Below are positions 1 to 64,000 of a stretch of DNA of 64,000 nt, one piece after another (position 1 is the first letter of the stretch; the number at the start of each line of letters is the position of its first letter). The stretch spans positions 62,001 through 126,000 of the forward strand of contig NZ_JAMJXC010000011.1 in the NCBI RefSeq assembly GCF_023571765.1. Direction: 5' to 3'. The notes under the pieces were generated by a model. It saw nothing but the letters and a program-made list of their open reading frames with translations. It was not told the origin of the DNA and did no database searches. The stretch is from Xanthobacter aminoxidans (lineage in GTDB: Bacteria; Pseudomonadota; Alphaproteobacteria; Rhizobiales; Xanthobacteraceae). Made by a program: the position numbers and the translations under genes.

Positions 1-30
1 CTGGAACGGCCGGTCAACCCGAACTTCTGA
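1..30 (+). CDS. possible 3' end of an upstream gene (partial)
   Basis: The first 30 bases can be read in frame 1 as a nine-residue tail ending in Pro-Asn-Phe and a TGA at 28-30. It is followed by a 78-base gap before the next start. Nothing identifies the product, and the fragment could equally be non-coding. Confidence 0.25.
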   Translation: MERPVNPNF

Positions 31-108
31 ACGGCAGGCAGACGACTGCCTTTCCTTCGCCGCGGCGATCGGCCAAACAGGCCCATTGCCGCGCCGCAGG
101 GTTGCCCC

Positions 109-510
109 ATGTCCTTCGTTCCTCCCCGCGCGGTCCTCGACCGGCTCCGGCCGGAAGGCCCGCTGCTGAAAGCGCTCGCCGCCGCCTGCTGCCTCGTCAT
201 CACCGTGCTGTCACTGCTGCCGGGGAACGAGCGGCCGCACACCGGCTTCTCCGGCAACATCGAGCATGTGGTCGCCTATGCCGGAACAGCCTGCTTCGTC
301 GCGCTGGCGCTGCGGCGTCCGTCACTGCCGGTGCTGGTGATCGCCTTCTCGGCGGCCTCCGCTTTCTTCGAGATCTGCCAGATCTGGATTCCCGGCCGCT
401 CCGCCGGGTTCGACAACTGGTTCGCGAGCACGCTCGGGGCGCTGATCGGGGTCTCCGCCGCCCGCTACATCGTGCTGCCGCGCCTTTCGGCGTGGCTCGC
501 CCGCCGCTGA
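109..510 (+). CDS. VanZ-like small membrane protein
   Basis: This 133-residue protein has four hydrophobic stretches (about residues 20-40, 50-70, 72-92 and 105-125). It resembles the VanZ-like family, with a Glu-Ile-x-Gln-x-Trp-Ile-Pro-Gly-Arg motif in the third segment. Family members are short integral membrane proteins linked loosely to cell-envelope or glycopeptide resistance, but a role for this protein cannot be inferred. It stands alone, convergent with the copper chaperone gene that ends 16 bases downstream. An overlapping alternative frame over the same bases is Arg/Ala-rich and is rejected as a shadow. Confidence 0.7.
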   Translation: MSFVPPRAVLDRLRPEGPLLKALAAACCLVITVLSLLPGNERPHTGFSGNIEHVVAYAGTACFVALALRRPSLPVLVIAFSAASAFFEICQIWIPGRSAGFDNWFASTLGALIGVSAARYIVLPRLSAWLARR

Positions 511-525
511 CGGCGGGCGCGCACC

Positions 526-1071
526 TCACTGCCCCAGCGGGTGGTGCATCTTGTCGATGGCGGTCGCGCCGATGGCCTCGATCTTGTACTGGATCTTGAC
601 CTTGCCCGCCTTCTCGAAGGTGAGCGTCGCGTCCATCATCTCGCCCTCCTTGAGTTGCTCCTTCAGATCGACGAAGACGAGGTGATGGCTGCTCGGCTCA
701 AGCACGAGGGTGCCGCCGGCCGGGATCTCCAGCCCGCCCTTGATGGGCATCATGCGCATCAGGCCATCCTTCATGGTCATCTCCTGCAGTTCGACGCGCC
801 GGGCGAAGGGCGCGAAGGCGGAGATCAGGCGGTCGGGCGTCGCGCCGGAATTGTGGATCGCGACATAGCCGGCGCCCATATCCGATCCGAGCGGGGTCGC
901 CCGCGCCCAGGGATGGTCGATGAGCAGGTCGCCGGCCTTGTATTCATGGGCCAGAAGTTGCTGCGCCGAGACGAGCAGCAAGCAGAGCGCGAAGAGCGTC
1001 GCGGCAAGGATTTCCTCGCCATAGAAGCGGCCAGCCAAGCGGCTGCGCCGCAGGTGCGGACGTTGGGTCAT
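526..1071 (-). CDS. PCuAC-type periplasmic copper chaperone with altered ligands
   Basis: This 181-residue protein has an N-terminal hydrophobic anchor or signal (about residues 22-42) followed by a PCuAC (DUF461) domain (about 55-165). Family proteins carry Cu(I) in the periplasm and help deliver copper to cytochrome oxidase. The usual ligand set is H(M)x10Mx21HxM. Here the expected first His of the ELHEM-like segment is Gln (VELQEM), and the last Met of HxM appears to be Val (HLV). The MRMM and HH residues remain. A His-rich patch near the C-terminus (KMHHPLG) might add ligands. The gene lies downstream of a DUF2946 protein on the same strand, and both families recur in copper loci. The family call is firm; retained copper binding is uncertain. 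Confidence 0.85.
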   Translation of the reverse strand: MTQRPHLRRSRLAGRFYGEEILAATLFALCLLLVSAQQLLAHEYKAGDLLIDHPWARATPLGSDMGAGYVAIHNSGATPDRLISAFAPFARRVELQEMTMKDGLMRMMPIKGGLEIPAGGTLVLEPSSHHLVFVDLKEQLKEGEMMDATLTFEKAGKVKIQYKIEAIGATAIDKMHHPLGQ

Positions 1072-1140
1072 GTTTCCTCCGGAGATGCGATCCGCCTTGG
1101 CGGACGTTTGCGTCTGGTCAGCGACCGAGCGGTGGACGCA

Positions 1141-1500
1141 TCAGACCGGGGGCGCACGCGCCGGCGGGAGCGATCGCCCCGGAGCCAGACGAACGGCGAC
1201 GCCATCGGCGCTCCGACGGACCGGTGCAGCCTGCCCTTCAGGCAGGTGCGGCACAGGCGGCAGCGGGCCTTCCAGCGCATCGAGGATGAGGCAGGCGCCG
1301 ATGCAGCAATCGTCGCCGGAAACCGCGTGGCCAGACGCCGCGCCGCTGCCCGGGCCGGCGGCCGAGACAGCGCACAGGGCCCCATCGCCCGTGCCGGCGA
1401 ACGCGCCGCCCGCCAGCCCCACCAGCAGAAGCTGAAGGACCAGCACATAGGCGCTCAGGATCGCAATCGTCTCGCGCGCGGCGAGACGCGGGGCAGCCAT
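1141..1500 (-). CDS. DUF2946-like small exported or membrane protein
   Basis: This 119-residue protein has one N-terminal hydrophobic segment (about residues 12-38) and a Cys-containing patch with the pattern DDCCIGACL, typical of DUF2946 proteins found near copper genes. I chose the ATG at 1500 because the hydrophobic segment follows directly; the frame extends upstream without a convincing start. It is followed 69 bases later, on the same strand, by the PCuAC gene. Function is unknown; a copper-homeostasis role is inference from context. Confidence 0.6.
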   Translation of the reverse strand: MAAPRLAARETIAILSAYVLVLQLLLVGLAGGAFAGTGDGALCAVSAAGPGSGAASGHAVSGDDCCIGACLILDALEGPLPPVPHLPEGQAAPVRRSADGVAVRLAPGRSLPPARAPPV

Positions 1501-1638
1501 GATGGAGGCCTCAGGCGGCGCTGATCGCGCGCAGGGAACTCGCGCGCCTGTCGAGCTTGCCACCGCCTGGGGCCGACGAAAAGCGCCGTCGTTACGGCAT
1601 CTTGCTGCGCGCCTTGACGCACGCCCCAATCGTTCTAT

Positions 1639-1653
1639 TGATACATTATATCA
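1639..1653. promoter_or_regulatory. AT-rich palindrome, candidate Zur/Fur-type operator
   Basis: TGATACATTATATCA is a 15-bp dyad with six of seven pairs matched around a central T, in an AT-rich island 43 bases before the COG0523 gene. Zur boxes are AT-rich palindromes of similar length and COG0523 genes are common Zur targets. The assignment to Zur is inference. Confidence 0.45.
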
Positions 1654-1695
1654 GTTCATGCGCCGCACCTGCGCGCGCTCGTCCGGAGCCTGCCC

Positions 1696-2943
1696 ATGAT
1701 CCCAATCCGCCGCGACGTCACCGACGCCCGCACCGACGCCCGACTGCCCACCACCGTGCTCTCCGGCTTCCTCGGCGCCGGCAAGACGACGCTGCTCAAC
1801 CACATCCTCGCCAATCGCGAGGGGCTGCGCGTTGCCGTCATCGTCAACGACATGAGCGAGGTGAACATCGACGCCGAACTGGTGCGCTCCGGCGGCGCCA
1901 ACCTCTCCCATACCGAGGAGAAGCTGGTGGAGATGACCAACGGCTGCATCTGCTGCACGCTGCGCGACGACCTCCTCACCGAGGTGCGCCGCCTCGCGCA
2001 GGATGGGCGCTTCGACTATCTGCTCATCGAATCCACCGGCATCGCCGAGCCCTTGCCGGTGGCCGCCACCTTCGACTTCCGCGACGAGGACGGCCAGTCC
2101 CTCTCCGACGTGGCGCGGCTCGACACCATGGTGACGGTGGTGGACGCGGCGAACCTGCTCAAGGACTTCGGCTCCCGCGACTTCCTGCGCGACCGGGGCG
2201 AGGTGGCCGGCGAGGCGGATCAGCGCACGCTGGTGGACCTTCTCACCGACCAGATCGAGTTCGCCGATGTCATCATCCTCAACAAGGTGTCGAGCATCGA
2301 TGAAGAGCGGCTGAAGATCGTACGCGGGGTGGTGAAGTCGCTCAATCCCGATGCCCGCCTCATCGAGACCGACCAGTCCCGCGTGCCGCTCGCCGAGGTG
2401 CTGGGCACCGGCCGCTTCGATTTCGAGAAGGCGAGCACGCATCCCGTCTGGTTCAAGGAGCTGAACGGCTTCAAGGACCATGTGCCGGAGACGCAGGAAT
2501 ACGGCGTGTCGAGCTTCGTCTATCGCGCCCGCCGCCCGTTCCATCCCGAGCGCTTCCAGGCCTTCCTGGCGCAGACCTGGCCGGGGCTGGTACGGGCGAA
2601 GGGGCTGTTCTGGCTGGCGACGCGGCCGAAGCGCGTGGGCGAGATGAGCCTTGCCGGCTCCATCTGCCAGACCGGCACCGCCGGGCGCTGGTGGGCGAGC
2701 GTGCCGAAAGAGCACTGGCCGACCCAGCCGGACTGGCGCTCCTGGCTGCGCTCCCACTGGGTGCCGGGCTATGGCGACCGGCGGCAGGAACTGGTGTTCA
2801 TCGGCATGGGGCTGGACGAGGGCGCCATGCGCGCGGCCCTCGACGCCTGCCTCGTCGGCCCGGCGGACCCCAAGAGGTTCGACGCCAGCGCCTTCAAGAA
2901 TTTGCCGGACCCGTTCCCGAACTGGGAAGCGGTGCCGGCCTGA
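1696..2943 (+). CDS. COG0523 (CobW/ZigA-like) GTP-dependent metallochaperone
   Basis: This 415-residue G3E GTPase has a P-loop (GFLGAGKTT, residues 24-32), a CxCC metal-binding motif at Cys84/Cys86/Cys87, an NKxS-type base-recognition motif (about 195) and a C-terminal CobW_C domain rich in Trp and His. Its length and CxCC motif fit the zinc-associated ZigA/ZNG1 branch, which delivers zinc under scarcity, rather than the cobalamin-specific CobW. The AT-rich palindrome upstream would fit zinc-dependent control. It is monocistronic; the next gene is convergent. A second member of the superfamily lies at 12859-13818. Zinc specificity is inference. Confidence 0.85.
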
Positions 2944-2956
2944 GCCAAAAGAGAAA

Positions 2957-2979
2957 GGGAGGGGCCTGAGACCCCTCCC
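2957..2979 (-). terminator. intrinsic terminator for the dehydrogenase gene at 3032-4531
   Basis: GGGAGGGG (2957-2964) pairs perfectly with CCCCTCCC (2972-2979) around a 7-base loop. On the minus strand the stem is followed by a T-rich run (TTTCTCTTTT), which favours termination of the leftward transcript. It sits between two convergent genes and may act on both. Confidence 0.6.
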
Positions 2980-3002
2980 CTCGGCTCACGTCATGCAAGG
3001 AC

Positions 3003-3024
3003 GGGAGGGGCGCGCGCCTCTCCC
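3003..3024. terminator. second GC-rich hairpin between convergent genes
   Basis: An 11-base arm (3003-3013) pairs with 3014-3024, with one G-T wobble and no separate loop. There is no clear T-tract. It is either part of a bidirectional termination region or simply a stable 3' structure. Confidence 0.4.
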
Positions 3025-3031
3025 CTCTTCC

Positions 3032-4531
<1,500 letters not shown>

Positions 4532-4567
4532 GATGCGCCTCCCGTTTGAATTGCCTCCGTGATGGCG

Positions 4568-4604
4568 CTTCAAACGACGCGCAGCAATGCTATAGTCCGA
4601 GCAT
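4568..4604 (+). promoter_or_regulatory. candidate promoter and LysR-type dyad between mmsA and LysR gene
   Basis: The divergent gap holds a TATAGT -10-like hexamer (4591-4596) oriented toward the LysR gene, nested in an interrupted dyad ATGCT...AGCAT (4587-4604). LysR regulators usually bind a T-N11-A dyad that overlaps their own promoter. The -35 is weak. Confidence 0.4.
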
Positions 4605-4627
4605 CTGTTGTGCGAAAATTGTAGTCC

Positions 4628-5530
4628 ATGGATCTCCCCCTCGACTGGGATCACCTGCGCGTCTTCCTCGCCGTCGCCCGGCGCGGGCAATTGCTCGCCG
4701 CCGCAAAGCAGCTGGCGCTGAACCACGCCACCATCGCCCGCCGGCTCGATGCGCTGGAGGCGGCGCTGGGCAGCCCCCTGTTCGACCGCCGCCCCACCGG
4801 CTGCGTGCTCACCCAGGCGGGCGAGCGGCTGCTGCCGGCGGCGGAGCGGGTGGAGGCGGAAATGCTGGGCATCGCCGAGCGCTTCCGCAAGGAAGAGGCG
4901 GAGGTCTCCGGCACCGTGCGCATCGGCGCGCCGGACGGGCTGGGCAATTATTTCCTCGCGGCGGAGCTGGGGCGGCTCGCGCTGCTCCATCCCCATCTGG
5001 TGGTGGAGCTTGTGCCGCTGCCGCGCACCTTCTCCCTCTCCCGGCGCGAGGCGGACCTCGCCATCGTGCTCGACCGGCCCACCGAGGGCCGCCTGACGGT
5101 TTCGCGCCTCACCGACTACACGCTGGGCGCCTATGCCGCCGCCAGCTACATCGCGGCTTTCGGCGCACCGGAGAGCGAGGCGGACCTTGCCGGCCGGCGG
5201 GTGGTGACCGGGGTGGAAGACCTCGCCTACGCCTCGGCGCTCGACTACTCCGGCGTGCTGGAGAAGCACGGCGGCCAGCCCTTCCGCTGCGCCAGCGTCA
5301 CCGGCCAGATGGAGGCGGTGCGCTCCGGCGCCGGCATCGGCGTGCTGCATGATTTCGCCGCCGCTTATTATGGCGACGCGCTGGTGCGCATCCTGCCCCG
5401 CATCACCTTCCGCCGCAGCTATTTCCTGCTCGCCCATCCCGACACGGTGGAGGTGCGCCGCATCGCCACCGTGCGCGCCTTCCTCGCCCGCCGCTTCCGC
5501 GAGGAGCGCGCCCGCTTCATCTGCGAATGA
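4628..5530 (+). CDS. LysR-family transcriptional regulator
   Basis: This 300-residue protein has an N-terminal winged helix-turn-helix (about residues 5-65) and a LysR effector-binding domain (about 90-295). It lies divergent from mmsA, the usual position for a regulator of that gene. It is clearly paralogous to the neighbouring regulator at 5517-6410: both share VRIGAP-x-GLG after the linker, a DLAI/DIAI...LDRP motif and a LTDYTLG motif. The two genes run tail to tail and overlap by 14 bases. The inducer is unknown. Confidence 0.9.
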
Positions 5531-6410
5531 ACGCGGCCCGGTCCACCCGCACCACCGCCGTGATTGTGTCCAGCACCGCCCGCACGCGGGCGAGGTGGGC
5601 GAGATCATCATGCACGGAGAGCCAATAGCTGCGGGTGAGGCGCACCTCGTCCTCCAGCAGCGGCACGAGCGCGTCATGGGGCGCCGAGAGGAAGGCCGGC
5701 AGCACGCCGATGGCCGCGCCGGAGAGCACCGCATTCACCTGCGCGATGACGCTGGTGGAGCGGATGACCGGCTTCAGTTCCACCCCCGGCCCGAGCTGCG
5801 AGAAATCGAGGGCGCGGGTGAAGAGGAGTTCGGGGATGTAGCCGGCGAGCACATGGTCCTTGAGATCGTCCGCCGTCGCCGGCCGGCCGCGCCGGTCGAG
5901 ATAGGCCTGCGTGCCATAGAGCCCGAGCGTGTAGTCCGTGAGCTTGCGCACCTTCACCTGCCCGGCAATGGGCCGGTCCAGCGTGATGGCGATGTCCACC
6001 TCGCGGCTCGCCAGCGAATAGGAGCGCGGCAGGGCCACCAGCTCCGTCTCCAGCCTGGGATTGTCGGCGGAGAGGGCGGCGAGCCGGGCCGCGAGATAGC
6101 CGACGCCCAGCCCCTCCGGCGCGCCGATCCGTACCCGCCCGGTGGGCTGGCGCTCGCCCTCGCCGAGGCCGGTGATCTTGCGCAGCACGAGGGATTCCAT
6201 CTCCTCCGCCGCCTGCGCCAGCTTCTGCCCCTCCTCGGTGATGAGGGTGCGCCGCCCGGCGCGGGTGACGAGGGGGGCGCCAACCTGCTTTTCCAGCCGC
6301 GCGACGCGCCGGCCCACCGTGGTATCGTCCAGCCCCAGCGCCCGCCCGGCGCCGGCCATGCGCCCGGTGCGGACAAGCTGGAGGAAGATGCGCAGGTCGT
6401 CCCAATCCAT
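5517..6410 (-). CDS. LysR-family transcriptional regulator, paralogue of its neighbour
   Basis: This 297-residue LysR protein has the helix-turn-helix at about residues 1-62 and the effector domain after residue 90. I chose the ATG at 6410 because it places MDWDDLRIF at the N-terminus, as in typical family members. Its 3' end overlaps the 3' end of the other LysR gene by 14 bases. It is divergent from the GMC oxidoreductase gene, and the gap holds a perfect dyad, so it probably regulates that gene. The two loci therefore mirror each other: dehydrogenase, LysR, LysR, oxidoreductase. Confidence 0.9.
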
Positions 6411-6444
6411 GATGCGGTGAAGTCCCTGCGGGCATGGTAGCCAT

Positions 6445-6462
6445 TCCTGCAAAATTGCAGGA
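6445..6462. promoter_or_regulatory. perfect dyad, candidate LysR operator
   Basis: TCCTGCAA (6445-6452) and TTGCAGGA (6455-6462) form a perfect 8-bp inverted repeat around AA, midway between a LysR gene and the divergent GMC oxidoreductase gene. Position and symmetry fit a LysR recognition site. Confidence 0.55.
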
Positions 6463-6540
6463 TGGATCGGAACCTATCGTTCTTGCGTGCAGAAATCCAA
6501 GCTGGGATCACCAGCGGAGACAAACAAGCGGGAGGCGCCG

Positions 6541-8181
6541 GTGGAACGGCTCGAAGGGGATTACGACTATATCGTCGTCGGCGCCGGCACGGCCGGCTGC
6601 ATCGTCGCGAACCGCCTCTCGGCCGATCCGCGCACCCGCGTGCTGCTGCTGGAAGCCGGCGGGCGGGACAACTGGATCTGGTTTCACATCCCCGTCGGCT
6701 ATCTCTTCGCCATCGGCAATCCGCGTGCCGACTGGATGTTCAAGACCGACGCCGAGCCGGGCCTGAACGGCCGCGCGCTGAACTATCCCCGCGGCAAGGT
6801 GATCGGCGGCTGCTCGTCCGTCAATGCCATGATTTCCATGCGCGGCCAGGCGGCGGATTATGACCACTGGCGCCAGCTCGGCCTCTCCGGCTGGGGCTGG
6901 TCGGACGTGCTGACGGCCTTCAAGTCGCTGGAGGACCATTTCCTCGGCGCCAGCGACATCCACGGGGCCGGCGGCGGCTGGCGCATCGAGCCGCCGCGCA
7001 TCGAATGGCCGGTGCTGAACGCGGTGGCCAACGCTGCTACGGAACTCGGCATCCGCAAGGTGCCGGACTTCAACACCGGCGACAACGAGGGCGTCGGCTA
7101 TTTCCATGTGAACCAGAAGTTCGGCCGACGCTGGTCCTCCGCACGCGGCTTCCTGAAGCCCGCCCTCGGCCGCCCCAACCTCCGGCTGGAGACGGACGTG
7201 CTGGCCGACCGCCTCATCATCGAGAACGGCCGCGCCGTGGGCGTGCGCTATCGCCAGAACGGGCGCTGGATCGAGGCGCGCACGCGCGGCGAGGTCATCC
7301 TGACCGCGGGCTCCATCGGCTCGGTGCAGATCCTCCAGCGCTCGGGCGTCGGCCCCGGCGACTGGCTCGCCGAACGCGGCGTCGAGACGGTGCTGGACCG
7401 GCAGGGGGTGGGGCGCAACCTGCAGGATCATCTCCAGCAGCGGGCCATCTACAAGGTCTCCGGCATCCGCACCCTGAACGAGACCTATTATTCCCTGCCC
7501 CGCCGCGCCCTGATGGGCGTGGACTATGCCCTGCGCCGGCGCGGGCCGCTCACCATGGCGCCCTCGCAGCTCGGCATCTTCACCAAGTCCGATCCCCATC
7601 AGGAGCGGGCGAATATCCAGTTCCACGTCCAGCCGCTCTCGCTGGACAAGTTCGGCGAGCCGCTGCACCGCTTCCCGGCCATCACGGTAGCGGCCTGCAA
7701 TCTGCGCCCGACCTCGCGCGGCATCGTGCGCATCACGGGGGCCGATCCCGAGGCGAAGCCCCAGATCGCGCCGCACTATCTCACCACAGAGGAGGACCGG
7801 CAGGTGGCGGCCGACGCCATCCGCGTCACCCGCCGCCTCATGCGCCAACAGGCCCTCGCGCCCTACCGGCCGGAGGAATATCTGCCCGGCCCGTCCGTGG
7901 GCGACGACGATGCGTCCCTCGCCAAGGCGGCGGGCGACATCGGCACCACCATCTTCCATCCCGTGGGTACGGCGAAGATGGGCCGGGTGGACGATCCCAT
8001 GGCAGTGGTGGACGAACGCCTGCGCTTCATCGGCCTCGGCGGGCTGCGCGTGATCGACGCCTCCATCATGCCCACCATCACCTCGGGCAACACCAACACG
8101 CCGACCGCCATGATCGCGGAGAAGGGCGCACGGCTGGCGCTGGAGGATGCGCGGGCCGGGGCCTCTTCGGCGGCGGCGTGA
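6541..8181 (+). CDS. GMC-family FAD oxidoreductase (choline dehydrogenase-like)
   Basis: This glucose-methanol-choline oxidoreductase of 546 residues begins with a Rossmann FAD-binding motif (VVGAGTAGC) and an Glu-Ala-Gly-Gly strand end. It carries the GMC signature region (GGCSSVN) and a C-terminal [10 protein letters not shown] segment containing the family catalytic His, followed by a second conserved region ending in [14 protein letters not shown]. Such enzymes oxidise primary alcohols and pass electrons to the respiratory chain. I prefer the GTG at 6541, which has GGGAGG about six bases upstream; an in-frame GTG at 6487 would add 18 residues. Substrate is unknown. It is divergent from a LysR gene. 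Confidence 0.85.
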
Positions 8182-8202
8182 GGGCGGGGGCGGATGCCGC
8201 CC

Positions 8203-9735
8203 CTACCCCCTGAGCGCGCGGCGCATTACCTTGCCGGAGCCGGTGCGGGGCAGTTCGTCGATGAAGACATAAGCGCGGGGGCGCTTGTATTCGGCGAGGT
8301 GCTCTGCGGCCCAGGCTTCGAGCGCAGCCGCATCGGCCTCGCCCCCCGCCTGCAGCACCACGAACGCGGTAACGAGGGAGACGTCGCCCGATAGCGTCTC
8401 CGCCACCGCCACTTCCGCTACGTCCGGATGGGCGGCCAACGCCCGCTCCACCTCTTCCGGCGCCACGCGATAGCCGAAGGCGTTCATCTGGTCGTCCGCG
8501 CGGCCCTCGTACCAGAGGTAGCCATCCGCATCGAAGCGGGCGAGGTCGCCGGTGAGGAACCACGCGCCGCGCATCGCGGCCGCCGTCTCTTCGGCCAGGC
8601 CCCAATAGCCGAGCATCAGGCCGGGATCGGAGCGATGCACGGCGAGCACGCCGGTATCGCCCACCGGAAGCGGGTGGAGCGCGTCCGGCGCCTCGCCCTC
8701 CGGCGGCAGCACGACCACGCGCCGCCCCGCCTGCGGCTTGCCGGGACTGCCCGGCCGGGTCGGCACGGCGGGGCCGGAGGAGACGTAGGTGGAAATCTCG
8801 CTCATCCCCAGCGCCTCGTAGAGCGGGCGCCCGGTTGCCTCCACCCATTCGCCGTGCAACGCCGCTTTGAGCGCCTCACCGGCGGTGAGGCCGTGGCGCA
8901 GGGCGGGGAAGCGGTCGGGCGTGATGCGGGCGTATTTCAGGATGCGCCGGTAGAGGCCGGGCACGGCGGCGAACTGGGTGGCGCCGGTCTCCTCCAGCAA
9001 ATCGGGCCATGCACCCGGCGGGCGATCGCCCAGATGGACGATGCTGGTCGCCCCCACCGCCCACGGGTCCATGAGGCCGACGCCCAACGTATAGGTCCAG
9101 TTGAAAGCCCCGGCGTGGAACAGCAGGTCGTCGCCCTTCAGGTCGTGCCAGCCGGCGCGCATGGGAATGCGTCCGAGCCCCACCCTCTGGGCGTGGGCGA
9201 CGCCCTTGGGCCGGCCGCTGGTGCCGGAGGTGAAGACCAGGAAGGCAAGGTCGTCCGTGGCCGTATCGGCGAAATCGATGGCGGAGGCCGCGCCGAGCCG
9301 CGACATGTCGGCGGCATCGATGATGGAAACGCCCGCGCGCGGCATGGGCATCACGCCCGAACCGTCACCCACCACCAGCGCCGCGCCGGAATCGTCAAGG
9401 ATCATCTCCACCTCATGCGCCGTGAGCATGGTGGAGGTGGGAATGGGCGCGAGCCCGGCGGCGATGGCACCGAAGAACATCAGCGGGAATTGCGAGGTGT
9501 TGCCCACCCGCAGCAGCACCCGCGACCCGCGCGGCAAACCGTATCCGGCGAAGCCGCCGGCCACGCGCAGCACGGCCTCCCGCAATTCACCGTAGCTCCA
9601 GCGTTCGATGATACGTCCCTTCGGTCCCTCGGCCACCAGCAAGGCCGGCTTGTCCGCCGCCGCGCCCGCCCCGGTGAGGCAGAAGCGGGCGAGGTTGAAG
9701 GGATGCGGGGCAGCCTGATTCACGGTCTCGGTCAT
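8203..9735 (-). CDS. acyl-CoA synthetase (AMP-forming)
   Basis: This 510-residue ANL-superfamily ligase has the AMP-binding loop [11 protein letters not shown] (about residues 165-180), a YEALGMSE adenine-binding motif, a TGD motif (about 390), and the C-terminal lid with the catalytic Lys in [10 protein letters not shown]. It activates a carboxylic acid as acyl-AMP and transfers it to CoA. The overall shape resembles benzoate-CoA ligase-like or short/medium acyl ligases; the substrate cannot be told. It ends 21 bases from the convergent GMC oxidoreductase gene, so the two may act on the same alcohol-to-acid route, but they do not share an operon. Confidence 0.85.
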
Positions 9736-9923
9736 GGTGCGATCATGGCTGGCGCGCCCCGCCCGCGCCAGCGCGATTGCAGAGGTTCAGCTGAGCCACC
9801 AACCGAACGGCGGGGGCCTGACGTCTGCCGCGTCGTTCCATCCGCCTGCCGGAGCAGCACCACCGAGAGCAGCCCCATCGCCGCCACGGCGGCGAGGACG
9901 GTCCTTCACCATCGCAGGGCGTC

Positions 9924-10628
9924 TCACGCCCGCGCCAGCAGAAGTGCCCGGTGGGGCTGCTCCAGCCGGATGCCGCCGACCTCCGCGACACCCCATCGGG
10001 CCAGCAGCGCCTCCACTGTGCCGCGATGCTGCTCCGCCGCTGCGGCCCGCGCGGGATCGACCGCAACCGCACGCGCGAGAAAGCCGTCCACCCCGGCGAC
10101 ACGACGCACGTCGTCGTAATCGAGCCGACGCACCGCCTGTGCCGCGCCGCTTGCGAGGCAGGCCGAGAGGGCCTTCTGGGCGAGGGCGCGGATAGCGGTT
10201 TCGTCCTCCACCGGCCGCAGCGCTTCGAAGTAGCTGCCCTCCGCCAGCGGCTCCACCACCAGCACCGGCCCACGGCTGACCCGGAGCGCCTCGCCGAGCG
10301 CCGCGGCCATCAGGCCCGCCGGCACATGATGCAGGCTGTTGAGGAAGATCGCGGCATCGAAACTTCCGTCCGCGAAGGGCAGCGCCTCGGCCCCCGCCTC
10401 GGTGAACGTCGCCTCCGGCACCGCCGCACGGGCCGACGCGATGGCCTCCGGGCCTGGATCAATGCCGTGGACGCGGGCGCCCTGCGCGGTCAGAGCCCGC
10501 GCCAGCGCGCCATGGCCACAGCCGATGTCGAGGATGGACCGACCGGCCTGCGGCCCCAGCCAGTCCTCGATCACCGCCAGCGCCGTGCCCTGCGGCCGCC
10601 CCGCCGCCTCTGCCTGCTGCCCGCTCAT
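9924..10628 (-). CDS. class I SAM-dependent methyltransferase
   Basis: This 234-residue protein has a Methyltransf_11-type Rossmann fold: motif I LDIGCGHG (about residues 32-39), an acidic residue after strand 2 (GIDPG), and motif IV in FDAAIFLNSLHH. I chose the ATG at 10628, with GGGAGA about 9 bases upstream. It follows the MocR regulator on the same strand after 19 bases and may be cotranscribed. The substrate is unknown. Confidence 0.8.
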   Translation of the reverse strand: MSGQQAEAAGRPQGTALAVIEDWLGPQAGRSILDIGCGHGALARALTAQGARVHGIDPGPEAIASARAAVPEATFTEAGAEALPFADGSFDAAIFLNSLHHVPAGLMAAALGEALRVSRGPVLVVEPLAEGSYFEALRPVEDETAIRALAQKALSACLASGAAQAVRRLDYDDVRRVAGVDGFLARAVAVDPARAAAAEQHRGTVEALLARWGVAEVGGIRLEQPHRALLLARA

Positions 10629-10647
10629 TCCGCTTTCTCCCTGCCGC

Positions 10648-12141
10648 CTATAGCGCGCCGCGCAGGCGGTGAATGCCGGCCTCGATCTGCTCCTCGGCGA
10701 GGGAGGCATAGCCGAGGAGGAGCCAGTCGTTGCTCACATCGGCGCTGCCGTATTCATGCCCGCCGCCGTTCTGGATGGTGTAGAGGCCGACATTGCGGCT
10801 CTTCGCCAGCGCCGCCATCTGATGCGCGCGAGGCATGCCGGGCGGCAGCTTCCAGGCGAGATGGGTGCCGGCTTCCGTGCCGCGCAGCTCCACCCGCCCG
10901 AAGGCGTCGCGCAGCGCGGAGACCAGCACGTTGCGGCGCTGCTGGTAGCGCAGCCGCACCCGCCGCAGGTGGCGCACGAAGCCGCCGGTGTGGAGGAATT
11001 CCGCAAGCGCCGCCTGCTCCAGCCAGACATGGCCGTTGTCCAGCAGCGCCTTCGCCGCCCCCGCCGCCGGGGCGAGGTGATCGGGGAAGATGGCGAAGCC
11101 CGTGCGCAGCCCCGCGCCCAGCGATTTGGAGAAGGTGCCGAGATAGATCACGTTTTCCGGGCTCATGGCCTTGAGCGCCGGCAGCAGCATGCCGCCATAG
11201 TGGAACTCGCTGTCGTAATCGTCCTCGATCAGATAGGCGCCAGTGCGATCGGCCCAGGCGAGCAACTGCTGGCGCCGCTCCAGCGAGAGCACGCCCCCCA
11301 TGGGATACTGGTGGGAGGGCATCACATAGGCGAGCTGCGCTGCGACTCCCGCCAGGCGTGACGTGTCGATGCCGTGCTCGTCCACGGGCAAAGGGTGGGG
11401 GCGCATGTTGACGCTTTCGAACAGATAGGCGGCGCCCTGGCTGCACGGATTTTCCACCACCACCGCGTCGCCCTCCCGCGCCAGAACCCGCAGCGCGAGG
11501 TTGAGCGCGAGCTGCGCGCCGGCGACAATCACCACCTGCTCGGGGCGCACATGGATGTCGCGCATCACCGCCACGTGGTCGGCGATGGCGGTGCGCAACG
11601 CCATGAGGCCGCAGGGCTCGCCATATTCGGTGAGATTGTGCCCGGCCACGGCGAGGGCGTGCAGCACGAGGCGGCGCCATGTCTTCAGCGGGAAGGCGCG
11701 CGGATCGGTGCGCTGGGGCCAGAAATCGATGGGGATGCGGCTGGTGTTGAGGATGGAATGGGGCCGGCCGGTGAAGGCAGCGGGGGCGAGCTTCTCCGGC
11801 GAGCGCCGCTCCGCCGGGGCCGGCGCCTCCGCGCGCACCGATGCGGCCGAGGCGGACGCGCTCACCGCGCTCATGGCGGCTTCCGGCACCACCGCGGCCA
11901 CATAGGTGCCGACCATGGGGCGGGTGACGAGGTAGCCCTCGTTGATGAGCCGCTCATAGGCGAACGTCACCGAGTTGCGCGAGACGCCCAGTTGCTGGGC
12001 GAGATGGCGGGAGGACGGCACCGCCGACTCTGCCTTCAAACGCCCGTCGAGGATCTGCTGACGGATCTGTTCGAAAAGCTGTTCCTGGAGACTCAAGGCG
12101 GAGGCGCGGTCGAGGGAGATCAGCACGGCGTCGCATCCCAT
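10648..12141 (-). CDS. MocR-type (GntR-aminotransferase fusion) regulator
   Basis: This 497-residue protein has an N-terminal GntR winged helix-turn-helix (about residues 10-75, with PSSRHLAQQLGVSRNSV) joined by an Ala/Pro-rich linker to a fold-type I aminotransferase-like domain. The PLP lysine lies in the context GTFSKSLGAGLR. Such proteins (PdxR, GabR, TauR relatives) sense PLP or amino-compound aldimines. The start at 12141 places the helix-turn-helix near the N-terminus. It is divergent from the CinA/COG0523 pair and upstream of the methyltransferase, either of which could be its target. Confidence 0.9.
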   Translation of the reverse strand: MGCDAVLISLDRASALSLQEQLFEQIRQQILDGRLKAESAVPSSRHLAQQLGVSRNSVTFAYERLINEGYLVTRPMVGTYVAAVVPEAAMSAVSASASAASVRAEAPAPAERRSPEKLAPAAFTGRPHSILNTSRIPIDFWPQRTDPRAFPLKTWRRLVLHALAVAGHNLTEYGEPCGLMALRTAIADHVAVMRDIHVRPEQVVIVAGAQLALNLALRVLAREGDAVVVENPCSQGAAYLFESVNMRPHPLPVDEHGIDTSRLAGVAAQLAYVMPSHQYPMGGVLSLERRQQLLAWADRTGAYLIEDDYDSEFHYGGMLLPALKAMSPENVIYLGTFSKSLGAGLRTGFAIFPDHLAPAAGAAKALLDNGHVWLEQAALAEFLHTGGFVRHLRRVRLRYQQRRNVLVSALRDAFGRVELRGTEAGTHLAWKLPPGMPRAHQMAALAKSRNVGLYTIQNGGGHEYGSADVSNDWLLLGYASLAEEQIEAGIHRLRGAL

Positions 12142-12175
12142 TGGTCCGGGCAGCGCCCCATGTTGGCACCTGTTG

Positions 12176-12220
12176 GGGCCAGTGGCGAGAGGGCCAGTCG
12201 CTGTCGGCGTTTTGGGGCCA
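12176..12220. promoter_or_regulatory. repeated GGGCCA motifs, candidate MocR operator
   Basis: Three direct copies of GGGCCA start at 12176, 12191 and 12215 in the gap between the MocR gene and the divergent CinA-like gene. MocR regulators commonly bind direct repeats overlapping their own promoter. The short motif is not rare in GC-rich DNA, so confidence is low. Confidence 0.3.
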
Positions 12221-12323
12221 CCCCGACCGCTTGCTTGACTTGACCGAGGGGGGACAACCATTTTCACCGTCGACACGCGTGCTTTGATGAATTGCGGCCG
12301 CGCCCGCATCTGAGGCGACACTT

Positions 12324-12848
12324 ATGCCCGACACCGCTTTGCTCCAGGCGGACGAAACCCTGTTTCCCGCGCCCCTCCTCACCCTTGCCGCCGACGTGCT
12401 GGCGGCCGCGCGTGGGCGGAACATCCGGCTCGCCGCCGCCGAGACGGTCACGTCCGGCCTGGTCGCCGCCTGCCTCACTTCGGTGTCCGGCGCTTCGGAG
12501 ATTTTCGAGCGAGGCTATGTGCTGTATCACTCCTCCGCCAAGGCCACCGGCCTCGACGTGCCGGCCGCCGTCTCGGCCGCCCATGGGGCGGTGAGCGCCG
12601 AGGTCACGCGCGGCCTCGCCCAGGGCCTGCTCGACCATTCCGAGGCCGGCGCCACCGTCGCCATCACCGGCTATGCCGGGCCGGGCGGGGGCAATGCGGT
12701 GAACCCCGTTGGCACCATCTTCATCGCAGTGGCCACCCGCGACGGCGGCCTCGCGGAAGAGCGCCACGTCTTCCCCGGCAGCCGGGACAATGTGCGCCTG
12801 TGCGCCGTGCAGGCCGCCCTCGCGCTGCTCAAATCCCAGCTCGGCTGA
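12324..12848 (+). CDS. CinA C-terminal domain (PncC-like) protein
   Basis: This 174-residue protein matches the CinA C-terminal/PncC family, which deamidates nicotinamide mononucleotide. The second half is well conserved (ITGYAGPGGG, NPVGTIFIA). The N-terminal active-site region is not: the usual AESCTGG is AAETVTSG here, and the Tyr-Ser-Asn-x-x-Lys region reads YHSSAK. Standalone CinA domains are usually 160-170 residues, so the length is normal. It is followed after 10 bases by a COG0523 GTPase and probably cotranscribed. Whether it is catalytically active is uncertain. Confidence 0.75.
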   Translation: MPDTALLQADETLFPAPLLTLAADVLAAARGRNIRLAAAETVTSGLVAACLTSVSGASEIFERGYVLYHSSAKATGLDVPAAVSAAHGAVSAEVTRGLAQGLLDHSEAGATVAITGYAGPGGGNAVNPVGTIFIAVATRDGGLAEERHVFPGSRDNVRLCAVQAALALLKSQLG

Positions 12849-12858
12849 CGCCCCGCGC

Positions 12859-13818
12859 ATGAGCGACATTCCGGTCGTCCTCGTCACCGGCTTTCTCGGC
12901 GCGGGCAAGACGACCCTGCTCAACGATCTGCTGAAGCGCCCAGCCTTCCGCGACACCGCCGTCATCATCAACGAGGCGGGGGACGCGGGCATCGATCATG
13001 CGCTCATCGAGACCGGCAGCGACGAGGTGATGCTGCTGGAAGGCGGCTGCATCTGCTGCCGCATGAAAGGCTCGCTGAACGCCACGCTCAATGGCCTGCT
13101 GCGCCGCCGCGCCATGGACGACTTCGCCTTCCACCGGGTTGTGGTGGAGACGAGCGGCCTCGCCGATCCCGCGCCGGTGCTCCATGCGCTGATCGCCGAT
13201 CCGCTGTTCAACCGGCATTTCTCCATCGCCGGCGTGACCACTGTCGTGGACGCCGCAAACTTCGCCACCACCCTCGCCCATCATCCCGAGGGGATGACGC
13301 AGGTGGCCCTCGCCGACCGCATCCTCATCAGCAAGGCGGACCTTGCGACCGCAGACCAGCTCGCCGCGGCCGAGCGCGAGGTGGCCATGCTCAATCCGCT
13401 GGCGGAATGCCATGTGCTGCCGGCATCGGCGCGCGACGGCACGCTGCTGTGGATCGATCCGCGCGAGACACCGCGCCCCCTCAGCCGCCGCTTCTCGGCC
13501 ACCGGCGTCGGCCATGCCGTGACCACCGCCTCCCTCGCCTTTCCCGGACGTCTCACCCAGGACCAGGTGGATGCCTGGCTCGACCGGGTGAGCGACCTGT
13601 TCGGCGCCGCCTTGCTGCGCCTCAAGGGCATCCTGCATCTGGAAGAGGTGCCCCAGCCGGTGGTCCTGCATGGGGTGCAGGGGCTGGTCTACTCCCCCGG
13701 CCTGCTCGCCAACGCGGCGGGCGGCGAGAACCGCATGGTGCTCATCGCCCGTGGCATCGAGGAGCAGGACCTCGCCGACGCGCTGACCCTGCTCGCCGGA
13801 ATGGCACGCCCGGACTGA
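12859..13818 (+). CDS. COG0523 (CobW/P47K-type) GTPase
   Basis: This 319-residue G3E-family GTPase has a P-loop GFLGAGKTT at residues 11-19, the metal motif GGCICC with Cys64/Cys66/Cys67, a switch segment ending in ETSGLADP, and ISKAD for base recognition. It lacks the long C-terminal region of the copy at 1696-2943. Relatives act as metallochaperones for zinc, cobalt or iron enzymes, including the P47K activators of nitrile hydratase. A cobalt nitrile hydratase lies 27 kb away, but it has its own accessory protein, so a link is speculative. Confidence 0.85.
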   Translation: MSDIPVVLVTGFLGAGKTTLLNDLLKRPAFRDTAVIINEAGDAGIDHALIETGSDEVMLLEGGCICCRMKGSLNATLNGLLRRRAMDDFAFHRVVVETSGLADPAPVLHALIADPLFNRHFSIAGVTTVVDAANFATTLAHHPEGMTQVALADRILISKADLATADQLAAAEREVAMLNPLAECHVLPASARDGTLLWIDPRETPRPLSRRFSATGVGHAVTTASLAFPGRLTQDQVDAWLDRVSDLFGAALLRLKGILHLEEVPQPVVLHGVQGLVYSPGLLANAAGGENRMVLIARGIEEQDLADALTLLAGMARPD

Positions 13819-13844
13819 TACCCAAGGCGCCTGGGACTGGCCCG

Positions 13845-13873
13845 ATCGGCCTCGATCAAAGACCGAGGCCGAT
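13845..13873. terminator. perfect 10-bp hairpin between convergent genes
   Basis: ATCGGCCTCG (13845-13854) pairs perfectly with CGAGGCCGAT (13864-13873) around a 9-base loop. It lies between the COG0523 gene and a convergent gene. No T-tract follows on either strand, so termination would be weak or Rho-assisted. Confidence 0.45.
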
Positions 13874-13881
13874 GGCATCGC

Positions 13882-14376
13882 TCACCCGCCGTTGGCCTGG
13901 ACGCACTGGTTCACGCGCGCCCAAGCCTGCTGGGCGCTCTTGCCAAGATTGACCGTGCCCATATCCTCGGAATCCGGCAGCGAGAACTGGTAGGCGCCGG
14001 CGGCCACGATATGGTCGATGGCGACGAATGGCATGATGAACCACATGCGGTTGCCATCTGCACCGCCCGGCACCGTCCATTCCAGCATGCCGCGCGGCTT
14101 GCCGGGGACGTTGATGATGGTGCCCTTGAAGTCGCCCTTGCGGCCCTCGGCCTTCACGCTCATGTAGACGTGGCCATCGGTGCGCCGGGCGATGAGGTCG
14201 TCACGGTTGCCGACTTTTCGGACGGCGCGGCAGTTGATGATGCCGGACTTCTCCGTGGTGGCGGTGAAGGTCCAGCCATCGAAGCCCGCTCCATAGGGCT
14301 TGACCTGTGCCAGCGCTCCCCCGGTGGTGGCGAGCGTGGCGGCGACGGCGAGCGCGGCGAGAATACCCGTCTTCAT
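13882..14376 (-). CDS. small exported protein of unknown function
   Basis: This 164-residue protein has a Sec signal peptide (about residues 1-23, cleavage after GGALA). The mature part contains two Cys (in NCRAV and NQCVQ) that could form a disulfide, and is otherwise soluble. It recalls, without clear match, the small periplasmic IalB-like proteins common in Hyphomicrobiales. The ATG at 14376 precedes the signal peptide; the frame extends upstream without coding character. It stands alone. I do not recognise a function. Confidence 0.65.
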   Translation of the reverse strand: MKTGILAALAVAATLATTGGALAQVKPYGAGFDGWTFTATTEKSGIINCRAVRKVGNRDDLIARRTDGHVYMSVKAEGRKGDFKGTIINVPGKPRGMLEWTVPGGADGNRMWFIMPFVAIDHIVAAGAYQFSLPDSEDMGTVNLGKSAQQAWARVNQCVQANGG

Positions 14377-14648
14377 GGGCGGCCCTCTTGGGTCGAAGAT
14401 GAGGGGTGCATGTGGGCGTCGCGCCCTGCCGGCTTGCCCCCCGGTCAAGCTACAGCAGGGCCATGTGTATGAAACATCGAGTGAATGCAAGCTGAACCAA
14501 GCGTGGCCGAAGGCGGGCGCGACGCCGGCGGAACGCGGGCGACCGCGCGGAACGCCGCCACTGGCCCCATGCTCCAGACTGGCCCCATGAGCCCGCCACG
14601 AGCCGGCGCTACCGTGGCCCCCTCCCCGGCCCTAGCGTTCAGCGACAG

Positions 14649-15419
14649 ATGGAAACGAGCGAGACCGTGATGGCCAGCACTTTTTCGGCGAAGACCTTTT
14701 CCGGCACCGTGGGCATCGTCCCCGCCCTCGACATCGAGACGCAGGAGAAGTTCGATGCGGTGGTGAAGGCGACGAGCGGCGTCCCCGGCGTCGCCGGCTA
14801 CAAGCTCGGCCTCACCAGCGTGCTGCGCCATGGCCTGAAAGAGTCCATGCGGCGCGTGCGTGACCTCACCGATCTGCCCATTCTCTACGACCACCAGAAG
14901 GCCGGCCCGGACATGCCGGACATGGCGAAGAAGTTCACTGCCCTGTGCGCCGAGGCCGAGGTGGATGGGCTCATCCTCTTCCCCGTCGCCGGCCCGACCG
15001 CCGTGGACGGCTTCGTCGGCGAGGCGCTGAAGGCCGGCATCGCGCCGGTGGTGGGCGGCGAAATCCCGGTCGCCGATTACGGCGTCTCCGGTGGCGGCTA
15101 CCTCCTCGACAATGCGCTGGACCTCATCCTGGAGCGCTCGGTCCAGGGCGGCGCCGATCATTTCGTGCTGCCGGCGCACGATGCCGCGAAGGTCACGCGC
15201 TGGTCGCGCTGGATCGCGGCGAACGTGAAGAACCCGCTGGTGTTCCTCACCGGCTTCGGCTCGCTGGGCGGCACCATCGAAGGGGCGTTCGCCGCCGCCG
15301 AGGCCTGCCCGCGCCGCTTCGCCATCGTCGGCCGCCTCATCACCGATGCGAAGGACCCGGCCGCCGCCGCCACCGCCCTCTATGAGAAGATGCAGGCGCT
15401 GGAGGCGACGGCACCATGA
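14649..15419 (+). CDS. OMP-decarboxylase-fold (PyrF-like) protein in a catabolic operon
   Basis: This 256-residue TIM-barrel protein resembles the orotidine-5'-phosphate decarboxylase suprafamily. Visible marks are ALDIE at strand 1 (Asp28), GYKLG, the acidic/Lys segment YDHQKAGPDMP (Asp81, Lys84, Asp88) in place of the usual DxKxxD, and the phosphate-binding VGRLI with a following DP near residues 227-237. It should therefore act on a phosphorylated ribose or sugar-type substrate. It is not beside pyrimidine genes. Its stop overlaps the aldehyde dehydrogenase start (ATGA), so the two are cotranslated. An alternative ATG lies at 14670. Orotate metabolism, or a KGPDC/HPS-like reaction, cannot be excluded. 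Confidence 0.7.
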   Translation: METSETVMASTFSAKTFSGTVGIVPALDIETQEKFDAVVKATSGVPGVAGYKLGLTSVLRHGLKESMRRVRDLTDLPILYDHQKAGPDMPDMAKKFTALCAEAEVDGLILFPVAGPTAVDGFVGEALKAGIAPVVGGEIPVADYGVSGGGYLLDNALDLILERSVQGGADHFVLPAHDAAKVTRWSRWIAANVKNPLVFLTGFGSLGGTIEGAFAAAEACPRRFAIVGRLITDAKDPAAAATALYEKMQALEATAP

Positions 15420-16873
15420 ACGCCCTCCTGCCGGCCCTCCACCGCGAGCCCTTCGTCGGCGGGCGCTTCGTGCCTGCCATGGGCGGCGGCGTCGAGGCGC
15501 TGGTCGATCCCTGGACGGGCACGCCCCTCGCCGAGGTCGCGCTGGCCGGGCCGGTGGAGGTGGAGGCGGCGATCCGCACGGCGCGCCGTGCCTTCGATGC
15601 CTGCGACTGGCCCCATCTGCCGCCGGTGGACCGCGGCGCGGTGCTCCACCGCATCGCCGCCGGGATCAAGGCCCGGCAGGACCAGTTCGCACAGATTGAG
15701 GCGGTGAACGCCGGCAAGCCCATCTCCGGCGCCCTGCGCGAGGTGGAAGGGGCGATCCGCGTCTTCACTTATTATGCCGGCGCCATGGACAAGGTGTTCG
15801 GCGACACCATCCCCCTCGGCAAGGATCTGCTCGATTTCACCCTGCGCGAACCGCTCGGGGTGGTGGCGCAGATCGTGCCGTGGAACTTCCCGCTGCTCGG
15901 CGCCTCCTGGAAGCTCGCCCCCGCGCTCGCTGCCGGCTGCGCCGCAATTCTCAAGCCCGCGCCGCTCACGCCGCTCAGCGCCCTGCTGCTCGCCGAGGTG
16001 TGCCGCGAGGCGGGCGTGCCTGACGGCTTCCTCTCCGTGCTGCCCGGCGGCGCGGATGTGGGGCGGCGGCTGGCGGAAGACCCGCGCATCGACGGCATCT
16101 CCTTCACCGGCTCCACCATTGTTGGGGCGGAAGTGATGCGGCTGGCCTCGGCCTCCATCAAGCGCGTGGCGCTGGAGCTGGGCGGCAAGAATGCCGCTTT
16201 GGTCTTCGCCGACGCCGACATGGAGAAAGCGGCGGCGAGCGCGGTGGGCTCCGGTTTCGGCAATGCCGGCCAGTCCTGCTCCGCCCGCTCACGCCTTCTG
16301 GTGGAGCGCAGCGCGTTGGAGCCCTTCGCCCGTGCCTTCGCTGCCGCGGCGGCCCGGCTGAAAACCGGCATGGCGCTGGACCCGGCGACCAGTCTCGGCC
16401 CGCTCATCTCCGCGTCGCACCGGGATGCGGTAGACCGCACCGTGGCGCAGGCGCGCGAGGCGGGCGCGACGCTGGTGACCGGCGGCGCGATGCCCGAGGG
16501 CGACGGCTTCTTCTATCCCGCCACCATCCTCTCCGGCGTCGGGCCGGACAATCCGGCCTTCAGCCGAGAGATCTTCGGCCCGGTCTGCTCCCTCACGCCG
16601 TTCGACAGCGAGGCCGAGGCCATCGCACTGGCCAATGACAGCGAGTATGGTCTCAATGGCTCGGTCTGGTGCCGCGACATCGGCCGCGCGCTCCGGGTGG
16701 CGCGGGCCATGCGCACCGGCATGGTGGCGGTAAACGGCCTGCCCAGCGCCTCGAAGACCAGCGTGTTCGCGCCGTTCGGCGGCTACAAGCGCTCCGGCAT
16801 CGGCCGCGAGCTTGGCCTGCAGGCGCTGGATTTCTACTGCGAGATCAAGAACGTGACGGTGGACCTCACGTAA
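15416..16873 (+). CDS. NAD(P)-dependent aldehyde dehydrogenase
   Basis: This 485-residue aldehyde dehydrogenase carries IVPWNFPLL, the catalytic Glu in ELGGKNA, the catalytic Cys in GQSCSARSR (near residue 285), and the C-terminal FGGYKRSGIGRE motif. It looks like the betaine-aldehyde/gamma-aminobutyraldehyde group, oxidising a small aldehyde to an acid. The start overlaps the preceding gene by four bases. It belongs to a same-strand series with an amidohydrolase, a NadC-like enzyme, a HAD phosphatase and a Liv transporter; the substrate probably arises from that pathway. Specificity is not known. Confidence 0.9.
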   Translation: MNALLPALHREPFVGGRFVPAMGGGVEALVDPWTGTPLAEVALAGPVEVEAAIRTARRAFDACDWPHLPPVDRGAVLHRIAAGIKARQDQFAQIEAVNAGKPISGALREVEGAIRVFTYYAGAMDKVFGDTIPLGKDLLDFTLREPLGVVAQIVPWNFPLLGASWKLAPALAAGCAAILKPAPLTPLSALLLAEVCREAGVPDGFLSVLPGGADVGRRLAEDPRIDGISFTGSTIVGAEVMRLASASIKRVALELGGKNAALVFADADMEKAAASAVGSGFGNAGQSCSARSRLLVERSALEPFARAFAAAAARLKTGMALDPATSLGPLISASHRDAVDRTVAQAREAGATLVTGGAMPEGDGFFYPATILSGVGPDNPAFSREIFGPVCSLTPFDSEAEAIALANDSEYGLNGSVWCRDIGRALRVARAMRTGMVAVNGLPSASKTSVFAPFGGYKRSGIGRELGLQALDFYCEIKNVTVDLT

Positions 16874-16992
16874 CGGGACAAGCAAGGAGCCACCACTGGC
16901 CGTCTGGACCCATCGTTGTGTCGGGGGCTGGCTCTCAAGGCTCAACAAATGGCGTTGCTAACTTTTTGAACAGAGCGAAAGGCAAGGCGCGT

Positions 16993-18249
16993 ATGGCCAT
17001 CGCAATCGTCGGCGGAACCATGATCGACGGCACGGGGGCGGACCCGGTGCCGAACGCGGTCGTGGTGATCGAGGAAGGGCGCATCGTCGCCGCCGGTCCC
17101 GAGAGCCGGGTGAGCGTGCCAGCGGGCGCCCAGAAGCTCGACGCGGCGGGGCGCACCGTGCTGCCCGGCTTCATCGATACCCATGTCCACGGCACCTACC
17201 GCGCCCGGGACATGCGCCAGCACCTGCTCAACACGCCCACCTACAACGTGCTGAAATCCATCGAAGTGTTCCGCGAGACCATCGCCTGCGGCATCACCAC
17301 CGCCCGCGACATGGGCGGTGCCGATGCCGGCTTCCGGCAAGCCATCGAGGAAGGCATCATCGACGGGCCGCGCCTGTTCATCTCGCTGGGCATGGTCTCG
17401 CAGACCGGCGGCCATGGCGACTACTGGCTGCCTGCCGGCATGCGCATCCAGAAGCGCGCCTGGCTGCCCCACACGGTGGCGGACGGGGTGGAGGAGATCC
17501 GCCGGCTGGTGCGCGAGCTGCTCATGCGTGGCGCCGACTTCATCAAGATCTGCGCCACCGGCGGCATCACCTCGGTGACCGACAGCTGGGACGAGCCGCA
17601 ATTCACCATCGAGGAAATCTCCACCGCCGTCTCCGAGGCCGCCGCCAAGGGCAAGCGCGTGGCCGTCCACGCCGAGGGCCTCGCCGGCATCAAGAACGCG
17701 GTGAAGGCTGGCATCCACTCGCTGGAACACGGCTGGTTCATGGACGAGGAGAGCGTGGACCGCATGATCGCGGGCGGCATCTGGTGGGTGCCGACGCTGG
17801 CGCTGGTGCCGCTCTCCATCGAGCATCGCCGCAAAAACACCGCCTGGGCCAGCCACCAATTGGGCCAGGAGGACGTGAAGGACGCGCAGATCTATTCCCT
17901 CATGCAGACGCAGATCCCCCTCTGGAAGGAGGCGGTGAAGCGCGGCGTGAAGGTGGCCATGGGCACCGACCAGTCGCACCGCCTGCTGGTGGGCGAGAAC
18001 ATGGCCGAGCTCGCCTTCATGGTGGACTGGCTCGGCATGTCGCCCATGGAGGTGATCGTCGCCTCCACCACCAAAGCGGCGGAATGCATCGAGCAGCCGA
18101 ACCTCGGCGTGCTCCGGGCCGGATGCATGGCCGACGTGCTGGTGCTGGACGGCGATCCGCTCGCCGACATCCGCATCTTGGAGCAGCGCGACCGCCTGCA
18201 CCTGGTGATGAAGGGCGGAAAGGCCTTCATCAACCGCCTGGACGGCTGA
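16993..18249 (+). CDS. metal-dependent amidohydrolase (COG1228 type)
   Basis: This 418-residue amidohydrolase has the first metal motif HVHG after GFIDT (about residues 58-66), a conserved Lys in FIKICATGG (about 180), His in AVHAEGL and SLEHGW, and a distal Asp in MGTDQSH. It ends with the small beta-domain typical of imidazolonepropionase/Xaa-Pro dipeptidase relatives. It hydrolyses an amide, lactam or cyclic imide bond. The gap to the aldehyde dehydrogenase gene is 119 bases and to the NadC-like gene 96 bases. The position suggests ring opening of a heterocycle, which is inference. Confidence 0.85.
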   Translation: MAIAIVGGTMIDGTGADPVPNAVVVIEEGRIVAAGPESRVSVPAGAQKLDAAGRTVLPGFIDTHVHGTYRARDMRQHLLNTPTYNVLKSIEVFRETIACGITTARDMGGADAGFRQAIEEGIIDGPRLFISLGMVSQTGGHGDYWLPAGMRIQKRAWLPHTVADGVEEIRRLVRELLMRGADFIKICATGGITSVTDSWDEPQFTIEEISTAVSEAAAKGKRVAVHAEGLAGIKNAVKAGIHSLEHGWFMDEESVDRMIAGGIWWVPTLALVPLSIEHRRKNTAWASHQLGQEDVKDAQIYSLMQTQIPLWKEAVKRGVKVAMGTDQSHRLLVGENMAELAFMVDWLGMSPMEVIVASTTKAAECIEQPNLGVLRAGCMADVLVLDGDPLADIRILEQRDRLHLVMKGGKAFINRLDG

Positions 18250-18257
18250 GCGCTGTC

Positions 18258-18300
18258 GATAAATGATTTTGTCAATTGATATAGTAGATAACAGCTGCTA
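18258..18300 (+). promoter_or_regulatory. AT-rich internal promoter region before the NadC-like gene
   Basis: An AT-rich island in otherwise GC-rich DNA holds TTGTCA, the dyad TCAATTGA and TATAGT in the gap between the amidohydrolase and the NadC-like gene. It suggests a second promoter within the cluster. Exact elements cannot be fixed by eye. Confidence 0.35.
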
Positions 18301-18345
18301 GGCAGTATCACAGAGCCGGGCGGGGAACGCCCCAGGAGCCGTGTA

Positions 18346-19236
18346 ATGAAGTTGAACCGCTTTATGATCCGGCCTCTCGTGGAGCTGGGCCTGCGCGAGG
18401 AGTTAAGCTCCGGCGATACAACCGGAGGCTTTCTCGTCGGCGACGATCCGGTGCAGACGGCCAATATCTACGCGAAAGCGAACGGGATCGTCTGCGGCAT
18501 GCTGTTCGCCGACGAGACCATCCGCTCCATCGAGCCCGATGCGCGCATCGAATGGCTGGTGGAGGACGGCGCCGCGGTAGAGCCCGGCACCGTGCTGATG
18601 CGGGTGCAGGCCCGCGCCTCCACCTTCTTCGTCATCGAGCGCTCGGCCCTCGACTGGCTCCAGCAGATGAGCGGCATCGCCACCAAGACGCGCCGCTACG
18701 CCGAGCTGGTGAAGCACACCGGCGTGCGCATCACCGACACCCGCAAGGGCTGGCCGGGCCTGCGCATGGTGCAGAAATACGCCGTGCGCGTGGGCGGCGC
18801 CCACAACCACATCTTCAACCTCGCCAACTGCGTGCTGGTGAAGGACAATCACATCAAGATCGCCGGCTCCATCACCGAGGCGGTGAAGATCCTGCGTGCG
18901 AGCGCGCAGCACACCTTCAAGTTCGAGGTGGAGTGCGAGAGCCTGGAGATGGTGCAGGAGGCGCTGGACGCCGGCGTCGAGATCATCATGTTCGACAACA
19001 TGGACCTCGACGAAATGCGCGAGGGTCTGAAGCTGACCAAGGGCCGCGCCATGACCGAGGCGTCCGGCGGCATCAACGAGACCACCATCGTACCCATCGC
19101 AGAGCTGGGGGTGGACGTGATCTCCATCGGCGACCTCACCCACACGGTAAAGGCCCTCGACATCAGCCTCGATGTGCGGGACATCAAGCCGAGCGCTCAG
19201 CGGACCATCGACCGCCTCAAGCAGCTCTCGAACTGA
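18346..19236 (+). CDS. NadC-like type II phosphoribosyltransferase, probably not a quinolinate enzyme
   Basis: This 296-residue protein has the full quinolinate phosphoribosyltransferase fold: an N-terminal sandwich domain, ERSALDWLQQMSGIAT (about residues 98-113), DTRK (131-134) and VLVKDNH (163-169). NadC makes nicotinate mononucleotide from quinolinate and PRPP with loss of CO2. The conserved His-Arg pair that grips quinolinate is His155-Ile156 here; the canonical RKTxPGLR is RKGWPGLR and GGG is GGA. Arg99, Arg133, Lys134 and Lys166 remain. There is no nadA or nadB nearby. With an OMPDC-like protein and a nucleotidase in the cluster, a different N-heterocyclic carboxylate is a likely substrate. 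Confidence 0.85.
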   Translation: MKLNRFMIRPLVELGLREELSSGDTTGGFLVGDDPVQTANIYAKANGIVCGMLFADETIRSIEPDARIEWLVEDGAAVEPGTVLMRVQARASTFFVIERSALDWLQQMSGIATKTRRYAELVKHTGVRITDTRKGWPGLRMVQKYAVRVGGAHNHIFNLANCVLVKDNHIKIAGSITEAVKILRASAQHTFKFEVECESLEMVQEALDAGVEIIMFDNMDLDEMREGLKLTKGRAMTEASGGINETTIVPIAELGVDVISIGDLTHTVKALDISLDVRDIKPSAQRTIDRLKQLSN

Positions 19237-19249
19237 GCACAGGCGGACG

Positions 19250-20029
19250 ATGCGCGGGGACTTGCAAGGGGATTTGCCCTTTCGTCTGAGGCCGGGAACG
19301 GAGACCTTCGTCTTCGACCTCGACGATACCTTGTACCCGCGCTCCGCCGGCCTGCACGGCCAGATGCTCGCCCGCGTCTGGCTGTTCATCCAGCAGCTCA
19401 CCGGCTCCACCCCGGAAGAGGCGGCGGCGCTGCACGCGCATTACTATGAAACCTATGGCACCTCCCTCGTCGGCCTCCAGCGCCACCACGCGGTGAAGCC
19501 GCAGGATTTCCTCGCCTTCGTCCACGAGATCGACCTCTCGGTGCTGGACGAAAGCAGCGAATTGCGCGCGGCGCTCGCCTCCCTGCCCGGCCGCCGCCTC
19601 GTCTTCACCAACGGCTCGCGCGCCCATGCCGAGCGGGTGCTGGAGCGGCTCGGCATCGCCGACCTGTTCGAGGGCGTGTGCGACATCGCCGCCTGCGATT
19701 ACATCGGCAAGCCCGAACGCGCCGCCTATGACACCATGCTCACCCGCCACGGCGTCGTGCCCGAGCGGGCCATCATGTTCGACGACCGCGCGGTGAACCT
19801 CGCCGTGCCCCACGCGCTCGGCATGCAGACAGTGCTGATCGGCGACCATGGCCTCCCCGAGACGCCGGACGCCGCGCACGTCCATTTCCATTCCCTGGCG
19901 CTCGCGCCCATGCTCGCCCAGATCGAGCCGCGCACGCCCCCGAGACCAACGCCAAAGGCCGCACAAAGCCTCCATAAGGGCCCGCAAGATAAGGGCTCAT
20001 CAACGACCGACCTTCCTCAGGAGCCATGA
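19250..20029 (+). CDS. HAD-family pyrimidine 5'-nucleotidase-like phosphatase
   Basis: This 259-residue HAD hydrolase has motif I FDLDDTLYP (Asp23, Asp25), motif II FTNGS, and a C-terminal motif IV MFDDRAVN. It resembles the SDT1-like pyrimidine 5'-nucleotidase subgroup, with a helical cap inserted after motif I. It would remove phosphate from a nucleotide. It follows the NadC-like gene by 13 bases and its stop overlaps the start of the transporter binding protein. The C-terminal about 30 residues are low-complexity. In this cluster it could release the nucleoside product of the phosphoribosyltransferase; that is inference. Confidence 0.85.
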   Translation: MRGDLQGDLPFRLRPGTETFVFDLDDTLYPRSAGLHGQMLARVWLFIQQLTGSTPEEAAALHAHYYETYGTSLVGLQRHHAVKPQDFLAFVHEIDLSVLDESSELRAALASLPGRRLVFTNGSRAHAERVLERLGIADLFEGVCDIAACDYIGKPERAAYDTMLTRHGVVPERAIMFDDRAVNLAVPHALGMQTVLIGDHGLPETPDAAHVHFHSLALAPMLAQIEPRTPPRPTPKAAQSLHKGPQDKGSSTTDLPQEP

Positions 20030-21159
20030 TGATGCACGCCCGTCTCACGCGCCTACTCATCGCCGCCACCGCCATCTCGCTCGCCGCCGCGCCTGCCCTC
20101 GCGGCGGACGTGAAGCTCGGCATCGTGCAGTCCACCTCGGGCGGCTCGGCCGCGCTCTACGGCACCATGCAGAAGAACGGCGCGGAGCTGGCCGCCGCCG
20201 AGATCAACGCCTCCGGCAAGCTCGGCGACCTCAAGCTGGTGCCCGTCCACCAGGACGATGCCGGCGATCGCGGCCAGACCGTCAACATCTTCCAGCGGCT
20301 CATCAATCAGGACAAGGTGACGGTCATCTTCGGGCCGACCCTGACCACCTCGGCCTTCGCCGCCGACCCCATCGCCAACGCCGCCAAGGTGCCGGTGATC
20401 GCCTCGTCCAACACCGCCCCCGGCGTGCCGGCCATCGGCGAATACATCTTCCGCACCAGCGCCCCCGAGGCGGCGGTGTTCCCCGGCGTACTCGCCTATG
20501 CGGTCAAGCGCTACCAGCCGAAGACGGCGGCGCAGATCTACGGCATCGACGACGTGCTGATGAAGGCCGCCTACGGCGTGCACAAGGCCGCCCTCGACAA
20601 GGCCGGCATCAAGGTGGTGGCCACCGAGACCTTCCAGAAGGGCGACGTGGACTATTCCGCCCAGCTCACCAAGATCAAGGCGGCGAACCCCGACATCATC
20701 GTGGTCGGCGGCCTCGCGGAAGAAACCGCCAACATCGTGCGGCAGGCGCGCCAGCTCGGTATTCCGCAGTCCACCGTCTTCCTCGGCGCCAACGCGGCCA
20801 TCTCCACCAAGCTCAACGACCTCGCCGGCCCCGCCGCGCAGGGCTTCCTCGTGGGCTCGGGCTGGTTCATCGATTTCGACACGCCCGCCAACAAGGCGTT
20901 CGTCGAAGCCTACAAGGCCAAGTACGGCAACGCCCCCGACACCTTCGCCGCCCAGGCCCACGCCGCCGTCACCATCTTCGCCGATGCGGTGAAGCGCGCG
21001 GGCGGCGTGTCCGATCCGGCGAAGCTGCGCGCCGCCATCGCCGACACCAAGGACCTTGAGACCGTGCTCGGCCCCTTCTCCTTCGACAAGGACCGCGAGC
21101 CGGTGCTGGTCGCCAAGGTGCTGGAGCTGAAGGACGGCAAGTTCCAGCTCGCCCAGTGA
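20026..21159 (+). CDS. Liv-type ABC transporter periplasmic binding protein
   Basis: This 377-residue protein has a Sec signal peptide (about residues 1-26, ending in ALAAD) followed by a type I periplasmic binding fold (Peripla_BP_6) beginning VKLGIVQSTSG. Proteins of this family bind branched-chain amino acids, amides, urea or aromatic acids. The start overlaps the HAD gene stop by four bases, tying transport to the enzymes upstream. A stable hairpin follows the stop before the permease genes. The ligand is unknown. Confidence 0.88.
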   Translation: MMMHARLTRLLIAATAISLAAAPALAADVKLGIVQSTSGGSAALYGTMQKNGAELAAAEINASGKLGDLKLVPVHQDDAGDRGQTVNIFQRLINQDKVTVIFGPTLTTSAFAADPIANAAKVPVIASSNTAPGVPAIGEYIFRTSAPEAAVFPGVLAYAVKRYQPKTAAQIYGIDDVLMKAAYGVHKAALDKAGIKVVATETFQKGDVDYSAQLTKIKAANPDIIVVGGLAEETANIVRQARQLGIPQSTVFLGANAAISTKLNDLAGPAAQGFLVGSGWFIDFDTPANKAFVEAYKAKYGNAPDTFAAQAHAAVTIFADAVKRAGGVSDPAKLRAAIADTKDLETVLGPFSFDKDREPVLVAKVLELKDGKFQLAQ

Positions 21160-21166
21160 TCCTCCA

Positions 21167-21192
21167 CCGGCTCCGGCCCTGGCCGGAGCCGG
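21167..21192 (+). other. 12-bp perfect hairpin after the binding-protein gene
   Basis: CCGGCTCCGGCC (21167-21178) pairs perfectly with its complement at 21181-21192 with a two-base loop, seven bases after the binding-protein stop. No T-tract follows. Such structures often protect the abundant binding-protein mRNA or attenuate the permease genes downstream. Confidence 0.5.
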
Positions 21193-21354
21193 ATGGATTT
21201 GCGCGCCGTGCCGCGCGGATGTCCGCCGCTGCACGATGCATGGACCGGTTCCGGCACAAGCCTGAACCGGGCGCCGCGCGGGCCAGACGAAAGCCCATGA
21301 GCCAAACTCACGGGCCTCTGGCATGATCCGCGGGCACGTCCGGGGGATCAGTGC

Positions 21355-22239
21355 ATGACCACGTTTTTGCAGCAGGTCGTGAACGGGCTTTCGCTCGGCT
21401 CGATCTATGCCGTCTTCGCCATCGGCTGCACGCTGATCTTCGGCGTGCTCAACATCGTGAACTTGGCGCAGGGCGCCTTCTTCATGGTGGGCGCCTATCT
21501 CGGGCTGGAGATCGCGCTCCTCGGCCTGCCGTTGCCGCTGGCGCTCGTTGTGGCGCTGGTGGGCGGCGGCATCCTCGGCATGGCCTCGGAGCTGCTCGTG
21601 TTCCGCGTGCTGCGGCTGCGCGGCGGGCACAAATGGATGGGCCTCGTCGCCAGCCTCGCCCTCGCCCGCCTGCTGGTGGGCATCGCGCAGGAAGTGTTCG
21701 GCACCGCCGTCCACGGCTATCCGCCCAACCCCTTCACCGCCATCGTGTGGGAGATCGGCGGCGTGCGCGTGCAGCTGCTGCAGATCATCGTGGTGATCAC
21801 GGCCGTGATCCTGATGGGCATCCTCGGCTTCACCCTGCAGAAGACCTCCGTAGGTCGCGCCATCCGCACGGTCGCCTTCTCGGAGGACGTGGCGCGCATC
21901 GTCGGCGTGGAGGTGGGGCGCACGATCCTCATCACCTTCTTCATCGCCGGGGCGCTCGCCGGCGCCGCCGGCGTGCTGCTGGGCCTCCTCTTCAACGTGG
22001 TCTCCCCCTTCATGGGCGAGCACATGCTGGTGAAGGGCCTCACCGTGATGATCCTCGGCGGCCTCGGCAACATCCCCGGCGCAGTGGCGGGGGGCTTTCT
22101 CCTGGGGTTGGTCGAGGTGTTCTCCGTCGCCTATGTCTCCTCCGCCTTCCGCGATGCCATCGGCTTCGGGCTGATCTTCCTGATCCTCCTGGTGAAGCCC
22201 ACGGGCCTGTTCTCCGGCTTCGAGGAGCGCCGCGCATGA
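21355..22239 (+). CDS. livH: Liv-type ABC permease, LivH subunit
   Basis: This 294-residue integral membrane protein has eight or so hydrophobic segments and the BPD_transp_2 fold, with NGLSLGSIYAVFAIG at the N-terminus as in LivH. It forms the transmembrane channel with the next gene product. It starts 195 bases after the binding-protein gene and overlaps livM by four bases. Confidence 0.88.
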   Translation: MTTFLQQVVNGLSLGSIYAVFAIGCTLIFGVLNIVNLAQGAFFMVGAYLGLEIALLGLPLPLALVVALVGGGILGMASELLVFRVLRLRGGHKWMGLVASLALARLLVGIAQEVFGTAVHGYPPNPFTAIVWEIGGVRVQLLQIIVVITAVILMGILGFTLQKTSVGRAIRTVAFSEDVARIVGVEVGRTILITFFIAGALAGAAGVLLGLLFNVVSPFMGEHMLVKGLTVMILGGLGNIPGAVAGGFLLGLVEVFSVAYVSSAFRDAIGFGLIFLILLVKPTGLFSGFEERRA

Positions 22240-23117
22240 TGGCCGCCCTCGATGCCTTTCTCGCCAGCTACGGCAACCTCGTAAACTTGTGCCTGCTCAA
22301 CACCTTGCTCGCCTACGGGGTGTGGCTGGCGCTGGCGGCCAACATGTTCACTTTGGGTACCGGCGGCTTCATGGCGGTGGGCGCCTATTGCAGCGTCTAT
22401 CTCACCATGCAGCTCGGCGCGCCCTTCGCCGTGGCGGTGGTGGCGGGCGGGCTCTTGGCGGCGGCGGTGGCGCTCGTCATCGGGGCACCGGTGCTGCGGC
22501 TCAGGGGCGACTATTTCATGCTCGCCACCTTCGCCTTCACCGAGGTGGTGCGGGTGATCGCTCTGAACTGGGATGCCGTCACCGGCGGCGCCATCGGCAT
22601 CTACGGCATCCCGCGCTACACCGAGACATGGCAGCTGGTGCTGCTGGTGCTCATCGCCCTCTATTTCGTCTTCGCCCTGCGGCGCTCCTATTTCGGCCGG
22701 TCCATTGCGGCCATCCGGCAGGACGACGTGATGAGCGAGGCGATGGGCGTCAACGTGTTCGGCCAGCGCCTCTCGCTGTTCGTCGCCTCCGGCTTCGTCA
22801 GCGGCGGCGTGGGGGGCCTTGCGGCGCATCTCAACTTCTTCGTCGGCCCCTCGGACTTCGGCCTGCTCAGGAGCGTGGATGCCCTCGCCTATCCCATCCT
22901 CGGCGGCGTGAATGCGCTGCTGGGGCCGCTGGTGGGCGCCATCTTCACCACCCTGCTGCCGGAGCTGCTGCGCTTCTCGAGCCAGTGGCGCGAGATCCTG
23001 ATGGGCCTGCTCATTCTCACGGTGGTGCTGTTCCTGCCGGGCGGGGCCATGTCGCTGCTGAGCTGGCGTCCGCGCAAGGCGGCGGCCCGCCGGCCCTCCA
23101 CCCAGGGAGCCGAATGA
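22236..23117 (+). CDS. livM: Liv-type ABC permease, LivM subunit
   Basis: This 293-residue membrane protein has about nine hydrophobic segments and the LivM core motif LRLRGDYFMLATFAF, which couples to the ATPases. It overlaps livH and livG by four bases each (ATGA junctions), so translation is coupled. The frame is open upstream of 22236, but that region is a shadow of livH. Confidence 0.88.
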   Translation: MMAALDAFLASYGNLVNLCLLNTLLAYGVWLALAANMFTLGTGGFMAVGAYCSVYLTMQLGAPFAVAVVAGGLLAAAVALVIGAPVLRLRGDYFMLATFAFTEVVRVIALNWDAVTGGAIGIYGIPRYTETWQLVLLVLIALYFVFALRRSYFGRSIAAIRQDDVMSEAMGVNVFGQRLSLFVASGFVSGGVGGLAAHLNFFVGPSDFGLLRSVDALAYPILGGVNALLGPLVGAIFTTLLPELLRFSSQWREILMGLLILTVVLFLPGGAMSLLSWRPRKAAARRPSTQGAE

Positions 23118-23887
23118 TGCCGGCGGCGCAGCTCGAACTCTGGCAGGTGGCCAAGCGCTTCCAGGGCGTGGTGGCGGTGGACAGCGTGTCGCTGACCGCC
23201 ACCGCCGGACAGGTGACGGCCCTCATCGGCCCGAATGGCTCCGGCAAGACCACCACCATGAACATGATCACCGGCCTCTATCCCACGGACGCCGGCCACA
23301 TCCGCCTCGACGGCGTGGACATCGCCCGCCTCGCCCCGCACAAGGTGGCCGCGCTGGGGGTGGCCCGCACCTTCCAGAACATCCGCCTGCTGGCGAGCGA
23401 GACGACCCTCGCCAACGTGCTCCTGGGCGCCCACCGCCACCAGTCGGCGAGCCTCCTCGACGTGCTCTTCGGACTGCCGGCGGTGAAGAGCAGCGAGACG
23501 CGCGAAAAGGCGCGCTGCGAGGCGCTGCTCGATCTCGTGGGCATCGCCCCTCTCAGGGACGTGGCCGTGGGCGGCCTCTCCTACGGCGACCGGCGGCGCG
23601 TGGAGATCGCTCGCGCCCTCGCCACGAAGCCGCGCCTCCTGCTGCTGGACGAGCCGGCGGCGGGCATGAACTTCGCCGAGAAGCGGGCGCTCGCCGACCT
23701 CGTGCTCGCCATCCGCGACATGGGCATCACCGTGCTCCTCATCGAGCACGACATCGAGTTCGTGGCGCGGGTGAGCGACCATATCGTGGTGCTCAATTTC
23801 GGCCGCGAGATCGCCGCCGGCACGCCCGAGGAGGTGCGCCGCATGCCGAGCGTGATCGAGGCCTATCTGGGGACCGAGGATGCTTGA
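23114..23887 (+). CDS. livG: Liv-type ABC transporter ATPase, LivG
   Basis: This 257-residue ABC ATPase has Walker A GPNGSGKTT, a signature LSYGDRRRVEIA (the LivG variant of LSGGQ), Walker B LLLLDEPAAGM and a switch His in IEHD. It powers uptake together with LivF. The gene overlaps livM by four bases and livF by eight. Confidence 0.9.
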   Translation: MMPAAQLELWQVAKRFQGVVAVDSVSLTATAGQVTALIGPNGSGKTTTMNMITGLYPTDAGHIRLDGVDIARLAPHKVAALGVARTFQNIRLLASETTLANVLLGAHRHQSASLLDVLFGLPAVKSSETREKARCEALLDLVGIAPLRDVAVGGLSYGDRRRVEIARALATKPRLLLLDEPAAGMNFAEKRALADLVLAIRDMGITVLLIEHDIEFVARVSDHIVVLNFGREIAAGTPEEVRRMPSVIEAYLGTEDA

Positions 23888-24608
23888 GCTCGTCAAGGTC
23901 ACCTCCGGCTACGGCTCCGTGGCGGCCGTCGAGGACATCGATATCACCGTCCCCGCCGGCGCCTGCGTCTGCCTCATCGGCGCCAACGGCGCGGGCAAGA
24001 CGACGACGCTGCTCACCATCTGCGGCCTCGTGCGCGCCTTCTCCGGCACCGTGCGCATCGAGGGGCGGGACATGACCGCCCGCCCCGCCGACAAGATCGT
24101 CCGCGCCGGCGTCTCCCTGGTGCCAGAAGGGCGGCGGGTGGTGGCCTCCATGTCGGTGGAGGACAATCTCAAGGTCGGCGCCTATGTGCGCGGCGGCGAC
24201 CCCGCCATCGCCGACGACATGGATCTCATCTACACCCGCTTTCCCCGCCTCAAGGAGCGGCGCTTCCAGTATGCCGGCTCCCTCTCCGGCGGTGAGCAGC
24301 AGATGCTGGCCATGGGCCGGGCGCTCATGGCGCGGCCGAAGCTGCTCCTGCTGGACGAGCCCTCCATGGGCCTCGCCCCCCATGTGGTGAACGACATCTT
24401 CGCCACCATCGCCGACATCAACGCCAAGGGCACCACCGTGCTCCTCGTGGAGCAGAACGCCCGCAAGGCGCTCTCGGTGGCGAGCTACGGCTATGTGATG
24501 GAGCATGGGCGCATCCTGTTCGCCGACACCGCCGAGGCGCTGGCTCGTGACCCGCGCGTGATCGCTGCCTATCTCGGGATGCGCGCGGCGGAGGCGGCTG
24601 CGGGCTGA
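23880..24608 (+). CDS. livF: Liv-type ABC transporter ATPase, LivF
   Basis: This 242-residue ABC ATPase has Walker A GANGAGKTT, signature LSGGEQQMLA, Walker B LLLLDEPSMG and the LivF-typical VEQNA after the switch region. It ends the transporter operon. The downstream junction holds tandem repeats. Confidence 0.9.
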   Translation: MLELVKVTSGYGSVAAVEDIDITVPAGACVCLIGANGAGKTTTLLTICGLVRAFSGTVRIEGRDMTARPADKIVRAGVSLVPEGRRVVASMSVEDNLKVGAYVRGGDPAIADDMDLIYTRFPRLKERRFQYAGSLSGGEQQMLAMGRALMARPKLLLLDEPSMGLAPHVVNDIFATIADINAKGTTVLLVEQNARKALSVASYGYVMEHGRILFADTAEALARDPRVIAAYLGMRAAEAAAG

Positions 24609-24613
24609 TCGCA

Positions 24614-24709
24614 GCCTTCGGCTCAAGCGCCGCGCGGGCTGTTGCGTTGCTTCCGCTCAGGCGCCGCGCAGGCTTTCCTTGTTGCCTTCGCTCAGGCGCC
24701 GCGCGGGCT
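24614..24709. repeat. three tandem copies of a 26-bp GC-rich repeat, 35-bp period
   Basis: Near-identical units start at 24614, 24649 and 24684, sharing a core CTCA[A/G]GCGCCGCGC[G/A]GGCT. The array lies at the convergent junction of livF and the SulP gene and encodes the last residues (PRGA) of the SulP protein. The 17-mer CTCAAGCGCCGCGCGGG of copy 1 recurs exactly at 61072-61088, again at a convergent junction. It may be a dispersed intergenic repeat. Confidence 0.7.
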
Positions 24710-26407
24710 GGGAGCCTCGCCGCTCGCCTCGAAGGCGCGATAGGCGTCGTCCAGATCGTCGAAGATCATGTCCGGGCCGATTTTGTCGAGCAGCCCTGCG
24801 CGGTCGAGGAGGGTGCGCACCTCGTCGTGCATCTCGGCGATGCCGAACTTGAGGCCGCGCCGCTCCAGTTCCGCCCGCACCTCTTCCAGCGCCGCGGCGG
24901 CGGTGGAATCCACCTGCGTGATGGCGCTGGCGTCCAGCACCAGCCAGCGGGTGCCGTCGACCAGAGTGTCGGCGATGGCGTCGATGCGGCCCTGCATGCG
25001 GTCGGCATTGAAAAACAGCAGGTCGCCCTGGATGAGCACGATGGCGAGCCCCGGCACCTGCCGCGCATCGGCCCGCCGGTGCAGCTTGTAGAACCCTTCG
25101 TGCCCCGGCACCCGCCCGAGCAACGCGTCGCGCGGATACATCATCTTGTGCAGGAGGTAGGCGAAGGTCGCGCCGATGGCGATCAGCACGCCATTCAGCA
25201 CCCCCAGGCTGATGGGCGCGAACAGCGCGATCATGGCGAAGACGAACTCGAAGCGGCTGATGCGCCAAAGCTCACGCAGCGCGGGGATGTCCACGAGGCT
25301 CAAAGCGGCCGAGATCAGGATCGCCCCCAGCGCCGGAATGGGCAGGATGGCCAGCGCCGGCTGCAGGAACAGCACGATGGCGAGCAGCGCCAGCGCCGCC
25401 ACCACGCTGGCCAGCTGCGAGCGTCCGCCGACGCTGGCATTCACCGCCGTGCGGGAATCCGAGGCGGTGATGGGGAAGGCGGCGAACAGGCCGGCGGCGA
25501 TGTTGGCGGCGCCGAAGCCCACCATCTCGCGGTTGGCATCCACCGGATATCCTCCGCGCTCGCCGAAGCTGCGCGCGGTGACGATGCCCGCCGCGAAGCT
25601 GACGAGGAAGATCGCCGCCGCGCCGATCAGCAACTGGTCGATCGCGGCCCCGCCCCCCGCCGGCAGCGCCAGCGCGGGAAGGCTGGAGGGGATCGATCCC
25701 ACCACGGCGATACCGCGCCCCGCGAAATCGAACAGCGCGGAGAGCGCCACCGACAGCACCACCACCACCACCTGCCCCGGCACCGGCAGGCGCGCGCGGC
25801 GCACGAGATGGAGCACGGCGAACATGCCGAGCGCCAGCAGCAGCGAAGGCCAGTGCACTTCATGGGCCTTGCGCACCAGCTCGATGACCGGCGCGATCAG
25901 CCCGTCGCCGACGATGGGAATGCCGGTGACGCGCTTGAGCTGCCCGACGAGGATGGACAGCGAGATACCAGCGAAGAAGCCCACCAGAATCGGCCGCGAC
26001 AGGAAGGTGGAGAGCACCCCGAGCCCCACCAGCCGCGCCGCGAAATAATAGCCGCCCACCACAAGGGCGATGAGGGCGGCGACCCCCGGCTTGTCCACGG
26101 CCGCAAGGTCCGGCATGCCGGCGAGCACGGCCGCGAGCACGGTGATGGTCGCCGCATCCGGCCCCACCACCAGCTGGCGTGACGGGCCGAACACCGCATA
26201 GGCGATCAGCGGCGCGATGGAGGCATAGAGCCCGGTCTGCGGCGGCAGGCCGGCGATGGCGGGATAGGCGATGGCGCTGGGCAAGCCCACCGCCGCGATG
26301 GCGAGTCCTGCCGCAACGTCCGTCTTGATCCAGCCCGGCCGATATCCGGCGAAACTCGCCAGCAGCGTCCGTGGGGCTTCTTGGGAGGACGCACCGTCCG
26401 CTGCCAC
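24692..26407 (-). CDS. SulP-family anion transporter with STAS domain
   Basis: This 571-residue protein has 10-12 hydrophobic segments (about residues 28-420), the SulP N-terminal pattern GLPSAIAYPAIAGLPPQTGLY, and a cytoplasmic STAS domain (about 445-555). Family members carry sulfate, bicarbonate or other anions. Two Ala-rich loops are normal for GC-rich hosts. It is not adjacent to sulfur-assimilation genes or a carbonic anhydrase, so the substrate stays open. The C-terminus is encoded by a repeat unit. Confidence 0.9.
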   Translation of the reverse strand: MAADGASSQEAPRTLLASFAGYRPGWIKTDVAAGLAIAAVGLPSAIAYPAIAGLPPQTGLYASIAPLIAYAVFGPSRQLVVGPDAATITVLAAVLAGMPDLAAVDKPGVAALIALVVGGYYFAARLVGLGVLSTFLSRPILVGFFAGISLSILVGQLKRVTGIPIVGDGLIAPVIELVRKAHEVHWPSLLLALGMFAVLHLVRRARLPVPGQVVVVVLSVALSALFDFAGRGIAVVGSIPSSLPALALPAGGGAAIDQLLIGAAAIFLVSFAAGIVTARSFGERGGYPVDANREMVGFGAANIAAGLFAAFPITASDSRTAVNASVGGRSQLASVVAALALLAIVLFLQPALAILPIPALGAILISAALSLVDIPALRELWRISRFEFVFAMIALFAPISLGVLNGVLIAIGATFAYLLHKMMYPRDALLGRVPGHEGFYKLHRRADARQVPGLAIVLIQGDLLFFNADRMQGRIDAIADTLVDGTRWLVLDASAITQVDSTAAAALEEVRAELERRGLKFGIAEMHDEVRTLLDRAGLLDKIGPDMIFDDLDDAYRAFEASGEAPSPRGA

Positions 26408-26594
26408 CGGTCAATCTCCGTCCGCCGGCATGAACTCCGCCGGGCTGGCGGGACCATGCCACAGGCAGGGATGGCCCGGAAAGTCCGTCAAAACCCGGCG
26501 TCGCCCTGCTGCGCGGCGTGCCTTGCATCACGGGCTGCCGCTTCTAGAATCGCCGCGGGTGCCGCATCAACGCGGCCAGGCGGGGGCAGGAACG

Positions 26595-27089
26595 ATGGTT
26601 CTGATCCGGCTGTGCAAGATCGCCCTCGTGGCGACGATCGCCGTCTTCTTCTCGCTGGTCGCCTTCGGCAACATCACGGACTACGGGACGAACTGGGCCT
26701 TCGTCCAGCACGTGCTGGCGATGGATACGATCTTCCCGGATTCCACGCTGCGGTGGCGGGCGATCACCGACGAACGGCTCCAGACCGCCGCTTATGTGGT
26801 GATCATCGCCACGCAGGCCGCCATCGCCCTTGTGCTGTGGACCGGCGTCGTGCGGATGCTGGCTGCGCTCCGCACACCCGGCTTCCGCCGCGCGCGGACG
26901 ACGGCCGTGCTCGGCCTCACGCTGGGCCTCCTGCTCTACGGGGCCGGCTTCGTTGTCATCGGCGGCGAATGGTTCGCCATGTGGCAATCGAAGACATGGA
27001 ACGGACAATCCACCGCCTTCGCCTTCATCGGCTGGATCTCCGCCGTGCTCATCATCCTCCTCCTGCCGGAGCAGGAGGAGGAGCGCTAA
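26595..27089 (+). CDS. DUF2165 small integral membrane protein
   Basis: This 164-residue protein has four hydrophobic segments (about residues 5-25, 60-82, 98-120, 133-155). It carries the DUF2165 features FGNITDYGTNW and a WFAMWQS-x-x-WNGQ motif before the last segment. The ATG at 26595 fits this family start. Function is unknown. It is convergent with the binding-protein gene downstream. Confidence 0.8.
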   Translation: MVLIRLCKIALVATIAVFFSLVAFGNITDYGTNWAFVQHVLAMDTIFPDSTLRWRAITDERLQTAAYVVIIATQAAIALVLWTGVVRMLAALRTPGFRRARTTAVLGLTLGLLLYGAGFVVIGGEWFAMWQSKTWNGQSTAFAFIGWISAVLIILLLPEQEEER

Positions 27090-27098
27090 CGACGCGAG

Positions 27099-27113
27099 GC
27101 CCGCAGCGCGGGC
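27099..27113. terminator. short hairpin between convergent genes
   Basis: GCCCGC pairs with GCGGGC around AGC in the 30-base gap between two convergent genes. On the plus strand it is followed by TTGGTCTT, a weak U-tract. Confidence 0.45.
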
Positions 27114-27119
27114 TTGGTC

Positions 27120-28355
27120 TTACTTCACCAGCGGGCAGTTGCCGGCCGCGATGGGGCGGAAGGCCTTGTCGGCGGGAACGGTGGCGATGAGCTTGTAGAA
27201 GTCGTAGGGCCCCTTGGATTCCGCCGGGCTCTTCACCTCGAACAGGTACATGTCGTGGATCGCGCGGCCGTCCGGACGCACCGCGCCCTTGCCGAACAGG
27301 GGGTCATCCGTGGGAATGGCCTTCATGGCCTCCACCACCTTGGCCCCGTCCTTGGCACTGCCCACCTTCTCCACCGCCTTCAGATAGTGCAGCAGCCCGG
27401 CATAGACGCCGGCATGGACCATGTTGGGATAGCGCCCGCCATTGGCTTCGGCGAAGCGCTTGGCGAAGGAACGGGTCTGGTCGTTCAGGTCCCAGTAGAA
27501 GGCTTCCGACAGGAACAGACCCTGCGCCGTCTCCAACCCCAGCGCACTGATGTCGTTCAGCACCATGAGCATGGCGACGAGCTTCTGCCCGGCCTTGACG
27601 ATGCCGAACTCGGACGCCTGCTTCACCGCGTTGATGGTATCCGCCCCGGCGCTGCCGAGGCCGATGACCTTGGCGCCGGAGGCCTGCCCCTGGAGCAGGA
27701 AGGAAGAGAGGTCGGAGGTGCCGAGCGGGTGCCGCACGGTGCCGAGGATCTTGCCGCCGGCCGCCTTGATGGCCTCACCCGCGTCGCGCTCCAGCGCATG
27801 GCCGAAGGCATAGTCCACCGAGATGAAGTACCAGGTGTTGCCGCCGGCCTTGGTCACGGCGGTGCCGACCGTGTTGGCCTGCGCCCAGGTGTCGTAGGTC
27901 CAGTGGACGGTGTTGGGCGAGCAGTCCTTGCCGGTGAGGTCGGAGGTGCCGCCGCCGGAGATGATCGCCACCTTGTTCTTCTGCCTGGCGATGCCGCTGA
28001 CGCCCAGCGCCACGGCGGAATTGGGCACGTCCAACACCGCGTCCACGCCGTCCGTGTCGAACCACTGGCGGGTGACGTTGACGCCGATGTCGGCCTTGTT
28101 CTGGTGGTCGGCGGCGACCAGCTCGATGGGCATTCCGGCGACCTTGCCGCCGAAATCTGCGATGGCCATCTTCGCGGCCACCACCGAGCCGGCGCCGGCG
28201 AAATCCGCCTGCACGCCGGCCTGGTCGTTGAGCACGCCCACCTTCACGCTCTCGGCGCTCGCGCCGCCGGCAAAGGTGACGCAGACGAGGGCTGCGAGCG
28301 CGGTGGAGGCCAGAGCGGCCCTCAGCGTCCCGGACCTTTCAGTCTTCTTGGGCAT
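27120..28355 (-). CDS. orphan Liv-type periplasmic binding protein
   Basis: This 411-residue protein has a signal peptide (about residues 1-34, ending GGASA) and a Peripla_BP_6 fold starting VKVGVLNDQAG. Such proteins bind amino acids, aromatic acids or other small polar solutes. No permease or ATPase gene is in the operon, so it must use subunits encoded elsewhere, possibly the LivHMGF set at 21355-24608. The ATG at 28355 has GGGAGG upstream. It is the last gene of the LacI-controlled operon with a dehydratase and an FAD oxidoreductase, so its ligand is probably the substrate of those enzymes. Confidence 0.88.
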   Translation of the reverse strand: MPKKTERSGTLRAALASTALAALVCVTFAGGASAESVKVGVLNDQAGVQADFAGAGSVVAAKMAIADFGGKVAGMPIELVAADHQNKADIGVNVTRQWFDTDGVDAVLDVPNSAVALGVSGIARQKNKVAIISGGGTSDLTGKDCSPNTVHWTYDTWAQANTVGTAVTKAGGNTWYFISVDYAFGHALERDAGEAIKAAGGKILGTVRHPLGTSDLSSFLLQGQASGAKVIGLGSAGADTINAVKQASEFGIVKAGQKLVAMLMVLNDISALGLETAQGLFLSEAFYWDLNDQTRSFAKRFAEANGGRYPNMVHAGVYAGLLHYLKAVEKVGSAKDGAKVVEAMKAIPTDDPLFGKGAVRPDGRAIHDMYLFEVKSPAESKGPYDFYKLIATVPADKAFRPIAAGNCPLVK

Positions 28356-28429
28356 TTCAAACCTCCCGATCCTGTCTGTTCGTTCTTGTTGTCGTCTTCG
28401 TTCAGGGCCGCCTTGTTTGTCGTCGGCCC

Positions 28430-30124
28430 TCAGGGCCGCATGGGCTTCAGCACGGCACCCTTGGAGAGCGGCTGCACCATGGCCGCATACTGGCCGAGCC
28501 AGCCGCGGATCTGGCTGTGGTCCGGCGCGCGCCACACGGCGCGGCGGGCCGCCAGCTCGCTCTCGGAGACTTCGAGATCGACGCGGCGGGCGCCGATGTC
28601 GATGGAGATGACATCGCCCTCGGCGACAAGGCCCAAAGGCCCGCCTTCCGCCGCCTCGGGCATCACCTGGCCGATGGTGATGCCGCTGTTGAGGCCAGAG
28701 AGCTCGCCGTCGGTCACCACCGCAACGCCGGCTCCCAAGCCGGCCCCGATGAGAGCGGCCATGAAGCTCGCGGCGAACACGGTGCCAGGTCCCCCCTTCG
28801 GCCCGAGGCCGCGCAGCACCACCACGTCGCCGGGCTTGATGGAGTGGGTCTCCAGCGCCTTGATGGCGACCGCCTCGTCCTCGAACACTCGCGCCTTGCC
28901 AGAGAAGGTGCGCACCTCGGTCGGCACGGCGGAGACCTTCACCACCGCCCCGTCCGGCGCGAGGCTGCCGCGCAGGATGGTCAGGCCCGGCTCGTGGCGG
29001 AAGGGATCCGCCAGCGGACGGATGAAGGTGCGGTCGGGCTCCGGCACGTCGGCGAGGTTCTCGCCCAGCGTCTTGCCGGTGACGGTCATCACCGAGAGGT
29101 CGAGCACGTCGGAAAGCTCGCGCATCACGCCCCGGCAGCCGCCGGCACGGTCGAGATCCTCGATGCGATGGGGGCCGTTGGGCCGCACGGTGGTGATCTG
29201 GGGCGTGTCGTTCAGCGCCTCCAGTTCGGCCACGATGTCGATGTCCATCTCGGCTTCCGATGCAGTCGCCGCGAGGTGGCGCACGCAGTTCACCGAGCAT
29301 CCCGTCGCCACCGCCACGCGCAGCGCATTGCGGAAGGCGGCGGGGGTGAGGATCTGACGGGGCCGGATGTCCTTGAGGATGAGATCCACAATGGCCGCAC
29401 CCGCGCGGGCGGCATTCTCCATCAGCGCCTGCGAGCCGGCGCGGATGGGCGCGCTGCGCGGGAGGGCCATGCCGAGGGCCTCGGAGAGCACATGCATGGT
29501 GTTGGCGGTGGCGAGGCCCGCGCACACGCCCGGCCCGGTGATGGCGGTGCAGGTCATCGCCTTCAGGTCGGCCAGCGAGATGGACCCCGCCTTCAGCGAG
29601 CCGACGCTCTTGTAGACCTCCTCGATGTCCACTTCCTTGCCCGCGCAATGGCCGCCGAGCTGGTAGCCGCAGGGCAGCACCACGGAGGGTACGTTGAGCC
29701 GCGCCGCGGCCATGAGCTGGCCGGGGGTGGTCTTGTCGCAGGAGGCGAGCAGCACCATGCCGTCCAGCTCCGCGCCTTCCACCTGCACCTCGATATCGTT
29801 CACCAGCAGGTCGCGGCTCGGCATCAGGTAGCGCGCCTGACGGCCCGCGCTGGTGACGAAATCGGACGGCGCCACGGTGCGGATCTCGAACGGCAGGCCG
29901 CCGGCGTCGCGGATCGCCTGCTCCACCACGCGGCAGACATCGTCGAGATGCGCGTAGCAGACCGACAGCTTGCTGGAGCTGTTGACGATGGCGATCTTCG
30001 GCTTCAGCAGGTCTTCCTCGCTGTAGCCCATGGCGAGCCACTGGGCGCGGCGCACGGCCCAACGGGTGGTGCCGGGCTCGAAATTGCTGCGCAGCGTGGG
30101 CTTCTTCTGTTCGGCGTCGGACAT
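28430..30124 (-). CDS. IlvD/Edd-family Fe-S dehydratase
   Basis: This 564-residue protein has the dihydroxyacid dehydratase fold, with cluster-binding Cys in SCDKTTPG and in GVCAGLATANTM, the Mg site NSSSKLS and the C-terminal DGELSGLNSGITIG. The family includes IlvD, Edd and sugar-acid (pentonate/hexonate) dehydratases. Placed with a LacI regulator, an FAD oxidoreductase and a binding protein rather than with isoleucine/valine genes, it more likely dehydrates a sugar acid or hydroxy acid. The ATG at 30124 was chosen over an upstream open frame because residues after it match family N-termini. Confidence 0.87.
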   Translation of the reverse strand: MSDAEQKKPTLRSNFEPGTTRWAVRRAQWLAMGYSEEDLLKPKIAIVNSSSKLSVCYAHLDDVCRVVEQAIRDAGGLPFEIRTVAPSDFVTSAGRQARYLMPSRDLLVNDIEVQVEGAELDGMVLLASCDKTTPGQLMAAARLNVPSVVLPCGYQLGGHCAGKEVDIEEVYKSVGSLKAGSISLADLKAMTCTAITGPGVCAGLATANTMHVLSEALGMALPRSAPIRAGSQALMENAARAGAAIVDLILKDIRPRQILTPAAFRNALRVAVATGCSVNCVRHLAATASEAEMDIDIVAELEALNDTPQITTVRPNGPHRIEDLDRAGGCRGVMRELSDVLDLSVMTVTGKTLGENLADVPEPDRTFIRPLADPFRHEPGLTILRGSLAPDGAVVKVSAVPTEVRTFSGKARVFEDEAVAIKALETHSIKPGDVVVLRGLGPKGGPGTVFAASFMAALIGAGLGAGVAVVTDGELSGLNSGITIGQVMPEAAEGGPLGLVAEGDVISIDIGARRVDLEVSESELAARRAVWRAPDHSQIRGWLGQYAAMVQPLSKGAVLKPMRP

Positions 30125-30141
30125 GAAACGTCCCTGTCTCG

Positions 30142-31473
30142 TCAGTTGAGCTGGGCGCCGAGCGCGTTCAGCGCGGCACGGATGTCGGAGCCGGACGGCA
30201 GCGCCGCCGGGTCGTCGCAGAGCTGGTCGGCGACGAGGCCCATGGCCTGCCCGTAACCGAAGCACTGGGCAGTGACGCGGGCCGAGGCCATGGCCTCGTG
30301 CTCGGCCGAGAGGCAGCGCCCGGCCATCACGAGTCCCGAGCCGGTGGCGGGCAGGAAGCAGCCGAGGGGGATCTCGTAGTAGTCGTCGAGAATCCAGTGC
30401 AGCTTCGGCTTCTCGCCGGAATGCAGCTCAATGGGCCAGGGCGAGCGGCAGATGCCGTCCGCGCGCTTGCGGGCGGAGGTGACATCCTCGTTCTTCAGCA
30501 GGTCGCGGCCGACGATCTGCCAGGTCTGGCGGATGCCCACCTGCACGCCGGTGTCGTTGACGAAGGAGGCCTCGCAGCCAGTGATATGGTCGCGGATGAA
30601 GCGGGCGTATTCGCGCACCTGCTTGCGCCCCTCGATCTCCGCCTCGCTGAGGTCGGCCATGCGGGTGGCGTCCAGCTCGCGTCCATCGGCACCCACGATG
30701 CGGGTGGCGTTGCAGATCAGCTCGCCGGGGCGGGGCGTGGGGAAGAGGAAGATCTTGGCGCGCGGCAGGCGGTAGGCGCCGGAGGCGTTCAGCTCCTGGA
30801 TGAGCGTCATCACCCGCTCGTCAAGGATGGAATCCGGCCCGTGCGCGGCGAGGAAGCGCGCCATATCCACACCGAGGATGCGGAAGATCATGGTGGGGTT
30901 CTGGATGGCGCCGTCGCGGCCCTTGGTGAGGGCACGGCCCGCCATGGCCGCCACGTCCGCGTCGCCCGAGGCGTCCACGGTGATCTTCGCCCGGACCTCC
31001 AGCGGCCCCTGCTTGGTGAAGGCGCTGACGCCCCTCACATGGTCGCCCTCGGCGAGAACGCCGGTGACGGTGACGTGGTAGAGCACGCGAATCTTGCCCT
31101 CGGCGCCGAGCAGCGCGTCACTCGCCTCGCGCCAGACCAAAGGATCGTGGACCCGCACGTAGGTCTTGCCATATTGCACCGGGCCGGTGAGCCCGCCGCG
31201 CGTTTCCATGGCCGCGATGAACTCGTCCACGAAGCCGTGCACCACCTGCTCCGGCTCGGCGTTGCGGCGGTCCGAGGCGGCATAGAGGCCGCAGATGGTG
31301 CCGGAGAGGCCAGCCACCGCGGCGCCGCCGCTGAAGCCGTAGCGCTCCAGCAGGATGACACGCCGCCCCTGCCGCGCTGCCGCGACCGCGCAGGCAAGGC
31401 CCGCCGCGCCGCCGCCGACCACCAGCACGTCCGTTTCCAGAACCTCCGCGGGCCTGACGTCGGGCATTTCCAC
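30142..31473 (-). CDS. FAD-dependent oxidoreductase (FAD_oxidored family)
   Basis: This 443-residue flavoprotein has a Rossmann motif VLVVGGGAAGLACAVAAA (about residues 16-33), then ERYGFSGGAAVAGLSG, which is typical of the PF12831 group. A further motif, DASGDADVAAMAG, lies near residue 160. Reactions in this group vary (heterodisulfide- and fumarate-reductase-like oxidoreductases). It is the first gene after the twin LacI operators and is 17 bases from the dehydratase gene. The substrate is probably a hydroxy acid related to the dehydratase reaction; that is inference. Confidence 0.82.
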   Translation of the reverse strand: MEMPDVRPAEVLETDVLVVGGGAAGLACAVAAARQGRRVILLERYGFSGGAAVAGLSGTICGLYAASDRRNAEPEQVVHGFVDEFIAAMETRGGLTGPVQYGKTYVRVHDPLVWREASDALLGAEGKIRVLYHVTVTGVLAEGDHVRGVSAFTKQGPLEVRAKITVDASGDADVAAMAGRALTKGRDGAIQNPTMIFRILGVDMARFLAAHGPDSILDERVMTLIQELNASGAYRLPRAKIFLFPTPRPGELICNATRIVGADGRELDATRMADLSEAEIEGRKQVREYARFIRDHITGCEASFVNDTGVQVGIRQTWQIVGRDLLKNEDVTSARKRADGICRSPWPIELHSGEKPKLHWILDDYYEIPLGCFLPATGSGLVMAGRCLSAEHEAMASARVTAQCFGYGQAMGLVADQLCDDPAALPSGSDIRAALNALGAQLN

Positions 31474-31491
31474 CCATCCTTGTTTTTAATT

Positions 31492-31503
31492 GTTAGCGCT
31501 ATC
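31492..31503. promoter_or_regulatory. LacI-type operator 1 (imperfect)
   Basis: GTTAGCGCTATC is an 11/12 match to the perfect palindrome 16 bp away, with a central CG as in LacI-family operators. It lies 19 bases upstream of the FAD oxidoreductase start, so binding would block that promoter. Confidence 0.7.
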
Positions 31504-31507
31504 ATCT

Positions 31508-31519
31508 GTTAGCGCTAAC
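31508..31519. promoter_or_regulatory. LacI-type operator 2 (perfect palindrome)
   Basis: GTTAGCGCTAAC is a perfect 12-bp palindrome with central CG. It is centred 16 bp from operator 1 in the gap between the operon and the divergent LacI gene. Side-by-side sites suggest cooperative binding and autoregulation. Confidence 0.8.
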
Positions 31520-31568
31520 TAGTCTCTATTGTCAAGCGGCCGGCAGGCCATATGGTGAGCCGGGGCCA

Positions 31569-32639
31569 GTGGTGACGGAATCGGCGATGCGGCAGAAAAG
31601 GGGGGGACGGGCGGCGGGCGTCACCATGGAGGATGTGGCGCGGGTGGCGGGCGTCTCCGCCATGACGGTCTCGCGCGTTCTGCGCCAGCCGACGCTGGTG
31701 AACGCCGACCTCAAAGCCAAGGTGGAAGCGGCGATCCGCGAGACCGGCTACATCTACAATCTGGTCGCCTCCTCCCTCGCCTCCCAGCGCAGCGGCATCA
31801 TCGCGCTGATCCTGCCGACGGTGGCGTCCTCCATCTTCACCGACAGCGTGAAAGGGGTCTCGGACGTGGCCCGCACCCACGCGGTGCAGATGATCATGGC
31901 GGAGACCAACTATTCCCCGGCGGAGGAGGAAAAGGTCATCGAGGCGCTGCTGCGGCGCCGGCCGGACGGCTTCGTCATCGTCGGCGTCTCCCACACCCGC
32001 GCCACGCGGGCGCTGCTGGAAAAATCCGGCGTGCCCGTGGTGGAGACGTGGGACAGCACGCCCACGCCCATCGACAGCCTCGTGGGCCTCTCCAACTTCG
32101 ATGCCATGAAGGCCATGACCGAGGCGCTGGTGGCGCAGGGCTTCCGCCGCATCGCCTTCGTCGGCACCGCCACCCGCGACCGCCGCGCCCAGATGCGCGC
32201 CAAGGGCTACGAGGCCGGCATCGCCGAGGCCGGGCTCGGCGCGCCACTCATCCTCAATGCGGACGATCTCACCAGCATGGAGTCCGGCCGCATCGTCGCC
32301 GAGCGGGTCGCAGCGCTGCATCCCCGCCCCGACGCCCTGCTGTGCCTCAACGATGTGCTCGCGGCCGGCGCGCTGCTGGCCTTCCAGCGGATGGGCCTCG
32401 CTGTGCCCGGCGACATCGCGGTCGCCGGCTTCGGCGGGCTGGATTTCTCCAGCCACCTCAACCCGTCGCTCTCCACCGTGGACATCCCGCGCTACGAGAT
32501 GGGCCAGAGGGCCGCCGAGATGCTGATCGGCCGCATCGCCGGCACCGCCGCGCAGGGCGGCACCTGCGAGATGGGCTACCGGATCGTGCTGCGCGAGAGC
32601 ACCGGGGGCAGCCGCCCGGCCGAGGCTCAAGCCTCTTAG
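31569..32639 (+). CDS. LacI-family transcriptional regulator
   Basis: This 356-residue protein has a LacI helix-turn-helix (VTMEDVARVAGVSAMTVSRVL, about residues 19-39) and a ribose-binding-type sensor domain with a SYxxxEMG-like C-terminal part. It is divergent from the dehydratase operon, and the gap holds two matching operators. The start is uncertain: GTG at 31569 or an ATG at 31587. The effector is probably a sugar acid or its breakdown product. Confidence 0.9.
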   Translation: MVTESAMRQKRGGRAAGVTMEDVARVAGVSAMTVSRVLRQPTLVNADLKAKVEAAIRETGYIYNLVASSLASQRSGIIALILPTVASSIFTDSVKGVSDVARTHAVQMIMAETNYSPAEEEKVIEALLRRRPDGFVIVGVSHTRATRALLEKSGVPVVETWDSTPTPIDSLVGLSNFDAMKAMTEALVAQGFRRIAFVGTATRDRRAQMRAKGYEAGIAEAGLGAPLILNADDLTSMESGRIVAERVAALHPRPDALLCLNDVLAAGALLAFQRMGLAVPGDIAVAGFGGLDFSSHLNPSLSTVDIPRYEMGQRAAEMLIGRIAGTAAQGGTCEMGYRIVLRESTGGSRPAEAQAS

Positions 32640-32660
32640 CCAGGGCGGCCTGATCCCGCG

Positions 32661-34274
32661 CTATCGCGGCGGATCGACCCCGATCCAGTGGCGCACCATC
32701 GGCGGCGCATCCCCCTGGTGGAACGAGAGCACCTCCGCCTGCACATCGGCATCGGCACGGGAGACCCGGCGATGCTGGCGCCGGTGCTCGGCCCAGGATT
32801 CCACCATGAACCACTCCAGCATTTGCTCGGGATCGGCGGAATCCTCGCTGACACCCCAGGCGTAGGCCCCGTCCCGGCGCCGCGCCGCCGAAAGGCGCTC
32901 CAGCGCCTTCAGGAACGCCTCCCGGTCCGCACGCGCCACCCGGTACTCGATCAGGATCAGCACCGGCCCCCGGTCATTGGGGATGGGCTCGGCCATCGCC
33001 GGCTCGGGCCAGTGCATGGAGGGCGTCAGATCGGCCTCGCCCGCGGGCAGCGGCACCCGGTGCATGATGAGGCCCACCACCGCGAGACCGCCGGCCGCGA
33101 TAACCAGCGCCGCCTGCAGCCCTACCGCCTGCGCCACAAGACCCCAGGCGATGCTGCCGCCCGCCATCGCGCCGTTGAAGACCGTGAGATAGACGGCGAG
33201 CGCCCGCCCCCGCACCCAGTTGGGCAGGATGGACTGGGCGGTTGCGTTCAGCGTCGTCAGCGCGGTGATCCACGCCGCGCCCATGGCGAGCAGGATCGGC
33301 ACCGCCAGCCAGCGCGGCGGGGCGAGCGCGAGGGCCACCGTTGCCACGGCGGTGACGAGCGAGGCGGCGAGGATGAGCCCGTCCGCCGAGAGGCGTCCGC
33401 GCAGACGCGGCATCAGCAGCGCCCCGCCGATGGCGCCGACGCCCACCGACCCGAGCAGCAGGCCGTAATAAGCCGCATCTCCCTTGAGCAGCCCGCGCGC
33501 GACCAGCGGCAACAGGGCCCAGACCGCGCTGGCGAAGGCGAAGAAAAAGGCCGAGCGCAGCAGGACGACATGCATCTCCTTGCTCGACCGCGCATAGCGC
33601 AGCCCCGCCCGGAACGCGCCGGGGAAACGCTCGCCCAGTTCATCCTGCGGCGTCGCGGGTCGCCGCCACCAGACGAGGGCGGCGATGACGAAGACATAGC
33701 TCGCCACGTCCGCCCCATAGGTCACCGCCGCACCGAAGGCGGCGAGCAGCACGCCGCCCAGCGCCGGCCCGATGGAGCGGGAGATGTTGATGCCAAGCGA
33801 GTTGAGCGCCACCGCGCTTTTCAGGTCCGAACGCGGCACCAGCTCCGGCACGATGGACTGCCAGGTGGGTGCCATCAGCGCCGCGCCGATGCCGCCGAAA
33901 AAAGTGAGCGCGATCAGCGAGGAGACCGTCATCAGCCCGGTCAGAGACAGGAGCATCAGGGCGCCGCTGACGCACGCCAGCCCGATCTGGATGGCGATGA
34001 GGAAGCGTCGCCGATCGAGGATATCGGACAGCACCCCGGCCGGCATGGCGAGGAGGAACACCGGCAGCATGGCCGCCGCCTGAATGGTCGCAACCGCCGC
34101 CGGCGAGGCGGACAGGTCGGTGACGATCCACGCGCTGGCCACGTCGCGCATGAAGCTGCCGGTGTTGCCGAGCACGGTCGCCACCCACAGCACGGCGAAG
34201 ACAGGCCGCTTCAGGGGCGCGAAGGCACCGGGGGCGGCGGGCGCGGATGGCGGGGCTGGGGGATTTTCGCTCAT
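32661..34274 (-). CDS. MFS transporter with C-terminal soluble domain
   Basis: This 537-residue protein has 12 predicted transmembrane segments (about residues 25-405) of the MFS_3 (EntS-like) type, beginning with the VLWVATVLGNTGSFMRDVAS region. After residue 430 comes a soluble domain of about 105 residues (RADREAFLKALERL...GVSEDSADPEQ) resembling antibiotic-biosynthesis-monooxygenase-type dimeric barrels. Such extensions recur in the MFS_3 family. It would export or import a small molecule. Its start overlaps the DoxX gene stop by four bases; the pair is cotranscribed. Confidence 0.87.
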   Translation of the reverse strand: MSENPPAPPSAPAAPGAFAPLKRPVFAVLWVATVLGNTGSFMRDVASAWIVTDLSASPAAVATIQAAAMLPVFLLAMPAGVLSDILDRRRFLIAIQIGLACVSGALMLLSLTGLMTVSSLIALTFFGGIGAALMAPTWQSIVPELVPRSDLKSAVALNSLGINISRSIGPALGGVLLAAFGAAVTYGADVASYVFVIAALVWWRRPATPQDELGERFPGAFRAGLRYARSSKEMHVVLLRSAFFFAFASAVWALLPLVARGLLKGDAAYYGLLLGSVGVGAIGGALLMPRLRGRLSADGLILAASLVTAVATVALALAPPRWLAVPILLAMGAAWITALTTLNATAQSILPNWVRGRALAVYLTVFNGAMAGGSIAWGLVAQAVGLQAALVIAAGGLAVVGLIMHRVPLPAGEADLTPSMHWPEPAMAEPIPNDRGPVLILIEYRVARADREAFLKALERLSAARRRDGAYAWGVSEDSADPEQMLEWFMVESWAEHRRQHRRVSRADADVQAEVLSFHQGDAPPMVRHWIGVDPPR

Positions 34275-34714
34275 GCTCGCTGTCCCTCCGTTTTGCCCGC
34301 AAGATCGTACCACGCCACCAGAACGAAGGCCCCGGCGAGGCCGAGATGCTCGAAGAAGGCGTTGGCGGCGGCAAAGCGCTCGGCTCCCGCCATGCCCCAG
34401 AAACGGTTGGCGAGCAGGCTCGCCGCTATGGTGAAGACGGCGAGCGCCAGCGCCCCGGCCCAGCGCAGCAAGCCGGAGAGCACCATGATCGGCGCGATGA
34501 TCTCCAGCGCGATGACGGCGGCGGCGAGCGGGGCCGCCGGGGTGAGGCCGAAATGGGTCATCTCAGCGACGGCGCTCGGGAAATCCAGCACCTTCGTGAG
34601 GCCGCCCTGCAGATAGGCCGAGGTCAGCGCGAGCAGCGCGAACGCCCGCACCGGGCGCGGCGACAGAAACGGCCTCATGGACGCGGCGAGGCGGTCGGGA
34701 ATGTCCGGTCCCAT
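34271..34714 (-). CDS. DoxX-family membrane protein
   Basis: This 147-residue protein has four hydrophobic segments and the DoxX-like pattern YLQGGLTKVLDFP in the first, with an EIIAPIMVL segment in the second. DoxX proteins are linked to redox homeostasis, but their biochemistry is poorly known. It sits three bases after the amidohydrolase stop and overlaps the MFS gene, so it belongs to the same transcript as both. Confidence 0.8.
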   Translation of the reverse strand: MGPDIPDRLAASMRPFLSPRPVRAFALLALTSAYLQGGLTKVLDFPSAVAEMTHFGLTPAAPLAAAVIALEIIAPIMVLSGLLRWAGALALAVFTIAASLLANRFWGMAGAERFAAANAFFEHLGLAGAFVLVAWYDLAGKTEGQRA

Positions 34715-34717
34715 CCC

Positions 34718-36583
34718 TCAGAAGGCCCAGCAGGCGCAACCCAGCGCGCCGAAGAAGCCCTGCTGGTCTCCCACAGGCACGCTCGCGCCCCACGCCCCGG
34801 CATGGGCATGGCCGTGGACGCCGCAGGCCTTGGCGCAGCCGCAGGCGGCGGCGAAGGCGTATTTCTGCGTACTGTCCGCCTTGCGGGGCTGGTAGCCACC
34901 GAAGGTACGCACCGGCGACCAGTCCGGCATGGCCGGCGGCAGCGGCGGGGCGAGATCGCGGAAGGCGCCATCCCCATGTACCGGCACGCCGCCGAGCAAG
35001 GTGAGGACGGAGGTGATGTCCTGGATGCGATCCTCGGAGACGGAGAAATAGTCGTCCGAAAGCACCACCAGATCGGCGAGCTGGCCGTCCTTGATCTGCC
35101 CCTTCTTGCCCGGCTCGCTGGAAAACCAGGTATTGGCCTCGGTCCACAATCTCAGCGCATCTTCCCGGTCCAGCCGGTTCGCCGGCGGATAGAGGGAGAG
35201 CCCGCCCAGCGTGCGGCCCGTCACCAGCCAGGACAGCGAGACCCACGGATTGTACGAGGCGACGCGGGTGGCGTCCGTCCCCGCGCCCACCGGAATGCCG
35301 GCGTCCAGCATGCGGCGGATGGGCGGGGTGCGCTCGGCCGCCTTGGCGCCGTAGCGATCGACGAAATATTCACCCTGATAGGCCATGCGGTGCTGCACGG
35401 CGATGCCGCCGCCCAGCGCCGCGATGCGGTCGATGTTGCGGTCGGTGATGGTCTCCGCATGGTCGAAGAACCAGTTGAGGCCCTTGAGCGGCACGTCGGA
35501 ATCGACCTTCTCGAACACGTCGAGCGCGCGCGAGATGGTCTCGTCATATGTGGCGTGCAGGCGGAACGGCCAGCGGTTCTCGGCCAGCAGCCGCACCACC
35601 GGCTCGAGGTCGCCTTCCATGGCGCCGGGAAGGTCCGGCCGCGCTACCTGGAAGTCCTCGAAATCGGCGGCGGAATAGACCAGCATCTCGCCGGCGCCAT
35701 TGTGGCGATAAAGGTCGTCGCCCTGCCCCGGCGTGACGGTTTTCGACCAGCCAGCGAAGTCCGCAAGCTCCGCCTTCGGCTTCTGGGTGAAGAGGTTGTA
35801 GGCGATGCGCACGGTGAGGTTTCCCTCCCGGTGCAACTCCTCGATGACGGAATAGTCCTCCGGATAGTTCTGGAAGCCGCCGCCCGCATCGATCACCGAG
35901 GTGACACCGAGGCGGTTCACCTCGCGCATGAAGTGGCGGGTGGAGTTCTTCTGGTACTCGGGCGGCAGCTTCGGCCCCTTGGCCAGCGTCGCATAGAGAA
36001 TGGTGGCGTTGGGCTTGGCCACCAGCAGGCCGGTGGGATTGCCGTTGGCGTCGCGGATGATCTCGCCGGCGGGCGGATCGGGCGTGTCCTTGGTGTAGCC
36101 CACCACGCGCAAGGCGGCGGCATTGAGCAAGGCACGGTCGTAGAGGTGCAGGATGAAGACCGGCGTGTCCGGGGAGACAGCGTTGATCTCCTCCAGCGTC
36201 GGCAGGCGCTTCTCGGCGAACTGGTGCTCGGTGAAGCCGCCCACCACGCGCACCCATTGCGGGGCGGGCGTAACGGCCACCTGCCGCTTCAGCATGTCCA
36301 TGGCGTCGGCGAGGGAGCGCACGCCGTCCCAGCGCAGCTCCATATTGTAGTTCAACCCGCCCCGGATAATGTGCATGTGGCTGTCGATGAGGCCGGGGAT
36401 GACCCGCCGGCCGCCGACATCGATGATCTTCGTCGTCGTGCCGGCGAGACGCATGGCATCATTGGTTGGGCCGACGAACACGATCACGCCGTCGCGCACC
36501 GCCACCGCCTCCGCCGTGGGATTGGTGCGGTCGAGGGTGGTCATCTTGCCGTTGAACAGGATGAGGTCGGCGATCTCGCTCAT
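34718..36583 (-). CDS. YtcJ-like amidohydrolase with Cys/His-rich tail
   Basis: This 621-residue protein has the YtcJ amidohydrolase architecture: N-terminal beta-domain, SHMHI metal motif (about residue 70), a long TIM barrel with HATYDET and FDHAET, and GTDATR near the end. YtcJ proteins hydrolyse N-acyl or ester bonds of unknown substrates. The last 55 residues are unusual: after a PxxTFGGYQPR segment there is a CGCAKACGVHGHAHA stretch and a final GCACWAF. This resembles a small metal-binding tail. The ATG at 36583 was chosen for its family-like N-terminus. It is upstream of doxX and follows XapX by 38 bases. Confidence 0.85.
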   Translation of the reverse strand: MSEIADLILFNGKMTTLDRTNPTAEAVAVRDGVIVFVGPTNDAMRLAGTTTKIIDVGGRRVIPGLIDSHMHIIRGGLNYNMELRWDGVRSLADAMDMLKRQVAVTPAPQWVRVVGGFTEHQFAEKRLPTLEEINAVSPDTPVFILHLYDRALLNAAALRVVGYTKDTPDPPAGEIIRDANGNPTGLLVAKPNATILYATLAKGPKLPPEYQKNSTRHFMREVNRLGVTSVIDAGGGFQNYPEDYSVIEELHREGNLTVRIAYNLFTQKPKAELADFAGWSKTVTPGQGDDLYRHNGAGEMLVYSAADFEDFQVARPDLPGAMEGDLEPVVRLLAENRWPFRLHATYDETISRALDVFEKVDSDVPLKGLNWFFDHAETITDRNIDRIAALGGGIAVQHRMAYQGEYFVDRYGAKAAERTPPIRRMLDAGIPVGAGTDATRVASYNPWVSLSWLVTGRTLGGLSLYPPANRLDREDALRLWTEANTWFSSEPGKKGQIKDGQLADLVVLSDDYFSVSEDRIQDITSVLTLLGGVPVHGDGAFRDLAPPLPPAMPDWSPVRTFGGYQPRKADSTQKYAFAAACGCAKACGVHGHAHAGAWGASVPVGDQQGFFGALGCACWAF

Positions 36584-36621
36584 GGTGCGCGCCTTCTGCT
36601 GGGGGCGACGAGAATAAAAGC

Positions 36622-36909
36622 TCAGGATTTGGGAGGGGTCGTGTCGCCCGAGGCAGGCGCATCCGCCGCATCGCGCCGGCCCGGAAGCTGGCCCAGCACA
36701 TGGTCCTTGCAATCGGCAAGGCCGATGGCCCGGGCGAGGCCGTCGCCATTCGCCAGGTGACGCGCGACGGGCAGGATCTGCTCGCCGACCAGAATGCCGA
36801 GCAGCCCCAGCAGCGCCACCACCGGCGGGGCCGGGGAGCGCACGTTGATCAGGCTGTAGACGACACCGACCAGCAGGCCGGCGCCCAGCGAGGCGAGATA
36901 GAGCTTCAT
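36622..36909 (-). CDS. XapX-domain (DUF1427) membrane protein
   Basis: This 95-residue protein starts with MKLYLASLGAGLLVGVVYSL and has two transmembrane segments and the RSPAPPVVALLGLLG motif that defines XapX domains. The remaining 40 residues are hydrophilic. Function is unknown; XapX proteins are often found beside isochorismatase-like and alpha/beta hydrolases, as here. Confidence 0.85.
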   Translation of the reverse strand: MKLYLASLGAGLLVGVVYSLINVRSPAPPVVALLGLLGILVGEQILPVARHLANGDGLARAIGLADCKDHVLGQLPGRRDAADAPASGDTTPPKS

Positions 36910-36931
36910 CGGCCCTCCGGAGGTTCGAACA

Positions 36932-36964
36932 TCCGGCGCCGGCCGGGGGGAGGCCGGCGCCGGA
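36932..36964. other. 13-bp perfect intergenic hairpin within an operon
   Basis: A 13-base arm (36932-36944) pairs perfectly with 36952-36964 around seven bases, in the 61-base gap between the XapX and alpha/beta hydrolase genes. There is no T-tract. It may reduce expression of, or stabilise, segments of the transcript. Confidence 0.45.
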
Positions 36965-36970
36965 AGGAGA

Positions 36971-37969
36971 TCACGCCTTGATGAAGGCGAGGAGGTCGGC
37001 GTTGATCACGTCCGCATGGGTGGTGCACATGCCGTGAGGATAGCCGGGATAGACCTTCAGCGTGCCGTGCTTCAGCAGCTTGGCGGAGAGCAGCGCGCTG
37101 TCAGCGATGGGGACGATCTGGTCGTCATCGCCGTGCATCACGAGGGTGGGCACCTCGCACGCCTTCAGGTCGGCGGTGAAGTCGGTCTCGGAGAAGGCCT
37201 TGATGCCGTCGTAATGGGCCTTGGCGCCGCCGGTCATGCCCTGCCGCCACCAGTTCCAGATGGCGCCCTGGGAGACCTGCGCGCCGGGACGGTTGAAGCC
37301 GTAGAACGGGCCGGTGGGCACATCGAGGAAGAACTGGGCGCGGTTGGCGGCGAGCGCCTTGCGGAAGCCGTCGAAGACCTCCATGGGCAGGCCGCCGGGG
37401 TTGGACTCGGTCTTCAGCATGATGGGCGGCACCGCGCCGATCAGCACCAGCTTCGCGACACGCGCCTTGCCGTGCTTCACGGTGTAGTGCAGCGCCTCGC
37501 CGCCGCCGGTGGAATGGCCGATGTGCACGGCGTTCTTGAGGTCGAGATGGTCCATCACGGCCGCGGCGTCGGCGGCGTAGTGGTCCATGTCGTGACCGTC
37601 ACTCACCTGGGTGGAGCGGCCGTGGCCGCGGCGGTCGTGGGCGACCACGCGATAGCCGTTGTTCACGAAGAACAGGAGCTGCGCGTCCCAGTCGTCCGAG
37701 GACAGGGGCCAGCCATGGTGGAACACGATGGGCTGGGCGGTCTTCGGACCCCAGTCCTTGTAGAAGATCTCGACGCCGTCCTTGGTGGTCACGCTGGGCA
37801 TGGGTTGAACTCCGTGGGGGTGGGAGGCTGCGAAGGCCGCGGCGGGAAAGTCGAGGCCGAGTGCGGCGGCGAGCGCCGCGGTGGCGCCGGCACCAAGCAC
37901 GGTCCGGCGCGAGACAAGGGGGAACTGTTCCGGGAGGCGCTCGCCGCCCGGTGCGTCATTGTCAGTCAT
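36971..37969 (-). CDS. exported alpha/beta hydrolase (non-heme chloroperoxidase-like)
   Basis: This 332-residue protein has a Tat signal (SRRTVLGAG at about residues 20-28, then a hydrophobic run and AFAASH). The alpha/beta hydrolase has an oxyanion segment [12 protein letters not shown], nucleophile Ser in GHSTGGG, acid in HGDDDQIVP and a C-terminal His in YPGYPHGM. This arrangement is typical of cofactor-free haloperoxidases/esterases. Tat export implies periplasmic folding in advance. It follows the isochorismatase-like gene by 13 bases. The substrate is unknown. Confidence 0.88.
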
Positions 37970-37982
37970 GGGATTTGGTCCT

Positions 37983-38636
37983 TCAGTGCCCTTCGGAGGC
38001 GCCGAACATGGTCTTGGCGTAGATGATGCCGAGGCCGTAGGCGCCGCCGTAGGTCTTGGCGATGCCGGTGGTCATGTCGTAGGTGGCGGTGCGGGCCCAG
38101 TCGCGCTGGAGCTCCAGCAGATATTGCAGCGAGGTCATGGGACGCGCGCCGGCCTGGATCATCCGCTGCATGGCGCGCTCGTGCGCCTCGTCGGAGACGT
38201 CGCCGCAGGCATCGGCGATCACATAGACTTCAAAGCCCTGCTCGATGGCCGACAAGGCAGGGCCGACGATGCACACGCCGGTCCACAGGCCGGAGAGCAC
38301 GATGCGGCCCTTGCCGATCTCGTTGACACGGGCGATGACGGCTTCGTCCTCCCAGGTGTTCATGGAGGTGCGGTCGAGCAGCTTCTCGCCCGGGAACGCC
38401 TCGGTGATCTCGGAGAACATGGGGCCGGAGAAGCTCTTCTCGGCCACCGTGGTCAGGATGGTGGACACCCCGAAGCCGGCGGCGGCGCGGGCGACCAGAG
38501 CCGCGTTGTTGCGCAGATTCACGGCGTCGATGGACTTGGTCGCGAAGGACATCTGCGACTGAAAGTCGATCATGATGAGCGTATGATCCTTCGGCGAAAG
38601 AAGCATACTGCCGGGGGCGGCGACAGCGTGGGGCAC
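37983..38636 (-). CDS. isochorismatase-family cysteine hydrolase
   Basis: This 217-residue protein has the isochorismatase-like fold with Asp in MIDFQSQM (about residue 24), and the catalytic Cys in [14 protein letters not shown] (about 125). It looks like the YcaC group of hydrolases. It is divergent from an HxlR regulator 89 bases away and starts a run with the Tat-exported hydrolase, XapX, amidohydrolase, DoxX and MFS genes. YcaC-like enzymes act on amides or N-acyl compounds, but the substrate is not established. Confidence 0.87.
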
Positions 38637-38674
38637 GGTTGCATCTCCTGTGTGAAAGCCGGGGCGAAGCTAGC

Positions 38675-38687
38675 GCCCGTTACGGGC
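38675..38687. promoter_or_regulatory. perfect 13-bp dyad, candidate HxlR operator
   Basis: GCCCGTTACGGGC is a perfect dyad around a central T, in the 89-bp gap between the isochorismatase-like gene and the divergent HxlR gene. HxlR regulators bind inverted repeats in such gaps. Confidence 0.45.
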
Positions 38688-38725
38688 TGAGACCATTAGT
38701 TACTGGCGGGATACCGGGCAGATCC

Positions 38726-39088
38726 ATGAATTTCCAAGACAAGATCGATCCTCAGGCAGACAAGGCGTGCATGGCCGAGCCCCTCCTGAAGTTCTTCGCT
38801 CAGGAGTGGATGGCTCATGTGGTCGCGGCACTGTCGCGCCACGGCACGTTGCGGTTCGGACAGCTCCGGCGAAGCTTGCCGGGGCCGATTTCGGCGCGCG
38901 TTCTCTCTGCCCGGCTCAAGGCACTTGAGGCCGGGGGATATGTGACACGGCGGGAGATCGAGGGGCGGGTCCGTCAGGTGGAATACAGGCTGACGGACTC
39001 GGGTCGCGCCATCGACCTTCTTCTGGTGCAGGCGGAATCTGCGCTGTACCTGGAAGGCACGGTGGGCGCGCTGACTAACGAGCGCTGA
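38726..39088 (+). CDS. HxlR-family transcriptional regulator
   Basis: This 120-residue winged-helix protein has a helix-turn-helix of HxlR type (RFGQLRRSLPGPISARVLSARLKALEAGGYVTR, about residues 48-82) but lacks the usual N-terminal CPV redox Cys; a Cys occurs at about residue 14 (DKACM). HxlR proteins often sense aldehydes or electrophiles. It is divergent from the isochorismatase-like gene and probably controls that operon. The start at 38726 was chosen as the ATG nearest the conserved domain. Confidence 0.82.
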   Translation: MNFQDKIDPQADKACMAEPLLKFFAQEWMAHVVAALSRHGTLRFGQLRRSLPGPISARVLSARLKALEAGGYVTRREIEGRVRQVEYRLTDSGRAIDLLLVQAESALYLEGTVGALTNER

Positions 39089-39280
39089 CCGCACCCACCT
39101 TCGCTGGTGGATCGCAGCATCTGGAGAACTTGAGCGAGGCAGTGCTCATCGGTTCGATCCCTTGCCGGAAGGCCCGAAGCGGGGCTGATGGGGCGGACTA
39201 TGGCGTTGCAGCTGGAGCCCGTCTTGCCGAAAAGCCCGCATCCTTGAACGATGGGATTTCCCGAAGGCGCCCCCGCTCGT

Positions 39281-40177
39281 TCAATGGCCGCGCCGCCACA
39301 GCCCCGGCGCCGATCCGGTGAGGCGCGTGAAGGTGCGCGTCATGTGGCTCTGGTCGGAAAATCCGCAGATGATGGCGATATCCGCCAGCGGCAGGCGCGA
39401 ACCGACGATGAGGTCCCGCGCCCGCTCCACCCGCAGGTGAAGCATCCACTGGTAGGGCGTGAGCCCCGTTTCATCCCTGAAGCACTTGATGAAATGGCCG
39501 CGCGAGACGCCGCAGGCGGCAGCGATGTCGGAGATCAGCACGTTGCCGTCGAGCCCCGCAGCGAGCCGCTCCTTGGCGATGGCGAACTGGCGTGGCGAGA
39601 GACCGCCGGGAATGCGCACCGCAGCGCCGTGATAGCGCGTGGCGAGATGGGTCTGGATGGCAGAGACCACCTGATCCAGGAACAGAGGCACCTGCCGCTC
39701 CGGCGCATCGAGCATGGGCAGAAGCGCCCGCGAGAGGTGCGCCAGCACAGGGTCTTGCGTGCCGGGCGTGCAGGAGACGCACTCCGCCAGCGGCAGCCCC
39801 ATCTCGCTGAAGGTCTGGTGCAGCGCCGCGTGGGAGATCTCCAGCAGGAAGAAGTCGAACCCCGTCTCGATGTCGGCGCGATAGGTGTCAGAGAAGGAGC
39901 GGACGTAGCAGCTGTCCGGCTCGAAATCGTACGCGGTCGCCACGCCGTCGCCGAAGATGCGGCGGCGGTGCCCGCCGGAGAGGGCAACACCCATCAGCAG
40001 GCCCCGACCGCTCGGCGGGGTTTCGACCCGGCTCGTGGCCGCGCCATCATGCTGCTTGCGGTAGACGACGAAGCCGGTGCCGACCAGCTCCCTCTCGTCC
40101 TCCAGCGCGGCGACGGAACAGCCGAGGCTGTCGCGCCGGGTGATTCCGCCTGGTGCCGCCGTGTCTAAACGGGCCAT
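39281..40177 (-). CDS. AraC-family transcriptional regulator
   Basis: This 298-residue protein has a non-conserved N-terminal sensor part and a C-terminal AraC double helix-turn-helix (about residues 190-290), with ISDIAAACGVSRGHFIKCF and DIAIICGFSDQSHMTRTF. It stands alone between the HxlR gene and the nitrile hydratase operon. Its target cannot be told from position. A 190-base gap follows downstream with nothing recognisable in it. Confidence 0.87.
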   Translation of the reverse strand: MARLDTAAPGGITRRDSLGCSVAALEDERELVGTGFVVYRKQHDGAATSRVETPPSGRGLLMGVALSGGHRRRIFGDGVATAYDFEPDSCYVRSFSDTYRADIETGFDFFLLEISHAALHQTFSEMGLPLAECVSCTPGTQDPVLAHLSRALLPMLDAPERQVPLFLDQVVSAIQTHLATRYHGAAVRIPGGLSPRQFAIAKERLAAGLDGNVLISDIAAACGVSRGHFIKCFRDETGLTPYQWMLHLRVERARDLIVGSRLPLADIAIICGFSDQSHMTRTFTRLTGSAPGLWRRGH

Positions 40178-40275
40178 CTGAAGCCTCGGGGCTGGCTTGC
40201 TGGTGCGCGAAACTACACCAGAAGCGGGACGGGTAAAATGAAGCGGCGCTGACTTAGGCTATAGACAAAGGTTTA

Positions 40276-40305
40276 AAGCCGGCGCCCGTAGGCGGGCGCC
40301 GGCTT
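40276..40305 (-). terminator. intrinsic terminator of the nitrile hydratase operon
   Basis: A perfect 13-bp stem (AAGCCGGCGCCCG, 40276-40288, with 40293-40305) has a four-base loop. On the minus strand it is followed by TTTAAACC. It begins nine bases after the hupE-like stop, so it ends the leftward operon. Confidence 0.7.
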
Positions 40306-40313
40306 CCGACCGT

Positions 40314-40937
40314 TCAGCCCGGGATCAGCTGGGTCACCACCGCCGACAGGCCGATGCCGAAGGCGGCGGCGCCGGCGAGCCGCGGGGCCAGAGACGTGGG
40401 GGTCCAGGCGCGGCCCGACGCGACGAGGGCGACACCCGCGCCGATCACCGACTGCACCACCGCGAGGCCGGCGAGATAGGCGACGAGCTGGGTCGGCTCG
40501 GCACCGACGATGGACTCGCCATAGGCGTAGCCATGGAACAGGCCGGCGATGGCGAACAGGCCGATCCAAACCCCGCGCGCAGGCTTTTCCCGGCCGGCGG
40601 CGAGCAGGCCGCCGATGGCTACCACGCTCAGCGCGATCACCGTCTCGGCGAACGGCAGATTCACAAGCTGCACATGCAGCATGACGCCGGCAATGGAGGC
40701 CACCACGAAGGCCACCGGCACGAAGGCGCCGAGCCCCATCACTCCGGCGATCAGGCCGGCGGCGACGATGAAGCCGAGATGGTCGAGCCCGATCACCGGA
40801 TGGGCGAGGCCTGAGATGAAGCCTTCGCCGAAGGTCGCCGGCAGCCGCCCGCCCATGGCGTGGTGCGCTTCCGCATTGGTGGCTGCGAGGAGGGGAACGA
40901 GGGACAGGAGCGCGATCCTGCTGACGAAACGGGACAT
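40314..40937 (-). CDS. HupE/UreJ-family metal permease, probable cobalt supply
   Basis: This 207-residue protein has a signal peptide (about residues 1-24) and six transmembrane segments, with the HupE/UreJ motif HPVIGLDHLGF (about 47-57) and FHGYAYGES in the middle. The family moves nickel or cobalt for hydrogenase, urease or related enzymes. Here it is the last gene of a cobalt-type nitrile hydratase operon, so cobalt supply is the natural inference. A His-rich start of the mature region (EAHHAMGG) may bind metal. Confidence 0.85.
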   Translation of the reverse strand: MSRFVSRIALLSLVPLLAATNAEAHHAMGGRLPATFGEGFISGLAHPVIGLDHLGFIVAAGLIAGVMGLGAFVPVAFVVASIAGVMLHVQLVNLPFAETVIALSVVAIGGLLAAGREKPARGVWIGLFAIAGLFHGYAYGESIVGAEPTQLVAYLAGLAVVQSVIGAGVALVASGRAWTPTSLAPRLAGAAAFGIGLSAVVTQLIPG

Positions 40938-40981
40938 GATGTTCTTCCTTGCTCTGGATGGGTTGGAAAGGGGGGCGGTCC

Positions 40982-41503
40982 TCAGACGGGGCTGCGCTCC
41001 GGCAGGAGCAGCGCCTGCCGGATGCGCGCCGCGCACAAGGCGGAGGCGTAGGCGAAGCAGGCGCCGAGGATCATGGAGAAGGGCACCAGCAAGAGCGCGT
41101 TGCGGCCCGTGAGGGACAGCATCGCGGCCGGCGTGAAGGCATCCGCGTTCTGGGTGAGGAACGCGAAGGTCGCTGCGTAGCCGTAGGTCACGGCCGGGAT
41201 AGAGGAGAAGGCCGGGATGTAGGCGGTGAGGATGTAGAGGGCGATGGACAGCCCGACGATGACGGCGCCCACCGTCGGCCCCGGCGCGAGGGTGGCGAGG
41301 ACGAGCCCTGTCGCCCACGCCACCGCGACGCCGAACACGTTCGAGACGATGGTGGTCCGGAACGCCGCGGCGTCGCCGCCCGAGTGGAAGAAGCACGCCC
41401 AGGCGATGAACGCCGCCCAGATGAGGAACGCCTGCGTGGACAGGAACAGCCAGGTGCACAGGCCTCCCAGCACGCCGACGCTCAGGGCCAGGGAAATGAT
41501 CAT
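40982..41503 (-). CDS. DUF1097 membrane protein
   Basis: This 173-residue protein has five or so transmembrane segments of the DUF1097 (YcdZ-like) family, with AFIAWACFFHSGGD and LTAYIPAFSSIPAVTYGYA. The ATG at 41503 has GGAGG eight bases upstream. It lies between the nitrile hydratase accessory gene and the HupE-like gene in the same orientation, with 44 bases to the latter. A transport role for nitrile, amide or metal is possible but unproven. Confidence 0.8.
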   Translation of the reverse strand: MIISLALSVGVLGGLCTWLFLSTQAFLIWAAFIAWACFFHSGGDAAAFRTTIVSNVFGVAVAWATGLVLATLAPGPTVGAVIVGLSIALYILTAYIPAFSSIPAVTYGYAATFAFLTQNADAFTPAAMLSLTGRNALLLVPFSMILGACFAYASALCAARIRQALLLPERSPV

Positions 41504-41545
41504 GTGGAAGCCTCCGCTGAGGCGGTGAGACAAGCCTCTCCCGTT

Positions 41546-41568
41546 CCGGCGCGCGGGTGGCGCGCCGG
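41546..41568. other. 9-bp perfect intergenic hairpin
   Basis: CCGGCGCGC (41546-41554) pairs with GCGCGCCGG (41560-41568) around five bases. It lies in the 141-base gap between the nitrile hydratase accessory gene and DUF1097. There is no T-tract. It may partly separate enzyme genes from transporter genes. Confidence 0.4.
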
Positions 41569-41644
41569 GGGCAAGAGACGACGGTAGGTTGACGGCGATG
41601 GATGGCTGGCGTGGCGGCGGACCCGATGCGGCCCGCCGCCCGGC

Positions 41645-41983
41645 TCAGATCACCTCTTCGCGGGTCCGGTGGAGGAATTCCTCCGTCCTGCGATCCAGCT
41701 CCTCGGCGCTGACGAGGCCGCGCTCCAGAGCGAGCTTCTCGAACGCCGCCAGCCACTGCTGGTAGTAGTTCCAGGTCTCGTCATCGGGGGCGTGGGACTT
41801 GTCCCAGGTGCCGATGGTGCCGATCAGGCTCTGGCGGAAATCCTCCCACTGGTAGGCCTTGGCCTCGGCGAGGGCGAGGGCCATGCCGAAGGCGCGGCCC
41901 TGCCAGGGCTCCTCGAACTGGAGGCTCTCGCAATTGCGCGGGATGGCGCCCCGCCCGTCGAGCGATTCCACATAGATGTCCAT
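41645..41983 (-). CDS. nitrile hydratase accessory protein
   Basis: This 112-residue protein resembles the N-terminal half of nitrile hydratase beta subunits, with FEEPWQGRAFGMALAL and WNYYQQWLAAFEKL. That is the pattern of the small activator proteins (p14K/NhlE type) which escort cobalt into the alpha subunit by subunit swapping. It starts 13 bases after the alpha gene. Its presence supports a cobalt enzyme, as iron-type enzymes usually use a larger P47K activator. Confidence 0.85.
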   Translation of the reverse strand: MDIYVESLDGRGAIPRNCESLQFEEPWQGRAFGMALALAEAKAYQWEDFRQSLIGTIGTWDKSHAPDDETWNYYQQWLAAFEKLALERGLVSAEELDRRTEEFLHRTREEVI

Positions 41984-41996
41984 GGCGACGATCCCT

Positions 41997-42617
41997 TCAG
42001 GCGGAGACGAGGCCGAGGCCCTGCATGGCCTCGGTGGAAACGAGGGCGGCGAGCTTTTCCTCGGGCCAGCCCTCGGTGCCGGCGGGCCGCTCGGGGATCA
42101 CGAAGTAGCGCACCTGCGCGCTCGAATCCCAGATGTCGATCCTTTTGTCCTCGGGCAGGCTCACGCCGAAATCGGCGAGCACGCCGCGCGGCTCGCGCAC
42201 GATGCGGGCGCGGAAGACCGGATCCTTGAACCAGTAGGGCGGCAGGCCGAGCAGCGGCCAGGGCCAGCAGGAGCACAGGGTGCAGCAGACCACGTTGTGC
42301 GCGGCCGAGGTGTTCTCCACCACGCGCAGGTTCTCGCCCTCGATACCGTCCTTGAGGCCGAGTTCGGCGATGGCCTTGTTGGCGTCGGCGAGCAGGCGCG
42401 CCTTGAAGGCCGGATCGGTCCAGGCCTTGGCCACCACCTTGGCGCCGTTGAACGGCCCCATCTCGTGCTCGAAGAAGCGGATGACGCGATCGACCGTGTC
42501 GATGCCGATCATGCCCTTCTCGCGGAACAGGGATTCGAGGGCCTTGGTGCGGGCGGCGTAGTAGCTCTCGCTCTCCCGCAGGTGGTGATGATGTTCGTGA
42601 TCGTGATCGTCGCTCAT
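41997..42617 (-). CDS. nthA: cobalt-type nitrile hydratase, alpha subunit
   Basis: This 206-residue subunit carries the metal-binding motif CTLCSC (Cys112, Cys115, Ser116, Cys117); Thr in the second place marks the cobalt type. It hydrates nitriles to amides in the cytoplasm. Downstream residues WPWPLLGLPPYWFKDP and VREPRGVLADFG are well conserved. Two oddities stand out: an extra Cys (Cys111) directly before the motif, and an Asp/His-rich N-terminus (DDHDHEHHHH) that could bind cobalt. It follows the beta gene by 55 bases and precedes the accessory gene. A thiocyanate hydrolase gamma subunit is a less likely alternative, since the beta subunit is full length. Confidence 0.95.
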   Translation of the reverse strand: MSDDHDHEHHHHLRESESYYAARTKALESLFREKGMIGIDTVDRVIRFFEHEMGPFNGAKVVAKAWTDPAFKARLLADANKAIAELGLKDGIEGENLRVVENTSAAHNVVCCTLCSCWPWPLLGLPPYWFKDPVFRARIVREPRGVLADFGVSLPEDKRIDIWDSSAQVRYFVIPERPAGTEGWPEEKLAALVSTEAMQGLGLVSA

Positions 42618-42672
42618 GATTTTCCGCTCTGGCTATTGGGCGCGAGGCTGGTTGTTGTGATGAAGAATGAGA

Positions 42673-43347
42673 TCAGGCGGCTTCGAGATAGACTTCGAAG
42701 CAGTCGTTGTAGAGAACGTCGCCCTTGTCCGGGATGTCGGACCACAGGTCCCGCGTCTTGAACTTGACGAGATAGACCGGCTGGGTTGTGGAGATGCCGT
42801 CGGTGGGCACGTTGTCGGCGTAGAGATAGGCGCCCTTGTAGACGGTATCGATCACGCCGACCTTGTTGCGCAGATAGCCGGGCAGCCGGGTGTGGACCGC
42901 GGGCGGCATGTCCTTCACGCGCACCTTGTCGCCGACCTTGAACAAGGGATCGACCGCCACGTCCCGATAGGGGTTGGCACCGGTGTAGAAATACTCGATC
43001 ACCCGCTCGGTGACGGCGTTGTCCCCGGAATTGGGGAGCGGCGCGTCGGGGTGTTCCAGGAAGTGCTTGGTGCGTTCCTCAAGCTCTTTTTCGGAAATAT
43101 AGTTTTTCGCCACAAGGAAATGGCACATGCCGCCGAGCCATTTGATGTAGTAGCGATACTTGAAGTAATCGAGCGGGCTCATGCCTTCGGCGAGCACCCG
43201 AAGATCCGGCCAGGCCCAGATGCCGGTGCCCATCATGGTGGTGTGGACCGCGAAGAGCTGGGCCTCCCACGGCTCCACGAACACGCGCTTCTCGACGGCC
43301 ACGGGGCCGAGATTCTCGATGCCCCCGAGGAAATGCTGAACTTTCAT
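42673..43347 (-). CDS. nthB: nitrile hydratase, beta subunit
   Basis: This 224-residue subunit has the beta signature MKVQHFLGGIENLGPV at the N-terminus, an EPWEAQLFAVHTTMMG segment, and a C-terminal SH3-like domain with FKVGDKVRVKDMPP. The order beta-alpha-accessory is that of cobalt nitrile hydratases. The ATG at 43347 is chosen over one seven codons upstream because the family starts MxxxHxLGG and a GAGAGG lies upstream. It is first in the operon and is preceded by a leader with hairpins and an intrinsic terminator. Confidence 0.94.
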   Translation of the reverse strand: MKVQHFLGGIENLGPVAVEKRVFVEPWEAQLFAVHTTMMGTGIWAWPDLRVLAEGMSPLDYFKYRYYIKWLGGMCHFLVAKNYISEKELEERTKHFLEHPDAPLPNSGDNAVTERVIEYFYTGANPYRDVAVDPLFKVGDKVRVKDMPPAVHTRLPGYLRNKVGVIDTVYKGAYLYADNVPTDGISTTQPVYLVKFKTRDLWSDIPDKGDVLYNDCFEVYLEAA

Positions 43348-43493
43348 GCCGACGCCTCTCTCTGCCATGCCTGCGATCCCAGGCGGATCGCCAGCCTCGG
43401 TTGATCCGCCCCTGCCGCCGCGACGGGCGGCCCGCGGAGCGGCGGAACACGAGGAGCCAGGCTTTCAAGGCCGACGAAGATGATCGCCAACGC

Positions 43494-43523
43494 AAAAAAG
43501 CCCGTCAGCACCTCGCTGCGGGC
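43494..43523 (-). terminator. leader terminator (attenuator) upstream of nitrile hydratase beta
   Basis: Read on the minus strand, GCCCG-CAGC pairs with GCTG-A-CGGGC around a five-base loop, followed by TTTTTT. It lies about 150 bases before the beta start, inside the leader, so reading through it would be needed for expression. Confidence 0.8.
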
Positions 43524-43532
43524 GGCTTTGCC
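43521..43532 (-). promoter_or_regulatory. ANTAR-type hairpin P2 of the nitrile hydratase leader
   Basis: On the minus strand, GGC-AAAGCC-GCC gives a short stem with a hexaloop having A at position 1 and G at position 4, the ANTAR consensus. Its 3' arm overlaps the 5' arm of the terminator (43521-43523), as required for exclusive folding. The stem is only 3 bp, so confidence is moderate. Confidence 0.5.
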
Positions 43533-43566
43533 ACTGATCCATAAATCATGCTGGCGGCGTCTTGAT

Positions 43567-43580
43567 GAGCGTCCTTGCTC
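43567..43580 (-). promoter_or_regulatory. ANTAR-type hairpin P1 of the nitrile hydratase leader
   Basis: On the minus strand, GAGC-AAGGAC-GCTC forms a 4-bp stem with a hexaloop fitting AnnGnn. The loop is nearly identical to P1 (AAGGAT) of the divergent amiC leader. Confidence 0.6.
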
Positions 43581-43616
43581 GACGACCGTGAAAACAGTGC
43601 GACGCAACAAAAGAAC

Positions 43617-43622
43617 TGTCAA
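43617..43622 (-). promoter_or_regulatory. -35 element (TTGACA) of the nitrile hydratase promoter
   Basis: A perfect TTGACA in the context CGCTTGACA lies 36 bases upstream of hairpin P1. The -10 at 17-bp spacing (CACTGT) is poor, so an activator or an alternative spacing may be involved. The same CGCTTGACA occurs in the opposite promoter. Confidence 0.5.
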
Positions 43623-43753
43623 GCGCGAATTTTCAGGTGCCGACTTTAGCGCGGAAGCCACGATTTCAATCGGAGATACAGGCACTGACGCACCGCGCCC
43701 CGCTGCTCCCGCCATTTATTCCCCGATTGAATGCGGGCCAGCCACATTTGCGC

Positions 43754-43759
43754 TTGACA
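43754..43759 (+). promoter_or_regulatory. -35 element (TTGACA) of the amiC promoter
   Basis: A perfect TTGACA within CGCTTGACA lies 35 bases upstream of hairpin P1 of the amiC leader. The -10 is weak (CAGGCT at 17-bp spacing, or AGGCTA at 18). It mirrors the nitrile hydratase promoter. Confidence 0.5.
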
Positions 43760-43794
43760 CATCGCCGGCGCACAGTCAGGCTAATTCGTAGGCG

Positions 43795-43812
43795 ATAGGC
43801 AAGGATGCCTAT
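43795..43812 (+). promoter_or_regulatory. ANTAR-type hairpin P1 of the amiC leader
   Basis: ATAGGC-AAGGAT-GCCTAT is a perfect 6-bp stem with a hexaloop having A1 and G4, exactly the ANTAR target consensus. Confidence 0.75.
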
Positions 43813-43838
43813 TAAGTCGCCATTTGCGAACAAACATT

Positions 43839-43852
43839 CGGGACAGACCCCG
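43839..43852 (+). promoter_or_regulatory. ANTAR-type hairpin P2 of the amiC leader
   Basis: CGGG-ACAGAC-CCCG is a perfect 4-bp GC stem with a hexaloop having A1 and G4. It follows P1 by 26 bases and precedes the terminator by 10. Confidence 0.7.
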
Positions 43853-43862
43853 TGGCGATGCA

Positions 43863-43894
43863 GCCCTCAGGCCGAACGGCCCGAGGGCGTTTTT
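43863..43894 (+). terminator. leader terminator upstream of amiC
   Basis: GCCCTC-A-GGCC pairs with GGCC-C-GAGGGC around a GAAC loop, followed by GTTTTTG. It lies 90 bases before the amiC ATG, so the operon must be read through it. This fits AmiR-dependent antitermination. Confidence 0.85.
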
Positions 43895-43983
43895 GTTTGC
43901 GGCAAGGCCAGTTCAAACAAGGCCACTTGCGGCGGGCGGGCATCGACCGGGGCACCCGGGAACGGATACCTGCGGTGAGGGAA

Positions 43984-45135
43984 ATGGCGAGACCCAGCTA
44001 TCGGATCGGCCTGATGTTCTCCACCACGGGGCCCTACAGCACGGTTGCCGGCGCCATGCTCAATGGCGCGCTGCTCGCCGTGTCGGAGATCGGTGAGGCG
44101 GGACCGGTCGAGCTGGTGCCCGTCGTCGTCGATCCGGGCGGCGATCTCGCGCGCTATACGGCGCTGAGCGGCCAGCTTCTCGCCGAAGGGGTGCGCCATG
44201 TGGTCGGCTGCTACACCTCTTCGAGCCGCAAGGAAGTCATCCCCTGCTTCGAAAAGCATGACGGGATGCTCTGGTATCCGTCCCACTACGAGGGCTTCGA
44301 GAGCGCCGACAATGTCGTCTACACAGGCGCGGCGCCGAACCAGCACATCCTGCCGCTGATCGACTACCTCATGTCCACCTTCGGCGACCGCGCCTTCTGC
44401 GTCGGCTCGAACTATATCTGGGCGTGGGAGAACAGCCGCATCCTGCGCGAGACGGTGACGGCGCGCGGCGGCACGGTGGTGGCGGAGCGCTATCTCCCCG
44501 TCGGCGAGACGGACCTGCGCAAGCTCGTGGATGCGGTGATCGAGGCGCGGCCCAGCTTCGTCTTTTCGTCGCTCATCGGGGTCAGCGGCCTCGCCTTCCT
44601 CAGCGCGCTGCGCCATGCCTGCCTTGCGCGCGGCATCGACCAGCCGGGCACCATGCCGGTGGCGAGCTGCAATCTCTCCGAGCCCGATCTCGACGAGCTG
44701 GAGCCGGAGGCCCGCGACGGTCACATCTCCTCCAGCGTCTATTTCTCGGCCCTGCACAACCCGGTGAACGATGTCTTCGTCTCCCGCCACGCCGCAGCCT
44801 ATCCCTCAGCGCCTTTGACCTCGGCGGATGCGGAAGCCTCCTACATCGCGGTGAAGCTGCTGGCCGGCGCGCTGGCCGAGGCGGGCACCGACGAAATCCT
44901 CGCCGTGAAGGCCGCGGTGGCGCGCCAGCGGCTCGCCGCGCCCCAGGGCGACGTGTGGGTGGACGCGGAGACGATGCACTTGCACCTCACGCCACGCATC
45001 GGCCGCTCGCGCGGCACGGAATTCGACATCATCCGCGAGGAGCCGGCGCCCATCCGGCCCGATCCCTATCTGGTGCGCTCCGCGCCCACCGACAGCTGGT
45101 TCGCATCCGCGCCGCGGCTGCGGGTCGCCAAGTAA
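43984..45135 (+). CDS. amiC: AmiC-like amide sensor, negative regulator of AmiR
   Basis: This 383-residue protein has the type I periplasmic binding fold (Peripla_BP_5) but no signal peptide, as expected of cytoplasmic AmiC. Marks shared with AmiC are IGLMFSTTGPYS, VVDPGGD, VGCYTSSSRKEVIP, WYPSHYEGFE and a C-terminal PIRPDPYLV. In Pseudomonas AmiC binds amides and releases AmiR. I chose the ATG at 43984; the frame is open further upstream, but that would cross the leader terminator. AmiR follows after 14 bases. A short-chain amide/urea transporter binding protein is the alternative, disfavoured by the missing signal and the neighbour. Confidence 0.9.
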   Translation: MARPSYRIGLMFSTTGPYSTVAGAMLNGALLAVSEIGEAGPVELVPVVVDPGGDLARYTALSGQLLAEGVRHVVGCYTSSSRKEVIPCFEKHDGMLWYPSHYEGFESADNVVYTGAAPNQHILPLIDYLMSTFGDRAFCVGSNYIWAWENSRILRETVTARGGTVVAERYLPVGETDLRKLVDAVIEARPSFVFSSLIGVSGLAFLSALRHACLARGIDQPGTMPVASCNLSEPDLDELEPEARDGHISSSVYFSALHNPVNDVFVSRHAAAYPSAPLTSADAEASYIAVKLLAGALAEAGTDEILAVKAAVARQRLAAPQGDVWVDAETMHLHLTPRIGRSRGTEFDIIREEPAPIRPDPYLVRSAPTDSWFASAPRLRVAK

Positions 45136-45149
45136 GGAGCGGGCGAGCC

Positions 45150-45797
45150 ATGTCCCGCAACCTCCTCCAGAACTTCCGCGGCGCCCGCGCGCTCATCATC
45201 GCCTCCGGCGAAGGCGGCATCGACACGCTGGAGAGCGTGCTCGGCAAGCTCGGCCTCTTGGTCGCCCGCTCGGAGGCGCCGGAGGCGGGCCGCCATCTCG
45301 ACCTCGCCTCGGTGGAGGAGCGCGCGGACCTGCTCTTCATCGACGGCGACCTCGACAGCGTGCTGCCCTGCGACCTCGGCGCGGCCCGCACCCCGCCGGT
45401 GCCGGTGATCGGGCTGGTCGGCATCGAGGCGCCGGGCCGGCTGAAGGCGTTGATGAACCAGGGGGCCACGGCCTTCCTGCGCAAGCCGGTCTATGCCGGC
45501 GCCGTCTACACCACGCTGTTCCTCGGCGTGAATCAGTATCTGCTGCGCAAGGAGATGGCGAGCGAGCTGAACGCCCAGCAGGATCGCCGCCGCCGCCGCA
45601 AGGCGGTCATCAAGACCATCCTGCTGCTGATGGAAGAGCACCAGGTGGATGACGACGAGGCCTATGTCATGCTCCGCCGCGACAGCATGCGCCGGCGCCA
45701 GAGCCTTGAGGATTATTGCGAGGACTACATCTCCGGCCGGTCGAAGCTGACCGCGTCCTCGCCCGAAGCCGAGCCGCGCACCGCGGCCCGGCGCTGA
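45150..45797 (+). CDS. amiR: AmiR-like ANTAR antiterminator
   Basis: This 215-residue protein has a pseudo-receiver domain (about residues 10-125, lacking a clear phosphorylation triad) and a C-terminal coiled coil plus ANTAR domain (about 136-195). The ANTAR part contains a basic RRRRRK stretch, AYVMLRRDSMRRRQSLEDYCEDYI and an Arg/Lys-rich tail. ANTAR domains bind paired hexaloop RNA hairpins and prevent terminator formation. The region upstream of amiC, and of the divergent nitrile hydratase, holds such hairpins. The tail after residue 195 is low-complexity. Confidence 0.9.
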   Translation: MSRNLLQNFRGARALIIASGEGGIDTLESVLGKLGLLVARSEAPEAGRHLDLASVEERADLLFIDGDLDSVLPCDLGAARTPPVPVIGLVGIEAPGRLKALMNQGATAFLRKPVYAGAVYTTLFLGVNQYLLRKEMASELNAQQDRRRRRKAVIKTILLLMEEHQVDDDEAYVMLRRDSMRRRQSLEDYCEDYISGRSKLTASSPEAEPRTAARR

Positions 45798-45886
45798 CCT
45801 TACAGACCCACATCACGACGGAGCCGCACGGCTCCGCGCACGTGGCAGCTGCCAGCGACGCCAGCCCGCCCGCAAGGAGAAGGCCC

Positions 45887-46954
45887 ATGTCCCGGCATCC
45901 CATGTCCCGGCAGCACGCATCACGGCCCCTGACGCCGCCCCCCTATTCCCCTCCCGATCCGGCCTGGCTCGAAGGCTCCATCATGGCCGCACGCGGCGAA
46001 GCCAAAGGGCGCGCCGGCGAACGCTACGAGATCACCGAGGCGAGCCAGGGCAAGTATCACTACGTCTACGGCCCGTATGCCACGCCCGTGCTGCGCGTGG
46101 ATCCGGGCGCGGTGGTGAGCGCCGAGACCCACGACGCCATGGAAGGGCAGATCAAAAGCGAGAGCGACAAGCCGTCGGAAATCCTCAACTTTCCCTTCCT
46201 CAACCCGCAGAATGGGCCGATCTTCGTCAACGGCGCGGAGAAGGGCGACTGCCTCGCCGTCTATATCCACGACATCGTGCCGCGCGGGCCGCAGCCCATC
46301 GGCACCACCTGCATCATGCCGGAGTTCGGCGGCCTCGTCGGCACAGGCGACACCGCGATCCTCAACGCGCCTTTGCCGGAGATCGTGAAGAAGCTGCACG
46401 TGGATCCGGCGACTGGCGTGCGCTGGAACGAGCGAATCAGCCTGCCCTACCAGCCCTTCATCGGCACCATCGGCACCGCGCCGGAGATCGAGGCCATTTC
46501 CTCCCTCGTCCCCGACTATTACGGCGGCAACATGGACCTGCCGGACGTGGCTCCCGGCGCCGTCATCTACCTGCCGGTGCATGCGCCCGGCGCCCTGCTC
46601 TATCTCGGCGATTGCCACGCGACGCAGGGCGACGGGGAATTATGCGGATTCGCCATCGAGCATCCCACCGTGACCACGGTGCAGATCGACCTCATCAAGG
46701 GGTGGAACTTCCGCTGGCCGCGGCTGGAGACCCACGACCGCATCATGACCATCGGCTCCGGCCGCCCCATGGAGGACGCCGCCCGCATCGCCTATCGAGA
46801 ACTGGTGCGCTGGATGGCCGCCGACTACGGGTATGACGAGCTGGAAGCCTACATGCTGCTGACGCAGGCAGGGCACCTCAGGGTCGGCAACATGGTGGAC
46901 CCGAAGTACACGCTCGGCGCCTCCGTCGACAAGACGCTTCTCGGCGCGGCCTGA
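45887..46954 (+). CDS. acetamidase/formamidase-family amidase
   Basis: This 355-residue FmdA_AmdA-family enzyme has AETHDAMEGQI, GPIFVNGAEKGDCLAV, GGNMDLPDVAPGAVIYLPV, LGDCHATQGDGE and a C-terminal LLTQAG-LRVGNMVDP segment. It hydrolyses short aliphatic amides to acid and ammonia, completing nitrile to acid with the divergent nitrile hydratase. The ATG at 45887 has AAGGAGA eight bases upstream. It is the third gene of the amiC-amiR operon. It is only distantly similar to the formamidase at 58839-60065. Confidence 0.9.
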   Translation: MSRHPMSRQHASRPLTPPPYSPPDPAWLEGSIMAARGEAKGRAGERYEITEASQGKYHYVYGPYATPVLRVDPGAVVSAETHDAMEGQIKSESDKPSEILNFPFLNPQNGPIFVNGAEKGDCLAVYIHDIVPRGPQPIGTTCIMPEFGGLVGTGDTAILNAPLPEIVKKLHVDPATGVRWNERISLPYQPFIGTIGTAPEIEAISSLVPDYYGGNMDLPDVAPGAVIYLPVHAPGALLYLGDCHATQGDGELCGFAIEHPTVTTVQIDLIKGWNFRWPRLETHDRIMTIGSGRPMEDAARIAYRELVRWMAADYGYDELEAYMLLTQAGHLRVGNMVDPKYTLGASVDKTLLGAA

Positions 46955-47010
46955 GCCACGCACGCCTGGCAATGGCTCCGGCGATCGCCGGCAGCCTCCG
47001 GTCGAGCCAC

Positions 47011-47322
47011 CTATGCCCGCAGATCCTGCCACTCGGGATGGCGGCGGAACTGCGTGGCCACGTATGAACACAGCGGGGTGATCTTGAAACCTTCCGCGCG
47101 TGCATCGGCGATGAGGGCATCCACCAGACGCGCGGCGATGCCGCGTCCCTCGAAGGCCGGCGGCACGCCCGTATGGGTGACGACGAACGGGCCGTCGCCG
47201 CGGCGCTGGTAGCTCAGTTCCGCTTCCGCACCACCGCCGAGGCGGATGACATAACGTCCTCCGCCCGGCCCCTCCTCGCGCTGTATCTCTTGGCGAGCAT
47301 CTTGGCTGGCGTCGCTCATCAT
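47011..47322 (-). CDS. GNAT-like N-acetyltransferase (YidJ/Acetyltransf_2-like)
   Basis: This 103-residue protein resembles the short GCN5-related acetyltransferases of the PF14542 type, with FVVTHTGVPPAFEGRGIAARLVDALIADARAEG as the acetyl-CoA binding segment, spanning about residues 46-78, and CSYVATQFRRHPEW at the end. It has no operon partner. The substrate is unknown. Confidence 0.82.
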   Translation of the reverse strand: MMSDASQDARQEIQREEGPGGGRYVIRLGGGAEAELSYQRRGDGPFVVTHTGVPPAFEGRGIAARLVDALIADARAEGFKITPLCSYVATQFRRHPEWQDLRA

Positions 47323-47374
47323 GCCTCCGTCGGTGGTGCTGCTCCCACCATAACGGCGATGCTATCCCATCAGT

Positions 47375-48457
47375 TCATTTCGCGCGCCTAAAGCCCGCGA
47401 GCGTGCGGAAGGCATCTGCGAGCCGCTCCTTGGACAGCGGCTGCACGAAGTTGCGAATATAGGGCGCGGTGTCCCAGGACACGGAAACGATGCCGTCCAC
47501 CACGGCCTCGGTCGCGACGCCGAAATCCTCCAGTGCGCGCGGCAAGCCGAGGCGGGCGTAGAAGGCCAGCAGGTCCGCCATGAAATCGGCGTCGCGTCCC
47601 TCCGCCAGCAGTTGCACCAGAAGCCCGAGGGCCACCTGCTCGCCATGCAGCGCCCGCGCCACCTCCGGCACCGTGGAGAAGCCCCGCGTCAGCGAATGGG
47701 CGATGGACAGGCCCCCGCTCTCGAAGGCAAGGCCGGAGAGGAGGATGGTCGCCTCCACCACGCGCTCCACAGCTTCGTCCGCCGTCTTGCGGGCGACGGC
47801 GGCCACCGCCGCCTCGCCGTCCGCGCGGATGGCGAGGTAGCAGGCATCGGCGATGGTGACGGCAAGCGTGGTGGGGCGACCCTTGAAGAAATTCAGCCCG
47901 CCGGCGGCGGCGCACTGCTCCACCTCGAACTTCTTGGACAGGGCATCGCCGATGCCCGCCACGAAGAAGCGCGCCGGCGCCTGGACGATGACGGACGTAT
48001 CCACCAGCACCGCATCGGGATTGGCATCCATCAGCCGCACTTCGCTCAGCACGTGCTCGGCGGTGTAGACCACCACGAGGCGGGAGGTGGGGCTGTCGTT
48101 GGAGGCGATGGTCGGCACGATGACGAGCGGCGTGCGCAGCGCGATGCGCACGCCCTTGGCGGTGTCGATGGCCTTGCCGCCGCCGACACCGATCACCACG
48201 TCCGCGCCCGCCGCCCGCGCGGATGCGGCCAGCTTGTCGATCTCCGCCGCCGTGCATTCCCCGCCGAAGGTGGCGAAGGTGACCGCCTCGGCCTCCGCCA
48301 GCTCAGCCTTCAGGCACGCCCCGAGCAGATCCATCACGATGGCGTCGGCCACCACGAAGGGCCGGCGGCCGTGCAGGCGCACGAGCGCGCCCAGCTCACC
48401 AAGTGCCTCGGGGCCCTGGATGTAGCGGGCCGGAGACCCGAACGCGCGCACGCTCAT
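47375..48457 (-). CDS. iron/zinc-containing polyol dehydrogenase (GldA-like)
   Basis: This 360-residue group III metal-dependent dehydrogenase has the NAD motif GVGGGKAIDTAKG and metal ligands in GIGDALSKK, AHSLTRG and LHGEQVALG. It resembles glycerol dehydrogenase and oxidises a secondary alcohol. It is the last gene of the ABC-kinase operon and overlaps the SDR stop by four bases. The polyol substrate is not known. Confidence 0.87.
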   Translation of the reverse strand: MSVRAFGSPARYIQGPEALGELGALVRLHGRRPFVVADAIVMDLLGACLKAELAEAEAVTFATFGGECTAAEIDKLAASARAAGADVVIGVGGGKAIDTAKGVRIALRTPLVIVPTIASNDSPTSRLVVVYTAEHVLSEVRLMDANPDAVLVDTSVIVQAPARFFVAGIGDALSKKFEVEQCAAAGGLNFFKGRPTTLAVTIADACYLAIRADGEAAVAAVARKTADEAVERVVEATILLSGLAFESGGLSIAHSLTRGFSTVPEVARALHGEQVALGLLVQLLAEGRDADFMADLLAFYARLGLPRALEDFGVATEAVVDGIVSVSWDTAPYIRNFVQPLSKERLADAFRTLAGFRRAK

Positions 48458-49230
48458 GCGTCACCCCAGTGGAAATCGCGCTTGCCGCCATCCATGCAGA
48501 TCAAGGCGCCGTTGATGAAAGCCGCCTGCGTGGAGCAGAGGAAGGCGACGAGCGCCCCCACCTCCTCCGGCTGGCAGAAGCGGCCGACGGGATTCTGTCC
48601 GGTGATCACCGCCCGCTTCTCCGGCGAGAAGGTGGCGATGAAATCGGTGGCCACATAGCCGGGCGCGATGGCGTTCACCGTGATGCCATCCGCACCCACT
48701 TCCTTCGCCACCGTGCGGGTGAAGCCGAGCACGCCGGCCTTGGCCGCCGAATAGTTGGCGACGCCCGGCCGCCCGCCGCCGGTGACGTTCATGGACGAGG
48801 TGTTGACGATACGGCCGAAGCCGTTCGCGCGCATCAGCGGAATGGCGTGCTTGCTGCACAGGAAGGTGCTGCGCAGGTGGGTGGAGACGATGATGTCGAA
48901 ATCGTCGATCTCCATCTCCGCCACACGCCGCCCGAGATGGCGCCCGCCCGCCCCGGCATTGTTCACGAGAATGTCGAGCCGCCCGAAGGCGACCGCCGCA
49001 GCAGCCACAACGCCGGCGGCGCCCGCCTCGTCGGCCACGTCGCCCGGCGCTGCCGCCGCCTCGTACCCAGCCTGCCGCAGGTCCTCGGCGCAGTGGGCGG
49101 CGCCCTCTGCGTCGATGTCGTTGATGACGATGCGCGCGCCCTCGGCGGCGAGCCCCAGCGCCTCCGCCCGGCCGATGCCGCGCGCCGCGCCGGTGACAAG
49201 GGCGACCCGCCCCTTCAGTCCCAGATCCAT
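48454..49230 (-). CDS. SDR-family oxidoreductase
   Basis: This 258-residue classical short-chain dehydrogenase has the cofactor motif GAARGIGRA (about residues 14-22), NNAGAG, the catalytic Ser in NTSSMNVTG and YSAAK (about 157-161), and a C-terminal DGGKRDFHWG. It probably oxidises a sugar alcohol or keto-sugar. It follows the permease gene by 12 bases and overlaps the GldA-like gene. Confidence 0.88.
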   Translation of the reverse strand: MDLGLKGRVALVTGAARGIGRAEALGLAAEGARIVINDIDAEGAAHCAEDLRQAGYEAAAAPGDVADEAGAAGVVAAAAVAFGRLDILVNNAGAGGRHLGRRVAEMEIDDFDIIVSTHLRSTFLCSKHAIPLMRANGFGRIVNTSSMNVTGGGRPGVANYSAAKAGVLGFTRTVAKEVGADGITVNAIAPGYVATDFIATFSPEKRAVITGQNPVGRFCQPEEVGALVAFLCSTQAAFINGALICMDGGKRDFHWGDA

Positions 49231-49242
49231 CTTGGTCTCCGA

Positions 49243-50082
49243 TCAGCCCTTCACCGCGCCCGCGCCGAGCCCCTGGATGAAGTATTGGCTCAGCAAGGCG
49301 AAGGCGCCGAACAGCGGCAAAGCGATGAGGGTGGAGCCGGCCATGATCTCGCCCCAGCGCAGGTCGAACGAGCCGACCATGGAGGCGAGCCCCACCGGTA
49401 CGGTCTTGTTGGCATCGGAGCCGATCATGATCAGCGCATAGGTGTAGTCCGTCCACGACAGGAGGAAGGAGAAGATTGCCACCGTGATGAGCCCCGGCAG
49501 CGACAGCGGCAGCACCACGCGCAGGAAGGCGCCGAGCCGCGTGCAGCCATCCACCATGGCGGCCTCCTCCAGCTCGAACGGCATGCTCTTGAAAAAGCCC
49601 CACAGGAACCAGACGCCGAGCGGCAGGGTGAGGGTGAGATGGGAGACGATGACGCTCGCCAGCGTGTCGCCGAGCCCGAGCTTGGCGAAGATGGAGAACA
49701 TGGGAATAGCGATGAGCAGCGGCGGGAACATGTAGGCGTAGAGCATCGCCCCCACGATGATCCCCTTGCCCCGAATGCGGTGGCGCGTGACCGCATAGGC
49801 GATCATGATCGAGAACACCATGGTCACCGCCACCGTCACCGCCGCGACGATCAGCGAGTTCAGGAACTGGGTGGGATAATCCGTCAGCTCCAGAAGGTTG
49901 GTATAGTATTCCCAGGTGAACGGGCCCGGCAGCAGCGACGTGGAATTGATGAGCGCCTCCGGAGCGCGGGTGGAGGACACCACCATCCAGTAGATGGGGA
50001 AGGCCGAATAGACCGCGATCAGCGTCGCGGCGCCATAGAGCGCCACGCGGCCGGCGAGCGAGCGGGGGGAGGAGCGAGACAT
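49243..50082 (-). CDS. ABC sugar permease, MalG type
   Basis: This 279-residue permease has six transmembrane segments and the conserved cytoplasmic loop EEAAMVDGCTRLGAFLRVVLPLSLPG, spanning about residues 170-195, which couples to the ATPase. It pairs with the MalF-type permease encoded seven bases upstream. Confidence 0.9.
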   Translation of the reverse strand: MSRSSPRSLAGRVALYGAATLIAVYSAFPIYWMVVSSTRAPEALINSTSLLPGPFTWEYYTNLLELTDYPTQFLNSLIVAAVTVAVTMVFSIMIAYAVTRHRIRGKGIIVGAMLYAYMFPPLLIAIPMFSIFAKLGLGDTLASVIVSHLTLTLPLGVWFLWGFFKSMPFELEEAAMVDGCTRLGAFLRVVLPLSLPGLITVAIFSFLLSWTDYTYALIMIGSDANKTVPVGLASMVGSFDLRWGEIMAGSTLIALPLFGAFALLSQYFIQGLGAGAVKG

Positions 50083-50089
50083 TCCGGCA

Positions 50090-50950
50090 TCACTCCGTGT
50101 CGAGCGGGAACAGGCGGAAATAGATGAACACCACCAGCGACAGGATGGCGAAGGAGATGGTCGCCACCGCCGCGCCGCCGCCGATGTCGAACTGCCCGAA
50201 GGCCTGGCGATAGGAGAGGATGGCGAGGTGCTCCGTAGCGCCCACAGGGCCGCCTTGCGTGAGCAGCCAGATGACGTCGAACTTGTTGAACATCCACACC
50301 GCGCGCAGCAGCACGATCACGGTCAGGATCGGCTTCAGCATGGGCAGGGTGATGTGGAAGAAGCGCTGCACGGCATTCGTGCCGTCCACCTTCGCCGCCT
50401 CGTAGAGCGAGGACGGCACCGTCTGTAGCGCGGCGAGGAAGGTGGTGGTGACGAAGGGCGTCCACATCCACACGCTCACCAGGATCACCGACGCCATGGC
50501 GGCGCCCGGGCTCTCGAACCACTGCACCTGCGGCAGGCCGACGGCGGACATCATGGTGGTGAGGACGCCGATGGAGCCGTCGACCATCCATTTGAAGGTC
50601 AGCACCACCACCACGGTCGGCAGCAGATAGGGCAGGATTGAGAGGCCGCGCACGATATTGCGGCCGGGGAAGACCTGGTTGAGCACCAGCGCGAAGCCGA
50701 TGCCCAGCACCACCTGGAAGATGATGGTGCCGAACGAATAGATGAATCCGTTGATGAGCGCGCGCCAGAACACCCACTGCGACAGCATGCGCGTGTAATT
50801 GTCGAGCCCGGCCCATTTGGGCGCGCCGACGAAGGAATCCATCTGGTAGAAGCTCAGCGACACCGCATAGACCACCGGCGCCACGATGAGCAGCGCGGTC
50901 ACGGCGAGGCCCAGGATGAGGAAGGAATAAATCGTCGCTTTGGAGCTCAC
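50090..50950 (-). CDS. ABC sugar permease, MalF type
   Basis: This 286-residue permease has six transmembrane segments and an EAA loop YEAAKVDGTNAVQRFFHITLP. It forms the channel with the MalG-type partner. It starts 174 bases after the binding-protein gene, with a hairpin in the gap. Confidence 0.9.
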   Translation of the reverse strand: MSSKATIYSFLILGLAVTALLIVAPVVYAVSLSFYQMDSFVGAPKWAGLDNYTRMLSQWVFWRALINGFIYSFGTIIFQVVLGIGFALVLNQVFPGRNIVRGLSILPYLLPTVVVVLTFKWMVDGSIGVLTTMMSAVGLPQVQWFESPGAAMASVILVSVWMWTPFVTTTFLAALQTVPSSLYEAAKVDGTNAVQRFFHITLPMLKPILTVIVLLRAVWMFNKFDVIWLLTQGGPVGATEHLAILSYRQAFGQFDIGGGAAVATISFAILSLVVFIYFRLFPLDTE

Positions 50951-51037
50951 CTGCGGCGCCTCGCTGGAGCGGCTTGTGACCCTTCAGGGCCAGCACGGAA
51001 ACGCCCGGCCGGAGGGCCGGAGCGATGTGGAAGGATT

Positions 51038-51074
51038 GGCCGGCAGGCCACGATCAGGGCAGAGCCTGCCGGCC
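51038..51074. other. 10-bp perfect hairpin after the sugar-binding-protein gene
   Basis: GGCCGGCAGG (51038-51047) pairs perfectly with 51065-51074 around 17 bases, between the binding-protein stop and the permease genes. There is no T-tract. It occupies the same relative place as the hairpin at 21167-21192. Confidence 0.5.
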
Positions 51075-51124
51075 TTGCGTCTTCGGACGAAACCCTCAGG
51101 ACGCAATCATGTGGCGATGACCGC

Positions 51125-52453
51125 TCACGAAGCGATGACCTGCCGCATGCGGTCGGCCGCCGTCTTCACGCACTCGGCGGAGGACATGCCCTTCAGCACC
51201 TTGTTCTGGAGCATCTCCGGGAACACGAAGGCCTCGAAGATCTTGCCCGGCTTCAGGCTCGGCGAGGGACCCTGGGTGTCGATGGAGGTGAGGATCATGT
51301 TCTTGTCGGTGAGGAACGACTTCATCATCTCCACCGCCGCATTGTGCTTCTCGATGAGCGGATGGGCCCGCCAGCGCGCATCGTCATAGACATCGAGGCG
51401 CGGCGGCTGGAAGTGCAGCGGGGCGGTGTGCAGGAAGTTGATGTACTGGTTCTCCGTGAACCACTTCATGAATTTCATGGCCTCGTCGGACTGGGGCGTC
51501 TTCAGCACCACCCAGCCGTCATAGCCATGGTTCACCGCCTGATGCTTTCCGGCGGAATCCATGTAGGGCATGATGCCGTACTTGTCGGCCAGCGCGGGGT
51601 TGTTGCGCTCGATGGTCTCGATGATGCGGCCCGCATAGGCGGTGTGCGCCACCTTGCCCGAGGTGAAGTTCGACAGCACCTCGCCGAAGCTCGCCTGGCT
51701 CGTGCCGGACGGCATGGTCTTGTAGAGATCGCCGAAGAAATCGAGATAGCGGCTCGCGCGCGGCGCCATGTCCGCATTGTCGAAGATGATGTTCCACTTG
51801 TCGTCGAACAGCTGCACGCCCTCGGCCCACATGAAGCCTGGGGAGAGCCAGTTGGTGGCGCCGTTCGAGCCGATGGGGAACAGGGAGCCGGACGTGCCGT
51901 CGCCGTTGAGCGCCTGGCTGTTTTTCAGGAAGCCGTCCCACGTCTTCGGCACGTCGAGCTTGTTCTTCTCGTAGAGATCCTTGCGATAATAGATCCAGGC
52001 AAGGTTGTAGTCGTAGGGATACCAGTAGACCTTCCCATCCACCGGGAACAGGATGTTCGGCCCCCACTTGTACTTGTCCGTCAGCTCGTTGAGCGGCATC
52101 AGCTGCCCCTCGGAGGCGAGGATCAGCACGTGGCCGATGAAGGCGAAGGTGGCGATGTCGTAGGGCGTGCCGCCGCGCAGCGACGTGGTCACCTTGGTGA
52201 AGATGCCGTCCAGCGGAACGGAATCCACCACCACCTTGGTGCCGAACTGCTTCTCGTATTCGGCCGCCGCCACCTTCAGCGCGCGGATGCTGTCGATGGA
52301 GGTCTCGGCATTGAGGAAGCGGATGGTCTTGGTGCCCTGCGCGCGCACCACGGCGGGGGCCGCGAGCCCACCCGCGGCGATGCCGGCACCGAGGGCTCCG
52401 GCACCCTTCAGTAGGGTCCGGCGTGACAGCCCGTCCTTCTTGATCTCATCCAT
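51125..52453 (-). CDS. ABC sugar-binding protein with Tat signal
   Basis: This 442-residue family 1 solute-binding protein has a Tat-type signal (SRRTLLKGAGALGAG at about residues 10-24, cleavage after VVRAQ). The mature part has the usual WAYYRKDLYEK-like pattern of sugar binders. It delivers a polyol or sugar to the MalFG-type permeases. The ATG at 52453 has GGGAGA upstream, 50 bases after the ATPase gene. Tat export of a sugar-binding protein is uncommon but known. Confidence 0.9.
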   Translation of the reverse strand: MDEIKKDGLSRRTLLKGAGALGAGIAAGGLAAPAVVRAQGTKTIRFLNAETSIDSIRALKVAAAEYEKQFGTKVVVDSVPLDGIFTKVTTSLRGGTPYDIATFAFIGHVLILASEGQLMPLNELTDKYKWGPNILFPVDGKVYWYPYDYNLAWIYYRKDLYEKNKLDVPKTWDGFLKNSQALNGDGTSGSLFPIGSNGATNWLSPGFMWAEGVQLFDDKWNIIFDNADMAPRASRYLDFFGDLYKTMPSGTSQASFGEVLSNFTSGKVAHTAYAGRIIETIERNNPALADKYGIMPYMDSAGKHQAVNHGYDGWVVLKTPQSDEAMKFMKWFTENQYINFLHTAPLHFQPPRLDVYDDARWRAHPLIEKHNAAVEMMKSFLTDKNMILTSIDTQGPSPSLKPGKIFEAFVFPEMLQNKVLKGMSSAECVKTAADRMRQVIAS

Positions 52454-52503
52454 GGCGTTCTCCCGATCGTCTTGTTCTGCGTTCTTGTTTTCACTCGGCA
52501 AAT

Positions 52504-53598
52504 TCAGGCGGCGGGGCGCCGCCCCACGTCCGCGTCAGCGCGGTTGATCCGCGCTCCGGTTTCCTTGGAGAAGACATGCAGCCGGCCGGGCCGGAACTGG
52601 ATGGGAAGGGTCGTGCCGTTGCGCACGGCGTCGGTGCGGTCCATGAGCACGCGAAGGCGCACGCCCGCGACCTCGCCGATGCAGAGCGTCTGCGCGCCGA
52701 GCTGCTCGATCACCGCCACATGGAAGGTGTGCGCGCCCGGCGCCTCGCCGACGCCGATATGCTCGGGCCGCACGCCCAGCACCAGCGGCGTGCCCTCGGC
52801 CACGGCGATGCCCGGGGGCAGCTCAATGGACAGGCCGCCGGCCTTGAGCGCGCCGCGCTCCAGATGCCCTTCGATGAGGTTCATCTCGGGCGAGCCGATG
52901 AAGCCCGCGACGAACAGGTTCGCCGGCCGGTCATACACCTCCAGCGGAGCGCCCACCTGCTGCACGTGGCCATCGCGCATGATGAGGATGCGGTTGGCGA
53001 GCGTCATCGCCTCCACCTGGTCGTGGGTGACGTAGACCATGGAGGTGCCCACCTCCTGGTGCAGGCGGGCAATCTCCTCGCGCATGCGTACCCGGAGCTT
53101 CGCGTCGAGGTTGGAGAGCGGCTCGTCGAGCAGGAACACGTCGGGGTCCCGCACCAGCGCCCGGCCCAGCGCCACGCGCTGCATCTGCCCGCCGGACAGC
53201 TGCTTGGGCTTCCGCTCCAGATAGGGATCGAGCCCCAGCATGGCGGAGGCAGACTTCACCCGCCGGTCGATCTCCGCCTTGTCCATCTTGCGCATGCGCA
53301 GGCCGAAGGCGAGGTTCTCGTAGATGGTCTTGTGCGGGTAGAGCGCATAGTTCTGGAACACCATGGCGATGTTCCGGTCCTTGGGCTCAAGGCGGGTCAC
53401 GTCGCGCCCGCCGATCTCGATCGTGCCGGTGGTGATCTCCTCCAGCCCCGCGATCATCCGCAGCGTGGTGGACTTGCCGCAGCCGGAAGGGCCGAGGAAC
53501 ACCACGAACTCGCCGTCGCGGATGTGGAGGTCCACCCCATGCACGGCCACCTGGCCACCATAGGCCTTGCGGACGGTATTGAGCCTGACTTCAGCCAT
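52504..53598 (-). CDS. ABC sugar transporter ATPase, UgpC/MalK type
   Basis: This 364-residue ATPase has Walker A GPSGCGKST, signature LSGGQMQRVALGRAL, Walker B FLLDEPLSNLD, and a C-terminal regulatory (TOBE) region. It energises the MalFG-type transporter. The start at 53598 overlaps the kinase gene stop by eight bases, so the two are translated together. Confidence 0.92.
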   Translation of the reverse strand: MAEVRLNTVRKAYGGQVAVHGVDLHIRDGEFVVFLGPSGCGKSTTLRMIAGLEEITTGTIEIGGRDVTRLEPKDRNIAMVFQNYALYPHKTIYENLAFGLRMRKMDKAEIDRRVKSASAMLGLDPYLERKPKQLSGGQMQRVALGRALVRDPDVFLLDEPLSNLDAKLRVRMREEIARLHQEVGTSMVYVTHDQVEAMTLANRILIMRDGHVQQVGAPLEVYDRPANLFVAGFIGSPEMNLIEGHLERGALKAGGLSIELPPGIAVAEGTPLVLGVRPEHIGVGEAPGAHTFHVAVIEQLGAQTLCIGEVAGVRLRVLMDRTDAVRNGTTLPIQFRPGRLHVFSKETGARINRADADVGRRPAA

Positions 53599-55147
53599 GG
53601 GTGACCTCATCCCGGCGGGCCGTGGCGTTGGCCCGCTCGTCCTCGACGAAGGCGTGAATGCGATGGTTGATCGGGGCGAGCGCCGCCTGGATCTCGCAAT
53701 AGAGCCCGTGTCCCCGCGCATAGAGCGCCGCGCGCGCGGGATCGGGCGTGGCAGTGGAGACGATGGCGACGCGCCGCGCCGCATCCGCTTCGTCGGCATA
53801 CGCCCCGACGCCCACGCCAGCCAGCAAGGCTGCGCCGAAGGAGGCTTCCGCCACCGCCGGCAACTCAACTTTCACATCCAGCACATCGGCCACGATCTGC
53901 CGCCACAGGGCGCTCTTCGCCCCGCCGCCGGTGAGGCGCGCGGTGGAGAAGTCCAGCCCCTTGGCGCGCAAGGCGACGAGGCAATCCTTCAGCGAATAGG
54001 CGATACCCTCATAGAGCGCCCGCACGAAGTGGCCCGGCCCGTGGTTGAAGCCGATGCCCACGAAATCCGCCCGCAGCAGAGGGTCCCAATGGGGGCTGCG
54101 CTCGCCGTTGAGATAGGGATGGAAGAACAGGCCCTCCGCCCCCGGCCGCACGGCGGCGGCAAGGCGGTCCATCTCGGTGAACACCGCGCCCCCATCCTCG
54201 CCCCCGCGCTTGAAGAAGGTGTCGCGCAGCCATTTGTGAGCAGAGGCGCAAGAATTGGTCGCCGCGATCACATACCAGTGGTCCGGCATGATGTGGGGGT
54301 AGTTGATGACGGTGAAGTCCGGCCGGGGATGGCGGGAGAGCACGCTCACCGTCGCCGCCGTGGCGAGCTTCACCACGCCGAGCCCCTCGCCGGTCATGCC
54401 CGCGCCATAGGTCTCGGCCGCCGTGTCGGAGGTGCCGCACACCACGGGCGTGCCCTCGGCAAGGCCCGTCTGCCGCGCGGCTTCCGCCGTCACGGTGCCC
54501 ACCACGGTCTTCGGCGCCACGATGGGCGGCAGCGTCTCCAAGGGCCAGCCGATCATGGCGCACAATTCGGGCGACCAGCCGCCGGTTGTGGCATCGGCCA
54601 TCAGCGTGCCGACGGCGTCGATGGTGTCCGTCTCCCAGGTGCCGGTGAGGCGGGAGCGCAGCCAGTCCTTGGCCACGTAGAGCCGGCGCACGCGGGCGAA
54701 GGCGGCCGGCTCATGCCGGCGCAGCCACAGCATCTGCGGCAGGGTCCAGGTGGGATTGGCGCGGTTGGCGCCGATCTCCAGGATGCGCGCATCCCATTGC
54801 CGGCGCAGGTCCGCTGTCTCGGGGCCGGAGCGCTGGTCGTTCCACAGAATGGCGGGGCGGATCACCGCGCCGTCCGCATCCTCCAGTACCTGGGTATGGG
54901 CACCGGCGGAGAAGGAGACGGCGAGTACGTCGCGCGGCGATGCGCCGGCGGCGGCGAGCGCGCGCGGCACGGTCTCACATACCGCGCGCCACCAGTCGTG
55001 CGGGTCCTGCTCGCTCCAGCCGGGATAGGGCGCGGAGGTGGCGATGGGCGCGGACGCCTCGCCCGCCAGCGTGCCGTCGATGCGGATCACGCTGGTCTTC
55101 AGCGCCCCCGCGCCGAGATCGATACCGATGAGGAGATCAGCCGCCAC
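53591..55147 (-). CDS. FGGY-family carbohydrate kinase (xylulokinase-like)
   Basis: This 518-residue kinase has the phosphate motif GIDLGAGALKTSV (about residues 7-19), WNDQRS, and the C-terminal LTGGGAKSALWRQIVADVL. It looks most like xylulokinase among FGGY members, phosphorylating a ketopentose or similar ketose. It overlaps the ATPase gene by eight bases and the FAD oxidase gene by 11. Confidence 0.88.
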   Translation of the reverse strand: MAADLLIGIDLGAGALKTSVIRIDGTLAGEASAPIATSAPYPGWSEQDPHDWWRAVCETVPRALAAAGASPRDVLAVSFSAGAHTQVLEDADGAVIRPAILWNDQRSGPETADLRRQWDARILEIGANRANPTWTLPQMLWLRRHEPAAFARVRRLYVAKDWLRSRLTGTWETDTIDAVGTLMADATTGGWSPELCAMIGWPLETLPPIVAPKTVVGTVTAEAARQTGLAEGTPVVCGTSDTAAETYGAGMTGEGLGVVKLATAATVSVLSRHPRPDFTVINYPHIMPDHWYVIAATNSCASAHKWLRDTFFKRGGEDGGAVFTEMDRLAAAVRPGAEGLFFHPYLNGERSPHWDPLLRADFVGIGFNHGPGHFVRALYEGIAYSLKDCLVALRAKGLDFSTARLTGGGAKSALWRQIVADVLDVKVELPAVAEASFGAALLAGVGVGAYADEADAARRVAIVSTATPDPARAALYARGHGLYCEIQAALAPINHRIHAFVEDERANATARRDEVTHG

Positions 55148-56639
55148 GGCGCACGTCCACCGCTCCGGCGGCCGGGCGCAGGCCCAGCTTGCCGGGGTTC
55201 ATGAGGTTGCCCGGATCCAGCGTGTCCTTGATGGCCTGCAGGATGTCGAGGCCGACGCCCAGCTCCCGCGCCAGCCACGGGTTGCGGAACACGCCGACGC
55301 CGTGATGGTGGGCGATGGAGCCGCCGTGGTCCAGCGTCAGGGACTGGATGGTCTCCCACAGCCGCGCATGGAGCGGCAGCGCCTCGGCCTCCGGCATGGG
55401 CGGCAGGCGGATGGTCATGTACTGGCAGGCGCCCTCGGGATAGATGTGCGACCAGTGCGCACCGAAGTGGATGTTCGGGTAGATGGCCCGCACCGCTGCT
55501 TCCATGGCGGCATACATGCCGGGAAGCGCGGACCAGTTGCCCGTCACCTCGATGGTGTCGTTGTAATAGCCCGCCGCTTGCCATTTCTGCGAATAGGCGA
55601 CGTAGCGGTTTTCCTTCCAGTGGTGGTACGGCCCATCGGGCGCGATCAGCGCGCCCTGCGCCTTGGCGATGGCGAGGCTCATCTCCTGTTCCGCGCTCAC
55701 CATGGGCTCGGTGCCGGAGAAGGCGAAGATGCCGAGAATGGGCCGCGTGGCGAATGCCTCAAGCCCCTGCGTGCGCTCCGCGCTCTCCGCCGCGTCGTAG
55801 AGGCGGGCGATGGTCGGGCGCAGTTCGGCCTGCATGATGAGGCGGGCAGTTTCCCACGCCGCTTCCAGCGAGGGGAAGGCCAGCACCACGCCGCGCTCCA
55901 CCTCGGGCTTCTTCCAGATGCGGAGCGTGACCTCGGTGATGATGCCGAACGCACCCTCCCCGCCCACCATCAGGTCGCGGATGGACGGCCCCACCGAACG
56001 GCGGGCGAGCGGGCGCACCTCCAGCAGGCGGCCGTCCGGCAGCACCGCCTTGAGGCCGAGCACGATGTCCTCGATCTTGCCATAGCGGCTCGAGGCCTGC
56101 CCGCCGCCCCGGCAGGCGACCCAGCCGCCCACCGTCGAAATCTCGATGGATTGGGGAAGATGGCCGCAGGTGAAACCCTCGGCATTCAGCGCCGCCTCGA
56201 ACTCCGCGCCGTTCATGCCGGTCTCGACGGTGACCATGGCGTTTTGCGGATCGACCGAGACGATCTTGTCCAGCCGACGCAGGTCCACCATCACCTCGCG
56301 GGCGAGCGGGATGGCGCCGCCCAGCACGCCGGAGCCGTTCCCGAACGGGATGAGCTGGATGTTGCTTGCCCGTGCATGGCGCACGATGGCGGCCACCTCG
56401 TCCGCCGAGCCGGGCCGCACCGCGAGCCGCGGCATGACGCCGGCGAGCTTGCCGGTGCGGGCGCGGAAATTGGCGAAGGGCAAGCGGTCATGGGCATAGG
56501 CGCGCCGGTCTTCGTCGCCGGTCAGCACGTTGTCGCGGCCGACCAGCGCGGCGAAGGCGTCCACCAGCTCCGCATCGGCGGACGCTTCGGATCGCGCGGC
56601 TTCGTTGATGTTGGTTTGGACTGCGGCCGGACCGGTCAT
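55137..56639 (-). CDS. FAD-linked oxidase (GlcD/AGPS-like)
   Basis: This 500-residue flavoprotein has an FAD_binding_4 domain (about residues 55-230, with PFGNGSGVLGG) and an FAD-oxidase C-terminal domain with HHHGVGVFRNPW. The layout matches glycolate oxidase subunit D and alkyl-dihydroxyacetone-phosphate synthase. In this operon it probably oxidises a hydroxy acid or polyol. It is the first gene after the LacI regulator and its operator. The start at 56639 was chosen because the frame further upstream lacks coding character. Confidence 0.85.
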   Translation of the reverse strand: MTGPAAVQTNINEAARSEASADAELVDAFAALVGRDNVLTGDEDRRAYAHDRLPFANFRARTGKLAGVMPRLAVRPGSADEVAAIVRHARASNIQLIPFGNGSGVLGGAIPLAREVMVDLRRLDKIVSVDPQNAMVTVETGMNGAEFEAALNAEGFTCGHLPQSIEISTVGGWVACRGGGQASSRYGKIEDIVLGLKAVLPDGRLLEVRPLARRSVGPSIRDLMVGGEGAFGIITEVTLRIWKKPEVERGVVLAFPSLEAAWETARLIMQAELRPTIARLYDAAESAERTQGLEAFATRPILGIFAFSGTEPMVSAEQEMSLAIAKAQGALIAPDGPYHHWKENRYVAYSQKWQAAGYYNDTIEVTGNWSALPGMYAAMEAAVRAIYPNIHFGAHWSHIYPEGACQYMTIRLPPMPEAEALPLHARLWETIQSLTLDHGGSIAHHHGVGVFRNPWLARELGVGLDILQAIKDTLDPGNLMNPGKLGLRPAAGAVDVRRGG

Positions 56640-56722
56640 AGGCACCTCTTTGCGCGAGAGGCACGGCGATGCGATCCCTTGCGGGCTCCCATGCTGGCGT
56701 CCTCCCATCGTCGTTTTCGATC

Positions 56723-56742
56723 TTGAACAATCGTTTGTTCAA
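56723..56742. promoter_or_regulatory. 20-bp LacI-type operator
   Basis: TTGAACAATCGTTTGTTCAA pairs 9 of 10 positions around a central CG, the hallmark of LacI-family sites. It lies 84 bases before the FAD oxidase gene and directly after the LacI gene, so it would control the polyol operon. Confidence 0.8.
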
Positions 56743-56780
56743 AGCTGTCAGAGAAAGCCGGAGGCGTCAAGCGGGGATAT

Positions 56781-57785
56781 TCAGATGGGGGCGGGACCGG
56801 TGGAGCCGCGCACCACGAGGGCGCCGGGCGGCAGCGGCGCGACCGGGGCCGGGTCTTCCCCGCCGAGCGCCCGGATGAGCAGGTCGGCGGCGACGCGGCC
56901 CATCTCCTCGGTGGGCATGGCCACGCTGGTGAGGGCGGGATAGAGCATTCGCGCCACCGGCGCGTCGTGCAGGCCGATGACGGAGATATCCTCGGGAATG
57001 CGCAGGCCCGCCTCATGCAGCGTCGCCATGGCGCCGGCGGCGGACACAAGCGTCGCCGCCAGCACCGCCGTGGGGTGTTGCGGCAGCAGCGCCCGCATGG
57101 CCTGCGTGCCGCCTTCGGCCGTGTAGCCCGCCACGCCTACAAGCGCTTCATCGAAGGCGATGCCGGCCGCCGCGAGCCCGTCGCGATAGCCCTGCAGGCG
57201 CTCGCGGGCATTGAAGCCGCCCTCGCGACCGGCAAGATGGGCAATGCGGCGGTGGCCCAGCGCGGTGAGATGCTCCACGCCCTTGCGGGCGGCGGCGCGG
57301 CTGTCCAGCACCACGGAGAGCGGCGCGCCGGGCAGGATGCGGTTCATGAGCACGAAGGGCACCCGCGCGGCGGCGAGATCCGTGCGCAGCACCTCGTCAT
57401 CGTCGAGGCTCGCGACCAGAAGGCCGTCCACGCGGTTGGTGCGGGAAATCTTGGCGATCGTGGTGGCCGTCTCCCCCGGCTCGCGATGGGAGATGAGCAG
57501 CGAATAGCCGCGCTCGGCCGCCTCCAGCTCGGCCCCGCGGATGGCCGAGGCGAAGACCGGGTTGTCGAGCTGGGGCACCACGATGCCGAGCGTATCCGTG
57601 CGCTGGGTCCTGAGCCCACGCGCCAGCGGATTGGCGAGGTACTGCATCTCCTCGGCGATCTTCAGGATGCGGACGCGCGTCTCTTCGCGCACCCGCTGGC
57701 TCGCCTCCCCCCTGAGGACGCGTGAGGCCGTCGACATGTCGACGCCCGCCGCCCGCGCCACATCCGCCAATGTCACCCTCGCCAT
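56781..57785 (-). CDS. LacI-family transcriptional regulator
   Basis: This 334-residue protein has a LacI helix-turn-helix (VTLADVARAAGVDMSTASRVL, about residues 4-24) and a sensor domain of ribose-binding type. It heads the polyol operon on the same strand, and the operator is in the 141-base gap after it. The ATG at 57785 puts the helix-turn-helix at the N-terminus; the frame further upstream is not coding. Confidence 0.9.
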   Translation of the reverse strand: MARVTLADVARAAGVDMSTASRVLRGEASQRVREETRVRILKIAEEMQYLANPLARGLRTQRTDTLGIVVPQLDNPVFASAIRGAELEAAERGYSLLISHREPGETATTIAKISRTNRVDGLLVASLDDDEVLRTDLAAARVPFVLMNRILPGAPLSVVLDSRAAARKGVEHLTALGHRRIAHLAGREGGFNARERLQGYRDGLAAAGIAFDEALVGVAGYTAEGGTQAMRALLPQHPTAVLAATLVSAAGAMATLHEAGLRIPEDISVIGLHDAPVARMLYPALTSVAMPTEEMGRVAADLLIRALGGEDPAPVAPLPPGALVVRGSTGPAPI

Positions 57786-57861
57786 TCCGCCGGAGCCCCC
57801 TGCCAGCTCTCCCGCGCCCACCATCCTCCAGGCACGGGCGTCTTTGCAAGGCGGGCGAAAA

Positions 57862-57886
57862 GCCCCGCCGACCGGGCCGGCGGGGC
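57862..57886 (-). terminator. intrinsic terminator of the formamidase operon
   Basis: GCCCCGCCG (57862-57870) pairs with CGGCGGGGC (57878-57886) around seven bases. On the minus strand TTTTCG follows. It begins eight bases after the FmdB stop. Confidence 0.75.
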
Positions 57887-57894
57887 GGAGCGGC

Positions 57895-58197
57895 TCAGTG
57901 GCCGAGCGACCAGCGCCGCTCGATGGGGGCGGGCTGCTTCTTGCGGGTGGCGCAGAGCGAGCAGCCACAGCCGGCCAGATGCTCGCGCTTGACCACCTTG
58001 GGCTCGGCAGAGGTCTTCTCCGAGCGGTCGATGGCCCGGCGCAGCTTGCCGTTCATGGTGCTGAGGCGGGGCATCGCCATCTCGCGCGGCGCCTCGCCGC
58101 TGCAATTGGGGCAGCAGGCGGGCTGTTCGGCCGCGCTCATGGAGCCCCAGTCGTCGAAGGGGCCGCAGGCCTCGCAGGAGTAGGTATAGAGGGGCAT
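57895..58197 (-). CDS. fmdB: FmdB-family zinc-ribbon regulatory protein
   Basis: This 100-residue protein starts MPLYTYSCEACG and contains a CxxC...CxxC zinc ribbon (SCEACG, CCPNCSG), the FmdB signature. A second Cys cluster (GCGCSLC) lies near the C-terminus. FmdB proteins are linked to formamidase expression. It is the last gene of the fmdA-amiS-fmdB operon; a hairpin separates it from the channel gene. Confidence 0.88.
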   Translation of the reverse strand: MPLYTYSCEACGPFDDWGSMSAAEQPACCPNCSGEAPREMAMPRLSTMNGKLRRAIDRSEKTSAEPKVVKREHLAGCGCSLCATRKKQPAPIERRWSLGH

Positions 58198-58218
58198 CGT
58201 CTGTCTCCCGGGGGGAAA

Positions 58219-58240
58219 CGGGCGGCCCACGGGCCGCCCG
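58219..58240. other. 10-bp perfect intergenic hairpin (fmdB-amiS)
   Basis: CGGGCGGCCC pairs perfectly with GGGCCGCCCG with a two-base loop, in the 52-base gap. There is no T-tract. Confidence 0.45.
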
Positions 58241-58249
58241 GATGGAGTG

Positions 58250-58768
58250 TCAGGGGTTGAGCCAGCCCTGAAGCAGCGAGAGGCCGGGCACCCAGCCGGT
58301 GAGAATGCCGATGAGCACGGTGAAGGCGCCGGTGAACTTCAGGATCGGCTGCTTCATGGTCAGCAGCAGGAAGTAGCAGAACCAGAGCAGGCCCCAGCCC
58401 ACCCAGTTCCACCCCATCCAGAGCCCGATGGGGCTGTCCGCCCCACGCAGCGACTGGATCGCCACCGGCGCCACGGTGATGGCCACGAACAGGCTGAACC
58501 AGCCGAGCCCCCGCCCGTCCACCTTGGTGACGCGGTTGTAGGCCACCCAGAAATAGGTGGCGGTGAACAAGAGCGTCAGCGCGGCGCCCTTGATGGAGGC
58601 CGCATCCGCCGCCGGGTTGAAGGCCCAGAACAGCGAGATGGCGAGCGTCACCACGCCCGACACCACGTTCACGACGATGATCTCGCGGTCCTCGATCTTG
58701 CCCAGCAGCCAGAGGCCGTTGAGCACGAGCACCGCGCCCACATAGAGCAGGCCAAGTCCAAGCAGCAT
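58250..58768 (-). CDS. amiS: AmiS/UreI-family amide/urea channel
   Basis: This 172-residue protein has six transmembrane segments and the AmiS/UreI features LLYVGAVLVLNG, GAALTLLFTATYFWVAYN and WGLLWFCYFLL. It forms a proton-gated or ungated channel for urea or short amides in the inner membrane. It lies between formamidase and FmdB, which fits formamide or urea uptake. The ATG at 58768 places the first helix at the N-terminus. Confidence 0.9.
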   Translation of the reverse strand: MLLGLGLLYVGAVLVLNGLWLLGKIEDREIIVVNVVSGVVTLAISLFWAFNPAADAASIKGAALTLLFTATYFWVAYNRVTKVDGRGLGWFSLFVAITVAPVAIQSLRGADSPIGLWMGWNWVGWGLLWFCYFLLLTMKQPILKFTGAFTVLIGILTGWVPGLSLLQGWLNP

Positions 58769-58782
58769 GATGGATCTCCTCA

Positions 58783-58808
58783 GCCCCGGCCGATGGCTCG
58801 GCCGGGGC
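58783..58808. other. 10-bp perfect intergenic hairpin (amiS-fmdA)
   Basis: GCCCCGGCCG pairs perfectly with CGGCCGGGGC around six bases in the 70-base gap between fmdA and amiS. There is no T-tract. Confidence 0.45.
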
Positions 58809-58838
58809 GACAGGGGTTGTTCCGAAGGTGCCTGGACT

Positions 58839-60065
58839 TCAGCTCGCGCGGGCGACGTCGACACCCGAGACCTGCCGGGTGGGCCCGGTGGAGTTCGGGT
58901 TGATGTCGAAGTCGAAGATCTTGGTGGGGATCGCTACCGTCGCGCACACGTTCGGGATGTCCACGATGCCGGCGATGCGCCCCTCCACCGGCGCGGTGCC
59001 GAGGATGGTATAGGCCTGCTCGCCGGAATAGCCGAATTTCTTCAGGTATTCGATGGCGTTGAGGCAGGCCCGGCGATAAGCGACATGGGCATCGAGATAG
59101 TATTGCTCGCCGGTGTGCTCATCCACCGAGATGCCTTCGAAGATGAGGTAGTCGTCGAAGTGCGGGTCGATGGGGCTCGGCTTGAAGATGGGGTTGATGA
59201 CCCCGTATTTGGCCATGCCGCCCTTGATGAGGCCCACGCCGATGTCGATCCACCCGGCCATCTCGATGGCGCCGCAGAAGGTGATCTCGCCGTCGCCCTG
59301 GGAGAAGTGGATGTCGCCCATGGAGAGGCCGCCGCCCTTCACATAGACCGGGAAGTAGCAACGCGAGCCACGCGACAGGTTCTTGATGTCGCAATTGCCA
59401 CCGTGCTCGCGCGGCGGCACGGTGCGCCAGCCTTCCGCCGCCGCCTTGTCGCGCATCGCTCCGGTCATCTGGCCCATCAGGGCAGTGTCGGCATAGGGCA
59501 GCGCCGCGAGCGGCGGCACGCGCTGCGGATCGGTGGCGACGAGGGCGGCCTCGCGGCGGTTCGCCTCGGCCATCAGCTTGTGGTCGGGCAGGCAGCCGAT
59601 CAGGCCGGGGTGGATGAGGCCGGGATAGCGCACCCGCGGCACATGGCGGGAGGTGGTGTAGATGCCGTGGAAGTCCCAGCAGGACTTCACCGCCTCGGGA
59701 TAGTGCTCGGTGAGGAAGCCGCCGCCGTTCTGCTTGTCGAACAGGCCGTTGAAGCCCCACTCGGAACCTTCGATGGGGCCGATGTCGAGGATGTCCACCA
59801 CCATCAGGTCGCCCGGCTCGGCGCCCTCCACGCCGAACGGACCGCTCAGATAGTGCACCTTGGTGAGGTCCACGTCGCGCACGTCGTTGGCGCTGTCGTT
59901 GTTGCCGATCTGCCCGCCGGTCCAGTCGTAGCATTCGACCCGGAACTCGTCGCCCGGCTTGAACATCTCGACCATGGGCAGGTCCGGATGCCAGCGATTG
60001 TGCGTCTTGATGGTCTGCTGCTCGGGCTTCTTGTTGAGGTCGATCTTGAAGACGGTCTTTGCCAT
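58839..60065 (-). CDS. fmdA: formamidase
   Basis: This 408-residue enzyme matches the FmdA formamidase family: AKTVFKIDLNKKPEQQ at the N-terminus, HNRWHPDLP, GGNCDIKNL, FSQGDGEITFCGAIEM, and the C-terminal PTKIFDFDI. It releases ammonia and formate from formamide in the cytoplasm. It heads the fmdA-amiS-fmdB operon and is divergent from an OmpR-type regulator, with a repeat-rich promoter gap. The start ATG at 60065 has a GGAGG 8-9 bases upstream. Confidence 0.95.
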   Translation of the reverse strand: MAKTVFKIDLNKKPEQQTIKTHNRWHPDLPMVEMFKPGDEFRVECYDWTGGQIGNNDSANDVRDVDLTKVHYLSGPFGVEGAEPGDLMVVDILDIGPIEGSEWGFNGLFDKQNGGGFLTEHYPEAVKSCWDFHGIYTTSRHVPRVRYPGLIHPGLIGCLPDHKLMAEANRREAALVATDPQRVPPLAALPYADTALMGQMTGAMRDKAAAEGWRTVPPREHGGNCDIKNLSRGSRCYFPVYVKGGGLSMGDIHFSQGDGEITFCGAIEMAGWIDIGVGLIKGGMAKYGVINPIFKPSPIDPHFDDYLIFEGISVDEHTGEQYYLDAHVAYRRACLNAIEYLKKFGYSGEQAYTILGTAPVEGRIAGIVDIPNVCATVAIPTKIFDFDINPNSTGPTRQVSGVDVARAS

Positions 60066-60165
60066 GGGGCTTCCTCCTTGGAGGGTGCCGCGGCTTTCGC
60101 GCCGCTCTACGGGCAGCCTTGAAGCCGCCACGCCCGCACCCTGCCCAGGAAAGCTAGGAAGCCCA

Positions 60166-60218
60166 TGTAAGCGGCTTAGGCGCTTCGTGGGCCGCGCATG
60201 TAAAATTTTGTAAGCGGC
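60166..60218. promoter_or_regulatory. TGTAA direct repeats, candidate response-regulator sites
   Basis: TGTAAGCGGC occurs at 60166-60175 and 60209-60218, and another TGTAA at 60199-60203, ten bases before the last copy. Ten-base phasing of direct repeats is what OmpR-type regulators bind. They lie between fmdA and the divergent regulator gene. Confidence 0.55.
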
Positions 60219-60316
60219 CGCGGCTCGGGCGCGCATCGCCCGCCGGTCGCGCTATGATCGCGAGGCGAAGCAATCTTGGGACGAAGCAGAAGCTCAGCGC
60301 GAGGGTGCACGGCGGG

Positions 60317-61063
60317 ATGATGAACGAGGCTGCGCGCAGTCCGAAAATCCTGATGGTGGACGACGACCGCCGGATGTGCGGCTTCGTCACCAAGTTCTTG
60401 GCGCGGGAAGGCTTCTGCGCCGATTTCGCGCTGGACGGCAGCGCCATGCGCGACGCGCTGGCGGCGACGCGCTTCGACCTCATCATTCTCGACCTCACCT
60501 TTCCCCGCGGCGAAGACGGGCTCTCCCTCGCCCGCGCGGTGCGCGCCGGCTGGGACATGCCACTGCTCGTGCTGTCGGCCAAGTGCGAGACGGTGGACAA
60601 GATCGTGTGCCTGGAACTCGGCGCGGACGACTACGTGACCAAGCCGTTCGAGCCGCGCGAGCTGCTCGCACGGGTGCGGGCGCTGTTGCGGCGCGCCAAT
60701 GGCGCCATCCGCACCACGCCCCCCTCCCCTGCCCCGGCCGTGTCCGCCGGCCATCATCTGGCGTTCGGCGTCTTTCGGCTCGACCTCGACCGCCGCGAGC
60801 TGACCCGGCAGGACGGCACCCGCGTGGCGCTGACCAGCCACGAATTCCGCCTGCTCGCCGCCCTCGCCGAGCGGCCCGGCCGGGTGCTCACCCGCGACCA
60901 GATGCTGGATCTCGTCGCCAACCGGCAGTGGGCGCCATTCGACCGCAGCATCGACGTGCTGGTCGGCAAGCTCCGGCGCAAGCTGGAGGATGGCGGCGGC
61001 GCCGAGATCATCAAGACCGTACGCGGGGAAGGCTATGTCTTCACCCCGCCCGCGCCCCACTGA
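60317..61063 (+). CDS. OmpR-family response regulator
   Basis: This 248-residue protein has a receiver domain (about residues 8-120: acidic DDD, phosphoacceptor Asp in LILDLTF, Lys in VTKPF) and a C-terminal winged helix (about 150-242, with LTSHEFRLLAALAE and TVRGEGYVF). It is divergent from fmdA and next to two kinases, so it probably activates the formamidase operon. The ATG at 60317 was chosen; the frame is open 21 codons further upstream. Confidence 0.9.
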   Translation: MMNEAARSPKILMVDDDRRMCGFVTKFLAREGFCADFALDGSAMRDALAATRFDLIILDLTFPRGEDGLSLARAVRAGWDMPLLVLSAKCETVDKIVCLELGADDYVTKPFEPRELLARVRALLRRANGAIRTTPPSPAPAVSAGHHLAFGVFRLDLDRRELTRQDGTRVALTSHEFRLLAALAERPGRVLTRDQMLDLVANRQWAPFDRSIDVLVGKLRRKLEDGGGAEIIKTVRGEGYVFTPPAPH

Positions 61064-61072
61064 AGCGTCGCC

Positions 61073-62236
61073 TCAAGCGCCGCGCGGGGCGGCCGGCAGC
61101 AGCAGCGTGACGCGGGTGCCCGCCCCCGGCTCGCTCTCGATGACGAGGTTGCCGCCAGACTGCCGCGCGAAGCCGTAGACCGTCGCGAGGCCGAGGCCGC
61201 TGCCGCTCTCCGCCGGCTTGGTGGAGAAGAAGGGATGGAACGCCCGCTCCACCACGTCCGGCGCCATGCCGCAGCCGGCATCCTCCACCACCAGCGCCAC
61301 GTAGGTGCCGGGCGGCATGTCATCCAGAAGCACGGGCGCGCCGGGGGCAAGGTCACGCAGTTCGGCGCCGAGGCGGATGGTGCCGCGCCCGTCGAGGGCA
61401 TCGCGCGCGTTGAGCATGAGGTTGAGCAGGCTCGCCTCCAGCTGGCGCGCATCGACAATGGCGGCACACGGCTCACGCGCGACCAGCCGATCCAGTGCAA
61501 TGCCGGCGCCCAGCGCGGCGTTCGCCTGGTGGATCACCTGGTCGAGCACATGGTCGAGGTCCACGAGGCGCGGCAGCAGCGGCTGCGCCCGGCCCACGGC
61601 GAGCAACTGGCGGCTGGCGGCGATGCCTTCCTCCACCGCGCTGAGCGCATCCGCCACCAGCTCGCGCATCACCGCGCGATCCCCCGGCGGATCGCGCAGC
61701 ACCTCCTCCTGAAGCAGCTTGAGATTACCGCCGACCACCGCGAGGAGGTTATTGAAATCGTGGGCGATGCCCGCCGAGAGCCGGCCGATGGCCTCCAGCC
61801 GCCGGCTGCGGCGCAACAGTTCCTCCGCCTGCGCCCGCTCGTGGGCCAGCGCGTGGCGATCGAAGCAGCGGCCGAGGGTGGCGAGAAGATCATCGGGATC
61901 AAACGGCTTGCAGACATAGTCATAGGCGCCGGCCTGCAAGGCCCGGATCGCGGTGGGCACGGAGGCATAGGCCGTCACCATCACCACCAGCAGGTCCGGC
62001 CGGATGCGACCGAGTTCCGTGGCGAGGGCCACGCCGTCCTCCCGTCCGAGGCGGATGTCCACCAGAGCGACGCCCGGCGCCTCAGGCGCCATGGCTTCCA
62101 CCCGCGCTCTGGCACCGGCGCCGTCATGGGCGACGGCGATCACATAGCCTTCCATCTCCAGCAGCGCGGCGAGGCTGCCGGCGAAGTCCTGGTCGTCGTC
62201 CACGATCAGGACGCGTCGTTCCGCCCTACGCGGCAT
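61073..62236 (-). CDS. receiver-histidine kinase hybrid
   Basis: This 387-residue protein has an N-terminal receiver (about residues 8-120: DDDQD, phosphoacceptor Asp in VDIRLG, Lys in CKPFD) followed by a HisKA dimer domain (His in GIAHDFNNLL) and an ATPase domain (NLMLNARDAL, DAGCGM, GSGLGLATV). A receiver before the kinase is unusual; such soluble proteins relay phosphate between a sensor and a regulator. The start at 62236 has GGGGAG seven bases upstream. It overlaps the sensor-kinase stop by 11 bases and is convergent with the OmpR-type gene. Confidence 0.88.
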   Translation of the reverse strand: MPRRAERRVLIVDDDQDFAGSLAALLEMEGYVIAVAHDGAGARARVEAMAPEAPGVALVDIRLGREDGVALATELGRIRPDLLVVMVTAYASVPTAIRALQAGAYDYVCKPFDPDDLLATLGRCFDRHALAHERAQAEELLRRSRRLEAIGRLSAGIAHDFNNLLAVVGGNLKLLQEEVLRDPPGDRAVMRELVADALSAVEEGIAASRQLLAVGRAQPLLPRLVDLDHVLDQVIHQANAALGAGIALDRLVAREPCAAIVDARQLEASLLNLMLNARDALDGRGTIRLGAELRDLAPGAPVLLDDMPPGTYVALVVEDAGCGMAPDVVERAFHPFFSTKPAESGSGLGLATVYGFARQSGGNLVIESEPGAGTRVTLLLPAAPRGA

Positions 62237-64000
62237 CGGCATGCTCCCCGGCAGCCGGCAGCGTGATGTCGACGCGCGTGCCCCGGCCCGGCTCGGAGCT
62301 GATGGAGACGCTGCCGCCGTGGCGCTCGGTGATGCGCTTGACCAGCGCGAGCCCGAGGCCAAGCCCGAACGGCTTGGTGCTGAACAGCGGCTCGAACAGG
62401 CGCCGGCGCACCTCATCATCCATGCCCACGCCATTGTCGGTGACGGTGATGCGCACCCGCTCGCCCTCCGCCGCGGTGGCGATGGCGACCCGTCCCGGCA
62501 GCGCCCCGGCGGGTCGCTCCAGCACCGCCTGCATGGCGTTCTGCACCAGATTGACGAGCACCTGCCGCAGCCGCTCGCCGTCCGCCTCGATGATCCGGTC
62601 GCAGTCGAGGTCCAGGGCCAGCTCGACACCGGACAGGGCACGCAGGTCCGAAGCCTGCTCGGTGATCCAGGCATCAAGCGCCAGCGGCACCATGCTGACG
62701 TCTGGCCGGCGGGAAAACTCCAGCAGATCCTCGATGATGCGCACGCAGCGCCGCACGTTGCGCTGGATGCGGTCCAGTTCCCCCCGTTCACGCTCGCCGG
62801 CGAGGGTGCCCGCCCGCTGCAGCACCGCCACCGAGGTCGTGAGCGTTCCCAGCGGGTTGCGCAGCTCGTGGCTCACCGTCGCGGTCAACTGGCCGATGGC
62901 GGCGAGGCGCTCGCTGCGTGTCAGCTCCTCCCGCGTCTCGTTCAGCTTCTCCAGCGAGCCGACGAGGTTGCGCTCGGCGAGTTCCCGGCTCTCGTTGGCG
63001 AGCACGATCCACCACGCGCTGATGGCGAGCAGCGGCAGCATGGCGAGGAACACGCGCAGCAGCAGCCCGCCATTGTCCAGATGGGGCGTCTCCGCCCCCG
63101 GATCGATCAGCCGGTAGGTGAGCAGGAACAGCGCCGCGGTGACCACCGTGAGGGCGACGAGCACGCCGCCGACCTTGAGGAGGCGCTGCGGCATGTGCGG
63201 CGCGATGCGCCGCCGGAACCCCTCGCCGAAATAGCGCGAGCGCGAGCTTTCGAGATCCTGATGCGACTTCTTGCAGGCATCGTGGCAGTGCGCGTCGAGG
63301 CTGCAGCAGAGCGAGCAGATGGGCCGCTCGTAGAAGCTGCAATAGGCCATGTCGTCCCGCTCATAGCCGTGATCGCAGATCTCGCAGCGCAGGACGGGCC
63401 CGCTGCCCTGCGCCAGCGAGGCGTCGACGGGTGGCCGGGCCAGATAGTAGCGCCCGCGCGTGGCGAAGCCGATCGCGATGGCGGTGAGGAAGGCGACGAG
63501 GAAGGAGAGCGGCGCCGCATAGGCCTCGACGGCCGGACCGAAGACCCCGGTGAAGGCGAGGAGGGAGACGAGCGAGCCCGCCGCCATGCCGCCGCAGCCC
63601 ACCGGGTTGAAATCGTGCAGGTGGGCGCGCTTGAACTCGATGAAGCCGGGGCTGACCTTCAGCGGCTTCAGCACCAGCAGGTCGGCGATGATGGCGCCGA
63701 CCCACGCCATGGCGATGTTGGAATAGACCGCCAGCACCACATCCAGCGTCTCGAAGATGCCGAGCAGCATCAGCAGCAGCGAGATGAGGATGTTGAACAC
63801 CAGCCACACCACCCGGCCGGGATGGTAGTGGGTGACGCGGGAGAAGAAGTTCGACCATGCCAGCGAGCCGGCATAGGCGTTGGTCACGTTGATCTTCACC
63901 TGCGACACCAGCACGAACAGCGTGGCGCAGAACAGGGCCAGCGCCGGGTTATCGAATACGTGCTGGTAGGCGACGAGGTACATGTAGATGGGCTCGAGCG
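62226..64000 (-). CDS. NCS1-transporter-sensor histidine kinase fusion (partial)
   Basis: The gene runs off the window. The visible part begins inside an NCS1 nucleobase/allantoin-type transporter domain with the motif NVTNAYAGSLAWSNFF, EFKRAHLHDFNPVG and six or more helices. Next is a compact Cys/His-rich segment with eight Cys (about 63270-63390), one further membrane region, and a histidine kinase with His in SHELRNPLG, NLVQNAMQAV, DNGVGM and GLGLGLALVKRI. It probably senses a nucleobase, hydantoin or amide through its transporter part and passes phosphate to the neighbouring regulators. Confidence 0.9.
   Translation of the reverse strand, partial: LEPIYMYLVAYQHVFDNPALALFCATLFVLVSQVKINVTNAYAGSLAWSNFFSRVTHYHPGRVVWLVFNILISLLLMLLGIFETLDVVLAVYSNIAMAWVGAIIADLLVLKPLKVSPGFIEFKRAHLHDFNPVGCGGMAAGSLVSLLAFTGVFGPAVEAYAAPLSFLVAFLTAIAIGFATRGRYYLARPPVDASLAQGSGPVLRCEICDHGYERDDMAYCSFYERPICSLCCSLDAHCHDACKKSHQDLESSRSRYFGEGFRRRIAPHMPQRLLKVGGVLVALTVVTAALFLLTYRLIDPGAETPHLDNGGLLLRVFLAMLPLLAISAWWIVLANESRELAERNLVGSLEKLNETREELTRSERLAAIGQLTATVSHELRNPLGTLTTSVAVLQRAGTLAGERERGELDRIQRNVRRCVRIIEDLLEFSRRPDVSMVPLALDAWITEQASDLRALSGVELALDLDCDRIIEADGERLRQVLVNLVQNAMQAVLERPAGALPGRVAIATAAEGERVRITVTDNGVGMDDEVRRRLFEPLFSTKPFGLGLGLALVKRITERHGGSVSISSEPGRGTRVDITLPAAGEHADAA

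Follow-up and report, generated by a model that had tools for sequence, protein, structure and literature searches.

Candidate ANTAR Leaders Precede Both Divergent Transcripts at a Nitrile Hydratase–amiCR Locus of Xanthobacter aminoxidans

Introduction

The closest described counterpart of the locus reported here is the amiE leader of Pseudomonas aeruginosa. As the passages on this system in PMC3369931 describe it, the leader works with the amide sensor AmiC and the ANTAR protein AmiR and contains hexaloop hairpins overlapping a terminator, all features with a likeness at our locus. ANTAR regulons with several leaders are also known from nitrogen metabolism, including those of EutV in Enterococcus faecalis and of Desulfotomaculum acetoxidans (PMC3369931), and the present locus resembles them in that a single ANTAR system in nitrogen metabolism would act on more than one leader. 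In contrast to those regulons, the sensor partner here is AmiC, and the targets would be an amide producer and an amide consumer.

We analyzed a 64,000-nt stretch of X. aminoxidans DNA (hereafter the window). Set against the P. aeruginosa amiE leader, which we know by description, the window has two divergent leaders, one of which serves nitrile hydratase. In addition, amiC comes first among the genes that follow its leader, the amidase belongs to the FmdA type, the first hairpin (P1) has an outer stem and an unpaired 3′ stretch, and the linkers between the two hairpins are long. The nitrile hydratase of Rhodococcus rhodochrous J1 is reportedly induced by its reaction product, and its regulators include an AmiC-like protein. 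That organism is actinobacterial, unlike the one analyzed here, and the likeness lies in a hydratase induced by its product; we know of no ANTAR RNA switch in it. The literature that we searched contained no report of ANTAR control of a nitrile hydratase, and in a term search the word "nitrile" was absent from the main texts of the ANTAR papers PMC3369931 and PMC8164766.

Results and Discussion

Organization of the Locus

The locus, within G000:C4, consists of a cobalt-type nitrile hydratase operon on the minus strand and an amiC–amiR–amidase operon on the plus strand, transcribed divergently with the leaders between them. The hydratase operon encodes the β-subunit (42673–43368, −), the start of which is more likely the ATG at 43347 (MKVQHF), the apparent start in relatives; the α-subunit (41997–42617, −), which carries CTLCSC, presumably the cobalt-type motif, and whose best solved matches are cobalt hydratases; and an accessory (activator) protein recognized by a profile match (41645–41983, −). 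The profiles expected of a cobalt nitrile hydratase operon, TIGR03888, TIGR01323, and TIGR03889, all score above cutoff. Further along the same strand lie a gene for a DUF1097 protein (40982–41533), which also adjoins the hydratase in relatives, and a putative operon member of the HupE/UreJ family (40314–40901), a possible metal importer that recurs only in two same-genus loci. A gene for an AraC-type regulator (39281–40177) is also located beside the hydratase genes. The DUF1097 gene accompanies the hydratase in the window, in 9/9 loci with both amiCR and hydratase (L095–L103), and in 8/11 hydratase loci without amiCR.

On the plus strand, amiC (43984–45135) encodes an amide-sensor homologue whose closest solved structure is P. 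aeruginosa AmiC (E 4.4e-64 in a solved-structure search; PDB 1pea/1qnl). The following gene, amiR (45132–45797, +), has a listed frame that opens with GTG, its first ATG being codon 7, and encodes an ANTAR antiterminator homologue that matches P. aeruginosa AmiR at E 1.4e-5 (PDB 1qo0). The presence of an AmiC/AmiR pair in one operon is borne out by PF13433 and PF03861, both above cutoff, with AmiR_N (PF21332) below it at 20 of 27 bits. The third gene encodes an FmdA_AmdA acetamidase/formamidase (45983–46954, +; the ATG at 45983 is assumed as the start and the search was run from 45986). The amiR gene adjoins the leaders and is a candidate ANTAR partner for both. A search for related loci returned one, the same locus in Xanthobacter sp. 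YC-JY1, where amiR is 96% identical.

Both Transcripts Begin with a P1–P2–Terminator Leader

On both transcripts the order of elements is promoter, an extended hexaloop hairpin (P1), and a second hexaloop hairpin (P2) that overlaps a terminator, a layout that, as read from the sequence, is that of the ANTAR antitermination grammar. The putative promoters are consensus matches only, and their −10 hexamers are poor. The amiC operon has TTGACA at 43754–43759 (+) and the −10-like CAGGCT at 43777–43782, and the hydratase operon has TTGACA at 43617–43622 (−) and the −10-like CACTGT at 43594–43599, each with a 17-nt spacer. A simple promoter/terminator scanner detected no sigma-70 promoter and neither leader terminator. 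The two promoters do share CGCTTGACA (43751–43759, + and 43617–43625, −), as an earlier note on this DNA had stated; because this string occurs three times in the window, where 0.48 matches are expected, it is weak evidence when taken alone. Of 33 leaders from the window and other loci, 29 have an nAnnnT hexamer 17 nt past the −35 element, and the P1 module starts 5–6 nt further on. Thus, if these hexamers are −10 boxes, P1 would form the very start of the RNA.

The amiC-side P1 (43791–43821, +) is built from an outer stem (43791–43795/43817–43821) and an inner stem (43797–43800/43807–43810) that presents the hexaloop AAGGAT (43801–43806). The hydratase-side P1 (43558–43584, −) likewise has an outer stem (43584–43581/43561–43558) and an inner GAGC/GCTC stem, with the hexaloop AAGGAC (43576–43571). 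The near identity of the two loops noted earlier is therefore correct. The distances from TTGACA to P1 had been given as 36 on the hydratase side and 35 on the amiC side. The former agrees with our measurement; the latter is 37 when measured to the 4-bp inner stem, and 35 is obtained if two extra A–U pairs of P1 are included. The same build, a 4-bp stem with a hexaloop set on an outer stem and an unpaired 3′ stretch of 5–6 nt, is seen across relatives.

Comparison with relatives gives P2 the form GGC-RNNGNN-GCC. On the amiC side it reads GGC-GATGCA-GCC (43854–43865, +), with G at loop positions 1 and 4, and aligns with ggcANNGNNgcc of relatives; on the hydratase side it reads GGC-AAAGCC-GCC (43521–43532, −). 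Each P2 shares its GCC with an intrinsic terminator that is followed by a T-run (43863–43894, + in the amiC leader and 43494–43523, − in the hydratase leader). Because the terminator stem begins with the 3′ arm of P2, the two structures are mutually exclusive. Both terminator stems contain a mismatch or bulge. RNAfold was applied to four leaders; for each of the two in the window, its minimum-energy fold contains P1 and the terminator, with z-scores of −4.3 and −2.0 against shuffles. Another hairpin in the amiC-leader linker, CGGG-ACAGAC-CCCG (43839–43852, +), has a loop of the ANNGNN form and is found in three Xanthobacter-type loci. We considered it as P2 and rejected it, because the remaining six paired loci do not preserve its loop and because it lies clear of the terminator; it may be a chance feature or an additional ANTAR site.

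In the window hydratase leader the P1 and P2 loops are both canonical (A1, G4). In the window amiC leader the P1 loop is canonical and the P2 loop (GATGCA) opens with G, as it does in the three Xanthobacter-type loci. Among the 18 leaders of the nine paired loci described below, the P1 loop has G4 in 18 and A1 in 17. All 18 have, at the terminator, a P2 of the form searched for, GGCRNNGNNGCC, sharing its GCC with a terminator-like stem; the P2 loop has A1 in 15/18 and G4 in all, G4 being required by the search. Among amiC leaders elsewhere, position 1 of the P2 loop is G in 5 of the 14 with a P2 call.

The feature that departs most plainly from published ANTAR RNAs is the linker. Measured from the inner P1 stem, it spans 34 nt in the hydratase leader and 43 nt in the amiC leader of the window, and in the nine paired loci it is 34 nt in 8/9 and 33 nt in one on the hydratase side and 43–54 nt on the amiC side. 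By comparison, the part of PMC3369931 on eut leaders gives linkers of 5–12 nt, and the screen of actinobacterial ANTAR RNAs, as outlined in PMC8164766, used a linker criterion of 2–25 nt; the window and its relatives exceed both ranges. Part of this length is accounted for by the outer arm of P1 and the linker hairpin. Because linker length varies among ANTAR RNAs, we regard the long linker as a variant rather than as grounds for exclusion. The result is a conserved leader alignment, in which comparison locates P2, for a group of ANTAR RNAs with linkers beyond published limits; such leaders would escape a screen that allows linkers of up to 25 nt.

The combined pattern is rare. TTGACA-N34–38-RGCANNGNNGCY has two matches in the 64 kb, exactly these leaders, against 0.02 expected, and 0/100 shuffles contained two. 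Addition of P2 and the T-run to give the full grammar again yielded two window matches, and none in 40 simple dinucleotide shuffles of the window (2.56 million bases, both strands). The P2 pattern GGCRNNGNNGCCC alone is not enriched, with 16 matches in the window against 11.2 expected. Rfam, which may or may not hold an ANTAR family, gave no window match at gathering, and at E <= 1 only p27_CRE, elsewhere in the gap and below its own cutoff.

The Paired Leaders Are Conserved and Accompany amiCR

Relatives were searched at the level of order (397 genomes), family (149), phylum (398), and genus (14, 13, and 14). Nine loci have the divergent hydratase–amiC order, namely the window, two same-genus genomes, five of genus g40, and one of g82, and these are all the matches with a hydratase β-subunit at least 80% identical. 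Both mirror-image leaders, described from the window in the earlier note, are present in 9/9 loci with this gene order, the window included; the same note had named their absence from such relatives as an outcome that would refute it, and this outcome was not observed. The phylum-level search gave matches at E <= 1e-30 in 4/398 genomes, two of them new. In plasmid searches the hydratase was <60% identical in all 57 matching records, and amiR likewise in all 80. Hydratase loci were fetched down to ~42% identity (20 stretches), and amiCR was looked for in these.

Eleven amiC leaders from loci lacking nitrile hydratase served to build a model, R1 (L127–L130, misaligned by MAFFT, were left out of its seed), which was run over 30 sources totaling 366,920 bases. 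R1 matches in 9/9 paired loci, at E 3.3e-9 to 1.3e-7 on the amiC side and 5.5e-10 to 3.7e-4 on the hydratase side. In the window the values are 1.1e-8 and 3.7e-4, respectively, and none of the 18 leaders scores lower with R1 than the window hydratase leader (22.7 bits, a shared minimum). R1 gave no match at E <= 0.01 (best 0.2) in the 11 fetched hydratase loci whose stretch contains no amiCR. Among these 11 are the second hydratase operons of G215 and G326; in both genomes the other hydratase has the paired leaders. A second model, R2, built from both leader types, gave in the same 11 loci a best E of 0.061, away from the hydratase start, and an R1 match near the hydratase start of L113 (E 0.24) was absent with R2. 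The leader thus tracks amiCR rather than nitrile hydratase. Among the 20 fetched amiCR loci without hydratase, L131–L134 were excluded from leader counts; of these, R1 scored L132 at E 9.9e-4 and L133 at 0.024 and gave L134 only an off-place match at 0.97. P1 counts exclude L117, whose 7-nt loop the pattern missed, and L129 has no P2 by pattern.

With 150 candidates scored per genome, R2 ranks the two leaders first and second in all nine genomes (E <= 2.4e-13), scores that are not independent in that R2 was partly trained on the leaders it recovers. The next-best match per genome lies between E 7.5e-4 and 0.44, the lower value being the third match in G363. Eleven loci with R2 matches outside amiCR, viewed by eye, had no evident link to nitrile metabolism, a weak negative in that these comprise five plus six, the six having come from scoring only 10 candidates per genome.

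Comparison gives mixed evidence on the pairing of P1. In the whole set, 89.2% of P1 cells are paired against 83.2% in shuffles, and 21 cells are double-changed against 6.8 (0/500 as high); on the hydratase side alone, four P1 cells are double-changed against 1.3 (1/500 shuffles as high). The paired fraction of P1 cells, the double-changed cells, and the covariation score all exceed both shuffles and slid controls, in the whole set (0/500) and on the hydratase side (1/500). Counts of pairs changed on both sides are at shuffle level, 4 vs. 3.6 in the whole set (reached by 287/500) and 2 vs. 1.0 on the hydratase side (56/500), as are counts of pair types, 8 vs. 8.6 (407/500) and 2 vs. 2.8 (500/500), respectively. 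Because the pair and pair-type counts do not exceed shuffles, and because kinship can exceed such shuffles without structure, we regard the covariation support as modest.

A Proposed Product-Induced Switch and Its Alternatives

Collectively, we put at roughly 80% the probability that each of the two divergent transcripts opens with an ANTAR leader responsive to AmiR and that AmiR freed by amide antiterminates both operons; amide induction through AmiC/AmiR would follow from homology. When amide is absent, AmiC would hold AmiR, and RNA polymerase would halt at the terminator of each leader. When amide is present, AmiC would release AmiR, a dimer of which would bind the P1 and P2 hexaloops on either nascent RNA. 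An AmiR-bound P2 would withhold its 3′ arm from the terminator, permitting read-through of both operons, the outputs being nitrile hydratase, which produces amide, and the sensor, the antiterminator, and the amidase, which consumes it. Amide would in this way raise its own producer (a positive feedback that needs some basal hydratase), its own consumer, and the AmiC/AmiR pair itself. The earlier note called this arrangement feed-forward, a term that does not fit the hydratase arm, as a producer induced by its product constitutes positive feedback; if amide frees AmiR, the circuit logic is that of product-induced catabolism. Going further, we lean toward the view that the single AmiC/AmiR pair acts as a product-induced switch over two divergent RNAs, for the hydratase and the amidase, and that the leaders represent a structural ANTAR subtype in which P1 lies at the very 5′ end and the linker is long and folded. 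If true, nitrile hydratase, an industrial enzyme, would be under RNA antitermination in a compact two-output amide switch.

The genome encodes a second ANTAR protein (G000:C15), and ANTAR loops are short and similar, so that the hydratase leader might conceivably answer to that protein rather than to AmiR. However, R1, which derives from amiC leaders only, finds the hydratase leaders at 9/9 amiCR loci and at 0/11 loci without amiCR at E <= 0.01, and we consider this assignment very improbable. Quite unlikely, too, is that the Xanthobacter hydratase operon is mainly under the adjacent AraC-type regulator, with the leader minor or a relict. An AraC-type match (27–32% identity, mostly in the HTH part) is found in 11/11 fetched hydratase loci without amiCR, and the AraC gene of the window is kept in both same-genus paired loci, but such a match occurs in 0/6 paired loci outside Xanthobacter and not in L103, and P1, P2, and the terminator of the hydratase leader are recognizable in 9/9 loci. 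This pattern hints at a change of regulator type where amiCR is present, and Xanthobacter-type loci have both the AraC-type gene and amiCR.

The nature of the signal allows more latitude. Both leaders could be AmiR targets while the ligand is urea or another amide, in which case the loop between producer and product would not be closed. AmiC-like proteins include urea binders (the UrtA model matched below cutoff), and a second gene for an AmiC-like binding protein stands beside amiR in 18/20 fetched amiCR loci without hydratase. Nevertheless, among solved structures the amide sensor AmiC matches best, with urea-binding structures well behind, and the downstream enzyme is an acetamidase/formamidase, and we therefore judge a different signal unlikely, if well worth keeping in mind.

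Origin of the Leader Pair

The matched spacing of the two leaders had been taken as a sign that one module was duplicated. In the nine paired loci the distance from −35 to P1 is 37 in 9/9 on the amiC side, and 36 in 8/9 and 37 in 1/9 on the hydratase side. Leaders from 16 of the 20 fetched hydratase-free amiCR loci entered the comparison; 15 were measurable, and in these the spacing is 37 in 11 and 36 in 4. The value of 36–37 is thus common to the whole leader family (15/15 measured amiC leaders with no hydratase nearby) and provides no argument for duplication.

A FastTree analysis of joined P1 and P2–terminator pieces (~80 positions; L095, L096, and L129 excluded) placed hydratase-side and amiC-side leaders in separate clades, with local support of 0.91 and 0.88, and the two clades have a similar branching order. 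The separation makes a recent copy unlikely, and any duplication is probably older than these loci. Together with the similar branching order, it suggests that the pair probably predates the split of the loci and that its two members were inherited, or moved, together. An origin by local duplication of a single module, as proposed in the earlier note, is in our view doubtful without being far-fetched. The architecture is alike on both sides, and leaders from the same genome are slightly more alike than re-paired ones (seven genomes, fraction 0.048; L095 and L096 excluded). Against this stand the separate clades, with the hydratase clade located beside amiC leaders L128 and L130 (a placement without usable support), and the differences in linker and terminator between the leader types.

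Leader Variants at Other Loci

Several loci carry elements that depart from the forms described above. In G081 (L103) the genes for hydratase, DUF1097, AmiC, AmiR, and amidase all run in one direction, and leader-like elements precede the hydratase (L103:4860–4964) and the accessory gene (L103:10928–11027). Both elements score weakly with R2 (E 5.3e-5 and 0.038), and no P1 is recognizable in them. Three amiC leaders, L116:6378–6413, L118:5945–5980, and L119:3320–3355, are without G at position 4 of the P1 loop and fit R1 strongly, being themselves part of its seed. Finally, the leader at L117:6870–6994 has a 7-nt P1 loop yet matches R1 at E 2.2e-27.
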